Source of the DNA: Hygrocybe punicea
Taxonomy: Eukaryota; Basidiomycota; Agaricomycetes; Agaricales; Hygrophoraceae
Length of the DNA stretch: 64,000 nucleotides
Direction of reading: 5' to 3'
Assembly (NCBI GenBank): GCA_963556145.1
Contig: OY744465.1
Coordinates: 2,418,001-2,482,000, forward strand
The translations under genes and the position numbers were made by a program. Shown here in pieces: positions 1 to 64,000 of the stretch. Each line of letters begins with the position of its first letter. Positions within the stretch are counted from its first letter, which is position 1. Under the pieces are notes generated by a model that did not search any database, was not told the origin of the DNA, and saw only the letters and a program-made list of their open reading frames with translations.

Positions 1-56
1 CAAATCTTGTTCTTTTTCTTTTCGATTAAACTCCAACTATCTGAATCAGGGTGTAG

Positions 57-2524
57 ACATTTTATCTCTGTCCATGATGCATTCAGACTTGTACACTTGC
101 TCTGCCAACGGTCAAATACAGGTAATTCACGCACTTATTGGATGCACCATAAACTTACAATGCCCCATCTAGTGCTGGTCTGCCTCATTCGACTGCACGG
201 CTTCCTGGCTCGCGCACAAAGACGGTATCGTTTTGTCATCCTTTATTGACCCAGGGGAAAGCGCAGACAAGTTTTGCCTCATCACCGGAGGCAGCGACAA
301 CCTTATAAAAGTACGATGTGTTGTCAACTATTCCATAATTTACATGTGTCTTCATTCATTCCTTTGGCAAATTTAGATATGGGATGTTTCTCCTCCGAAA
401 TCTCGAGACATAACTTTCCAAGAAAGTAGTGATGATACGTTAGCCACTGGTAGGACTTTTCATGATGATAACTCTCCTGAGGGCGAAACCACTAATTTTT
501 TTTATACAAAAAAAAAACAGATTCTGTCGTTCATGTACTCTCCAAATTCGTTTCTATCCCCAGTGTCAGCTGCGATCCCCGTCATCGCGAGGATTGTCGA
601 CAAGCGGCGATATGGCTGAAGAAGTGCTTGAGCCAGTTAGGCGCGCGGGCCACGTTGGTAAGCCTTTTTGCAGCTCCAACTTGTGATAACACCACCGTAC
701 CTCATGAACACAAACTGATCAACGGAATTCCAGCTTTCTACTGGAGAGAATACCAACCCACTGGTGCTCGCCACATTTCATGGCACACAAGACAAGCAAC
801 CAAAGCCACGCCTACTTTTCTATGGGTCTGTTGTGTCTCCCTTCTCCCTTGCTCTGCCGGGATGCTTATTTCTTATCTTGTAGCCACTATGACGTGATTT
901 CAGCTCCGCCCATGGATTGGGCATCCGACCCGTTTACGCTCAGCGGACGCAACGGATACCTTTACGGTCGCGGCGTGACGGACGACAAGGGCCCGATCAT
1001 GGCGGTCGCGTCTGCCGCTGCGGAGTTGCTTGGACGAAGGGCTTTAGGGGTTGATTTGGTGTTTTTGATTGAAGGCGAGGCAGAAGCAGGGAGTACTGGG
1101 TTCGGGGGTGCCGTTCGGAAACATAGGGTAAAACTGGCAGACTTATTTTGAGTTGTGGTGGCTAATGGTGGTTTACCCTTGCGTTATACTAATAGAGTCT
1201 TATAGGGCATGTCGATGCAATTCTGGTCAGGTAAACGCGGTTGCCATCCTCTCGGAGGTTCTTTCTTTTCATTTGTTCCGTTAGCAATTCCACGTGGATT
1301 ACCGAGGACCTGCCTTGTATCACCTACGGATTGCGGGGTGTGGTTCATTGTGCTGTCGAAGTGCGTGAACATATGTTCGTCTCATCTTGCTTAGATATTC
1401 ACTTCTCCCGAGTAATAGATATCCAGTGGTCGGCCGGATGTACATTCTGGAATCGAAGGGGGCGCTGTGGTAGAACCCATGATGGACATGTGAGTCACTA
1501 CTACCCTTTGCATTCTACCGCTGCTGAGCGTCTAATGCCTTTAAGGGTCAAGTTGTTGTCGACAATGACAGATAATCTACGCCATGTGAATATTCCGGGC
1601 TTCTGTATGTTGACGTTATTGGCTAGAAGTAACGCACCATAATGATGTTCTCATGAAACAGATGACCAAGTTCGTCAGCAAACACAAGATGAGAAAGAGT
1701 TATTCGTGCGGCTTGCTGATATCACCACGCGGCCGGTGTCCTCGTTGTCGGCTCGATGGCGAGAACCATCATTGACGGTCCATAACATCGAGATATCGGG
1801 CCCTCAGAGTAAGTATTTCAGCTACGTTTCCCCGTAATCGTGGGCAGTCAACTGTCTTTGAATTTAGACGCGACTGTTATTCCAAGCACTGTGAAATCAC
1901 AAGTTTCTCTTCGCATTGTACCCGACCAGGACCTCGATACCATCGCCGTATCCTTACGTGATCATCTCAAGTCTTCCTTCGAAAGCCTTCAATCTCCAAA
2001 TAAGCTTGAGGTATGGCGTTCTTACGCGTTTCTTCACCGTCATTTCAGCCTCAAATGTGTGCGGTATACGTAGGTCAACATTGAACATACCGCAGATTGG
2101 TGGCTCGGGAATCTAGACGACCGGTGGTTCAAAGCTCTTGAAGATGCGGTGCAGGATGAATGGGACGTGGAACCCTTGCGAATTCGTGAAGGCGGGGTAG
2201 GCCCATACGATCCTATTTGCACCCTCCCGCAAACTTTTGATGTCTTGTTTGTTATAGTCGATACCCTCAGTTCCATACCTAGAAAAGGAATTTGGTTGCG
2301 GAGCACTTCACCTTCCTTTGGGCCAAAGCTCAGTAAGTACTGACCGATATGTCAGCGCCCACTCAACCCCTTACTTAACATGGCTTGCAACTATCTAGGA
2401 TCAAGCCCATCTACCCAACGAGCGAATATCTCTTTCCAACCTACATCGTGGAAAGTCGGTTATTGAACGATTCTTGACAAAAATCGCTGATAAAAGTATG
2501 TTGACCGAATCCTCTGAAATTTGA
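57..2524 (+). CDS. DUG2: DUG2 homologue, WD40 + M20 peptidase-like subunit of the glutathione-degrading complex (5' end outside window)
   Basis: Fifteen exons can be joined in one frame: 57-121, 173-310, 377-449, 521-657, 734-825, 884-1127, 1196-1230, 1285-1360, 1419-1489, 1546-1604, 1662-1808, 1868-2010, 2074-2196, 2258-2332, 2399-2524; about 533 residues, ending at TGA 2522. The first exons hold WD40 repeats (LITGGSDNLIKIWDV). The rest is an M20 metallopeptidase fold (FYGHYDV, YGRGVTDDKG, TYGLRGVVHC, GGAVVEPMMDM, REGGSIPSVPYLEKEFG, HLPNERI). WD40 followed by M20 is the yeast Dug2 layout; Dug2 pairs with the glutaminase Dug3 in cytosolic glutathione breakdown. Two M20 catalytic positions look altered: EGEAEAGS where active enzymes have EGEEE-GS, and SNSTW where many have SD-x-x-W. 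This fits a non-catalytic role. The N-terminus lies before the window. Confidence 0.9.
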
Positions 2525-2840
2525 TATCGTTATAGTATATGCTGCCACGTTTTGTTCTCTACCGACCTCCGTTAATACACGAAGACTGACATTGCCATGG
2601 CCATTGTGATAGTTTCATGGTCAGAAAACTAGAGAAAGTGGGGAATTGGCTTCCATGGAACGGCAGATTGGTAAATGTACAACTGAAATGACGCTTACTT
2701 GACTTGGATCCGTTGAACGTTACAACGTATCAATCAAGAATTGTTTGCGGAGCATGACGGAATGCCGTCTGGAAAAGCTAACGGGACTCCATGGTCATAC
2801 CGGGTTGACAACTTGCTCTGCTACTAGTAGTACAACAGTA
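2525..2840. other. Intergenic stretch between DUG2 and the dehydrogenase gene
   Basis: No coding signal is visible. Both neighbours read on the + strand, so the dehydrogenase promoter should lie here. No convincing TATA box was seen. An in-frame upstream ATG at 2745 would add 32 residues to the dehydrogenase if transcription starts earlier. Confidence 0.5.
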
Positions 2841-4476
2841 ATGACCCCCACATCTCCATCCAACTTTCAGCGAGCCGTCCGATGGTACCCTCCATCTTTT
2901 GATATCCGGGTAGAATCAATCCCTTTACCCCAGTTTGGTGACATCATGTTCGTTGCAAAGAATCAAGGAAAACTGAGCACCGTTTCAGAATTGAGCACCC
3001 TGACGATGCGATCGTCAAGGTCACCGTATGTGATTTTTGGCGGTATCAGCAGGAGAGACTTCGACATTGTTGTTTCAGTTGGCCGCCTTGTGTGGGAGTG
3101 ACCTTCACGTCTATAGAGGGCACGGAGGCGTCGAGGCTGTGTGCGTAGACTCGTTGACAACTTTCCCAGCATATCGGTTGACCTTGTGCGTTAGCCACAC
3201 CTGCGGACACGAATTCATAGGTGAAATTGTCGCTTTAGGTACCAATTTTCACTCGCAGGTCAAGGAGCGTCCACATCTGTACTCGACTTTGCGGCTCGGC
3301 GATAAAGTTGTATCACCATTCACCGTAAACTGTGGAGAGTGCCAGTGCGTCGAATGTCACTGGGCTAACTGTTTCGCATATCAATATTTTTGTACCTGTC
3401 AGCTTCTGTCGCTTGGGATTCACCTGTCGATGTCCTCAAGGCGCTCTCTTTGGCTCTCCTGCTCTGGAGGGTGGCCAAGCACAATACGTTCGTGTGCCTA
3501 AAGCAGGGGGAACACTCTTCAACCTCACCAATCCCAAGTCTTGGTCGACTGCTCTCTCAGAGGAGGAGAAAGAGAACGCGCTGGCTAACATAGCAGATAG
3601 CTCCTTGCTCTTGCTTGCAGATATTCTTCCAACCGGCGTGTTTGCGGCATTGCAAGCACTGAACCACCCGAAAGTCTTGCCAATCGTGACGGGTATGCCA
3701 TGGCCATATAGCTATCTGGATCCTAAAACCGCGCCTGCGGTCCGCAATGCAGTCTTCCAAGCAGAGGACGCCATATTGACGTTTGCCGTTGTGGGGTTAG
3801 GTCCAGTTGGAGTGGTGAGTGTCAGCCTGGATAACTGCTACCGCCTGCCTTTAAGAGGTTGTTCAAGTGTACTTGTGTGAGCCTTCTTGATATGCTTGCC
3901 ACTAGAAAATTGCCATTCAGAGTGGTTGGAATCGATCCCGTTGACTCCAGAAGAGACAAAATGAAAGCCATATATGCGGTCATCGGTGAAGATGGGAATG
4001 GAGATGGAGAGTTCGTCGTGGCATCTATCGAGGACGCCAAGGGCATCGTTCGAAATTGGACCAATGTTGTAGGCTGTACGGCGGTCATGGAGGCGAGTAA
4101 AGCATATTAATATCATCAACGCTGAGACAACATCCGACAGGTTGTAGGACATAACGATGCTCTAACACTGGCATTCGATCTGGTACGGCCCTTTGGAGCG
4201 ATTGTATCTGTCGGTGTACACCAAGAATCCACTGTACCATTCACGGGTCGGCAATTTTACGACAAAAATGTGTCTTTCGACTTTGGCCGCTGCCCGGCTC
4301 GGGCGATGTTCCCGATGGCGTTCGACTTGTTAGTAAAGAGACAGGATGTGTTTGGAGGGGTAGGAGAGGAAGCTGGCTTGATCGACAAGATCGTGCCATT
4401 CAACGAGGCCGCGGAGAGTTACGAACTATTTGACAAGGGACGGTGTGGAAAGGTCGTCTTTGATCCTTGGAAGTAG
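2841..4476 (+). CDS. Zinc-dependent alcohol dehydrogenase, GroES-like fold (MDR family)
   Basis: Seven exons join in frame: 2841-2932, 2989-3025, 3079-3140, 3195-3344, 3403-3814, 3868-4092, 4141-4476; about 437 residues. The N-terminal catalytic domain has the zinc Cys in LAALCGSDLHVYRGH and the GHE motif in HTCGHEFIGEIVALG. A structural-zinc Cys cluster follows (CGECHFCRLGFTCRC). The Rossmann loop is VVGLGPVGV. The C-terminal half (GRQFYDKNVSFDFGRCPARA, VGEEAGLIDKIVPFNEA) is typical of fungal MDR enzymes of unknown substrate, probably NAD(P)-linked and cytosolic. Start ATG 2841 is the nearest in-frame Met to the conserved RAVRWYPPSFD; 2745 is an alternative. The last intron has a GC donor (4093) instead of GT. 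No stop or frameshift was found. Confidence 0.88.
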
Positions 4477-5076
4477 TAGCAGTAGTTAATCACCCACCAT
4501 AGCAGGTACATGTACGAGTAGTCGTCCTCCACGCTATGGCACAAGATGATATTGACTCTGGCACTCTTTCAAGTTCAGAGTCACAAGTATGTCCTTGATA
4601 CATATGACTCAAAGCCATATCTCGAGTCATTACCGGTGCTTGGGTCCAATTCCATCTGGCACTCGAAATCAAATGGTACTTTGTTCGTTTAAAGAAACAG
4701 TAAACCCCCAGGGTCTTGGGGATTGGGTTTGTTGGGAATTGTGGCCGAATAGTGGGTAATCCGTACCACGTGACCCCGGAACTCAAACACGCCGGCAACC
4801 CCGCCATAAGAAGGGTTTTCTTAAGACCGTCTTAAGACCGAAGCTCGACCAAGATGACCGAGTTGACCGAAAGGAGACCCACGAGCACGTGAGATTCTGG
4901 TTGGCAAAACATAAAGTTTGCGCACGAAACATAAAAACTATTTGGCACGATGCGACATAATGATATGGGGGTAATGACAGGCTAGAGTGAGTGTTAAAGA
5001 ACGTAAAAAATAATAAGGAACAAACGGAAGGACAGAAAAACCAGCCGCTGCATAAGAAGTTTATTGAAAAGGGATC
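4477..5076. other. Gene-free stretch between host genes and the first transposon-like gene
   Basis: No coding signal was found on either strand. Near 4,825 there is a short direct repeat (CTTAAGACCGTCTTAAGACCG). The 3' ends of the dehydrogenase (+) and the transposase-like gene (-) converge here, so both transcripts should terminate in this stretch. An element boundary might lie here, but no terminal repeat was recognised. Confidence 0.4.
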
Positions 5077-8000
5077 TTATCCACCGCAGTTGTTGGGACG
5101 GAGACAGTCAATTTGCAAGTAGCGCAACCCATCATATTCAACAAGTATTTCCGATGGAGTTGAGGAGGGTATGTCAAGGTTGAAAAGCTTGAACAGGCAC
5201 CGGCCATCCGGAACAATAATCATGCGGCTCTGGAGTAGCTTTGCAAACGCCATGTATTCCATTGCGAGGTCCCCTCCATCATCTCCTCGTATCACAAATG
5301 CCTCGTAGACCTCTCGGAGGGTGGTCAGGAATGCCATTGGGTTGAACGTCGTCCCAAGTTCAAAAATGCCTCGAGGCTGAGGCCACTCCGGTACCTGGTC
5401 AGTCTTCATGACTTGTTTGACTCCATCGGAACAATAACCCTTCTTATGGTTCTCCGCAGATCCTGTTGGACCAGGATACATAATCGTGCGACACCAAGTG
5501 CAAATTGCAGCCCTTCGCTGTTGGTTGACAATGCTTGGTCAGGTTAGTTGGTTTGGCAGGGATGGTACGTACAGATCTTTCTTTCTCTGCCTTGATCAGA
5601 GAGATGGCACCACAATGCCATCTCCAAAATGTTTCGGTCTTGCTCCTGGTAGCTGAATGAGAGCAAGACACATTAGGAGGTAAAGAGTTCATCGAGAAAG
5701 TACATACACATGTAGTCGTTCTTCAAAATTCGGTCGGAAATTTTGGTTTCCATGTCACTGAGGAGATCGACGAGTGCGCGAGGGTTTTTCTTGATTGTAG
5801 GACGATTTTTCCTGCCATTTATCGCTTCCAAATGTTCGTTATATTTCTGAGTAGCAGCTACCCATCTTTGAGAGGTCATGCTGAATGATACCCATCGATT
5901 TTCGAGACGCATGTCCATGAATAGTTAGAATTCATCATTGTCCTTGATCGACATTGATCGGATGTCGGTTCCTGTGGTAACTGAGAACAAGAGTTCTGAC
6001 CGAGTGAGATTCTGTTGATCTGGCAATACAAGTGGTGAGCAAAGCTTGGCCATTGTCATAGTTTGACTGATGTTTTGGGTTAGAGTTCCAGCGTGAGCAG
6101 GTGTGCAACGCTGGGGTTTGAAATACAAGTCCAGACCGGGTGATTGGCCTGGCACCTTTTTCGCCATATACTGTTGTCAATAACTGATATATATACAGAT
6201 AGGATGAATCTACCTGTGAGGTGGTACTCAGTTCCTGCGTGCACAATCGTTTCGAAATAGAATCTTCGGTCGAAGGCTGCAATTGATCGAGTTTTCTTTT
6301 TGAGATGAGTTTGGTGGCGGTGGTGTTGTTGATACAATCCTACAAGTAATTGTTGGTAAGTCCACCGAAATAAAATCGTTATGTACTCAACTGTGGATGT
6401 GTCCACTTGATCTTGGGATCGGAGTCCCGAAATCTCCAGATTTGTGACAATTGCTACTTCTGGGTCCACCTCGTTGTTACCAGCAACCCCATCACCATCA
6501 CTCGCCATTGCTTTCTCAGCGCTTCCTTCAACTGCATCTCTGCTGGTGCTCTCTCCCTGTCGCATCGTTTTCGTGCTCTTGGCCTGAAGTCAAGACTCAG
6601 CCAACCACTATTATTCAGGACATACCTTTCCGGTCACTTGCTTTGAATTTTCCACCTCTGATCGACTGACACTAGATTGCAGAGGTTGAAGGCGAAGCAT
6701 GGGATCAATTCCGAGGTCTTGGAGGATAGTATCAGCGTTTGAATCATCCAAATCATCTTCGTGGAGAGGTGCGTTGCTATTTTCTTCATTAATCTCCAGT
6801 AGCCCACCAAATGTTTCCATGTGCCGTGATACAACCAAGCCAAATGTTTCATGGCTATTGGCAACCTGCATCACTGGGAGAAGTTGAAGGCTTGTCTGGC
6901 CAGATTTGGAGCATTCCATTTTCGTGAGTTTATTCCACAGGATAGCGATATGATTTGTGAAACCAATGTGATGTGAGCCAAATGTTGACTTTACAAATGG
7001 CGTAGGTTTGGCCAGAGAAGATGCAATACGGAAGTTTCGGCGCAGCACAAAGTTGTGAGCCAGTGCCAGAAATACTTCAAGGCCACTCGCAAATGATTGC
7101 TGAATTGAATTCCAGCCTTTATGGGAGCCTTCAACTCGACTTCCGTCTGCGGCAATATCATTGCATGTCCTCACCAAACACCCTTTCTGTACGTGACGCA
7201 TTTGTTCTGCATGAACCTAGTGCTTGTTTGCTATCAATGATCTTGATCTTTTCTAGCATGCAACTGACCTTCGAAGCCGCCACAGACCACACATTTCCCT
7301 TCTCTGCCCACTTTTCATATGCAGCTTGCAATCTCTTCGTCTGCTCTTCTTTTCCCCAATATATAGCATATCCGAGTCCCTCCTTCCCAGCTCTTGCTTT
7401 CAGTATTGATTCGGTGATATCCTTGGCAACTGTACTTCTGTAGGGGTTCTTGACACCATTGATGATGACAATGAGATATCTAGTGAGAAGGTGAGTGCAA
7501 TTTCGAGTGTAGATCTTTCTCTGAAGATTTGCGGAGCAGTTGAGTGCTGGGCACACTCAATTGTCCCGCAGACCGTTCAGTTTTTATCATTTACACACCT
7601 CATCAAGAAATGATACGCGTCAAGGGCAACATGTATGTCTGGGCAAGCCTTCAAGATAGCATTCCGAACATGGCAGTAATTGTCGACAATGGCCATTTCT
7701 GGCAGTGGAACACCGAGGTCCTTGCAACGTTGACTATAACCGCTAAGTAGTTCTGTTATCTCATCTGCAGCAACAGTCTGGCCCATGCGCTGACCAGGAT
7801 TTCAAATTAATTAGCATGTTGTAACATGTTGCAACACACCCATGCTATGGTTTGAGTTTCCTCATTCAACACACTGAGAACACCCCCTTTCATCACTTTG
7901 GTATGTCTCTTCTGCTTGTCAACCACAGTAGCTTTGTTGGCTACTTGGAATGTGTTATCAAGTGATATAGTCTTGGCTGGTAAAAGTTTGGTGTAAGTGG

Positions 8001-9188
8001 AGCTATTTTTTTCAGCAGATAGTGACTGACCTGTTAATGTCTGGAGGTATTCTTCAGACTCCTTATGTGTCCGCTCATGGAATGTGAGCAAGATGTCAGT
8101 AATGAGATCATCAGTGATGGCATTGTCAGCATAGCCTTCAGAACAGAATGGGCTAGAGAATGTTAACAATGGGTTGGGCTGCAACGTTGCAAAGCGCCGG
8201 TTTTGGAAGTTTTGTAAGTACTCAAACATTCTCTTCTTGTGTTGAAGAAGATAAAGCTCTACGTCCATCTTTTCAGTAACAAATCAAAAGATGTGAGTTT
8301 ATCACTTGCGTGTGATATTTTCGGCAAGTCCTCCTGATGTTGAGGATGGTCGCAACTCGATTATCAGGTCAAAGAGCTTGTGAGTGACAGCACAGCGCTT
8401 AAAGAAGTAAGGAACATCCCCTGGAAACAACTGTGAGTCAAACTGTCACCCGAAATATTTATGCTCACGAGGGATGGCCCAGAGCTCCCATTTTCTCCAG
8501 AAAACTGGGTTTGTCGTAGCAAAACAATAGGTCCCTTCATTACCCGATGTAATGCTACCTTTTGTATGTGAGTACTGACTCTCACAGTTCTTGCAGATAA
8601 GCTGATAGCCCAATGCCGTTTCCTCTTCTCGGATGCCATGGATCTCACGATGCCCAGTTGTTGTCCACCCATCCCACCGCGTGTCAGTTGAGTGGCACTG
8701 AGGACATATGCTGATGTCATCATGGTAAAGGGGATGGACGACATTGAAGGGTTTGAGGTAGGCTATCTTGGGTTGAATAATAGCTCCAGGCTGACGCTTG
8801 TGAATGTGTAGGTATGACGGCGGAATGAAATGAGGACCGAAGAGTGGGATGTGATTGGGCAGGCCTGGGGGGACAGATCCTTTTTTTGCATTCCCGTGGC
8901 ACTTTGTCAGTTTATAGACAAAGGTAACATATTCCACGATGTGAGCTTCCCACTCTAACTGCTTTTCAATTGTTGATTGGTTTCGAGATACAGCACTGCG
9001 ATGCTTTATCCAGGCCTTGACTCGTGTGTCCACCTGGTGTAAAATGTACGTCAATCACATATGTCCTCAAAATCAAACTGACCAACCGATGATTTCCATT
9101 TCATTTCAAGCTCTTTTCTTTCTTTGACGGACATGGCAACAGAGCTTTTTATGATGCTAAGCACCACAGCAGGTTCAAATGTCGACAT
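5077..9188 (-). pseudogene. Large DDE-like transposase gene of an Agaricomycete repeat family, nearly intact, one in-frame stop
   Basis: From ATG 9188 these exons join in frame: 9188-9087, 9033-8469, 8420-8310, 8258-8031, 7976-7840, 7789-7599, 7479-7269, 7216-6626, 6583-6387. Splicing between 6387 and 6170 is unclear. Then follow 6170-5708, 5652-5573 and 5517-5077. Blocks in order: a zinc-like pair CPQC...CKNC around a WDGW-TTGHREIHG motif; PRDVPYFFKRCAVTHKLFDL; a catalytic-core-like part with TISLDNTF, MAIVDNYCHVRNA and ALDAYHFLMRYLIVIINGVK (candidate acidic residues in DN and VDN); then DGSRVEGSHKGWNS; then a C-terminal part with CTWCRTIMYPGP and HHKKGYCSDG-like Cys. The family is abundant in mushroom genomes (possibly the DUF6729 group). 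One TAA at 5925-5927 falls inside LFMDMR context where relatives have Tyr. One intron (8309-8259) has a GC donor. Confidence 0.7.
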
Positions 9189-9396
9189 GGTGATGTTGCA
9201 AACAAAACCCGAATAAGAAGCCGATTGGATGTTTCAAATTTTCATTTTCATGGTACTTCACAATCACACCATTCCGCCCATCTCCATCCAATTATTTCAA
9301 TATATTCTAATATATTTGCGGATACATTTTGTGAGATATGTAATGTGAGACATAGACAACACATGCGTGATAGGAGCCTCCACATTCACAAAGGCA
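9189..9396. promoter_or_regulatory. Shared divergent promoter region
   Basis: Only 208 bp separate the start codon of the minus-strand transposase gene (9188) from that of the plus-strand PIN/XPG gene (9397). The stretch is AT-rich and includes a TATTCTAATATATTTG segment near 9,300. A bidirectional promoter is an inference from the spacing. Confidence 0.45.
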
Positions 9397-11318
9397 ATGG
9401 GAGTCAGGGGACTCTGGAATGTATGTCATTCTGGTTATATTGATGCCAGCCTTTCTAATTGTCCAGCAGATTCTTCAACCTGCAGTGCAGGAATGGTCAT
9501 TCACCGAACTCACCATCTCTGAGGGATTCATGTGTAACAGACATGGCTTGCGAACACTCGTTGTTGGAATTGATGCCAGGTATTTTGTTCTGTAATTGCA
9601 CAGTGTGTATCTTACCGCAATCTGTAATGTTTGGATCTCTCAGGCACAGTTTGCATTCCGCACCGGACATGCTCAAGCAGGTGAAAACCCTGAGCTTCGC
9701 ACTATTTTCTTCAAGCTCGCATGTCTTCTCAAAAGTCCTGTAACTCCTCATTTTGTCTTCGATGGACCTGGACGACCTACTGTGAAGCGCAGAATCCAGG
9801 TGATCACAAAACCTAATTGGCTTACTAGGCCATTCCAAGAACTTCTCGAGGCATTTGGCTTTCGCTATTATACAGTACATTTTTACCCTACTTTTGTTTG
9901 TCCTGTCTGATCGCTTGTGGAGGCTCCTGGGGAAGCCGAGGCTGAATTAGCCCATCTGAATCAAGCTCTTCTTGTCGATGCCATTATCACCAACAACAGC
10001 GATGCCTTCATATTCGGTGCAACACATGTTATACGATGGTAAGTGGTGACTCCTAAGCTTATGATTGATTACACCTTCCACAACCTTGGGCCAGAGGGAA
10101 GACTGCAAGTGATTTGGTGACCGTCTACGCATTGCCTGCAATCCAGAACATTCCTCAAGTTTCACTCACACGAGGCGGTATGGTCCTCATTGCATTGCTT
10201 AGCGGCGGTGATTATGATCCCATGTGTCTTCCACCAAGTCCCATGCAATATGATAAACTGAATGCTTGTTTTTAGGCAGGTCTCAAGAACTTCGGGGTCA
10301 AAATTGCACACAGCCTAGCTCATGCTGGCTTTGGAGAATCACTTTTGGATGCTGCACTCACTCTTTCACCCAAGCAACTGGGCCAGTTTCTCCCAGGCTG
10401 GCGAGAGAGTATGCATGTGGAGCTCTCCTCAAATGCCCATGGCTACTTCTCTTGCAAACACCATTCATTGGTGACATGCATTCCTGATACATTCCCGACA
10501 CTTCACCGTCTCACCTGCTATGTTAACCCATTGACATTATGGTCCAAAAATGGAGTTGGCCCGGATCTTGGTCAACTGAAACCATGGCAACCTGACATTG
10601 CAAAATTAGCCGCGATCTGTGAGCAGTGTTTTGGCTGGCAAAGCACTGGAGTTTCCAACTGCTTTGATAACCTTCTATGGGATGGAATGTGTATTCGGAT
10701 GCTCTGCTACCATGTGAGTCGCATTTTTTGATAAGGGCCAGCAACAGACATGAGAGATATCAGGAACTGCATATATCAAAGCCTGAGTCTCAGCCTCACT
10801 TTGGATTGTCATCTATCCGCCAGATCCGTTCGTCGAAGGATGGATCAGCCGAAGCTCCAACTCTCCAATTCTACCGCATTGAGTATTCAACGGTGGCGCT
10901 CTCAGTCATTGCAGACTCTGGCCTCAGAACAATTTGCAAGTCCAACCTATCTGGCGGAGCTGGACCTACACGCTCTGCCTGGGTCCTGGCACCAATCCTG
11001 GAGAATGCACTGCCTGAAATGGTTGTAGATTACACCCAGTCTCGCAAATGATCCAATTGTCACACCCTACCTTTGGACTACGACACACTGCCTTTAGATT
11101 GCGCCATGCCTTCTCAGTTGGTATGCGGCATATTAATGTCATTTAATTTATTGATTTTTCATGGCCCACACAGTCTTTTGATGTGTGTCATTCGCTCGAT
11201 CAACCTCTCCAAAAATGTCATCCAACCGCCAGCTCAAGCTCGGCCTCCACCTCTCATCTTGACAAGCTCAAGTTTGGCATCAACTTCACGTATGGTGATT
11301 GATCTCACAGATGCATGA
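9397..11318 (+). CDS. PIN-domain XPG/FEN1/GEN1-like nuclease gene
   Basis: The start is MGVRGLW at 9397-9420, the classical XPG N-terminal motif, followed by an intron (9421-9466). Next come RTLVVGIDA, FVFDGPGRPTVKRR, the I-region APGEAEAELAHLN (from 9923), ITNNSDAFIFGA, LTRGGMVLIALLSGGDYDP, and a helix-hairpin part GVKIAHSLAHAGFGESLLDAA. A C-terminal region ends in VIDLTDA-stop at 11318. These are structure-specific nucleases that bind Mg ions with Asp/Glu; this short PIN/XPG group is greatly expanded in mushrooms. Splices that work include 9875-9922, a GTAAGT intron near 10,040-10,108, and GTGAGT...GAG near 10,711-10,752. The intron after GIDA (donor 9580) has no good acceptor. One conserved Asp of the D-x-D pair reads Asn (NNSD), so activity is doubtful. 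Confidence 0.7.
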
Positions 11319-11569
11319 CTGTGTGTAACATTACTGCTACACTACGACTCGCGCATTGACTCGTTTAAAGGATTGTTGTAGTCCTTTCAAATTGTATAAG
11401 TATTTTTCAAGCTGTATGAGTATATTAGTCGGTCTGTACAAAATAGTATTCAAGATCGTGAGCTATTGCTCTGTGAAAACCTTGATTTGTCTGGCCACTG
11501 AAACGGAAATCCCTGTATTTTTTCTCTCTTCCGGATTGGGAAAACCCTGGGTCTCAGAACGCAGGAAAC
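11319..11569. other. AT-rich intergenic stretch
   Basis: No gene is recognised. A GGATTGTTGTAGTCCTTTC segment near 11,370 could be in the 3' untranslated part of the upstream nuclease gene. Confidence 0.35.
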
Positions 11570-11698
11570 TGTTACGGATCGCTTCTGCAGCGGGCTCCGG
11601 CAACAATCAACTTAACAGGGAATCGGCTTCCAGAGGGGAGAACAGCAGCTTTCATTGTTGCTTACAGCTAAGACAACACTGCTAACAGGGGGGGTCAA
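11570..11698 (+). repeat. Copy 1 of a 130 bp dispersed block starting TGTTACGGATC (LTR-end-like)
   Basis: The block starts TGTTACGGATCGCTTCTGC and ends in a run of G followed by GTCA. The same block is at 33083-33211 and 55171-55297, both inverted relative to this one. It starts with TG, and copy 2 lies at the upstream edge of the minus-strand Gypsy element, which suggests the outer end of an LTR. Confidence 0.6.
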
Positions 11699-12446
11699 GG
11701 TCTAGTGTCATTGCGAGCCGTGGGGGTTACCCAAAACAAGATGAGTCTGCCCCAAGAACCAGACTAAACGTAAAGAAAGGAAAAGAAGAAAAAGTCCGAA
11801 CCAACAACAAGAACAGTATATATAGTGACTGGTCTTGAGGGGAGGTAAATAGAAATACAACCATGAAGCCATAACATGTCCAACTCTACCATGTGTTCAC
11901 CATGAGGCACACATGAGGCGTCCTCATGTCGATGTTCTCGCGATCCAACTGGAGGCCCGGGTGTCATTGAGGGAGAGGTGAGGTCCAGATGACTCGGATG
12001 ATTTGTCATCGGATCATGTGATGTGCAGAATTGCCTATTCGGGGTCTACACTTGCTGTAACAAGCAAGTGTGCAATCTAGCAAGTGCATTGCACGGTCGG
12101 GTCGAAGATGGGTATCATCCAGTGTGGGATTGGTGATGAGAATGTCTTGAGGTGGTGTGGATGTAGTGGCAAGGTTTGCATGAAAGAAAACAAAGGAATG
12201 TGTGGAAGGAAAACCAACTAGGACGGTGGGCTAGTCGAAGTCAGACATGTGAACAGCACAAGCTGTACCGGATGACGATGTCTGTGTTGATGACGTATCG
12301 AGGAGCGATGTCTTGTCCTGTTTGTGGAACAAGAAGGTCCACTTGATGTCGGTATTCGTCCAAGAAAGGGTATCATTGTAAACGAGTGTGGGAGGTATCG
12401 AGATCATGATGGAAAAGGATAAATGAACGTGGGTCCAGGTGTCGAG
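11699..12446. other. Repeat-derived stretch without recognisable gene
   Basis: No ORF with protein-like content was seen. The stretch follows the LTR-end-like block and precedes the minus-strand membrane-protein pseudogene. Both flanking sequences recur elsewhere in the window, so this is probably interior or LTR sequence of a decayed element. Confidence 0.35.
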
Positions 12447-12980
12447 TCATGGCACGAGTGACAAGCTGTGGGAACAAGTCGTCGGGTACTGCATTGAAGC
12501 GGTCTCGTGCGAACAATATGCGATAGGGGTTGGTTCACTGTTTGGGAAGTCGTATGGTCTGTGGTCGAAGTCTAAAAGAGTATGCTCCGGCGATGGTCGG
12601 ATTAGAGAGAACAGTGAAATGTCTTGTGATCGGGGATTGTCCAGAGTTCGCATGCAGGTGAGGAATGTCGTCGGATCGTCAGGGAGGATAATGGTGGGCA
12701 CAGGGTATGAATATGGAAACCAAATATCCGGGAATGGCAATTGTCAATTACGTGTCGATATATTGTCGAGGTGGAAGTCAGAAGTATCAATGGCGGAAGG
12801 GTTTCGGTGCCGATGCCAAAGATAGATCATAACAAGGTAGAAACCGATCAGGAAAGTGATGGCGATGCTGCCAATGATAATTACGGTAATGAGCTGTTTC
12901 GGGAGTACAGCCATTGTGATCGGTTTGTCGTGGGATAGCGTAAACAAGATATCGAAGGGAAAAGACAATGTCAGTGACAT
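12447..12980 (-). pseudogene. Small single-pass membrane protein ORF broken by one TGA
   Basis: One frame runs from ATG 12980 to a stop at 12447 with a single TGA at 12744-12746. About 177 residues result if that codon is ignored. Residues around 30-55 form a strong membrane segment (ITVIIIGSIAITFLIGFYLV), followed by a basic WHRHR, so the long Pro/Ser-rich tail should be cytosolic. The TGA precedes CAA and could come from CGA. The upstream region is duplicated at 45975-46135. No family was recognised. It may be a gene carried by a retroelement or a repeated host gene. Confidence 0.45.
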
Positions 12981-12994
12981 CCGTCGGCAAGGAG

Positions 12995-13190
12995 ACTATT
13001 CGGGTACAACGAGGTCACGTGGATATGTCCATGGTCGGTCTGGATTGTTCTAGAAGGTGGGACAAAAAGAGAACAAGAACAAGAAAGTACAAGGATGTCC
13101 GAATGAAGAAACAATGACATCGAAACAAAGACAAAGGACAAAATGAAATAAAAAAGGAAGGTGGCAGTGTAGAATCGTCATGGTAGGTAT
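12995..13190 (-). repeat. Repeat copy shared with 45975-46135 (5' region of the membrane-protein ORF)
   Basis: On the minus strand this holds a pyrimidine-rich stretch (CACCTTCCTTTTT, CTTGTTCTTGTTCTC) leading to TTCTAGAACAATCCAGACC and an ATG. The plus-strand segment at 45975-46135 is clearly similar along its length. It probably represents the promoter or leader of a repeated unit. Confidence 0.6.
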
Positions 13191-13286
13191 TGGAATGGGC
13201 ATCGGGGTCGGAAGCAGAGTTGGAAATGTAACAGAAACAGGCCCCTAATAACCCTTCAAATGACCTATTTTTCAACATGCCTGTCC

Positions 13287-13877
13287 GATGAACTTCTGGT
13301 AGATTTAGCAAGTAGTATAAAAACCCTCTCAGAGAGAGGTAAATATAATTTAATTCCACATAAATATCTCAGTGGTCAACAACCACTGCACACTATATAT
13401 TCCAATAGGTCATCAGCAAAACAGCCGTGTTGTCATAGAATGCCATAGAATACTAATCAAACCTATAGATGGTCATAGCTAACCTTCTGGTATGTAGTGC
13501 TCCATAGATCTACATAGAGAACATATTCCACTATACAATACTATACCAGGGATATGCACACTCTACATCTATACAGGGAGTAGGCTGGTCTACGCATCCA
13601 TGCCAAACACTAGGTATCCTGTACCAATGACTGGACATATGCTGGGGACTTTGCAAAATTCCAACATTTGGCTGTGTTTGGTACAGTTCATTTTCCTACT
13701 ATCATTCTCCCCAGCAAGACTAACCATCACGATGAGGCCAAGATGACCCTGACAAATACTATTGGAATATATGGTAGTGCAGTGGTTGTTGACCGCTAAG
13801 ATATTTATGTGGAATTGAATTACATCTCTCTGAGAGGGCTTTTATACTACTAGCTAAATCTACTAGAAGTTTCTTGT
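13287..13877. repeat. Inverted repeat of Copia LTR-like arms (13287-13412 and 13758-13877)
   Basis: The left arm and the reverse complement of the right arm match over about 120 bp, including AAATATCT, GGTCAACAACCACTGCAC and ATATATTCCAATAG. The right arm contains TGTTGACCGCTAAG at 13793, an LTR-like start placed just past the 3' end of the Copia coding remnant. The roughly 345 bp between the arms has no gene. The left arm is probably an inverted LTR fragment. Confidence 0.5.
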
Positions 13878-13966
13878 GGTAAGTAGAATAACTGCTGCAC
13901 TTCAGCATTACTAATCCTTTCTGTGACTATTTGGCCACTATTCCCCTTGGTCAAATACTCTTCAAC

Positions 13967-15765
13967 TCATTCCGGGTTGTGGTAAACATTGTCCATGTAT
14001 TCCATTACTTGTTCCACTCTTTCCAGCTCCTCTCTAGTCAATAGACCAAGTTCGGTTGTGAACTTTGCATGAAGTGGGTGAGGTAACCCTTTCATAAATA
14101 TGTCTGTTAGATTTTCTTTGGAAGGAATATATGTGACTTTGAGAATACCAGACGCGACATAATCTTGTAGGAAATGTAGATTGATATCTATATGGTTCGT
14201 CCACGCATGGAATTCCAGGTTGTGTGATATAGCAATCATGGCCTGATTATCGGATCGTAAATCATCTGACCATAGTTCTAATTCCTTCAATAAGTTTCTA
14301 TGCCAGATCAACTGCTTTGTGGCATGAGTAGTGGTGACATATTCCGCTTTGGCTGTTGACAACGCAATCGTGCTCTGCTTCTTCAAGCTCCAAGCTTAGG
14401 GTTTGAAAGTCCGGTCCGGTCCGGTTTTTTGACAAATTTCCAAAAGACCGCAACCAGAACCGGTGAAAGGGTGCACTGCAGTAATGTGAACGGAATCAAA
14501 TACCAACTCTACCACAGTGCTGTACGGATTCTGAGGGGTTCAATCTCAATCCAAAAGGTTAATAAAAATACTCAGAGGTGCTCTGGATAGTGGCGATGAT
14601 GTTTCCGATGTGCGCGATGTGCGCGATGCGTGCGGCGTGTGCGAAACAGTTGGTGATGTTTTCGGCGTATACATAGCACTTTATAGAAGGAACGCAAAGT
14701 TTAATAGAGCATAGCGGAGCTATCGCATGGACAGCGCAGTAAAGAGGTGATATGATAGACTAGAATCGGGGGTATACAAGACATCTCTCCAGTATGTAAA
14801 CTATAGGGGGTATTTATGCGAAGTTGGTTGTTAGGACAATACAGGGTGAAGAAGGCAAGACAAATAGACGGTGTGCGACGGAACTATGGTGCAATAGGGA
14901 TGAAATGGAACTGAAACAAAGGGTATAGCACCATGCGAAGCAATTTCCAAAATATCTAGAGGATAGGAGCTATAATGTTTGAAATAAGTGAAACATGTCG
15001 CATAAAGACTTCCCTGGAACCGGAACGGAATTGGAATGGAATAGGGTGAACAGTACAAGTGTGGGTGATGTCGGAGAGGCTCGAAATATGTTTCCGAAGG
15101 GGGCCGAAGCACTCCGGAGAAAATCGCCGTAATGTCAAATTATTGCCCATATCGCGCGCATATCACAGTCACATCGCAATGGAGATACATATAAATCAGG
15201 ATGTTTCGCAGTGAATCACAGCATAATCGCAGCATGTCGAGGCTAGAATAGGTCCAATAGAGGGTTTCCATGCTTAGGGACGTGCGCTGCATATCACCGG
15301 TTGCCATAACACCACAAGATGGCACAAACTGGACTCAACCGCTCAGAACTGGTCTCTTGCGGTTCAGTTGCTGTCTTCTAACCAGATTTAACTGGTCCAA
15401 GCTACGGCTCCCCCTGTGATTGTGAACACATATCTGTTAATGGATTTCCGGTGTGGGTTGGATCCCAAATCAGCATCGATGTAATGAATGGTTTCCATTG
15501 TAATTGGTTGGTCCTTTCCGCCATACATTAGTTCGTAATCCATCATTCCCTTTAGGTAGTGGAATATCCTTTTAAGTGCTGTCCAGTGTTCCAGACTCGG
15601 GTTCCATGTGAATTGCACAATGGTTACAGTAGCATACATGATATCGGGTCTTGTTGCGTGTGCAGCATACAAGAGCTCTCTGACTTGTGTCACATACTCA
15701 ATCGAGGTGCGTGTCTGCAGGACCCCAGCTTGTCTGAACCTAGGATAGATCCCTGATCCAGACAA
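13967..15765 (-). pseudogene. Ty1/Copia pol remnant (RT end and RNase H), split by an insertion
   Basis: The upstream half (15765-15396) reads RPDIMYATVTIVQF, ALKRIFHYLKG, IDADLGSNPHRKSI and GGAVAWTS. The downstream half (14396-13967) continues KKQSTIALSTAKAEYV, THATKQLIWHRNLL and VTYIPSKENLTDIFMKGL. These are the Copia RNase H blocks, with the catalytic Asp in DAD and Glu in AEY. The element between them (14397-15395) interrupts the W-S-L-K-K junction. Sequence above 15765 no longer aligns with Copia. Confidence 0.85.
14397..15395. mobile_element. 999 bp non-autonomous DNA element in the Copia RNase H, 8 bp target duplication
   Basis: Exact 8 bp repeats TCCAAGCT flank it at 14389-14396 and 15396-15403, and removing it rejoins the Copia frame. 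The interior starts TAGGGTTTGAAAGTCCGG and has GCGATGTGCGCGATGCG-type short repeats; no protein is visible. The 8 bp duplication suggests hAT. The ends do not form an obvious inverted repeat, so the superfamily is uncertain. Confidence 0.7.
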
Positions 15766-15866
15766 AATTTTGAGGTTTTGGTCAAAATGTCAGATGCCAA
15801 TCTGGACATGGAGGGCCAGAAATGGTGGTACAGCCAGATCCATTGTCCAGACATGGCCATCCGACT

Positions 15867-17134
15867 TAGTGCTGCCAAAGTTTGGTTCAGAACCGATCCG
15901 AACCTGGTTCGAACTCTGAACCGAACCAGAAGTTCGGTTCAGTCCAGCACCTTGGGCTGAACTGAACCCCAGGTCTGGTTTGGGGTTCAGGCAACCCCCA
16001 GGTTGTCTAAATGGTTCACGAGCAGTTCAGAACCACCAAACTGATGTTCTGCAGGTATGTATTTTGCACTCCAAATGAAGGTTTTACTCATATGCTGATT
16101 TGGCAAATTTCCATTTTAGTCACTAAACTGTATTCTCAGCCACCAACAACCACTACTCTCAAAAGCCTTGAACACTTGCGTTCAAGGCAAATAGGTAATT
16201 TCTACTCTCATTATCATTTATTTCTCATTCACTAATACTTTTGTAGGCACGATGGATGACAACAATGATGACAATGATGCACGATGCAAGCACCAGGACC
16301 AGCATCAGAGGTGGCAGCAGCGGCACCAGCACCAACACCAACACCACCACCACCACCACCATAGCGGTCACCGAACCACCCCCAAATGCGAGAAAGAGAG
16401 CGGTGGGGAGGGTGCACCCAACCCTGCTGCCCTTCGTAAGTGTGTATTTATTATTAACGAAGTCAGCTAATACTACTATACACACAAGCCCAATGACGCC
16501 CATGACCACACCCACACCCTCACCCTTGCCCATGCCATCACCAACGCTCATGCCAATGCCAATGCCCCCACAGCAATGGCAATGGCAATGGCAACAGCAA
16601 CAGCAACATGATGGCAACAACAAGGACGAGGATGACAGATCATGATGGAGGTGAGGGGAGCAATGGGAGTGGTGCACCGACTGTCCCACTGCACTAGGTG
16701 TGCGACCACCAGTGCCAAGGTGGGACCAGGTCCCCACCTCTGGCCAACACCTCATGAACACACAGCTTGGTGTCAATTGATGTCAGGGCTATGTTCGTGA
16801 GGTTACAGGGAGGTGGGTGCCTCACCAGCGCCAAGTGATACCCATGGGTAAACCCACAAAAACCCATACCAGCATGTATATAATAATATATTGAGTTTCT
16901 GGGATAGTTAGAATATATAGAATAATAAATTGTGAATTTTTTACATGCGTGATAATACTACAATTGAATGTCTGAACTGTTCATGAACTCAGTTTGGGCC
17001 CCGAAAAAAAAAAGTGAACAGTTCAGGGTGGTTCAGGTTCAGTTCACATGAAATCCTGAACTGAACCTGGAGTTCAGTTCAGGGTTCAGCCAAAACGGGT
17101 CTGAACTGGACTGAACTGAACTTTGGTAGCACTA
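15867..17134. mobile_element. hAT-type MITE with microsatellite interior (MITE 2)
   Basis: The ends are TAGTGCTGCCAAAGTTTGGT and, on the other strand, TAGTGCTACCAAAGTTCAGT. Subterminal regions are rich in GGTTCAG/CTGAACC motifs. The centre (about 16,250-16,700) holds CAC and related triplets, giving long but meaningless ORFs. No matching 8 bp duplication was found, so flanking sequence has changed. Confidence 0.65.
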
Positions 17135-17813
17135 ATCTAGAAACTGCACTGTCAAGTTTGGCTAGTATATAGGATCTGCTGTGAGTTTTCCTGATGACAA
17201 TCATGGGCCCAAAGTATTGCAGCTTTGCTTTTCGATTGAGAGACATTTCGATATGTGAGTTTCAGATGAGGACAAGGTTGCCGGGTTGGAAATCAAAGGT
17301 TTTGATCGTGTTTGCGTATTTCTCTTCGAATTGTCAGGCAGACACCAGCTGAGACTTGGTGAGTTTTTCTTTGACTCGATCAAGGTTGGCCTCTCGTTTA
17401 CGAAGTTGGCAGGTGCGGATGACTATGAGGTTGGTCATTGACATTGCATCTTGTGTTGGAGCCATATATGTAGCTTCAGAAAAGTTGAATGGAAAAAGCA
17501 GCTCTACTCCATGCGATGTAATAGGACAAGTACCTGAGGTTTTTGTGTGTGTGGTGACCCGTTCGGCCCAAAATACGGAATGAGTTACAGTGTGCCATTT
17601 CTTTTCATCCCCATCACAACTTTTCATAATGGCCTCCTGGACATCTAGGTGACGATGCTCAACAGGTCCATTCACTTGTGAGTTATACGGCAAAATGCGG
17701 ATGTGCCGGATACCATAGCAGGATGCGAGGTAGTCGAGTGCTTCCATGAAGGGTTTGCCATTGTTGGTAACAATTTCTTTGAGGGCGCCTCAATGGCATA
17801 AGATATCCTTGAA
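17135..17813 (-). pseudogene. Gypsy integrase, C-terminal half
   Basis: It continues the integrase core interrupted at 23842. Visible are FLFKDILC, LKEIVTNNGKPF, LDYLASCYGIRHIRI, YNSQVNGPVEHRH (with the Glu of the DDE triad) and VFWAERV, then GPMIVIRKTHSRSYILAKLD near 17,200. The second catalytic Asp, normally VTDNG, reads VTNNG. An in-frame TGA replaces the conserved Trp just before it. Both changes are G to A on the coding strand. Confidence 0.8.
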
Positions 17814-17822
17814 CAGGAATGT

Positions 17823-17949
17823 TAGACTGGTGACCGACCTTCTTATGTGAGAGGCAAAACCCCGACAGAAGGACTGGACTAGCTGGGCTTGAATTGGCAG
17901 GACAAGCATTCTCACGGTCAAAAAAGGAAAGCCATAATGGCTTCCAAAC
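17823..17949 (+). repeat. Left terminal inverted repeat of the 6 kb element
   Basis: It matches the reverse complement of 23715-23841 over 127 bp with no large gap. Perfect inner stretches include CTTATGTGAGAGGCAAAA and GGCTTGAATTGGCAGGACAA. Differences cluster in the outer 65 bp. Confidence 0.9.
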
Positions 17950-18057
17950 GGCTCCACCGGCATCGAGGTTGAGAATGAAATAAACAATATCTGAATGAAC
18001 TTAGAAATATTCTGAGGTATTATTCACGTAGCTGACACCAAGTTTGAGTTGATCAAT

Positions 18058-20886
18058 ATGGATCCCCCACTTCGGACACAATTCGTCCTCAACAACGGCC
18101 CTCCTAGGCAGATGATACGCTTCAGGAATACATTCGCATCTCCTACTGACAGCGGTTATAGTTCTTGTACCTCTCAGCCCTCCCCTTCTTACCCATCGAT
18201 CACTTTTGCCAATACACAAGTGGAGGAGTCGGATTTAGAGCATGAACATTGTCATTTTCATCAAGCTCTCGAGGAGCTTCACCTGGGAAGAGTTGGACCA
18301 GTCGATCTACTCCTCTTCGTCCTTAATCCTAATATTCACAACAACTTCCGCTATCAAAAATGGCTCTACCGGGCGAGGGACAATGATGAGGAAAGTTATA
18401 GTAACCCTGAAAAATTCAATGAAATTCTCAACGCACTTTCGGTCACTTGTGAAGGCCGCCAGAAATTCAAGAATTGGCTGAAAGGTCCTGGCTTGGACCT
18501 AGTTCATGAGATTGTCGATCAAGAGATGGATAGCGTCAAGAAACGTTTCACAATGGGTCTCAACGACATCACACCCAGCTACATCGATTCGTGGTCATTG
18601 GAATTGAAGGCTTCATCCATAGCGATCGAAGCAGCGCCAACTCTTCTCAAAATCCTTCTACATGCCGGTCAGACTGAGGAAGCCAAAGCGAAGAATAAAG
18701 TCAAGAAACCAGACACAGTATGTTTCTGTGGCTAGTTTTACCAACTTATCTAATGCATGTAGCATACAGATCTGTCATATTATCATCACCAAATTGGCAT
18801 ACTCTCGATCAATGCGGAGCATCAGTTTTCCTGCCATTTTCACGATCTTCCAGTGGACAACCGGTTGTCAACACCAAGTCATTGATATTCTACATCGCTG
18901 CGGCCTGTCAGTCTCATTCAACGCCGTTATGACAGCCATACATAAACTTAGCGAAAACTGCCTTGAGCTGGCTCAGATAGTCTCTTGGCAGCCTCACGCA
19001 CTATGCTGGGACAACGTCAATATGCAAACATCGATATTCGTTGAACAACGACCTGACGCACCATCGAAAGTTCAGTCTGGCACTTTTGCAGTCCTTTACA
19101 AGCTCGAAAACCTTGACCGCAGCTGGATGTCACTCACCCCGATCCTTGACCATGCAAAGATGGCACCTGAACTCGAATTTGATCGGCATGTTAAACCGAC
19201 ATTCACTCAGCTCAACTCTACGCTTTTTCAGATGCAAGTCATCATTGTCCGCGTTCTGTCCACATATTTTGAGGTGTTCAATGTGTATTCCAACTTCCCT
19301 AAACTACAACACCGAGCTTGTCACCCACTCCCACTGCGAAAGACTTGAACGTACCCTCTTCCGATCACCACCATTAACGAAGTGACTGTTGCCAGAACCA
19401 TCAGGATCTGGGAGACTATATACGAGCATCAGCTCGAATCAACTCATGATGAAATGAAGGATATCGCAGTCCTGAGTGTCAACGACCAGCTTACCAATGC
19501 CTGAGTGCGTGGAGCCAAAGTCACCCGAAGCAAAGACCTCAACACTTTTCTCCAACTTGACAACATTCAGCTTGGGTACGGAGTCTTCCACAAATGTCTA
19601 AATCTCGTATGGGCACTTTTCAAGATCCATCAAGGTGCGATCAATCAGCTCGGCAGTCTCAAGTACTTTTTCGCTCTCCTTGAGAAGACCTGCCTTTCAA
19701 ACGACAAGCCTGACTACCATACTCTCCTCGCTGCCCTTACACAGATTCTTCACGGCCTCGTATTACAATCATGGTGCCTAGAATGCGGTTATTCATCTCT
19801 CGAAGAATTCGCAAAGGCGGATCTGACCCCACAGACACTCCTTGACATTTCGCTTCGGATAATCCAGAAGTATGCAACCCCACTGCCTGAATGACCAAAA
19901 CCGAAAGCCAAGAGAGCCAAGAAAGTGGGCACAAAGGTTCAAGATGCGGACAATGCTAGAGAAGAGATAGTCACCGACGATGATGAAAAGGAGAACAATC
20001 CAGAGCCCAATATCAAGTCGATGAACCCCCAGGACAAGTCGACAAGCCCCCAAGATGAACCGACCTTTTATGGTGATGATCCCCAACACGACATCGCCAA
20101 CTGCAATATTTGCATCCTTTTCCGCGACCTACTTTACGTTGCTGAACTTGTCCGGGCTACGTCAGACGGTGATTGGGGACGAATTGAGGACATTCTTGGT
20201 CAGCTCACCATGATGTTTCGAGGAGCAGGATCGAACAATTACAGCACAGAGTTACTGCATTTTTTGCACAACCTGAGACTTGTCTGGGGAGATGACTTCG
20301 GGTGAGTAATACTTTCCTTAAATGTATATTTCAGCTCAATAATATTTGTATTAGTGACATTATGCACAGCTGCATGCTCATCAATCCATCTGGACTTCCA
20401 GGTCACTGGATGGGGATTGACATGAATATCGAACATCTTATTGGCTATATCAAATTCCTCTTTTCCGCCAAAGGCATGTACGCCAGCTGGGATTGACTAG
20501 GACAGATCAGTGCCAGCATCAACTATCTTCAGAAGGTGAAGAAACAAGTCGGCCTTGCATTGCGAAGATACATCGGATCATCCCACACAAATCCTGAGAT
20601 GTTGCAACTCGTCAAGAAGGTTGCAGACAAAGCATGCGATGTTGATCTCCTGTTGTACAAACCAACACATGAATGTTATGCAAATGCAGACATGAAGCCG
20701 GTATTGGACATTCTTAAAGAGGGGGAGAAGAAGTTGCACTCATCTTTGATCAAGACCTTCAATGCTAAGCTGAGAGCTTTGGCAGTGGGTCGGATGATGG
20801 ATCTCAGAGGGGAGTCATTTGAGGAGCAAGATGACATTGCAGCACTGGACTTTGGTAACATTACTGCGATTGAAGATGAAGATTAG
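18058..20886 (+). pseudogene. DUF6589 domain protein with three nonsense codons
   Basis: The ATG is at 18058. Exon 1 is 18058-18717 and exon 2 starts 18770 after a GTATGT intron; an intron near 19,270-19,380 and one at about 20,302-20,352 follow; the stop is at 20886. Key blocks: LSVSFNAVMTAIHKLS, WDNVNMQTSIFVEQ, SVNDQLTNA-stop-VRGAK, YGVFHKCLNLVWALFKIHQG, DYHTLLAALTQILHGLVL, NPSGLPGHWMGIDMNIEHLI, SWD-stop-LGQIS. These match the mushroom DUF6589 family. TGA codons at 19502-19504, 19892-19894 and 20494-20496 each sit where relatives carry, or could carry, Arg, so CGA to TGA is the simplest cause. The conserved D-N and D-Q-L-T motifs could be an RNase H-like core (inference). Function unknown. 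Confidence 0.75.
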
Positions 20887-20944
20887 GATACAAATACAAT
20901 TCGATGTGACTATGAAGGTTATCCTATGAATACAACTGATGTTC

Positions 20945-23593
20945 CTATGTTTCTCCCACTCTTGTTCTTGGAAGGTTTGCTTGATCAATGAAGGGCTCGC
21001 GTGCTGGAATCCGGATGACAAGCCTGGGTGGTTTCAGGTGGTTGATCTGGTAGATGACTGATAAAATGGAATCAGCAAACTGTTCCCGCCATACAGGTGT
21101 TTCAGACAGGAGTTCTTCAACCTGCAAAGCTGTTTTAATCTTTGACAGCAGAGTTTCAGCAAGGAGTTTGATTTTGTCAGGGTGGAGGATCCAGTCAGGT
21201 GATGCCAGCACTAGATGAGGGTTCAATTTCAGAATATCGGATCGCCATGATTGCAATGCAGCCTCGATTGGTCCACGGTCCTTCACAGGCCATTTTTGGG
21301 TTCATTTCTGAGTCCTTTTGTCGGCTGGGGCAGGCCCCATCCAGATTGTTCCAGGGAGCCACGCATGAAGATTAAAACCATCGTTGTGTCAATCACAACA
21401 GTGAGCTGTCACAAAATCACATGCTGAAAAGAGTGAAGAGCTTGCAGTGATCAAGTATGATCTGAGAAATACCTTCAGGACACTCATCCTTGAGATATTT
21501 CACATGACCTGAGTGTAGACAACTTGAGGACTGAATACATTTGATCAACTCCACACCGGTGCGCTCCATTTTTGTCCGGTGTTTCTTGGGCAGGATGGAG
21601 AGTGGGCGATCTGGATCTTCTGCAAGTTCTTCGGCAGGAATCTTGCTGAGATCAACTTCCTTCACCCAGGGTTCATACATGATCAAGAAAAGTGACTGAT
21701 GCTCCCAGTTTTGCCCATTTTGCCCACCACGTTGAATGGTTTTCATTTCGTCTGACGCGATTCCATACTGGACAACAATATCTGCTTGTTTGAAGTCGAT
21801 TCCAGACTCCATACCTCTGCATGTATGTAGAATCTGACATTCACCATTTTGGAAGGCCTGATATGTCTTCTCGGAATACGTAGTTGACATGAGGCTGTGA
21901 TAGTGCCTGATAACTCCCGTGCTTTGTATCTTGGTGGGCAAGAGACTGTCCAAGTATGCAGCGGCATCACTGCACTCCTTCGTGTCATCGTGAAATACAA
22001 TCGTCAAGGGAATTTGACCGGTATCATTGAGAGAAGAAGCAGGAGGGACAAGAGAGTTGAGATTGCGCAGATCGGAGAGTGAGCCAATAATTTGATGAGT
22101 CACATACATGATGTTAGGGCAATTACTGCTATGCTTCAAGAAGAAGCAGTCCGGAGACAACCAGAGCTTTTTCTTGATAACAGGAATCATGTGAGGAGGC
22201 ATGGTCGCTGAGAATGCGAGAACAGAAGTTGACTTCGGAAAGAGAAGGCGGATGCAATCGAAATGGCCATATGCAGGTCGAAAGGCAGCTTGACCATTGT
22301 AGAGGCTCCGGGCCCTCTGGACCCGAATCCTCTTCATATCCCACTTCGTCCTTGTCCATTCCCATTCACGTATCACCGATTCCGCCTGTTTCCGGTCCTT
22401 TCCGTCAATTCCGCTCCGGATTCTGCCTCCGGAATCGTTCATACTCAAGATGCAATGTCTCTAACGACCCGGAATCAGTACGTATATAGTTACATATGAT
22501 ATATCTTCGTTTCCCGTTACTTAGTACATAGCATCACTCCTCCTATACTCCGCTCCACTCCACTCCTATCAGTTACAGCCTTCGGTTGTAGTACATAGTT
22601 ACTAGAGCACAGGATCTCTCCCAGTAGTATAAAAGATGTACTCTTATACTACAACCATATAGAAAAATACAGGTTATCGCTCTCCTTCAGTTCTATTTCT
22701 TAGTCCTTCCTTCGTATCGTCTCCATATTAGTCTTCGTAACTCCACTCCCTACACTTCCCCTCTGATCCGGAACCCCTGGATTCGGGTTGGATTGATTAG
22801 ACACTACAAAGACTAAACTCCTCTGATCACTTCTTAGCTGATCACCCTTTCCATAGATTCCCATTCGGGTCTACAACCGAACTCGCTGTCACACCATACT
22901 TTGCGATTCCAGCAGTGTAGACATTCTGAGCTTCGTCGATGAAGATCCTTTTGACGCGGTTGACATATTTTCTATCAAGTGCACAAAGAATCGCACAAAA
23001 TCTTGTGAGATGTCCTTCATGTTTCCCCAGTTGTTCCATTGTTGTGATCACACAGCTATAATTTCCATCCGCAACACCCTGGTGTTGAAAAACATAATGA
23101 TGCGGTATCTAGAGGCCGTCAGAAGGTACTTGCCTGCCAAAATTGTGGTCGATCGGGTGTGTCTTCATTGATCACAGCCGCAGTGATTGAAAAGCATCGG
23201 ATTGTGAATGCTGTAGATGTTTGAGGGGAATGACAAGTATTGTGTACTCTTGAGGACGTAGAATCGCAAGCATAATCATGATAAGAGTTTTTCCAGAGCC
23301 AGTTCCAGAGGACACAAGACAATCACGACCAGTCAGAGACTCTAGAACAACTTGAAGCTGAAATAGCCGAGGTAAGACCTTTCTGTGAGCTTATACACAA
23401 GTGGACAAGCATGGAGGACATCAGCTTTTTCTCTCTCAGATAATGTGTTCAAGAATGTCTGGTTGGGAAAGCAAGCATTTGATGAAAGACCAGTGGCAAG
23501 ATCAACCAGGGCAGGTAATTTCATGTTGAGAATCATTGGAGCAGCTGCAGTTAGACGAGTCATGAAGTCCAGGGTATCTGGGATGGCTTCCAT
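20945..23593 (-). pseudogene. RecQ-like DNA helicase interrupted by a solo LTR
   Basis: Read from 23593 downwards: an N-terminal part; Walker A VSSGTGSGKTLIMIMLA near 23,290; LVIPLKHLQ; motif II IFIDEAQNV (DEAQ instead of DEAH) near 22,945; then a 596 bp solo LTR (22298-22893). It continues with motif III VLAFSATMPPHM, IVFHDDTKECSDAAAYL, RHYHSLMS, HTCRGMESGIDFKQADIVVQYG, and TIQRGGQNGQN (motif VI-like, with Gln-Arg-Gly). A Cys-containing region and a C-terminal domain with LASPDWILHPDKI end at 20945. This is the RecQ-type 3'-5' helicase layout. It is convergent with the DUF6589 gene; the stops are only about 60 bp apart. The copy cannot make full protein. Confidence 0.75.
22298..22893 (-). 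repeat. Solo LTR A inside the helicase gene
   Basis: The LTR runs from TGTGACAGCGAG (at 22893, minus strand) to CCTCTACA (at 22298), with TG...CA ends. Exact 4 bp repeats CCAT flank it (22294-22297, 22894-22897). It matches LTR B (27191-27801) along most of its length, in opposite orientation. A TATAAAAGATG segment near 22,628 could be the LTR promoter. No internal retroelement sequence is attached. Confidence 0.9.
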
Positions 23594-23714
23594 GGATGGG
23601 AGCTTATTTCTTTCAAGGAGTGACTTGTATAACTCAATACTTTATTCCTAGGATATGATTATTCCTTGGTATATGCCTCCGGCAACTCAAAACTTTAATT
23701 CGATTGAGGTTTTG

Positions 23715-23841
23715 TTTGGATGCCATTATGGCTTTCCTTTTTTGACCGTGAGAATGCTTGTCCTGCCAATTCAAGCCCGGCCAGACCAGTTGCTCTGTCG
23801 AGGTTTTTGCCTCTCACATAAGAGCAACGGTTACCGGTCTA
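23715..23841 (-). repeat. Right terminal inverted repeat of the 6 kb element
   Basis: This is the reverse complement partner of 17823-17949. It is followed directly by the second copy of the 9 bp target duplication. Confidence 0.9.
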
Positions 23842-23850
23842 CAGGAATGT

Positions 23851-26800
23851 GCCGATGGTCGAACCGGTCTCATGGCTTAGCATTCAAAACTCGGGGTAAG
23901 CAGACAGGGAGCAATGGGCTTGGACAATGTATTGATAGCTGCTGGATCAGGGCATAAACATCATGTCGATGTATTCTTTGTGGAAGAGCAAGGCTGGTGT
24001 AGCGACGGTCGGCGGAATGTGGTGATAACGCATTTGCCATACTTGGCACTGATGGCAAGACTGGATGTACCATTTAATGTCATGGTCGAGATGTGGCCAC
24101 CAGAAATGGTCAAGTAGCCAGGCACAGACAGAGAATATGCCTTTATGGCCAAGGGAGTCATGAGTGTCTTTGAGCAATTGAAGCCGGCGGTTGGGCGGTA
24201 TGACGAGCTTGTGTTTCCCGTGACGGTCTTTATGCCAAAGCTTGTTATTGGTGACGAAGAACTCAAGAGAGTATTGTAGGAAGAGATGGTATTCTTCATC
24301 TGTGAGGTTCATGGGTCGGGTTAGATCTTGTAACCAGGTCTCGACGAGGGCAAGACGAGCATCAGCTGAGCACGCTTTATTGGATCGCATTATGTCGGAA
24401 ACAGTTTCCTGGTTTGTATAAATGAGGATGGCTGGTAACTCTTGGAGCTGGTCTGCAGTGGTACGGCAACGGCCACATATGGCAATCGGCTTAGATGGCA
24501 TGGGGATGGGTCGGTAGTTAATGACTTCCATAAAGAAACCATAGGAGTGGTCAAGCAAATTGTCAGAGTCATCAATTTCCTTGGGGTCTTCTGCAGCGTG
24601 GGGGTGTCTGGAGAGTCCATCGGGTGCACCGTGTGCAGAAGCAGGTACATGAACGAGTCTAAAATCAAATAGGAGGACACCAGCTATCCATCGGTTGATT
24701 GTCACATTGGGTTGGATGTCGGGATTGTTGAGCATCCCTTTTATATATTTTGTGTTGACTTCAATGGTGAGGTTGCGGACACCAATAATAAAGATCCGGT
24801 AGGCACAGAGGGCCCTGAAGAGGCTGTAGAGCTTGAGCTTAGACTGGGAGTATCAGGCTTCGCGTTCGTCCCATGATATTGAACCAAAGTGATTTGGGTA
24901 ATGTTTTCCATCGGTGTGGATTTGCATGAGAACAAAACCAACTCCGAGGACAGAGGAATCAATGGTGAGTATGACTTCCCATTCATGCATGTAGTCGATG
25001 GTGTGCAGCACTGGCGATGTAATGATGGCATTCTTGAGGTAGTCTATGGCAGTCTCTTCTTCTTCACCAAATTCAAAGGGTATTCCTTTGCAGGTAAGAT
25101 GGACGAGGGGTTGGGAGTGGAGTGAGAAGTCTTTGATAAAGATGCGCAAGACACCGCAGATACCAAGGAAGGCATGGACTTCAGTGAGGTTGGTCAGCAT
25201 TGGCCAATCACGAATCTTCTGCACTTTGGACTCATCAGCTACTCATCCTTTGTATGTGCATTGTTGGCCAACAATGATGACTGAGGGTTGACAGAGTTCG
25301 AGTTTCTGGCCATTGAAGGTACCGCCAACATAGCGGAAATGCTGAATGATGCGGTTGACACCTTGGAAGTGTTCCCAGATGAAACATTGGATTGCCAGGT
25401 TATCGGGTATGGTGTCGTAGGTACCGTTGGGTTGTTCACTTGTTTAGTGGGCCAGTGCTGTGCATGGCATGAACGAGTTCTTTTTTTTCCCTCCTCACTT
25501 TCATCATAGCAGCCTCTCACCATAGCAACATAAAAAGTAGAAAAAATAAAACTGCACAGCATGTCTCGACCTCCTCTCCCACTGTCATGTCTTCTTTGCT
25601 TCATCATTATACAATATTCTCAGCCAAAAAAGAGAGCAACATGTCAACTGTCAAATACAACTGTCTTCAAACAGTATGATAACAATTGACTTACAATTGC
25701 TTAACCCCACTTCTCCATAACCTTGCTGCACAACAGATGATAACATGAAGACAGCTGTGCTTGAGTGGGCCAATGTTGGCATGAACAAAGTCTTGTTTCT
25801 GTCATTGGATTTTTATTTGTCTGATTATTACAAACATCGATGAGTGATTTTGCTTGAAATATATAATTAGCATATAATATATACAGCGATATCACATTGA
25901 TTTATATGTTTTAAGTAAGAATATCATTATATCATCTGAGTTACACTGATTTCTGCTTATACGGCTAATATTTCTATATATAGTAACAGTGGTCACATGT
26001 GACTATGACTCCTGTGATCACCTCAAAATTTAGCATATATGGTGTAAAATTGCCTTATATGGTTAGACTGGTCACATGTGACTGTCACCATTGCGATCAG
26101 CAAAAATTTGCTATATAATATTAAAAATTGCCTTATATGGTTAGATTGGTCACATGTCACTGTCACACCTGATCCGAAATGATAATATTAGTCAGCAGTT
26201 CAATTTTCAGCTGATTCTGATAAGAATTGAGACCAGTACGAATATTTTGAATATAATTGGAAGGTAATTTGTCTTTTTTGCAACAACCCATATTTGGATG
26301 CTTATGTAAGCTTGTCCACACATGGCCCCAACTGTATCTGATTTTCCAGTATCAGAAGTAGAATCATATCTCTTGCCCAAAAAAATTTTGTCTATAGGCG
26401 ATCAACTTTATCAATTAATCAATTAATTAATTAATTACGAATCCTCACTGAACCAGGTCTGATAAAGAACGAGTCTTTTAATAAATTAAAAGAACTCGTA
26501 ATAGCAGGTTGGAGGCCCTTTGACGGGAATATCGTCCATGTACGGAATGGCAAGGTGTGGGATCTTGTCATGGAGGATGTATGTGGAGTCACCATGTAAG
26601 ATCTGAGGGGAATTAGTGTACCCCATAGCGATCCACGTAAGTTGGAGTGTTCCGAGTGGGGATTGAAATGTAATATAGTCTCAAGAGGAGGGATGGATGA
26701 GGTGTTGGTCGAAAGAGATGAAAAGATCGAAAGAGGCATAGCAAGAGTGGCCTCCGAAGGCCTCAGCCAAGTGCTCAGTCATAGGTGGTATGGCGGGATC

Positions 26801-27190
26801 ACAGATTGTGACGGCATTAAGGGGCTGTAGATTGTGAACAGTACGAAGGGACTTCCCATCCTTTTTTAAGACACAAAACCAGCGGGAGCGGTATGATGAG
26901 TCCAAGGGTTCATAGTACCAGTGTCAATTTTGTCTTTGATGATACCGATGACTTCATTAAGGATGCCAGGTGGGATCGGGATATTTCTATGGACCCACGG
27001 GTCGTGTGGTATGGTTGGAATGTGGATCGGTGGGAAGTAGTCTGTGTTGAATTGCTCTTTTTCGGATTCGTTTTAAGTGAAAGCGGCTTCTTGAGTTTTA
27101 ATGATATGATGGCTGAGTTTCTCTTCCTCAGGCCAAAGGAATACATCCGGGTTCATCGGCATCATGTCGTGTCGTTCCTGGGTGTAGCGG
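23851..27190 (-). pseudogene. Gypsy pol: reverse transcriptase, RNase H and first half of integrase
   Basis: From 27190 down: RT with YRSRWFCVLKKDGKSLRTVH and the YMDD active site near 26,535; an about 1 kb insertion; then GGTFNGQKLELCQPSV, LTEVHAFLGICGVLRIFIKD, the RNase H part (ILTIDSSVLGVGFVL), and the integrase zinc region (HDSLGHKGIF, SCHQCQ) with the first catalytic Asp (YIDMMFMP). In-frame TGA codons lie at 25243-25245, 24853-24855 and 23884-23886, all at positions usually Arg in this family. The integrase continues at 17813 on the far side of the 6 kb element. Confidence 0.85.
25450..26450. mobile_element. Uncharacterised about 1 kb insertion in Gypsy RT, with internal tandem repeats
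   Basis: It separates RT blocks that are adjacent in intact relatives. Related sequence (GAACGAGTTCTTTT and its near reverse) occurs at both edges. At about 25,985-26,165 two to three copies of an about 75 bp unit contain GGTCACATGTGACTGTCAC and TGCCTTATATGGTTAGA. No ORF looks coding. Exact ends were not resolved. Confidence 0.5.
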
Positions 27191-27801
27191 TGTGACGGCG
27201 AGTTCGGTTGTAGACCCGAATGGGAATCTACGGAAAGGGTGATCAGCTAAGAAGTGATCAGAGGAGTTTAGTCTTTGTGTGGTCTAGTCAATCCAACCCG
27301 AATCCAGGGTTCTGGATCAGAGGGGAAGTGAAGGGAGTGGAATACGAAGACTAAAGAGACGATACGAAGCAAGGACTAAGAAATAGAACTGAAGGGGAGC
27401 AATATGATCTAATATGATATGGTGGGATGTAATATGATATATGTTTGTAGTATAAGGGTACATCTTTTATACTACTGGGAGAGATCCTGTGCTCTAGTAA
27501 CTATGTACTACAACCGAAGGCTGTAACTGATAGGAGTGGAGTGGAGCGGAGTATAGGAGGAGTGATGCTATGTACTAAGTAACGGGAAACGAAGATATAT
27601 CATATGTAACTATATACGTACTGATTCCGGGTCGTTAGAGACATTGCATCTTGAGTATGAACGATTCCGGAGGCAGAATCCGGAGCGGAATCGACGGAAA
27701 GGACCGGAAACAGGCGGAATCGGTGATACGTGAATGGGAATGGACGAGGACAAAGTGGGATATGAAGAGGATTCGGGTCCAGAGGGCCCGGAGCCTCTAC
27801 A
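27191..27801 (+). repeat. Solo LTR B inside Gypsy pol
   Basis: It starts TGTGACGGCGAG and ends GAGCCTCTACA. The 4 bp repeats GCGG flank it at 27187-27190 and 27802-27805. It is the inverted partner of LTR A and lies between the FTPG and downstream blocks of the pol frame. The middle differs from LTR A by several small insertions and substitutions. Confidence 0.9.
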
Positions 27802-27805
27802 GCGG

Positions 27806-28932
27806 GTGCCAGGTGTAAAGTCAGGCAGATGTGTTGGGAGCGTGGGTAAATCGGCTAGTGGGTCACCGGTGATCTTGCATACAATCCGGTATTCGTCAGG
27901 CAGAGTGGTAGAGATTGGGCAGATGTGATCGGCTACCTTTTTATACTTTTTCTTGGTGACGACACCTTTTAGGTCCCTGGTAGGGGGGGTTGTATAAGAG
28001 ATATAAGTAGCGTGTTCAGTAGGGGCTTTGTTACAAATATTCGAAGAAGAAATAGGTGACACGGGAGCGGAGACGGAACAAGACGAAGGAAGGGTATCGG
28101 TAGTAAGTATCTGATTTTGTACATCGGTCAACAATGAAATGTACTGGGCGGCAGTCTGAGGCTGAGACGAAGAGAAATCTAAATCGATAGAAAAACATAA
28201 GTCCTCTTCTAGGGGAAACGGCAAAAGGGAAGCATAGTTCGTGGTATAGGTGTGGTCGCTTTCGAGTGGCGGCTTCTCATCTCCCGGTGCATCCTTCCCG
28301 AGAGGTATCTCCAGGTCCTCGACTTCTAAAAATCCGGCTTTCTGGTGTTGGACCGCTCTTGTCAGTTCTTCTGGTTGTGCTCAATGGTGGGCAAGGTGAT
28401 GATGGTGCTGGTGTTTGGATCCATGATTGTGACTTGTTGTTCTCCATTTTTGTAATCCTTTGTGAGTGCCTCGGAAAGCGTGAAGAAGGGGTGGCTGATG
28501 AGAATCTCGTAGGGGGCGTTGTCGACGACTTGGACTTGGAGGAATAGATCAACATCACCGAAGGTGAATTTAAGGTTAGCAATCCAGCCAAGGGTGTCAT
28601 TTTCGCTTTTGTTTGCTGATTGCATCTGCATCTTCATGTTTTGGAGGCCGTAACCGAGTTTTTTTCCAAATATCGCATCGCATGCCAATGATCATGGAGC
28701 CGTTGTCAAGGATGCACTCAAATACAAATTTACCATTGATGAGCAGGTAGACAGCATGGAGAGGGACTGAGTCCCAGCCAACAACAAGTGGGATGTTTTC
28801 CTGACAGTGTTGGCAGGCGTGGGTGGGGATTTCAGGTGCGTGGAAATGGAAGACCTCTACATTGTTGGTCTTGGCAGTGACCTTTTTTGAAGTGGTGAGA
28901 TCCTTCATGTGACAGCGAGCGTCAGACGACAT
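27806..28932 (-). pseudogene. Gypsy pol N-terminal region with aspartic protease-like motif
   Basis: It includes CILDNGSMIIGM near 28,700, an aspartic protease active-site motif (D-x-G-S), and further down PLADLPTLPTHLPDFTPG, which leads into RT in Agaricomycete Gypsy elements. Solo LTR B interrupts the frame straight after that block. Frameshifts are present between 28,230 and 28,690. Confidence 0.7.
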
Positions 28933-28944
28933 GGCTAAGAGTTC

Positions 28945-29689
28945 TCATTGCAAAATGCAAACTTGAGAATTGAGCATGCAGTTGATGACAGATTTAGCGA
29001 TACCAGGATCTTCGATAAGGGCCTGGTAGTGGTATTGAGGGTGTGATGCAGGAAGGTTCTGGAGGATGCGAGGCACAAAGGTGGTCAGCTCGGTCAGCCA
29101 TGTATTCAAAGGGGGGACTATAGCGATCAGCTGCTCATTGATAGGTCTGGACATTTTCTCGGCGGATTTTGTGGTGGGAATGGATGTGGATGCAGTGGGC
29201 GGATTGGGATATGTTTCTCTAGACTTGCCTTTCACTTTTGAGGGGATTTCTATGCCGTCAAATCTAACCTGTTTACGAAGCCACTGCACTTCAGCTTCCA
29301 AGACCTTGATCTGCTCATTGTTGTTGTCAATGTCAGAGGTTGTGGACTGAAAAATGTTGGTGTACTCAGTAGTGACTTCAGGCTCATAGGTTGGTACTTT
29401 GACAGCGGAGACAAAGTTGGTTTTGATGTGAGGCAGAGGGTCATGTTGGAAAGGTTCTGTGGGGTATGGGCAGGGGGAGCGCAGTTGCCATGGTTCTGTG
29501 CGTGCCACGTGTCGAAGCGATCCTTCATGTTTTTTCCAATGATAGCCTTTGGAAGATATATTCCATTGGGCAACACAATGTGGCCATGCTCATTCTTGTG
29601 GCATATTCCATCCTGAGTGTACTGCTCACAGATTGGACAATCACGTATATGATGGAATGGGTCGTCACAAAAGAGGCAGTTAAAATTGG
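28945..29689 (-). pseudogene. Gypsy gag, C-terminal part with CCHC zinc knuckle
   Basis: The minus strand reads NCLFCDDPFHHIRDC, a C-x2-C-x4-H-x4-C knuckle, then NGIYLPKAIIGKNMKDRFD. Downstream parts shift frame. The hAT MITE at 29690-30904 is inserted directly upstream of the knuckle. Confidence 0.75.
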
Positions 29690-30904
29690 TAGTGTTGCCG
29701 AAGTTCAGTTCGGTCCGGTTCCGACCCTTTTTGGCGGAACCGCGAACCGAACTTCGGGTCCGGTTTGGCCCTGCGCCAAACCGGAACCCAGACGGCATCG
29801 AACCGTCTCTCCGAGGTGGGCTCACCCCATGAGCTCTGTTCTCCTCGCGAATGGCAGGCACGTATCAATTGATATGGCGCTGCACTTCGCGAGGTAGTTG
29901 GGCTGCGGGGGAGCCATCCGGCGCTGCTGCTGCTGCTGCTGCCACTGCTGCTGTTGCTGCCGCTGCTGGCGCTGCTGCTGCTGCCGTCGCCATTGCTGTT
30001 GCCACTGCTGCTGCTGCTGCTGTCGTGGCCGTTGCTGCTGCTGCTGCTGCCACTGTTGCTGCCGTTGCTGCTGCCGCTGTTGCTGCTGCTGCCAGCATTG
30101 CTGCTGCTGCTGCTGGCCGTCGTGGTTGTCGTTGCCGTTGGATGGCTTTTGCTGTTGCCGCTGCCGCTGCCGCTGCTGCTGCTGCCGTTGCTGCCGGCAT
30201 TGCTGCTGCTGCTGCTGGCCGTCGTGGTTGTCATTGCCGTTGGATGGCTTTTGCTGTTGCCGCTGCTGCTGCTGCCGTTGCTGCCGACGCTGCTGCTTCC
30301 ACTGTTGCTGCTGCTTCCGCTGTTGCTGCTGCTGCTGGCCATTGCCATTGTCGTTGCCTGGTTGCCATTGCCATTGCCATTGCCGTTGCCGTTGCCACCA
30401 CTGGTGGTGGTGGTGGTGGTGGTGGTGGTGGTGTTGCTGCTGTCCCGCGTCCCTTGGCATTGCGTTGGCGTTGGCATTCAACTTGTGCCAAGGTGGGTGT
30501 GGTCGCGATGTGGTCGCGGTTGAGTTGCCTGTCGCAAATAACATTAGTAAAGTTAAGAAAAAATCGAAACATACCTTGATGAACACAACACAAATTGTGT
30601 TGTGTTCAACCCGCGTTGATGTTGCTGTGTTGCGTGAAAGGTCACGGCCGGTCACATGACGCCGTTTAACACGAAATAGTAAGTAAAGAAATACGAAAAA
30701 CAAATGAAATCAATACCTTAAAAATATCCGCGTTCGCGGTTTGAACACGGTTTGGAGCCGTTCAGGAAATCCGGCAGGCCTTGAAACCCGGAACTGAACC
30801 CGTGGTCCGGTTCAGCACTTGGCTGAACTTAGACCGAACTTAGGGTTCGGTTCGGGGTTTGAACCGGGTTCGGCTAGGTTTGGAACTGAACTACGGCAAC
30901 ACTA
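29690..30904. mobile_element. hAT-type MITE with CTG/CAG-rich interior (MITE 3)
   Basis: The 8 bp repeats AAAATTGG flank it (29682-29689, 30905-30912). The ends are TAGTGTTGCCGAAGTTCAGT and its near inverted copy. The interior (about 29,915-30,440) is almost pure GCTGCTGTTGCCGCTGC-type triplets and a GGT run. It splits the Gypsy gag just before the zinc knuckle. Confidence 0.85.
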
Positions 30905-31727
30905 AAAATTGGTGAACCCTTGTCCCAAGGTGGTTGGCTCGGCCCTATTTGCACAAGGCTTTGAAGGATTGTTACATTCGGTGAGAGCTTGTGTGAGTAT
31001 GGTGAGCTGTTGTGAAACTAGATGAAAGAGGTTAGACACTTTGGGTTCAACCGGTTCTGCTTTAGGAATGACTGGGTCATAGCGAGCGGGTGGCAGGTAG
31101 CGGGTAGTGGGTTCTATGGGAGTCAAATACCTGATGGCAGCAGGCGATGTTGACGAAAGACAAGAGATGGTAGACAGTTCAGCCGTGGTTTTTCCAGCCA
31201 ACAGGAAGTGGGTGCAGTTATGGAAGTCCTGGAAATTGTAGGGGTTGCTATGGAAGTGGTTCGGCTTCTGGTACTGAAGACAGGGCTTTATATCTTTCTT
31301 GAGCTTGACATGGAAGCCATTCTTGTAAGCAATGTTGCATTCCCAGGGAGAGATCTGACCCTTGTCTAAAAGGAATCCTGAAATCCAGATGAACTCATGG
31401 TAATATTTGCCAAGTTCAGCGCAAGTATGAATGCCGCAACTGGTTTGGGTATGGGTAAGATGGTCAAGATCTGCCATGATCTTCTGTGCCCAGGTATGGC
31501 ACGAGTATGCTCCTTTTGAATGTGGCATAATTGGTGCCAGTCGCACTAGGTAGGCTCACCCAAAGCCTGTAGTCACTAAGGGATGCATAGTGCAGACTAT
31601 GCTTAATGTGGCCTGCGTCATCGAGGCCAGCATCAGCAGCAAGTAGCTCTACTTCTTCAAAAAAGCGGTTTAGGTTGAGCAGGTTCCTGTCAAAGGTTGG
31701 GGCTGTGGAATGACCGCAAGTGGGCAT
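30905..31727 (-). pseudogene. Gypsy gag, N-terminal part
   Basis: From 31727 it reads TFDRNLLNLNRFFEEVELL, a fungal Gypsy gag start, then IKHSLHYASLSDYRLWVSLP. After a frame change it continues CAELGKYYHEFIWISGFLL to the MITE edge at 30904. This is a capsid-like helical region without zinc motif. Confidence 0.7.
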
Positions 31728-31730
31728 TTT

Positions 31731-32075
31731 TCATGGGGTAACATGAGAAGCAGTAGCATGGGGAGCAGTTGAAGATCTGGTGGTCAAAGTAATTGTGGAA
31801 ATAGGAACGAGCTGAGATGTTGATGGAGCGGTTGTCAGGTGTATGATGGGTGGGTCAGGTAATGTGGATGATGATGGCATGGGCAAAGACAAGGACAAGG
31901 ACAAAGATGGAGTTTTCAATGTCAAGAGCGAAGATGTGGACAGAGGTTCTAATGAAGTTGAGGTCAGGGGTGTAGGCGATGCAGGTGCGGAACTAAGATC
32001 GGATGAGTCGGGTGTTATTGTAATAATCGATATATTGACCGATTTGAGACTGTCGGATGAGAGATATAAGGGCAT
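31731..32075 (-). CDS. Ser/Thr/Pro-rich ORF upstream of gag, unrecognised
   Basis: 114 codons end 4 bp upstream of the gag-like ATG. The content is almost wholly Ser, Thr, Leu and Pro. No family was recognised. It could be a gag leader, or a fortuitous frame in leader sequence. Confidence 0.25.
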   Translation of the reverse strand: MPLYLSSDSLKSVNISIITITPDSSDLSSAPASPTPLTSTSLEPLSTSSLLTLKTPSLSLSLSLPMPSSSTLPDPPIIHLTTAPSTSQLVPISTITLTTRSSTAPHATASHVTP

Positions 32076-33082
32076 ATTTGACCCTGAGATGAGCAGAAGA
32101 TTGTTGTGTCAAGTGAGGTGATCAGGTACTAGTTGGAAGAAGTCGTTGTCGATTGTCAGGTCGAAGGCGGCTAGAGAGAGTTCTTGTTGAAGAGTTCTTC
32201 GAGGAAGATCTCGAAGATGACGGTCGGAGGGTGTGATATGGGAGGAGGAAGCTATGGTGATGCTAAACTATTCCTGGCGGTGGGCTCCAGATGTAGTGGC
32301 GAGGTCGGGGTGGCTATGGAACAATGATTCTAACCTGGGGGGGTGTCAGTGTAGAAGTGACAGTGGAATAGTTAGCAAGCTTCAGTAAAGTGGTAAGGGA
32401 CAAAGAGGAGAAAGCCGCTGAGTAATACTACTACTATCTATCAAGACCGGTCTAAGCCAACGAAGCTGATGTTGTCGGGTACGGCAGGTCGGGTGTCAGG
32501 TGACAAGCGATATAAGAATATTGATGGTAGAATGATGGAGAGAGTGTTGAGAGAACCAACGAGTTGTATGAGTGAAGGATTTTACTGAGAAGCTGATTCT
32601 GAGTGAGGGGAAATGAGGGGGACTGGTTTCTTATTTTGACATGGCACTTGGGCACTGTTTGTATACTACAAAAATGTCTATCTAGTTTCGGATGAGAGTC
32701 CTTGGCCAATGAGGGAGAACAAAGGGGAACAGAAATAGGGTAGTGATGAGAAGGTTTCAATGCAACGATGACAGGAAAATGAGTGGGAGAAGTGAAAAGC
32801 CATGAAAAGATGTCAAATACCTTTATCTATCTCCATAAGGGAGATGGTATGCGTGAATTGGGCAAGTCTGATGTCAGGATTCCAGTCCAATAAGATCCAT
32901 CTGCAATATTTGGGATTCTATGCATTTAGGAGTTGGACTGGTCCTGTACACGAGCGGCTGTGCTCGTCAGTATGCATCGGGTTATGTCGGGTTCAAGCAT
33001 GAATCACTAGGGACATCGGGTTTGAGTGGATTTGTGAGATATCGAGTTTATGGTCTCAGAGGGCCCAGAGCCCTCTACACCA
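32076..33082 (-). repeat. Probable 5' LTR and leader of the Gypsy element
   Basis: The stretch lies between gag and the outer block at 33083-33211. On the minus strand it begins TGTAGAGGGCTCTGGGCCC, which resembles the distal end of solo LTRs A-C. No gene was seen. A matching 3' LTR was not found, so the LTR borders are inferred. Confidence 0.45.
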
Positions 33083-33211
33083 TGACCCCCCCTCGTAGCA
33101 GTGTTGTCTTGGTTGTAAGCAACAATGAAAACTGCTGTCCTCTCCCCTGGAAACCGATCCCCTAGTTAAGTTGATTGTTGCCGGAGCCCACTGCAGAAGT
33201 GATCCGTAACA
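33083..33211 (-). repeat. Copy 2 of the 130 bp TGTTACGGATC block
   Basis: It starts at 33211 on the minus strand with TGTTACGGATCACTTCTGC. It abuts an exon end (CTTCAA then GTAAGT, minus strand) of the split gene above, so the retroelement was inserted within an intron of that gene. Confidence 0.65.
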
Positions 33212-35191
33212 ATAATTGAGTCAAGAACTTACTTGAAGTTGGCCCCGAACTGCCCTCTGTGAATTATTCAGAACATCGGTCCCACTGCTGATGAGGCACT
33301 TTGGTATTTTGACCCTCTTTGACTTCTTCCTTTGCCTAACAACTTGATCATCAGCTTCATCATCCACATTACCATCATCATCAGTCAAGGCATCGGTATG
33401 TCTCTTGTTTGTTACTTGTTTGATGTTATCAAGTCATATATTGAAGTCCTCCATCATAGCTGCAACCTCAATGTTTTGCTGGATAGGCTAGTGTTGGAGA
33501 AGTTTGGTCTCAGACCGATCTAAACCCGGTTTAGACCGAACCGAAACCGCCAGTTTCGGTTTCGGTTTGGGAATTTCTAGCGGAGACCGAACAGTTCGGT
33601 CTTGGTTTGGGAGATTTGGCCGCAGTTCAAACCCAGTTCAAACTGAGTTTGAACTGAACCGATAAATGTCAGCCGGCGACTCAACACACTCGCTCATCGC
33701 CCATCCACAACACCTCGAACAGGCCCCAAACAAGGATCGACCACCAGGAAATGGCGGCTGGGAGTACCCAGCTGCCCAGGTAAGTGTTATTTATATTATT
33801 TATATTGGATTCTAACTACAAATACGACAGGCAACACCATCACTAACACAACCACGACCAACGCCAACACGACCACGACCATGATGACGACGACAATGAC
33901 GACAATGACGATGACCACAACCATGACCACAACCACGATGACGACAACCACAACCACAACCACAACCACGATGACCAACGGCAACGACGGCATCAATAAT
34001 ACGATGGACCCCCATCCGGCATCAAACGCGCCCACAACACGTGCACTGGCACACGAACAACACCAGGATGGCCACATCCGATGCCAACAACAACGCGTCC
34101 AAGACGCGTGCGCACGCAAACGAATGTGAATGGGGTGGAGTGGCAGTCAACGAGATGGAACAAGCAGTGTGGGGTGGTGCATCCACCCCGCTCCTTCGTG
34201 GTATGTGGTTTTTATTGTTGTTTTATTGATTTTATTCGTATATAACAGAACACGGCACTACACTACCACCACCACCACCACCACCATGCAACACCAATGC
34301 GGCCAATGCAGGGTCAACCCATCCGTTGCACATGTACAACACGGAGAGGCTCGTACGCCACCACCACCACGTGTCCACCGAAAACAACCAACGGGGGTTC
34401 AACCTGCCTGTCGTCATGTGCACAATGCGTATGACATGTCGGAACACCACCACCACCTGGATACAACTGAGGTGGGCGGCCCACCCGAACGTGGCACCAT
34501 ACCACCACCACCACCACCGCGAAACGCAAATGCGGCCAATGCGGGGTTAACCTGCCCATTGGGTTTAATCCGGCCACCAGGTTTAACACACCTGCTGTCG
34601 CGTGTACAAGGCGGAGCACCCCAGCACCCCAATCCCACCTCGCAAATGAGCTGGCCACGTCAATTGACGTGTGCGGCACCGTTGCGAGGTCAGAATGGTG
34701 CAGGGGGGCTGACCACCAACGGTTTGCGGTTCAGACCGTGTCTGGACCAAAACCGAACCGATGTAAACCATTTACATCGGTTCCGGTTTTGGTTTGGGAT
34801 TTTTTCACAGGAACCGAACTGTTCAGTTTCAGTTTGGGGCAAAAAGGCCGAAAACCGGACCAAACCAAACTTCCCCATCACTAGGATAGGCAGGAATACC
34901 ATGACCAGAGGCAACCGTTGTGGGATTGGGGACACTGGCAACCACAGGAGCATGAAAACCAGTCCCAGCAGGAGGGAATCCACCGAAATGAGCAAGAACT
35001 GCGTTGATCATGTCAGGCATTAACTGGGAAGGCAGCAGGCCTGGTGTGCTTTGACTCAGACACAGGAAAGCAGATGAAGCCTCAGGCGGGTCATAGGTGG
35101 CAGCACCACCAGCAAGAGACCAATTCTGGGGAGGGGGATGGTACAGGATTGCTCGGGCCATGGGGTGAAAGGTAGGGGGACCAGACCACAT
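33212..35191 (-). pseudogene. Unrecognised gene fragment split by MITE 4 and cut off by the Gypsy element
   Basis: The upstream part (35191-34884) reads a Pro/Ala-rich protein with AILYHPPPQNWSLAGGAA. After the MITE the frame continues with acidic and basic runs (DDDGNVDDEADDQ, RQRKKSKRVKIPK) and ends at NNSQRAVRGQLQ with a GTAAGT donor near 33,236. No 3' exon follows, because repeat sequence begins at 33211. Its domain is unknown to me; the basic run could be a nuclear signal. Confidence 0.45.
33489..34883. mobile_element. hAT-type MITE (MITE 4)
   Basis: The 8 bp repeats GGATAGGC flank it at 33481-33488 and 34884-34891. The ends are TAGTGTTGGAGAAGTTTGGT and TAGTGATGGGGAAGTTTGGT. Subterminal parts hold AACCGA/TCGGTT palindromes; the middle is ACC/CAC/GAC triplet-rich. 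The left end matches the outer end of the hAT copy at 55,006. Confidence 0.9.
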
Positions 35192-35498
35192 TTAGTTTGA
35201 CTATATACACCTCTACACATTCAGTCACATGTCCACATCTTGCATCCTCCTATGTAACACTGGTGATTGTCCATTGCAATACAGCCAGGAAGGTGAGTAC
35301 TTTCTATCATGTGTTTTGAGTTAGTTCACAAGGCGCTCTACAGCGCAACCATTTGTTCAATGCCTCAACCCAATACTCGCATGACATTGGCCATAGCTTG
35401 GTACCACCCTGGCTTCAGTCGTCCCAGTGTACACCAAAGCACAACGGCGTGCAATGACCAAATTTCCATCACTGGAATCGTTCTCCGATGCTGTCGGT
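35192..35498. other. No recognisable gene
   Basis: Nothing protein-like was found. It flanks MITE 5 on the left and continues at 36181 on the right. Confidence 0.3.
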
Positions 35499-36180
35499 AG
35501 TGATGGACAGGTTCAGTTTGGTCCGGTTCAGGCCAAAAAAATCCGAACCTTGAACCGAACCTAAGGTTCAGTTCAGGTTCACCCTGATCTGAACCCTGAA
35601 CCAAACCTGTAAGTGTATCATAGGGCTAGATTACATTTTTATTCAGTATAAAGGCCTTTGTTTTATGCCTTATAGTTATATAGCATGAAAAAAGGTTTCT
35701 TTAGCAGCAAATTGTCTGTATTACTGTACATTTGTATCACTTAAAGATAAAATGATCAAGAAATTAACCTTATCAGCTTCAATATTGCAGCTGTAGTACT
35801 TAAAAATAATGATAATATAATACATCACACATACTTGAGGCTTACCTTGGCACAATCCTCAGATATTATACAACTTATACCAACTTATCCCTGACAAATC
35901 CAGGCTCAAACCCCCTGAGGAAGAGTGGCAGGGTTTAACAGGAAGTTGTTAGCTACAACAAGAGAAAAGTGATCATGTTTCTTCTGAAAATTAGGCAAAA
36001 TTATATCACATTTGTTAAAGTTTAGGTTCTGGTTCGAACTGGTTCGAACCAGATTCACAGAATTTCCCCCCTGCCTGAACCTTGAACTGAACCTCAGGTT
36101 CGGTTCAGGCTAAAGCTTGAACCTGAACCCTAATTCAGGTTCAGTTCAGTTCGGTTCAGGTCCAAACCTATCCATCACTA
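35499..36180. mobile_element. hAT-type MITE (MITE 5)
   Basis: The 8 bp repeats GCTGTCGG flank it at 35491-35498 and 36181-36188. The ends are TAGTGATGGACAGGTTCAGT and TAGTGATGGATAGGTTTGGA. The centre is AT-rich, and subterminal GGTTCAG/CTGAACC motifs are repeated. It is close in structure to MITE 6. Confidence 0.9.
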
Positions 36181-36804
36181 GCTGTCGGCCAACCCAGACA
36201 GAGACCAGAGCTTTCGCAACCATGGCGGGGCCAGGGCAGTGTGAACCAGGGTTTACAGCACTTGCAGCTAGGACAACAGGTCGCTCATCAGTCTCAAGAT
36301 TCTACTTATCCGTCTCGAACATCAGCAGCTTTTTCATCTATAGTGCCAGTTTTCGTGTGGGCCATTATAATGTACATCATGAGATACAATGTTCCAATCA
36401 AGGAAGATTTTGAATTCATGATAAATTCAGCTAGACAGTTTACACTCCTATATATGACGTTCCAATCCAGGTATGATTTCTGAATTGATGATAACTCTGA
36501 CACAATTCAGCTGAATGGTTTATATTCCAGGGGAAGATTTCTGATTTTTGATCAACACGGCACATTTCAGCTAGATAATTTGCACTCTTATATATGAACT
36601 TTCAATCCCTTGTCCGTTGATAACAGCCAGATCTGTGGATTACAAATTACGGTATGTAAGATTATGGCAGCTCCCAGATTTGCTGATGTGGTGAAGTTGA
36701 AGTAGGCCACCGCGTGCAACGTCTGTCGAAGCCCGACCAGAACAAGTAGGTCTTTGTGCCTGTGTTTCCCGGCAATGTTAAACCATGACATCGAACACAT
36801 CAGG
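36181..36804. other. No confident gene
   Basis: A plus-strand frame (36241-36483) gives a Gln-rich then hydrophobic peptide but no family match. The ATGATAAATTCAGCTAG-type motif recurs at 36,420, 36,490 and 36,560, indicating a small degenerate tandem repeat. Confidence 0.3.
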
Positions 36805-37441
36805 AAAACCTGATATTACTTAATTTTGTCTTAGGGTGTCTTAGTGCATCTTGATCTTCTTAAAATTTGTAATTAAGATGATCAAGAAACTGTACCTACT
36901 TGGGCCAAGACAAATTTTCTTAATTTGCCTTAATTGTAAAAAAAGTTCAGGTGGGAGAAATGTGAGTTGATGGCTTGAAAAAGCCTTTGTCTTGGTAGAA
37001 TTTGCACATTTTAGGTAGAGATAGTGATGAAAATTGGACTGTTTACAGGCAGTATAAAATTGGGATTAAGACCGACTAAGACAATTAAGACAATCTAAGA
37101 GATTAAGACTTCCCACATGACAATTTTACCTTTTAGTTGAGTTGGTGTCTTAATGTCTTAATTGTCTTAGTCGGTCTTAATCCCAATTTTATACTGCTTG
37201 TAAGCAGTCCAATTTTCATCACTATCTCTACCTAAAATGTGCAAATTCTACCAAGACAAAGGCTTTTTCAAGCCATCAACTCACATTTCTCCTACCTCAA
37301 CCTTTTTTACAATTAAGACAAATTAAGAAAATTTGTCTTGGCCTAAGTAGGTACAGTTTCTTGATCATCTTAATTACAAATTTTAAGAAGATCAAGATGC
37401 ACTAAGACACCCTAAGACAAAATTAAGTAATATCAGGTTTT
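36805..37441. mobile_element. 637 bp foldback element, nearly perfect inverted repeat
   Basis: The left end AAAACCTGATATTACTTAAT is mirrored by the right end AAGTAATATCAGGTTTT. The arms (about 290 bp) match almost base for base around a small loop near 37,100-37,155. TAAGAC/GTCTTA motifs recur throughout. No coding capacity and no clear target duplication. It is a foldback or large-stem MITE. Confidence 0.85.
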
Positions 37442-37983
37442 ACTGCTGGCAGGACTGGAATCCAGGACATCAGTGTGAGTCTGTGAGATGCTGTCAGGAC
37501 TCAGGGGTGTTATTGCAGTTTCTGTGAGATATTATTCCCCCCTTCCTACTGTCCCTGATTAACGTTCTAGGTATTGGACGAATCGCAAAAAACGACCCAA
37601 AGAAACGCAGCTCCAATTCCTTGAAGCGAGCAAGTCATACATGGCCGAAACCATAAATGTCCGTACCCTTAGTTTCCAGGAGGTATGAAACAGTAGGGGG
37701 CGAAAGATGAGCTCTACCAACTGCTTCGATCTATTGATAATCCCTGCGAGTCGATGGAAGACTCGAAGAACGATCATGTCAAGTCGATGCTCTACTTTGA
37801 CTCATGTTCTTGGGGAGAAGAAAGTTCCAGATGATCACGACGGGCGGGGGGGGACAAGCTATCTCCAATGCTCACCCATATTCGTCCCTTATTACAACAT
37901 AGTAGATAGTAGGCAAATGGATGAGTGACGTCCAATATCTATCTATAATACCTGGAAGACCAAAATATATCAAAAGGTTGCTC
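37442..37983. other. No gene recognised
   Basis: Only a short minus-strand frame (37559-37777) is present, without family features. It lies downstream of the dehydrogenase 3' end. Confidence 0.3.
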
Positions 37984-39087
37984 TTATCTCCTCAGCAAAA
38001 TCCTCATCAAATCCCAGGCCCAACCAGTCCACCCCTTCGCTAACTCAACCGCATTCAACAACCTGACGTACCTCCAAACGAAAACCTCTACCCGCTCATA
38101 ATCCTCCGCAAAGCACTCCCACACAGCAACCTTTCCCTGCTCCTTATTCCCGAACACCACCCCGTCTGGGCCATCCACACCCACCCGCGGGCCGACTGCC
38201 AACGCCCTCCCTACGATCATCTCATCCGCGACCAGCCGTGTCGCCGCGTCGACCGTGTCCACGAGCGACGCCGGCCCAGCCGACCCAGCGAGGAGCAACG
38301 CTTCTACCTGCGCAGGAAGCATGTTACTGCCGCCAACGAAGTATGGACACAGCATGGTGACACGGATGCCGTGACGCCACGCCGTCCCGCGGAGGGCGCG
38401 GAAGAGCCCCGTCACGGCATGCTTGGACATGCAGTATTGCGCCTGCCCGGGGAGGGGGAGGATGCCCGCGATGGAGCCTATGAGGAGTAGGCAGCGGTCT
38501 CTTTGTTCCAAAGACGTATCCCGGGCAACGAGGTTGTTCGCGGAGAGGGCGTGGTTCTTTCCGTCGCCGTTCCGAGGGAGCCAGAACATGGCTAGGTGCG
38601 CGGTATACGCCACCCCCGTTGTGTTGATCTCCAGTACTTGCGTGCTCGGCTTCTGCGGCGCATCGACGGTGCCTTTGGGATCCGCCACCGGGCTCTCAAA
38701 GCAGCTTGCACTCTCGGGATGAAGATATCCTGCGTTGGCAACAACGACGTCTATCCCGCCGTGAGGACTCACCCTGGAGGCGGTCTGGAAGAGGGCGACC
38801 TGGTCCTCCCATACGGTGACATCGCAGTGTGCGAAGTGATGCTGCCCCCTTGTCCGAGTCGCTGACTTCTCGCGCAACTCTGCCATGAGAGTCGCCCCGC
38901 CCGCGTCATCGATGTCACCAATGACGAGATTGGCACCATGGGATGCCCAATGCCGGGCGAAGGCGGCTCCTAGACCATTCGCGCCGCCAGTGATGAGGAT
39001 GGTCTTGCCAGCCAGTGAACTCGGGTCGTAGGGGGCTGAGGTATCGATTGGTGGCGAGAACTTGATGGTTTCCACGAGATTATGCAT
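37984..39087 (-). CDS. Short-chain dehydrogenase/reductase, single exon
   Basis: 367 codons from ATG 39087 without intron. The N-terminal Rossmann motif is TILITGGANGLGAAFA (TGxxxGxG), followed by the acidic VIGDIDD, suggesting NAD over NADP. VVVANAGYLHPES is the NAG motif. Catalytic residues appear as Ser in LLIGSIAG and Tyr-x-x-x-Lys in YCMSKHA. CPYFVGGSNM is the post-catalytic loop. The last about 100 residues extend beyond a classical SDR core. Resembles fungal hydroxysteroid or 15-PGDH-like SDRs; substrate unknown. No stop, frameshift or base bias suggests decay. It is GC-richer than the surrounding repeats, as expected of a host gene. Confidence 0.9.
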   Translation of the reverse strand: MHNLVETIKFSPPIDTSAPYDPSSLAGKTILITGGANGLGAAFARHWASHGANLVIGDIDDAGGATLMAELREKSATRTRGQHHFAHCDVTVWEDQVALFQTASRVSPHGGIDVVVANAGYLHPESASCFESPVADPKGTVDAPQKPSTQVLEINTTGVAYTAHLAMFWLPRNGDGKNHALSANNLVARDTSLEQRDRCLLLIGSIAGILPLPGQAQYCMSKHAVTGLFRALRGTAWRHGIRVTMLCPYFVGGSNMLPAQVEALLLAGSAGPASLVDTVDAATRLVADEMIVGRALAVGPRVGVDGPDGVVFGNKEQGKVAVWECFAEDYERVEVFVWRYVRLLNAVELAKGWTGWAWDLMRILLRR

Positions 39088-39285
39088 TTTCAGCCAAGCT
39101 GAGCGTGGCCGCAGCAGTTCCCGTCACACTAGCTGCAGTACTGCAAACGGATTTGTAAATTTGTAAATTTGACACCCCAGGATAGCTGCACAACTTGATT
39201 TCATCACCGTTCGTCGTCGTCAATAAGCCTTCCTTCTCTATCAAATCAAGCCTCCATGTCAAGTTCGATGCCAGGTTACCAGATG

Positions 39286-39318
39286 TAGATTGGTGACCGT
39301 CCCTCTTATATGAGAGAC
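39286..39318 (+). repeat. Second terminus-like copy of the 6 kb element's inverted repeat
   Basis: The 33 bp starting TAGATTGGTGACCGTCCC match the first 33 bp of the left repeat at 17823 at 28 positions without gaps. The match stops inside, where element-specific sequence would follow. It lies about 200 bp upstream of the SDR start codon. Confidence 0.5.
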
Positions 39319-39599
39319 GCCAGCTCTGCTATGCACCTTCAGAAATCCCTTGCGTGCTATTCAAAACCTCTTTTACTGCGCAGGATCTTAGTGCGGTAAT
39401 CTACTAGGAACTCCCTCACGTCGAAACAACTTGCAATTCCTAGTGCTTCTCCCGGATCATGTTCTCAACCTCATGCATAGTACAACGGAACTAATTCAAT
39501 TGGTGTACTGGGAGCCTGTGCCAACGAAGGGTTCACACGGGGAGAAGGTATTAGCACAAATAATTGCCCACAGGTGGCAAAATCCTGGTTGATCCGCAA

Positions 39600-40163
39600 G
39601 ACCAAATCCCGAGAAGAACATAGAGAGAAGTTCCGGCGACGAATCGGAAATGGACGTGCGCAAGGATCTGCTCACTTCGAGTGCTACACCGCAAGCGTAC
39701 CGGGGGACACCATGGCCTGAAGATGCGGACATGAAAACACGGATGGCTATTGGTAGATCGCTGATGAGTACTTCGATGAGTGGCCACGGTCTGTTTCTCT
39801 TCTCTTCTATTTCCACGTTCATTTAATATGAGGTTGCCAAGACCGAGATTATGATCCAGAACTATTTGAAGGTGCATACGCACTCGGAAACGATGGCCGT
39901 ATGTACCTCCTTCCTTTTTAACAATTTGCTCACTGTTGTCACCACCCAGCACATCCATATTCGGTCCTGGCAACTGTCGACACCTGGAATGCTGACGTTC
40001 ATTCCCGAGATGCTGAGCCCAGGAGTCTTTGCTTATTGACGTCCATGTCTGTTTGCATGGCTGTCAAACAATGTACTATCCCATCCCCAACGATTGAAAC
40101 CCTCAAGAGCTATTTCTATTCCTATCATTTCGGCGGTGAACCCAGTCCGTTCAGAAGATAGAG
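39600..40163 (+). CDS. Possible spliced gene, unrecognised
   Basis: One frame gives SSGDESEMDVRKDLL and YRGTPWPEDADMKTRMAIGR. After a small intron DYDPELFEGAYALGNDG follows, then across a GTATGT...CAG intron (39900-39951) HPYSVLATVDTWNADVHSRD, ending about 40,163. The sequence is protein-like and in plausible exons. No domain was recognised, and start and first exon are not fixed. Confidence 0.35.
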
Positions 40164-41584
40164 ATATGAAAATAATTTATGTGCTCGATAATTGACAATA
40201 GCATCCTCTTTAAGATAGCGTAATAGGTGGTGTTCCGTCGAGAGTACCTTTCATCCTTGTCCTTAAATAACTTCGTGGTATTCTCCGAAATTGTCGCCAC
40301 CTTGGATGGTGTTTCCGATAGGCATTGCATAAAATTGGAAAGGTTACACAGCCTTGTTAGCCGTTACTTTTTCTGCCCTACTGGCCTCGAGGCTGCGCTC
40401 AAGAAGTATCCTGAAATATGGCACGGGCGTTGCCTCCACCACCGCGAAGGGAACTTTACCAAGTAACTTGCACTGATATTAGGACCTCTACTCCAACTGT
40501 TTCGAGAAGAATTCTGGACCGTGTACCACTCGATAACCCCAACTGCTTTCGAGTAGGCTTGGGGTTGCCTCCTCAAACATTATGTCGACGCAAGCTTTTA
40601 TCTCCGAGGCGAACCCTGGGCAACTCGGAAGCGATGGGCATGGACATATGTGGCCACGTGTCGAACTCGAAGCGATGATGTCGGAAGCACCATGCATATT
40701 GCACTGGACTAGTAGAAAACGTGGGGCTTAGGTCTGCCAGCGTAGAAAAAGACAGCAGAGTTCGGTCTTCCTGCCATTTCGCGTTTACAACCACTCACGT
40801 GTACCAAGATTGAGACGACGAGGTCGGAAGAGCAAAAACTTTGATGATGGTGTAACACAAGGATGGTGGTGGAAGGCGAATTTGGGTGGGTGGCAAGAAC
40901 GGGACATTCCAGCCCTGTTCTCTCAGCAGTCCTCCTTTATATGAACCTATATAGTGCCGTGAAAAGATGCACAGCGCTTCGTTGTTGAAACGCAAGAGCG
41001 CAAGGGAGAGGATTAGGTAGTTGGTGAAAACGGGTGCTAAGAAGCCGTAAGCCATTTTTCTTTTGGAAAGTCTCTAGGAAATTCATATTAGATATCAAAA
41101 CTAGGCGAATAGGAATTGCACTTACAGAAAACCTCGCGCCCTTGGATCTGGTGGGGGTGGCAGGCCGAATCGGCGACGACGTTTCCATTGTATTTAACCT
41201 CTAACCTCATAATCTGTCTCTGTGCTAGAGTGCATAGCGCTGATTCAAAGCTCGAACGTGGTGTGATCAACCAGTTAACACTTGCGTATGCTTGCATAGT
41301 AATGATTCAACGGGGAAGTTGACTCCGAGCCCATCTGTGGATCCGCATAGCGTTAAGGGTATTGATCACAGTATCAAAACATTGCGACACACCATCTTGT
41401 CGAGTAGGAGGGTGGAGCAACCGACGAAATGACAGGGCCGCTAACCCCGTGTCTGTTATTAAAGCGTCACTGAGCCGTGCCCATCGCCAGGCAAAAAATA
41501 CTTTACATGTCATATTTCGACAACGAGCGGGTTAGGCGATAAAAAGATGGGTTCGAAAGGCCCCATCGCTGTTTTCCAACCAAC
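40164..41584. other. No confident gene
   Basis: Several short frames occur on both strands near 40,400-40,800 and 41,000-41,500, none with recognisable motifs or convincing splice chains. This may be decayed host sequence. Confidence 0.3.
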
Positions 41585-43238
41585 TCACCCACTTGCCGTC
41601 TCATGATCCATGCGAATCGCCGTGCGGAGAAACAGCCCAACCGCGGACCTTGGCGGAAGGTTGTCTTTGCACACAGCGGCAACGCTCGTATTTATCTGCG
41701 TCAGGTTCTCGTCAAGCGCCAGTAACGGCGTTGGGCTACGGGCTCCCAAAAGAACGCTCTGGATCGCGTACACAATCAATTCTATTTGGGCTTGCAGGTA
41801 CGGCTGCACACACACACACCCTATCAGTTTAAAAAAGAAGACAGTCTTGATGGAGTACGGCACCTTGAGTTCCGACCAAGCATCCTCCATCTGTGGCATC
41901 AGAATCGTTACAAGCACCCCAGTCGAGATCGGGGGCCGATTGAATATTTGGAGGAGGAGACCTGGTATCAGAACTAGATGGTTCCGACGAGGCCTTGCGC
42001 CTCGCACCTAACACCATCCGAGCTGGGGGTGACTCAAGCCCCACCGGCGAAGCCCCAGGTGATGTTGCATCATTCCCAATCCTGTACTCCCGTTGCGTGA
42101 AAGTCCCCCCCTCTTCCACAGTCTCGAGTGTGAATCCATTTGACGCGCCTGAGCCCGCTAACCCCGCAGACGACGTGGCAGCGAACTGTTCCTGCTCTGC
42201 CTTGGTCCTCGCGTATGGACAATACGCGCCCAACTGCCGTAACAGTTGCGGCTACGTGGCTCGCAGCCGTATCAACCAGGCTCACAGGAGACATCCCTGC
42301 GCTTGTGAGACGGAGCAACGAGGTTACCGAGAGTAGTTTCCGCTCGATCTCGCCATGCAGAAAGCATATCAGAGCCTGTGTCCTGCCGATCTGAATGCGT
42401 GCGCTGCTCGAATATCCTCAAGGATTGCGGAGACAGCTTTGACGACGGCCTTCATTGGTGTGAGCACGCGGGTCGGCGAACTCGAGCGGCCAGCGGTTAG
42501 GAGACCGTCTATCGCAGAAAGGAAGGCGGTTACGTGGATGTCGGGTAGGCCATTGTCCGGTGACACAGGCAGTTGGTCGTCGAGATTGGGAGCCTGCAGG
42601 AAAGCTGGGATGTCACTAAAAATCCAGAGTGCGGGAGAAGGATTGGCTGTCCCACCTTCCACATTCCGGACTTCAATCTTGGCAAGTCCGTACTACGCTT
42701 GTATTGCTTGAGCTGAGTGTCGAGGTCATGGATGACAAGTGAGTCCGAGTTGCATGCGTTCATGATCTCGTAATTACGGCCGGATAGATCGAACAGCTCC
42801 GTCAATACACCACCTCAACATCTGGCTGTGGGCAAAAATTAGAGGGGGAGAGGAGAAAAAGACGACACACACCCTTTGAAATTTCACACATTGTTCTTGA
42901 AGCCTCTCGCACCGGTCAGCGCGCTGCATGCCGATCTTCAGCAACTAATGAATGAGAGTAGATATAGCCACTCACACGCTGCACCCCCTCCATCTGCTGT
43001 CAGCCCAGGTCCGTTCCCTAGCCTCCGTATCACCCAGGTCGTACTGAAGCGGCGTCAGGCTCTGCATCTTGGCTATCCGGTACTCGTATTTGCTCTGCAT
43101 ATGCTCCTGATCCACGGTGGCTGCCCCAGCACTGGCACGGCCTGTGCCACTCAAGGCCCGGGGACCCCCGCTTGGCAAGGGGTCAGAGGAGGCACTGGCA
43201 GAGTTTAGTTTGTGGTAAGAATCATCGGGCATTGGCAT
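41585..43238 (-). pseudogene. SPA2/SpaA-type polarity protein, 5'-truncated and decayed copy
   Basis: Read from 43238: a Ser/Ala-rich part, then SKYEYRIAKMQSLTPLQYDL, which fits the coiled coil after the SHD repeats; FDLSGRNYEIMNACNSD; LPVSPDNGLPDIHVTAFLSA; AGRSSSPTRVLTPMKAVVKA; LTSAGMSPVSLVDTAASHVA; TKAEQEQFAATSSAG; then QSVLLGARSPTPLLALDENL and DNLPPRSA at the C-terminus. These follow the order in basidiomycete SPA2 homologues, scaffold proteins of the polarisome at hyphal tips. The N-terminal SHD/GIT repeats are missing. Frameshifts occur between blocks and conserved stretches are shortened. A retained paralogue fragment is likelier than the working gene. Confidence 0.65.
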
Positions 43239-44230
43239 TATGGCACATGACCCGGAAGTTTGCGAAGCTCCGAGTATAAATAGAGCAACATTGGGTGACA
43301 GTTTTTGGCCACTTTGAATTCCTTGCTCAATTTTAGCTCAATCCACACCAAACTTGATACTGGACACATAATACACCATATTATTAAGTGTCATTTAAAT
43401 ATAGAATGCAGCTTGTGGTGAAGAGAGAAAAAGGGAATCACCCATTATAATGTGCCAACAAACTGAGCAGTCACCATCTGACTGCCAACTCCCTCCATGC
43501 CAAAATCTTGATGCATATGCCTATTGGCATTTGGGTGGCCCCATGTTCGCTTGACCTCCGACATTCATTAGATGAGTGGGGAAGTTATTAAGGGAGCACC
43601 ATGGAGTGGGCTGCTCCCTTTCTGCTTGAGTGCCAGAAATAGGGGCCTCTCTGCTTGACCTCCGAATGTCCATCACTGGAGTGTGGTCCTCTCTGCTTGA
43701 CCACTGACATTCCCAGCAGAAGAGAGGAACCAAGCAGAGGTATGCTCTCCTATGTTCTCTTGCCATCAGACAACCCATAGATGATCCCCTTCAGCTGATC
43801 CATGTCCGCTGGCCTCTGACTCTGCTACTTTAAAGGGTGATTGCCTTGCCTCCACCTCTGCTAATTCCTTGGAGTGTAAACCCAGAAGCATGATGGAGTA
43901 AACAAATATATGAAGCACTATGGAGTGCACAGGTCCCTATCTATTTGACCTCTCACTGTCATGCTCTACGCACCCTCCGCTTGAAGAGCAACTTTGCTTA
44001 GATACATGGTGGAGTGAATGTTAGGAGCACCATGGAGTATGCTGGTCCCTGTGTGCTTGATTGCCAATGTTGCTTTGCTGGGGGCAATATATTCACTCTG
44101 CCACACATTAGAGCAAAGTTGGAGCTCCAGCACAGGACCAGTCCATAAAAGAATAGAGGCGGTTGCGGACTAAATTCTTCACATACAAAGATAGAAATAC
44201 CAAAACAATACTACACATACAGGTGATGAA
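43239..44230. repeat. Gene-free stretch with degenerate short repeats
   Basis: From about 43,540 to 44,070, variants of GCTTGACCTCCGACATTC recur (near 43,550, 43,651, 43,697, 43,946, 44,057), as does GAGCACCATGGAGT (43,594, 44,027). Spacing is irregular. No protein is encoded. Confidence 0.4.
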
Positions 44231-44689
44231 CTATTGCCAAAGCCCAAACCAAGACCAGACCGATGGTGTTGTTGACTCTGCCGTAACTCCAACTTCACTT
44301 GCTGGCTTAACCCCCATGTCTGGCTCTGCCATCTTCCCAAACCACTCCAGGATGGCTTGCCTCTTCTCCTCTGAACTGCCTTCACTACCAACATACATGC
44401 TACTGAGACTTGCTCCCATGGCAACTTTCCCCCTCTTGTCCATGGTGGCACCCCCACCTCTGGCCCCTCCAGCACTCCCACCCTGTCTGGTGCCTTTGCT
44501 CCCTTGCCCTTGCGTCAGTAGACCACTCATGTCGCTTCGCTTACAACCCATGCTGACTGCACCACTTGTAGGGTCCGAAATACCGGTGACTGTGTTGGTG
44601 TTTGATTCACTTCTTGTGCCATTGAGCCACCATTTTTGGGACTGCCGTTCTGCAGTCACGGCCATGGTAAACAGCCATTCAAAGTCCAA
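44231..44689 (-). CDS. Unrecognised ORF, Gly/Ser-rich
   Basis: 152 codons, with a Gly-rich centre (GGSAGGARGGGATMDKRG) and EEKRQAILEWFGKMAEP. The minus frame looks more protein-like than the overlapping Pro/Leu-rich plus frame. It may be an exon of the gene starting at 45441. Function unknown. Confidence 0.3.
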   Translation of the reverse strand: MDFEWLFTMAVTAERQSQKWWLNGTRSESNTNTVTGISDPTSGAVSMGCKRSDMSGLLTQGQGSKGTRQGGSAGGARGGGATMDKRGKVAMGASLSSMYVGSEGSSEEKRQAILEWFGKMAEPDMGVKPASEVGVTAESTTPSVWSWFGLWQ

Positions 44690-44947
44690 TCAGTCGCTCT
44701 CTGCCGATGCAGTCAATGACTGACCCAGCACATACACTGCCATGCAGTCACCCAATCTCTTCAATGATAAGGAGCAGTCCTCTATTGGGCAGTATGTCAG
44801 CTGCCATTTGCTGTCATTTCACTTAGTACCCTCCATTGTGTAAAACTCCAACTCTGTCCCAGTAATCACCCCAAATACTGACCATGGTTTCTCTGCTCCC
44901 AATGCTATCTGATGATAGCAGCATGACATTCCCAACATGCTCGCCTG

Positions 44948-45441
44948 TCACATTGCATATCCATCGTTACCCTCAATGGGCAGCTTCAAAACTATTGGTT
45001 GCAGCCCAAACGCCACAGATGCCACAGGGTGCCAAAAGTCTACCCTCAGGTCAGTGTTGTGGTTCAATTTGTTTGTGAGGATGGCATCTGACTTCTGGCT
45101 AGCCCCACATACTTCGTTAGGAAGTGCTTCTACTCCCATACCAAACACTGTGTTCGGCATCTTCAATGAGACCACACTAAGCAGAGGTGAATCTCCACCA
45201 CCTTTATGAGTTGGGTGCAAATGCACTCTACCTTCCAGTGTCCACAACACTGTGTGAAATTTATTGGCCTTGCAAACACTTGAGCCCATAACTCGCCCTT
45301 CTACTCCGCTTCAGTTGTAAACAAATCAGATGCTGTGTTTGCAACCAACCACCCTCTAATGGAGTCCATGAGGTCAGCCACCCTTTCTTCTAGATCTTGA
45401 ACCGTCCTGGAGGATGCCAATGCAAGTTCTGGGTCTGCCAT
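44948..45441 (-). CDS. Unrecognised gene fragment
   Basis: It starts MADPELALASSRTVQDLEER at 45441. After about 45 residues a stop or intron intervenes, then a frame (45289-44948) reads KFHTVLWTLEGRVHLHPTHK and VFGMGVEALPNEVCGAS. No known domain was seen. It lies among repeats and may belong to a decayed element. Confidence 0.35.
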
Positions 45442-45974
45442 CCAATCTGATCTGACAACAAGTGACCATAGAGACCCCTTTAGTATGACGACCTTCGTTT
45501 ACGTCCAATGGTGACATATTTCAGCCTTTTAGTTAGGTGAATAAAGATTAGTACACTACCACTGCATTGACCCAATACTCCAGCTGTCTGCTCATGTCCA
45601 CCAGGGTGGACCACAGTGATTTGTCTCCAATATCTGGTATTGTGATAGGTTCTGTGGATGGCTGCGCCATCATCGCTTTGCACCATGTTTGTATTTCCTC
45701 TGGCTCCACATGATCCTGGCCGTATTAGGTGAGCCTGCAGCACATGCTGAGCCGGTCCCAGTCAATGCTTACCGATATACCGACCGACTCTTTGCGCTGC
45801 TTAGGCTTTCTGTGGGGTTGGCTGGACTGAGCATGTTAGTGGGTGTCATCATCTGAATGGCTTCCATTCTTGTCTTTCTGCCAGCTATATGTATTGGTTA
45901 CCCTGTTGGGAGAAGTTGGTCAAATGGCTAATTCCAGGCTGATCTGAGGATTACGAGTTGTGCTCTGATGATGA

Positions 45975-46135
45975 GTCTGCATTACCACACCTTCCTTTTT
46001 CATTTCCTTTTGCCTTTTGTCTTCTTTTGGACTCATCGTTGTTTATTCTTGTTCTTGTTTTCTTTATACCATTTCTTCTAGAACAATCCAGACTGACCAT
46101 GAACACATCCCCACATGACCTTGCTGTACCCAACA
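45975..46135 (+). repeat. Repeat copy shared with 12995-13190
   Basis: Pyrimidine-rich leader and TTCTAGAACAATCCAGACTG before an ATG, as at 13,040 on the minus strand. The membrane-protein ORF does not follow here; the frame closes after about 18 codons. Confidence 0.6.
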
Positions 46136-46484
46136 CTGCAGACTCTCTTTAGACTCTCTTCATAATTGTGTCACACTCATATGGGTCTGATGGCAGGAAT
46201 GGTGGGTTCCAGGGAGAGACAAATTGAAGCAATTCAGTGTAAATCAATGTGAATCGTCTATCAGAAAATGCGAGGGGATACCAGTTCAGTGCCGCTCACT
46301 GAACATATATGTGCATGATCAAAATATCTCATCATTCTGATTTGCTCCGCTGTTATCAGCTACATGCAATCTGGTTCATTCTAGTTCATATCAATTTTCA
46401 CTGACCAAGCTCCACCTAAGGAGTTGTGGTGGATTAGGAGCGGAGATAGAGTCGGGCAATCATATAATATATCAATAAAAAATA

Positions 46485-49400
46485 TCAAGTACAAACTAAT
46501 GATGACCTAAGCATTTTGGCAGAGCTTTCAATGTGAAGTGGTCCCAATTTATTCCTGTACCTCCACTTGCTGTATGAACCATGAATGGTTGCCCACTTGA
46601 CACCATGGCTGAGATGTTGTTTGTGCTCAGTGCTTGACCTTGCGCCCTCCCATGTGGCTGCAGAGGGTTGTTTGAGGGTCCTGCCCTCCCAACACCAAAA
46701 TGCGTGGTTGCAGTCAAACTCCATTGTGGTGGGGCATGGTTGGCTGCCAAGGATCTCCATTGCAATGGAGCTCTAGCCCAACTGGCATAAGGTGCAGCCC
46801 AGTCTTCACAAGGCTGCAAATGTTGAATTGAATCCCACAGCGGTGGAGAGGGTGAAAGTGCAAAGGTGTCAGGCATCTCCATGATGGGAGGGGATCTGAC
46901 AGTGTGGGATGGTCCCACTACCCCATCACCGAATTCCATGAGTCAAGGGTGGATCCACTGAGGGTGATGGGGCGAAGCGGGGAGGGCATAATCAGCATGG
47001 GCCCGCTTCCGCTTGGGCAGGCATCGCACTCTTGATCAGTGACATCAGTGGGGGGAAGTCAGACTTGAATTCTACAATCAAGCTTTCTGGTTGAATGTCT
47101 GGTATGTCAACATATTCCAATTCTTCACTGGAATGCCTGGAAGTGTCGGGTGGTGTCAGTGAAGTCGGAGGTATTCTTGCACCCACTTCGACATCAGGAG
47201 CTAAGTTGAGTGGTGTCAGTGGACATTGAAGATCCTCTGTGCCAACTTCACTTTCTTGGTCAGGTTCTGCACCCCCTGTGGAGCTTCCAGGCTGACAATG
47301 CTGTGTAGCAAACCATCAGACTCTTCCACCATATCATTGATGAAGAGGCGACTGGGTTGCTGCCCCCACTGCTGCACTGACCCCAAGGCGAGTTAGAGGC
47401 CTCTCCGCCTCAACATCAGTAGCTCAGGCTTTACCTTTGGCCTTCCTCAACCCCTTGAAATCCTTGCCTGACCACTTGCGAAAGGGTGTCACCTCTTCTT
47501 CTGACAGGATCTTGCTGAACTCTTCATTGGGCAGACCACTGTTGATCAGACACTCCATCAATTCTATATGACATAGTTGGTGTTGGACTGGGTTACCAAG
47601 TGACAGTCTGACTCACTGTAATGACTGCTGTCCTTCTTGAAGAAGGTGTCAAGCATGATGCCCTTGGCAAGCCCTTGATCGATCATGATAACATTGACGG
47701 CGCTGAGTGCAACCATTGTGATGACCAGGACTGGTCTCGTTTGTCCCCGTCGATGGAACCTGCCAACAACTTGTTCCAAATGAAGTTTTGTCCATGACAA
47801 ATCCTATGCATAGCTTTCCAATCAATGCTAAAAAGGCAGCACAGTTGGATTGAACTCACAAAGAAAATAATGATGCTGATTTCGATCATGTTGTGGCCCT
47901 GCACCCTGACCAAGGAGAGGAGGAGCACCTGTACAAGGGTCCCTCTCTTGAACTGCTCCAAGATCATCACCTGCTCCTCCGCAGACTGGGTGCCATTGTA
48001 TTTCTTGCAATAGATCCTGTGCAGCGCAAACACCTAATTGGAGCATCAGATGGAAACTCGTTACTAGTATGTTGCACTGGGTTGAGTTACTCACACTTGC
48101 CATCAGGTTGGCCATCAGTGGGAACTGATGGTAAACTGTGATTTTCCTCGTCCTTGGTGGCTCAGACCCAGGAGCAATATAGGCCCTCAGTGGGAAGTCA
48201 ACTGTCAAACCATCTGTGGAGAAGGTTGGGGGCTCATTATCATCATGGTCCAGGTGGTGTCAGAGCATGTCGACCAACAGTTGGAGTTTGGTTCCACACT
48301 TCCTTTCCCACCTCTTCATGTCCTTGATCGGTTGCCAACTTTTTGTGTCCTTGTCCTTGTGTTTTGAGGCTTTGTCCTTTTGCTTCCTGAATGGATACGT
48401 GACCACTAGTCTGTAGTGGATATAGAAGCTCTGCTCAGCTATGAGTGTGCCATGGCAGTGCAACGGAGTAAGTACTTACTTCGCTTAGGTTAGATTTTCC
48501 TTTGGTCTTATATGAAGGTTTGTTAGTTTGCTGCTCTGTTGCAAACCATGAGTAAGCCTCTACATACTTCTCAATGATGTCATCGATATGACTTTGGATC
48601 TTTGCCAACTCCCTTCACCTCAGCTGACAAGTTGCTATAACAGTTTGGAGGGGTGGTAGATCAGCGTTGATCCGCTTCTGGTCCCAAGTGATGGAGGATC
48701 CCATGTGGCGGATGGGGTGTTGTCTGTACCATCATTGGATTTCCTGCACCCATTTGGTGAGGATGGACTTCAAATCTTGATAAGGGTCGACCTCATTGGA
48801 GGTGTCAATGCCATGGAGGTTTTGGATGGTCAACATCCAACCAACAACCCTGTCATCTTCTGACACCTGCCTTTTGGCTTGGCTGACCTGTCACAACCAA
48901 GCCTGGTCAGAGTCGTCTCTCAGGTGGCCCATGAAGTTTTTGATGCTGAGGTAGTGAGCAAGATGGCACAGATCCTGTAGCAGCGATGACACATTAGTAA
49001 CCCAAACGCAAATGAAAATTGACCTACAATCGGGCTTGTCCAGAGGGGGGTCACGGTGGCAAGTAGAACGACAGAGGCTTGGTGGGTCAGGGACAATAGC
49101 CCATTGAAGCCAGGGCCTGGGTTGTGAAAATCATGGGCTTTGTCCACGATCAAGACGCACCACTTGTGTCACCATAAAGTTTGGGCAGAGGTCATCCCAT
49201 CTACATCAGGCTTCTATAGGCATGAATCCAACATTGCCTGACAGGGGCTGGGTTTTTTCAGGGTCTGAAGCACCAGCGCTGCTTGCTTGTGAAGTGTCTA
49301 GATTCAAAGATAATGTTTACAGCTCTGACCGCTGACATTTGAACAAACAAATTACTGACTGTGACACAACGACAATCCTGCGAATTGCAGGTTGGTGTGA

Positions 49401-50613
49401 CTCTGCATAAGGGCTTCCGTTTTTCCAAAAACTGACTCACTCCTTGGCCACAGTGAGATATTGAAATATGTTGACTGAGTGGCTCTTGAAAAACCCGCGG
49501 ATTTCATCGAATGCCTGCATGACCAGGGAATTCGGGATGCAAACAAGGTGAGGAAGGTCAAGCACCAGACCCAACCCTGCAAAGTATGGATGGTCGACTG
49601 AATGACAGTCAGGAAGATGCTATAGATGTGGGGAGTAACAATACTGACTGAGAATGGGTGGCCTTGGGTGACCCTGGTGCTCCAAAGCCCACACTTCCGT
49701 CACGAGGGCAGCAAAGGCCCAATATTGGACTGTTTTGCCAAGACTGACTGCATCCTCCAGCAGCATTCCAGGAACTCTCGATGGTGGAATGATTGGGGTC
49801 TTGGTGAACAGTCGTTCCGCTTGTGCCATGACAGAGCATTGTTGATGCCACAACAGGTGGAGGATTTTGAAGTCAGGGTGGCGTAGGGTGAATGCTTGGG
49901 CAGACAAGCTGTTTGCACTGTGCCCTGCTTCTTTGAACTTGGCCTGCAGTTCCAGGGACCACTGCCAAGTGGGGACCTCTGACAGCCTTTGGATGGGGGC
50001 GAAGATGGCAGGCCGCTGGTTGGCAAAACCAAGGCATAAATTGAGGTCGGTCTCTGAAAGTGCAACAAACTTTTTGACACCCAAGTCTGGGGTCACTGCC
50101 CATATCTCCGCTAAACTCACATTCAGTGCTATCCATGGTGCTTCTTCCTCTGACTTCGAGTTGAAGTACTGGATGTACATCACCCAAATTTCCACCACCT
50201 CTGCCTTGGAAGCTAACTCTGCCCTCAGCTTTTTGGCTTTGCCCTGACTGCATTCTCCTTGGCACATAGTCAGTTAGGACCACTTTGACACAGTCAATGC
50301 AGCAAACTTGCCTGCAGGCCCTGTATGTTGTCTTGCCGGCTCCCACCCCAACTGGACCATTAAGCCCTCCAAGAGAGCTTCCGTCTCCACCACTTCGTTT
50401 TCACCATCACGAGAGTCAGGCGACCATTCCATGCCATTCCGCAAGGCTTGGAGCACCTTCATCACTTGCCGGATGCGCTTCGCTGTCACCTCTTCCTCCA
50501 GAGCTGTGAAAACCATTAGTCATCTGTTGGGCACTCCCACAGCATCATGCACTGATCCTTGCCTCCAATAGGGCCACCTTCTTTTGCTGCAATGTGGACA
50601 TCTCTGAGGACAT
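46485..50613 (-). pseudogene. SNF2-type helicase/ATPase with degenerate motifs
   Basis: A plausible start is MSSEMSTLQQKKVALLEAR at 50613. The N-terminal domain includes KAEVVEIWVMYIQYFNSK. Motif I reads GMLLEDAVSLGKT near 49,735 where SNF2 proteins have D-x-GLGKT. Motif II reads IVDKAHDFHNP near 49,145 in place of DEAH. Then follow VVLLATVTPLWTSP, EEQVMILEQFKRG, RVQGHNMIEISI, and motif VI with HLEQVVGRFHRRGQTRPVLV near 47,760. A Pro/Ser-rich C-terminal tail continues to 46485 with stops. SNF2 proteins remodel chromatin; this group is repeated in mushroom genomes. Two altered ATP-site motifs plus stops indicate decay. Confidence 0.6.
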
Positions 50614-50633
50614 CACACTCTACCACACATTCC

Positions 50634-50866
50634 TTAGTAGTCCTTAAGGACTCCTCAAGGACTCCTCTGCTAAATTGCAAGGAGTCCTCAAGGAGTCCTT
50701 AAGGAGTCCTTGATTTCCTCACCATGGAAACTTTTTCCTTAAGGAGTTTGTAAGGAGTCCTTGGTCCTCCTAAGGACTCTGACCAAGGAGTGACTAAGGA
50801 ATCCTCAAGGAGTCCTCAAGGAGTCCTCTGAGAAGTGTTGCTCCTTGAAGGAGTCCTCCCCAATTA
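50634..50866. repeat. Cluster of short AAGGAGTCCT palindromic repeats
   Basis: In about 230 bp, CCTCAAGGAGTCC and related TTAAGGAGTCC or its complement GGACTCCTTAAGG occur over a dozen times at irregular spacing. The cluster sits just upstream of the SNF2-type start codon (50613). Confidence 0.7.
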
Positions 50867-50923
50867 GCATTCCCCGAAGTTCTCATTACATGTTTATTAA
50901 TTATTATTGTATTATTTAATGAG

Positions 50924-51977
50924 GTGGTATGCCCCAAATTAGATAGTGCATTGTGGCAGGTTTATATACCTTTATTTGGTGCACAGACCATTTGTAGAAA
51001 CAGAAACCAGTTGCCCAAGAATGATGACACAGGGCAAGCTGTGACTGCCAATGAGTTGGAAAGAGTTGCCTTAACGGTTGCAGCAGCAATCTTGAACCCC
51101 AGTAAGGACAAAATATACAATACATGTGCTTGCTGACTTGCTGTTGAAATGCAGTAATTTTGCCATGGGACGCCAATTGAGTGGTGAACAGAGTCAAGAA
51201 CATCAAAAAGGCATCACCGAAGAGCAAGGAACACATGAAAAAGTTTTTCCATGGCATAAATATTGGAGAACTGGATGAACCTGCTACAATTATGGATAAA
51301 TTTGGCTCCATTCTTGTCTGGTATCTTCCAGACATCCTGGATCCTACCACAATAGTGAGCAAGCTTCTGAGTGAGCTTTACCCCTCCACATATTAACTCC
51401 AACAGGAGGAAACAAACAAGAGCATTGGGTCTATCTCTAGACCTCTATCACAATCACATCTAACTGCTCTCTCCAAGCATGAAGAAGGGAAAAGTGTGCA
51501 ATGGAGGAATAATCCTGATCTCTTTATGGCACCGGCTGATCCATGCTCTCAACCAGGGTCAATTGATTTTTCACCTGCATGGTTCGCTCAGGATAGAGAG
51601 GTATCTTCAATGTCCAAAAATAATTTGGGTTAAAGTCTATCAGTTAACATAAACCCCTTGTCAGAGACTGAAAGATTAATTGCTGACGTCTACGACACTG
51701 CATGGGTGTGAGCCAGCTACATGGATGACAAGCATGAAGCAGATGGAGATGGTCCTCAATGGCATCACTGCTATAACTCACCATGCATTGTATAACACTG
51801 GTCTCACTGCGATTAGAAAACTTGTTGACGACAATGAACTGCCAAATGTTCATGAAAATGCCCTATTATGGCCTACCTTTGAATCTTCATTGGCAAGAAG
51901 TGTGAATTTTGTACATGTCTCATGGAACCAGTTAGTCTTCATAGGTCAGGACAAAGAAATAGGAACTTATGGGCTGC
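50924..51977 (+). pseudogene. Possible N-terminal part of a TET/JBP-like dioxygenase family protein
   Basis: Frames read SKEHMKKFFHGINIGELDEP, ITHHALYNTGLTAIRKL, LLWPTFESSLARSVNFVHVS and QLVFIGQDKEIGTYGLL. The last part resembles the stretch before and around the iron-binding H-x-D of TET/JBP-like 2-oxoglutarate dioxygenases that accompany mushroom DNA transposons. Here the motif reads H-V-S. Solo LTR C cuts the frame at 51977. The assignment is weak; it could be another transposon-associated family. Confidence 0.3.
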
Positions 51978-52682
51978 TGTAGAGGGCAGGGTCCCTCTAT
52001 ACACGAAAACCCGACATATACGACACAACCCGAATCCGCACAAAGACCTATAACGAACCTGATCGAAATACATTCCAAAATCCACCAAACCTGGATCCGG
52101 ATCCGATCCGTAACACAGGGCGGCGCTCAACCCGATTGTATATGTTCTCATCACGATGTTCATCAACACCGGTTCACTCCTATACTACAGTTCCTATCAC
52201 GTTTCGTAGAGACACTGATCGGGTTGATATGTTTCAGTAGATTTGACGTTTACTGCCTCTTCTCCTAAATGGCCTGTGCAGAGCACCGCCTTGTTTAAGT
52301 ACTATAAAATGTAGAGATAGTTGTACCAATAATACAAGTTGACTCTTCACCCCAAAACGCACAGAACCCTTTCGTACTAAGTCTCTCACCACTTTCTGTT
52401 ATCCTGTAACAAACCCGCCCTTACTATCCCTAAATACTCTTCGTCAACTCCACGACCCAACCGGATCCGACACCCAAATCAATCCGGAAACCAACCCGAC
52501 CAATCGGACACCAACCCGATCAATCGGAAACCAACCCGACCAATCGGAAAGGTCCAATCCTCTCCGGTTCCCACTTACGTGACCTCGGATTCTCTACTTG
52601 CCACTCCTTTGATCACTTCTACTAGCTGATCACCCTTCACAGTAGATTCCCATTTGGATCTACAACCACACTCGCCGTCACA
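51978..52682 (-). repeat. Solo LTR C, relative of LTRs A and B
   Basis: Ends are TGTGACGGCGAGTG (at 52682, minus strand) and CCTCTACA (at 51978). Flanks CTGC (51974-51977) and CCGC (52683-52686) are 4 bp repeats with one C/T difference. An internal CCGACCAATCGGA-type motif is repeated three or more times near 52,490-52,550. It lies between the dioxygenase-like fragment and the hAT transposase. Confidence 0.8.
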
Positions 52683-52686
52683 CCGC

Positions 52687-54791
52687 ACATCAAGAATACG
52701 AGTGATCAAGTCATACAAAGAAGCCCATCATGTGCGAATCCATTTGAGCAGCTGCAACAGCTGCAGGTTCTTGTCCTTGCAAAGCCTGTGGAAGTAGGTG
52801 TGAGCTTGCAGTGAGGAGTGGACTTGATTGACGAATGCAAGCACTTTGCCAAGAATATCGCGGGGCTCAAACTCTTCAACATTGGCAAGTTCATCCATGA
52901 TTTCAATGACAGTAGCAAGACCCTCTAAGTCCTCGAGAAGTTCATGACCATTGTCATTGTAATCATCTTCTTCAACATCCTTGATGGTAGTCTTTTGTGA
53001 ACTCGCCAATGTGGCCTTCAAGTCGACAGCATGAATTGGCATTGGTCCCACTTTGCTAACTAACACATGGGATGCACAGTGAACAGGATGCTCCATGCAA
53101 TATGCATGTCGTTCTTTGGCAATCCATGTCTTTCCAGGTGGATTAATGGTCTTCACCAAGACTTGAATAGCCTTGTCACAGACGGTCAAACCATCAGCCA
53201 TACCCCACCCAAGCTTAGTGGGATTTACTAAGCCATACTCGGCGAGAATGGTAATCAACAGAGCACTGGCGTTCTTGCCAGAATGGTCACCAACAATCTC
53301 CCAAAACACAAGGACTTGTTCATGCAGTTGCCACTCTGCATCAATCCAATGTGCCATTACAGTCAGATAAGGGTCAAATGCTTGTGACATCCTGGCATCA
53401 AACATGAAGGAGACAGCACTGTCAAGCGCTTTGAATTTTTCTGGCAGAAGTCCTTTAACATGAGGAGATTTGGAATAGACTCCATCCATAATAGTTGTTC
53501 AGCTCGGGATATCACGAGGGACCATTCCTAGATGCTGGTATCGCAGGATGGCCTTAAAGGAGTCCTTCTAAACAATGGCAAATGACTGCGAAACAAATAA
53601 ATTCAGATATTAAACCATTGGATGTGAAGGTACTTACTTGGTCATCGAGAATCATCCATTTGCAAAGGTGCAAAATGAGCCCTTCCCGACTCCAAGCCAG
53701 CACCCAAGGTGTCACAACAGAGAATGAACCAATGTCACTCTGGGTACTAATGATATTGCCATCTTTCACATCAGGACTCTTGGCAGTTACTGGAACATCG
53801 TGCTTCTGGCTGTAGAGATCTATATCTCTGTGAGCACGTATTCTTCTATTTTCCTTCATCCCTCTTCCTTCTGCATTCCCCTCTATTCATTAGATTCCAT
53901 TTCCTTGGTACACTCCCTTTTATAGATACTATACAGTACCTATATAGTGTTTTGTGTACATGCATACAAACAAGCTTAGTTTTGGGTTTTCACCTCACGA
54001 CAAGGACTTGCACACCCCAAATCCGTGCCTACAAAGGCCACATTCACCACATCACACATCTCATGGTAATACCGGTAGTGCTCGCCACCTTTGCAAGTGA
54101 TATGTGCACAGAGCGTGGATGTTGTGCAAGTGTTCCTGTAGAAACTGGAACTGCATGGCAACTTCTTATCCTTCCTGTAAAAGTGGGTCAGCGCTAGAGA
54201 ATATGAAAATAAATTGTACATACTTGCAAAGAACACACCACCAGCCATCGAGCCATTTGTCACCCTTGAGGCATTTGCCTGGTTCAAAGACAAAGTTGAG
54301 GTCAGCACGTCACTTGTCTTTGCTATGCACACAATGATATTTGATGCGTTTCTGGTGTAGATTGTCAGTACATAGTGTTTCTAGTAGCAAATAAAAACTT
54401 GCTGTCTTATCCTTGGCAGAAAGCGCCTCAAGTGTGTCGAGATCCTCATTGGCACTGGAACACTTGTCATCATCATTGTTGTTGTTGTCATCATTGTTGT
54501 CATCTTGGTGTCAGAGGTTTCAGACTCGGAGTCAGATTGGATTTGAATGATGGCACCGGTTTTCCTCTTTTTTGCAAGGGTAACATTGGCCTTGTCTCCT
54601 TGTTCTTGTTCTGGAAATGAGCATGTGTTGTGAAGGTTTTGATGAACTCCAGCCACTTTTCTGGCAGGCAAATGGCCAGTAAGTGTTGAATCTGACAGTG
54701 CCATCTTGGGTTGGCCACAAAGTTGACACACACGGGGGTTGAGTGATGACAATGACAATGATTGTGATGGTTGTGATAGTTGTGATGGCAT
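52687..54791 (-). pseudogene. hAT transposase, broken by stops and truncated
   Basis: The N-terminal part starts at 54791 (Ser-rich, then CQLCGQPKMALSDSTLTGHL) and has a Cys/His region (CTTSTLCAHITCKGG). The catalytic core from 53489 reads LTVMAHWIDAEWQLHEQVLV, VGDHSGKNASALLITILAEYG, ADGLTVCDKAIQVL and LQLLQLLKWIRT, matching hAT RNase H-like transposases. In-frame TGA codons at 53499-53501 and 52728-52730 stand at Arg-type positions (S-stop-TT, T-stop-WAS), plus a TAG near 53,565. The gene is cut at 52,687 by solo LTR C, so the dimerisation domain is missing. Confidence 0.75.
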
Positions 54792-54979
54792 CGAGTTGGT
54801 GCTGATGAATGGTCGGCGGTCCCAATATATGGAGAAATTTGGCCTCCTGAACCTTCCAGAAAAGGCTACAGTTTTGGTCTAGACTGGGTTTGAAACAGTC
54901 TGGCACCGAGCGAAAATGGTGAAACCAGCAACCGAACGGTTTGGTCTCAGCCAAAGATTCCCAAACCAGGTTTGGATCA

Positions 54980-55006
54980 GTCTGAGACTGAACTTCCCCA
55001 ACACTA
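54980..55006 (-). repeat. Outer terminal repeat of the hAT element
   Basis: From 55006 the minus strand reads TAGTGTTGGGGAAGTTCAGT, the same terminus as MITE 4. It lies about 215 bp upstream of the transposase ATG. The opposite end was not found. Confidence 0.65.
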
Positions 55007-55170
55007 GTATGTCTCAAAACAATATCCAAAAATGGCATGCACCAAGTCACATACAAAACACAATAATTGGATATTAAAACCCACAAACAACAAGAACAAA
55101 GTCAACTCCAGTAATTCTTGGTGAAACAAACATTTACATAACATTGGTTCACAATGACATTAGACCATGA

Positions 55171-55297
55171 ACCCCCCCCATCTTAGCAGTGTTGTCTTAG
55201 TTGTAAGCAACAATGAAAACTGCTGTTCTCTCCTCTGGAAACTGATCCCCAGTTAAGTTGATTGTTGCCAGAGCCACTGCAGAAGCAATCTGTAACA
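55171..55297 (-). repeat. Copy 3 of the 130 bp TGTTACGGATC block
   Basis: Starts at 55297 as TGTTACAGATTGCTTCTGC and ends in a G run on the minus strand. It is more diverged than the other two copies; several differences are C to T or G to A. Confidence 0.65.
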
Positions 55298-55999
55298 CCT
55301 TCATAGTCAGCTGAGTTGCCTATATTCAATATTGTAATAATGTCAAGAGAGGCTTGCACTGCAGCCTGAAGTGAATTATAATGTGTGGGTATATTTTTGT
55401 ATCATACTTTGAAATGAAGGCTGGGCCCAAAAGCTCAGCTACATTGTAATGTTAGTGACACAGTACTTGGAGATATCACAATGTGCTCATGCCTAAGCAA
55501 ATGAGTGGTCCCATTTTAACACACACCCCAGGGATTCCCAATATTGCAATGCATGGACCACAAACATATTTTATTCAATGTCTAGCAGGAGCTTTTGTAG
55601 AACAGGCAACCAACTATTATGCAGGATCACTGCCTGTGTCATCTCCTCTATGTCTTTCAGTGTCTGATGGACAAGTAGTTGTCAAGCAACTGCTACTAGC
55701 CCAGCCTTGGTAAGTCCTTGCTGTAAGTTGGTCAACTCATAGCTTCTGAAGATGCATCAGTTTTGATAATATTTGTGGCACTATGGACTCAAGAACTCAC
55801 CAAAATGTATGTTCAAGATAATCCTGGGCTGAGTATACTGTTAGCCCAAGCTGATTTTGGCATGCTGATAGTGAACCATATGCTTCACTATCAGCCTTCT
55901 CAACAAGGCTCTCAAAATCTGTAAGAGTACTTTTTATCTCCTGCATGAAACTAGTAAGCATCCCAATCTCAAGAATTAGTAGTTTTTTACCTCAACTTC
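55298..55999. other. No confident gene
   Basis: A plus-strand frame (55483-55713) reads GPQTYFIQCLAGAFVEQATN but nothing recognisable surrounds it. Confidence 0.3.
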
Positions 56000-58037
56000 T
56001 CAGGACATTCCATTGGATGCAAAAAACTGCCCCAGAGCTGCAGAACTCAATAGCAATTTAGACACATAGGATGCATCAGCACCCTTGTCAACCTGACATG
56101 TTTTTGATTCAGTCCTGGTCTTCAACAGGGTTGGATGGGTAAAGGTTATCTGAGGAACCATCTTCTTTTCCGCTGAACTGAACACAACTTGTGCTGGTGT
56201 AAGATTGGCATAGTAAGCATCCTTGAGTTTCTGATAGGGAATAGCCCAAGATAAAATCCATCCACATCAGAAAGAGTGCAGATCCATGACGATATGCTGT
56301 CCTATCTTGATATCCACATCAGACAAAATATCAGTGTTCTTCCATACCTGGTGTTGAAACTTTTGAATAAACTCGTAGGGGGTTCTGTGTGTCCACTCAC
56401 AATTGATGGAATGCCACTTGGATGCTTGCTGTCAATGCCTAAGTGAAATGAAAGTTATCTGTAAAGTATTTGCCGAAAGGCCGAACATACCAATAGGGAA
56501 ATGCAGGGGTAATCCCAAGATACATTTGTCTGTATCCGTACTCGTACTTGCCACAGATACGGATACCATATCCGCGGATTTTACCCACGGATTCCTGATC
56601 AAAATGAGCTGGAGATCATCCAAAACGGTCAAGAATTGACTGAGATAGAGTCCAATCAATGTTTAGTCTCTATCTCAGTCAATTCTTGACCGTTTTGGAT
56701 GATCTCCAGCTCATTTTGAAGCCCACGGATACGAGAATCTGTATCCGTACTCGTACTCTTACGAGTACGGATACCTGTGGATCAGGGATTACCCTTATCC
56801 CTGCATTTCCCTACATACCAATCAAGGTATATAGATTGGATTTTACACCAGTCAAATCCAATCTGTGCTTTCTGAGTAAGACGTTCATCACCTCCACCAG
56901 AGGACTCAGCAAAAATAAAATAAGACTCTACATTGAACTGACCTCGGTCACTGCATCCTTGTCATAAATGTTGAGGATGTAAAGGCAAATCAAATGCTGC
57001 AGACTAGGACTGCCATCCCTTGGACAGGTTGATACTTTGGCCAAGAATGCTGGAGTCGATGACAAAAGCCCCAAGACAAGGGATGCTGGGTTCATGTGAG
57101 CTGGCAGCAGCCCAAACTTGGATAAGGGGATGAAAATGAACTTGCGAGGTTGGTCCAAATCATGTCAACTTTTTCGGTCAGTGCAAAGACAAGCCTTTAG
57201 ATATTCTGTGAGAATTATAGCCGAAGATTCAATGAATGGAATACCATTTCCCACACATGAATCCATGTCCAATTGAGATTCCTTTCAGATTTTCTGTGGC
57301 CTCATTTTGAACCTGGAAGGGGATGAGAAACTTGAGGGATTGGGTAAAAAAAGGGGCCCAACCTGTTCCCGCACTTCTTTCTTGCTCTTGGCATCTGTCT
57401 CCTTGCTTGAACACGTTGGACTAGGCAGGGGAGTCCTGAGCTAGTCGCAGGCTCAAGGAAAGCTCGGATCGCAATGGGATCTGGATAAGGATGATGGTCT
57501 ACTACATGTCTAAACTAAGTATTCCAACAGTCACGTGACCCACTACTACAACGTAGGAATAGCTGAATCGTTCTGGAAGGAGAACAAAGTTCAGATGGTG
57601 GTTCTGACATTTGAAAGGCACCACCTTGATTTTTTTGACGGTTTTTGACACCTCGTCCACTGAACACGAGATGAACAATAACACATCGAAGAGAGGAGAT
57701 TGATGCACACAGCTCTGAAGCCTCTTCAATTGCAGCTTCCCTACCCTCATCATCTCCAGGGGATGAGGAGCCTCTTGCCCAGATCCACTGCAAATAATCA
57801 CCACATAAACAAAGGATGTTTCTGATTAAAAAGAAAGAAAGAAAACTTTACAGGTTTGGATCCATCGTCTTGAACCATAGAAGGCCTGTACTGTGTAAGA
57901 ATAGGTTGAATTTGTGTATGCAAAGAAGCTTGAAATTCAGGCCTCACTTTTTTCAGGAAATCGGGCAGTGAGATATCTGAATATTTCGACCATTCATAGG
58001 GATATTTCATGGGAAGAAAATCCTCATTGTTGATCAT
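56000..58037 (-). pseudogene. Unrecognised transposon-associated gene fragments
   Basis: Several minus-strand blocks look coding: YEWSKYSDISLPDFLKKVRP (58037 down), LFDVLLFISCSVDEVSKTVK and HHLNFVLLPERFSYSY (57804-57502), ASLVLGLLSSTPAFLAKVST (57158-56928), and ADASYVSKLLLSSAALGQFF (56185-56000). They could be exons of one gene, interrupted by MITE 7. I do not recognise the family. Confidence 0.3.
56495..56812. mobile_element. 318 bp hairpin MITE with 10 bp target duplication (MITE 7)
   Basis: Exact repeats ACATACCAAT flank it at 56485-56494 and 56813-56822. Ends are AGGGAAATGCAGGGGTAAT and AGGGAAATGCAGGGATAAG (other strand). The middle is a near-perfect palindrome around TGTTTAGT at 56,660. 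A long duplication suggests Mutator-like mobilisation. Confidence 0.9.
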
Positions 58038-58439
58038 TTTCAGTAGAATTCAAGTCGTAGATGGGCCAATTTGGCTACAGTCACCAGCAAAAGGTCACAA
58101 CCAATGGAAGGCCAGGCAAGGAGCCACCTGGCCCACAGAAGGACTGCAAGGGTACACATCAGTAGATCTACACTTTCTTATTTTGGCTTTGTGTGGCTTT
58201 GTGCATATTCAATCAAGCTTATGCTTTTATCAATGGACTTAACCTGACTTATCAAAGCTTTTCAAATGCTTTTTGCTTATTCAATTGGACTTGCACTTTC
58301 AAGTTGATCAGTGAGCCAGGAGTATCAATAAGCAATTTTGTGACTATGATGATCTATGTATTTGTTGACATAGTAAGAATGGAAGGCAGTCAGTGTCTTC
58401 TGGAAGGAGAATTGACATGGTAGGGGCTGATCACCATAC

Positions 58440-60960
58440 ACCCCAATCAAATGTGCCCCTCACAGTATAGTATCTGTATGAACCACTAACATGATGTGTT
58501 GCCCCCTTGCCATGCTGGGCTCAACCACCCACATTCCAGTGAGCCCACATTGGTGAATATCTTGTGGAATGAACCATTTGACAAGAGCACACGGATAAAC
58601 CACGCCTGCATATGAAAAAGAAAAAAAGAGGTGGACCCTAACCACGTGAAGGCCCTGGAATCCATCTTGATCCTGATCCTTTGTGATGAAAATGGTGTCA
58701 TAGCGTCCTGGGCCCCCATACCAGGTTGGTATGGCTCAAATGAGCTCACGGTGCATTCCCCCAATACCACACACATCACTTGGGGCGTAATAAAAGGAGG
58801 TGGCAGAGTGGTGAACAGACACTTGGCCAGAGAATGTAGGGCAGTGTGCCAAAGGAATGTTGGCACCCGAAATCACAGAGTTGGGATGGAAGACGTCATA
58901 TAAGAAGCGTTGGATATATTCTTGAAGGTGAGGTTCCTGGATGTATGGCATGAGATCTGTGATGTTTGCTGGATAACCTTGTGCTATTGGTATTGGAGAT
59001 GAGGTTCAGGGCAATAAGTTGTGCACAGTAATGCACCTTTGGTTTTGCTGAGGGTAACTTCACCTTTGAACCGCTTGTCATCCACTGGGCCTTTGTCCTT
59101 GTTGTAGTCCTCTTGCCTGACCTCAGTCGCAATCTGAGCTGGTACTAAGATCCCTGTACTTGGACCATCAAGCATACCACTAGTGATGGTCAGGTTCGGT
59201 TCAGTTCAGTTCAGGCCAAAAAAATCTGAACCTTGAACTGAACTTGAGGTTCGGTTCAGCTCATATGCTGAACCTTGAACTGAACCAAAGGTTCAGTTCA
59301 GATAGGTTCAGTTCAGGTTCAGGCCAGGCTGAACCTGAACTGAACCTGTGAAAATACAAGTATACTAGCTAATCAATTTTCTCAATCCAAATTTTTCCTT
59401 TATTTCCTACCACTCTACATTGTTGTTGTGCTAATGGTTTGACTCTTCAATTACATGTACTGTGTCCATGTTCACTGTGAATGAATCAATAGAATCTTGT
59501 GTTAGATGTGTCTGAAGCACAGTAAGCATGAAATTTCCTGGACAACTGTTCAGATGGTCATTGCAAATGTTTTGCTGTATTTTAACTTGCAATCAGTATA
59601 ACTGAATAACACAACATGGCATCCTAGGCTGAATTTCAACTTTACATTTTAAAATATATTTAAGTTTGCAAATATTTGTGTTACAGAAGCACTAATTGCA
59701 ACCATATAAACTCTAACTAATCTAGATTCTGTTACTAATGGTGCTGAAATTTCAAGTCAGTAAATAGTTGGACCAAAACTAAGTCTCTACTCAGCAGAAA
59801 TTAGACTAATATGTGAAAGATTAGGTTCAGGTTCGAACCAGTTCGAACCTGGTTCACAAGATTCCATCCTTGACTGAACCTTGAACTGAACCTAAGGTTC
59901 GGTTCAGGCATTACCCTGAACCTTGAACTGAACTTAGGTTCGGTTCATGTAGGTTCAGGTTCGAACCCAGGTTCAGAACCGAACTGTACCATCACTACAT
60001 ACCACGGATATCCAAATCAACCTTCACCGCCGCAAGCTTATCAAGCCTTTGGTTGATCAATAGCATTTGCCCCAAAACCTGCCAGTGACTGGAATGATGC
60101 CAGGGCCTTTTAACTGCTTTGATATGTTTGGATTCTGTGATCGATGAACATAGACCATTTGGTGCTCCAAACATCTGTATACTGCGTCGATAGTGGTTGA
60201 GGGAATGTTGTCTAGGTAGAGACAGATCGTTGCAGATGCCCGACTCCACAAATATAACAGTCACATTTAAAGTCAGCCAGGGCAGTGTCAATGGCTCATA
60301 GTGTGTCTTCGTCGATAACGGACCTCCATACATAATCACAAAATTCCATAAATGCGTGGATAGCCTGGACCATTTGATCTGGCACATAGCCAATAATTGC
60401 TGGGAGAAAAACCTTGAAGGAGATGGTGAGTCAGAAGGTTGATATCACTGTTGAGATTTACCTTCATGAGAGCCTTGGAATCATCGCCTGTCCATTGCTT
60501 AAAGTTGCGGCCTTCATGAAATTGATGAAGGCCAGGAAACGTTGGCACAGCTGCAATGCGGTGGTCAATGTCCACAAGGATTTTGCAAGTGATGGCTGCG
60601 GTATGAGTTTGTTCAACATATTCTACAACCCATGCCAGCAGGTGCTCCTTAAAGGTGCCTTGAATCATTTGATGTAGCAGGTCAGGTGTCAACAGCTCAT
60701 GAATATCTGCACGTGGGAAGTGTGCCATGAAAGGCTGTTCAGAATAGTGGTCAAATTACTACTGACTCAGATATGTAACTGGACACATACCAATGCATCA
60801 CCAACCACTATGAACCCCAGCCACAAATCCTTGAAGTCAAATGCGTCTTGAAGTGCCTGCGTGTGCAAATGTGACTGATAGCCAAAAGGGTTATCAGAAT
60901 CAAGTTGATCAGCAGGTGCAAGACACCTGAACTAATTATTAGTTAAAGTGGAAAATCAAT
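58440..60960 (-). pseudogene. Plavaka transposase, interrupted by MITE 6
   Basis: Read from about 60,960: ALQDAFDFKDLWLGFMVVGD, FPRADIHELLTPDLLHQMIQ, LVDIDHRIAAVPTFPGLHQF and FKQWTGDDSKALMK. Across a GTAAAT...CAAG intron come VFLPAIIGYVPDQMVQAIHA and LSLPRQHSLNHYRRSIQMFG, then NGLCSSITESKHIKAVKRPW and LINQRLDKLAA. After MITE 6 it continues MLDGPSTGILVPAQIATEV, YIQRFLYDVFHPNSVISGA and YYAPSDVCGIGGMHRELI. The part near 58,600 (CALVKWFIPQDIH, TGMWVVEP) ends the core. This block order is the Plavaka (CACTA-like) transposase of basidiomycetes. The MITE and frame changes disable it. The N-terminal zinc finger was not found. Confidence 0.75.
59181..59997. mobile_element. hAT-type MITE (MITE 6) in the Plavaka gene
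   Basis: The 8 bp repeats CATACCAC flank it at 59173-59180 and 59998-60005. Ends are TAGTGATGGTCAGGTTCGGT and TAGTGATGGTACAGTTCGGT. GGTTCAG-rich subterminal parts and AT-rich centre match MITE 5. Confidence 0.9.
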
Positions 60961-62769
60961 TTTTGGGTAGCACTTACTTTGGACACCATCCTTGCACTAC
61001 ACAGGCCAAGAGTGCTTGCTCAGGGTAGTCAGCTATGTATGGGCCAAGGCCGTAGATTATACCGGTCTTCTATGTATATATATACAAATCTGGGACATGA
61101 AATTGTTGCAGATTTAAGTTGGCAATCCATTGGGAACACTACTGAGGTGCTCTGTACCAATTTTCTAAGAAATCAGCAGACTGGTTATGGAGAAAGAGTC
61201 CATGCAAGTTGGGGGGGGAATATATGTTAATGTGGGAAATTAGTCCAAGTTTGGCTTCTAATTATCATGTGATGATGGCATCAATTATGATTCATAATCA
61301 AGTTGTTTGGTCATGTTTTCATGTCTTATATGGGTTGTGAATCTCCTTTCAGGGCTCAACTTCTAAATCAATCTCATAACTGTATTGTGGGCATCCTGCA
61401 CTTTATGTGTCTCCATAGCCCCTTCTATTGCCAATGATCTTGTCTCTGCTCTGTTCACAATTGTACCACCACCTATTGATACATGTATTCAACTCTGGTC
61501 ACCATGTAAAGTGGACTTGTGGCCATGGAGTTTTCAACAGTGTCTAATTCCACTCCACTGGTCATGATTGTCTGTATGAGATATTTGTAAAATTTAACCA
61601 TCTAAATTTCATCACAATGGTGTTGATCATGAATGAATTACAAGTGTACTGGCAATAGTTCAAGTCTGGTGAAGACATGTAGGACATTCATAACAGTCCC
61701 ACTGTGTCTGGATCATCTCATCCACAAACTCTGCACCAAGCAACTGTCTCCAATCAGTTGGAGCTGCCTCTTTATCAGCCCATTCACAAGCCTTCTCAAT
61801 CTTTTGTCCAGTACCAGCCACATGCCAGTCCTTCTGCTGATCCTGACCTTGGCCATTTGAACCCCTGAAAATTGGGACGCTCTGTGTCAACTTATCCAAA
61901 TCATTCAGCTCCTGAAGCATCACTTCAATGGGCCCTGTGAGGCATCCCTCATGAAGCCATTCTTCACAGTAAATGCAAAAACGTTGGAGATCCTTGCTTG
62001 GACTGTAGACTCTCTTGCAACAGCCTTTCTGAATCCTCTGAGCAGCAAGTCCTTCAGTTAATAACAGCCTTCACTGCCATGTTTAGCCACTCACCATCAC
62101 CTCAAGATTCTTGTTCAGGAAGTTGACCTCAAACTGCCAAAACCATGCACCAACACCAATTTCCTGACTGTTGGATCACCTGTCATTGAAGTAAGAAATT
62201 TTCATGGGGGCTGGCAAGGATAATCCATGTGTTCAATTTGAAGAAATACAACCATCAAGGTAAGCTCACATCCAATACTTAGAGCAGGAATGATTTGATC
62301 ATGATTGCTCTTGATGAGCTCAGTAGAGCTCATCTGCTCAAATGGACTGAAGAGAATGGATGATTCAATCCAAGAATATGATGGCAGATGAATAAATCTT
62401 ACAGCAAGGCAAGCAGCTTCCTTTTCAACCTTTTACTTAACTTCACATCCCGAATGTGCTGCTGGGTGTAAAACCAGGACACCTTTGCCCACAGCTCAGG
62501 GGGTTCACCATCATCACCCTCACGTCATAGCAATCGATGATCTCACCACAATGACACTAGCTATGTTGTGCTTCTTTGAGCTTCATTTAGTGGAATTAAT
62601 GGGATGCAACAAGGTGGGTCGACTTTGTTTATATTGAGCGGTTTTGAGATACATCAAGTTCACTTTGTTGAACATATCCGGGTGTCCAACAATTTCATGT
62701 ACCCAATGCAATATCTAGATAAAACATCTTTCACTCAACACATGTAAGCTAAGTCCTAATCAGCCTGCC
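60961..62769. other. No confident gene
   Basis: Short frames on both strands lack family motifs. A minus frame at 61660-61923 (IEKACEWADKEAAPTDWRQL) looks slightly protein-like. It may be a remnant of the Plavaka element upstream region. Confidence 0.3.
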
Positions 62770-63743
62770 TAGGCTATTGCACAGATACTCCATGGATACA
62801 TCTGAGGCTATCCATATCTGTATCCATCAATATCTGTACCCGAGCCATGGATACAGACAGATTTACCTCATGTTTGCCGCGCTAACATCGATTGACATTG
62901 CGGCATGCTTGCACGAGGTAAAACAGGCCTGTACCCATGGTAACCACCCCCATCCTGGTGACAGGTACCAAGCTGCACCCATTGATGGCAGGTGCCCACG
63001 GTTTCCATGCCAGACACCTTGCGCATGCCATGCGCACATCAACTAATGTGGAGTGCATGTTCATGAGGTGGTTGTGTTCGTGGATGAGCCATGAGCTGTG
63101 GAAATGGGAGTGTGGGCTACACCCACACTCCTGTCATCTGTCTTGGTGCCAGGTACCTCGCAGTTGGGTCTTGAACGGGTCAGGTTGGCTGACACCACAC
63201 CCATACCCATGAACACCATACCTGTGAACACTGTACCCGGGGCAGTGTTCACCTGCACCCACACCCAAACATCGGATGTGTTGTTGCATGTCCGCGAGGT
63301 AGATGAAGGGGGACGCATTGTCGTTGTTGTTGCATGTCCACGAGGTGGATGAGAGGGGGATGTGTCATTGCGTGCTGTCACCCCATGTTGTTGTTGTTGT
63401 TGTTGTAGCGTAGTTAACTAGAGTTCCTTACTTGATGAAAAATGGAGACTTGGGAGGTGGGAGCACCACCCCCCAGCCATTTTCCAGCTCCTTTTGTTGT
63501 TGTCTGGTTGCCACACATGCGCTCACTCTTGTGTAGCTGTTGAGGGTGTGGTGGTGGTTGTGTAACACTAGTTGGTGGTGTTGATGTGTGACGTGGGTAC
63601 TGTGACACTGCCCAAATAGGGACCATGGATCACTGGATATGGATACACAGGTCGGCAGATACCAAAAATGGTATCTGTACCCGTATCTGTGGCGATCTGT
63701 ATCTGGGATCCACACTGATCTGCCAAATCCGTGCATTTGCCTA
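62770..63743. mobile_element. 974 bp non-autonomous DNA element (MITE 8)
   Basis: Flanked by AGCCTGCC at 62762-62769 and 63744-63751 (9 bp if the next T is counted). Ends are TAGGCTATTGCACAG and TAGGCAAATGCACGG. Subterminal parts repeat GGATAC/GTATCC motifs; the middle has GTTGTT and CACCC simple repeats. No protein is encoded. Confidence 0.75.
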
Positions 63744-64000
63744 AGCCTGCCTATTGCCCTGTGGCGAGATACAGGGAGGGAGACACTGAAGTACCTCAAT
63801 ACATAGAGTGAATCTCATCTCGGCTTCCCTGTGACTACATAGCGATAAATTGACCTATTTTGACCTCAATGTGACCATTATACCTAGACCCAGAACATGG
63901 TGAATGTCCCTAAAATTACCAGAAGATCTCAAAAAAATCCTCTACTTCACCTAAGGGTATCTATGCTATATCAGTCTATTTCCTCATCTTCCTTGCTTCA
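63744..64000. other. No gene recognised at the right edge
   Basis: Plain intergenic or repeat sequence; nothing recognisable. Confidence 0.3.

Follow-up and report, generated by a model that had tools for sequence, protein, structure and literature searches.

The element at positions 17823-23841 of the window (the whole stretch of 64,000 nucleotides of Hygrocybe punicea DNA that was analysed) is 6019 bp long, and its mobility is well supported. With a probability of about 0.82 we regard it as a decayed DNA transposon of the AcademH kind, which would be autonomous if intact. It was filed there by its anatomy, AcademH being known here by description, because a predicted DDE transposase, a RecQ-family helicase and a 9-bp target duplication occur together in a fungus. 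The predicted transposase carries the Pfam domain DUF6589 (PF20231), and the novelty looks to be this assignment of DUF6589 rather than a new transposon class.

The element is bordered by two identical copies of the 9-bp target site duplication CAGGAATGT, at 17814..17822 and 23842..23850. When aligned, the left terminal inverted repeat (plus strand, 17823..17949, 127 bp, starting with TAGACTGGTGACCG) and the right one (minus strand, 23714..23841, 128 bp, reading inward as TAGACCGGTAACCG) are identical at 113 of 127 aligned positions with one gap; the terminal bases of the element are TAGACYGGTRACC. Between the ends lie two genes arranged tail to tail, with DUF6589 on the plus strand and the helicase on the minus strand. 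The host sequence of the insertion is a retroelement: an Integrase_H2C2 domain was detected with Pfam in the flanking ORF 23947-24735, and the left-hand flanking ORF 17334-17747 had no Pfam match. By its H2C2 integrase domain the retroelement appears Gypsy-like, "Gypsy" being the label of the first-pass annotation of this DNA. That annotation had described a self-contained mobile element with an exact 9-bp duplication, inverted repeats of about 127 bp, an interrupted integrase and two convergent genes, and the ends, the duplication, the empty sites and the further copies described below all bear this out.

Empty sites were obtained by two genome searches, one for either flank, with queries of 323 bp (40 candidates were scored in each, out of 240 and 237, the window included). 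Among the matches listed, at least 20 other, paralogous places were matched by both flanks, which adjoin there without an element between them. The flank matches overlap by exactly 9 bp in 20 of the 20 places among the matches listed, the overlap being extrapolated at three sites, where the left match stopped 3 bases short, and at two, where the right match began at base 2. Since all 20 empty sites carry, by this overlap, a single copy of the target, the element was inserted here and duplicated 9 bp of its target.

Two further complete elements containing both genes were identified, one of 5720 bp (C35) with the exact 9-bp duplication CTTTGCGTA and one of 5468 bp (C6:851944-857411) with the exact 9-bp duplication TGCAAATGC; in each, pairing between the ends extends to 10 of their first 14 bases. 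For the bounds of C35 an inner candidate with a better score was passed over; it had a self-complementary 8-bp repeat within the inverted repeat. The first-pass annotation had proposed a search for copies with the same ends, the same genes and duplications of 8-10 bp; these two elements share the gene pair and have related ends and exact 9-bp duplications. The left end of the window element gave 13 matches in the genome search, among them three end-only derivatives (L011, L013 and L014), which are 87-90 bp long and have perfect 9-bp duplications. A fourth derivative of 76 bp (L065), found by motif search, has flanks that do not match, and the duplication is exact in three of the four derivatives (76-90 bp). 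Because these derivatives share the termini and the 9-bp duplications of the element, they suggest that its machinery works in trans and that about 45 bp of each end are enough. Altogether, 9-bp duplications of varied sequence are present at six insertions, three of them complete elements and three end-only derivatives.

The terminal motif TAGRCYGGTRACC matched the genome 50 times, compared with 26 matches of a reversed control. Ten of the 50 face outward at less than 3 kb from DUF6589 or helicase loci (two are the window's own ends) versus 0.21 when randomly placed on 13 contigs, the sizes of two of which were estimated. An end scan found no inverted ends with an 8-10-bp duplication at L050/L051, L052 and L053; at the C34, C1 and C3 loci a second end was not found, and at C7:1439354 one end alone was examined. 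Elsewhere in the window a lone stretch of 31 bp (39286-39316) is 87% identical to the left end of the element, and no partner end was found for it.

The DUF6589 gene region occupies approximately 18058..20886 on the plus strand, with PF20231 and homologue matches inside it, and contains in-frame TGA stops. Homologue matches (tblastn) span about 18499 to 20670, and positions 9-410 of the PF20231 model align over 19181-20586 in the genome search. Two AlphaFold models of DUF6589 proteins, with pLDDT values of 88 and 90, have an RNase H-like core with a helical insertion, and their best structural matches are the P-element and Hermes transposases. A D-D-E triad is near-invariant among 50 homologues and is retained in the window copy. 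The predicted catalytic codons, all on the plus strand, encode the first Asp in CWDNVN (19010..19012; tblastn to D226 of P0010; Asp in 47 of 50 homologues), the second Asp in VNDQLT (19484..19486; aligned to D395; Asp in 50 of 50) and the Glu in YSTELL (20249..20251; aligned to E596; Glu in 48 of 50, with two gaps). From predicted fold and conserved triad, DUF6589 is a plausible DDE transposase, and the earlier statement that nothing in the element looks like a known transposase is not supported. A PDB sequence search with DUF6589 gave nothing convincing (three matches up to E 10, the best, at 0.048, a cysteine desulfurase), and two DUF6589 proteins had no match in NCBIfam. At least 445 DUF6589 proteins, 120 of them listed, were found in a database search.

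The second gene region, on the minus strand at approximately 20945..23372 (PF00271, tblastn), encodes a RecQ-like helicase with P-loop (GTGSGKT), DEAQ box and Helicase_C domain, the first two located by tblastn within 22908-23372. Its relatives are members of the RecQ family: their best structure matches are WRN, BLM and RecQ, and TIGR00614 scores 158-208 bits in three of them, all under the curated cut-off of 219.8. Sequence analysis revealed a solo LTR foreign to the element inside this gene (596 bp, 22298..22893, TG...CA, target site duplication CCAT), and the LTR-derived part of the helicase ORF has dozens of copies across the genome. Both the solo LTR and the TGA stops had been overlooked in the first-pass annotation. 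Owing to the stops in the DUF6589 frame and the LTR in the helicase, the window copy is inactive. Two other copies with both genes, L050 and L051, are 98.8% identical; over 4736 aligned bases they show 52 transitions, of which 43 fall at CpG, and one transversion, a sign that the decay of this recent pair is largely of the C-to-T, CpG type. No 9-bp duplication was found at their shared bounds. L051 also carries a 1438-bp insertion (4988-6425 of its reverse complement) with TAGTG...CACTA ends and the 8-bp duplication TGCCAGGG, without the ends of our element, and a start resembling that of this insertion comes after the shared part of L053.

Comparison of the genomic neighborhoods revealed a close association of both genes. 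DUF6589 gave at least 103 genome matches in 72 clusters, and the helicase at least 66 clusters with two queries. At 49 of the 72 DUF6589 clusters a convergent helicase lies at most 8 kb downstream, two have another arrangement and for 21 none was found; by chance about 0.8 would be expected for any DUF6589-helicase arrangement. All 103 DUF6589 matches, all 85 matches of one helicase query and 27 of 119 of the other entered this count, the 92 left out covering just the N-terminal, solo-LTR-derived part of the query ORF. The counts are lower bounds, because 102 of 162, 64 of 224 and 118 of 824 candidates were scored. A separate test with short flanks detected the helicase tail at 17 of 30 DUF6589 loci, including L033 and L047, for which the cluster count had none. 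For 16 of the 66 helicase clusters in the genome (G000), no DUF6589 match within 8 kb has them as its closest helicase; these related RecQ-like loci are possibly relics or independent helicase genes.

In other species, at least 15 of 61 helicase proteins, from 14 named species, are encoded on a contig that matches in size that of a DUF6589 protein of the same species. For this comparison 120 of the 445 DUF6589 proteins and a further 66 were listed, and a shared contig is not equivalent to adjacency, perhaps with the exception of two pairs whose locus tags are consecutive, Paxillus involutus 12088/12087 and Pleurotus djamor g13520/g13521. Pairwise distances among 15 DUF6589-helicase pairs, two of them from one species, are correlated (r 0.89; 0 of 10,000 permutations), and this correlation may partly reflect host phylogeny. 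That the two genes might usually be apart elsewhere, which the first-pass annotation had named as a refutation, is not what the 49 convergent loci indicate, and its attribution of both genes to the element holds also for the two further complete copies.

The most likely mechanism can be outlined from predicted fold and conserved residues. The DUF6589 protein would bind the inverted ends, excise the element and join it to the target at cuts staggered by 9 bp, and repair of the stagger would yield the observed duplication. The helicase may be accessory and act on DNA at the ends or at the donor gap, which it would open or process, although this role is a guess.

An alternative which we consider unlikely is a separate, undescribed superfamily, in which the DUF6589 transposase is unrelated to Academ and the likeness to AcademH is limited to duplication length and helicase. 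A literature search found no mention of DUF6589 and none of PF20231 in this sense (the sole match was a nanophotonics paper), so within the literature searched the transposase assignment seems to be unpublished, and this speaks for a new superfamily. A Cys-rich (Cys8) zinc finger is a feature of AcademH, and the DUF6589 alignments contain few conserved cysteines (three columns with at least 60% Cys in A1, two in A3). By the title of Kojima's 2020 work (Mob DNA 11:15), AcademH is reportedly an Academ lineage that encodes a helicase and occurs in animals and fungi. All 66 of 66 proteins from a search for long DUF6589 proteins (candidates of about 840-2670 aa) carry PF20231 without another precomputed domain, and the named ones, from genera which we take to be Agaricomycetes, are all fungal and none animal; the search needed exact shared words, which distant or animal relatives could escape. 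What speaks against a separate superfamily is the matching anatomy in a matching kind of host. According to passages of the sources, AcademH is present at low copy number in Basidiomycota, Ascomycota and Mucoromycota (PMC10799480), its duplications are 9 or 10 bp compared with 3 or 4 bp in AcademX, a difference ascribed to helicase versus nuclease (PMC10045372), and most fungal Academ copies carry domains of the PF00270 and recQ_fam sort and in annotations often pass for host genes (PMC6416283). The "undescribed transposon class" of the first-pass annotation is not upheld, as AcademH, which dates from 2020, also has a helicase and 9-10-bp duplications. It is equally improbable, as the separate superfamily is, that DUF6589 is a DDE family of its own which, with an obligate convergent and essential RecQ helicase, forms a helicase-dependent superfamily of mushroom fungi apart from Academ, helicase and transposase having diversified together across the Agaricomycetes.

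Long inverted ends and a duplication of about 9 bp are typical of Mutator, and both are found here, so that a Mutator-like element, or a composite in which host genes were captured and moved by the ends, has to be weighed. We judge this very improbable: the MULE domain of such elements was found in 0 of 50 DUF6589 homologues (hmmscan against Pfam, E up to 0.1), a helicase is present, and capture by one family would hardly explain a gene pair that is found at 49 loci and, with correlated divergence, in other species. The resemblance to Mutator seen in the first-pass annotation thus stands for the long ends and the 9 bp, but does not extend to the transposase domain. KolobokH, likewise a DDE transposon with a RecQ helicase gene and confined to fungi in the passages concerned (PMC9587614), is more doubtful still. 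Kolobok duplicates the 4-bp TTAA (PMC9587614), and KolobokH has its helicase downstream of the transposase, whereas here 9 bp of varied sequence were duplicated at six insertions and the helicase is convergent; owing to the length and sequence of the duplication it does not fit.

DUF6589 is widespread among mushroom-forming fungi, and the element gives this Pfam domain, so far of unknown function, a likely role. DUF6589 proteins and the adjoining "hypothetical" RecQ-like helicases most likely stem from transposons rather than from host genes, with consequences for the gene counts, helicase phylogenies and repeat annotation of these fungi. The element further provides a testable system for asking what makes a RecQ helicase of its own necessary to a DDE transposon.

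Among the other known systems, Helitrons have neither inverted ends nor target duplications and were rejected, since the element has inverted ends and a 9-bp duplication. Duplications of P elements and hAT elements are 8 bp long, and membership in these groups was rejected on account of the 9 bp found here. The DUF6589 models share with P element and hAT (Hermes) transposases the predicted RNase H-like core split by a helical insertion and the D-D-E residues. A conserved His just past the strand after the second Asp is a further likeness, GWFH resembling the C/DxxH motif as given in a passage of PMC9587614, where the C or D is replaced by G in our proteins. Unlike the element, P and hAT elements are without a helicase, and sequence similarity to DUF6589 was not seen in the PDB and Pfam searches. 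With AcademH, as far as it is portrayed in the passages cited above, the element shares an occurrence in fungi including Basidiomycota and a RecQ-type SF2 helicase (DEAD and recQ_fam in fungal Academ; here TIGR00614 below the cut-off and WRN, BLM and RecQ structures). It also shares a DDE transposase, here by predicted fold and triad, the joint occurrence of transposase and helicase (in the window element, the two further complete elements and 49 of 72 loci) and a duplication of 9-10 bp, which is exactly 9 bp at three complete elements, three end-only derivatives and 20 of 20 empty sites.
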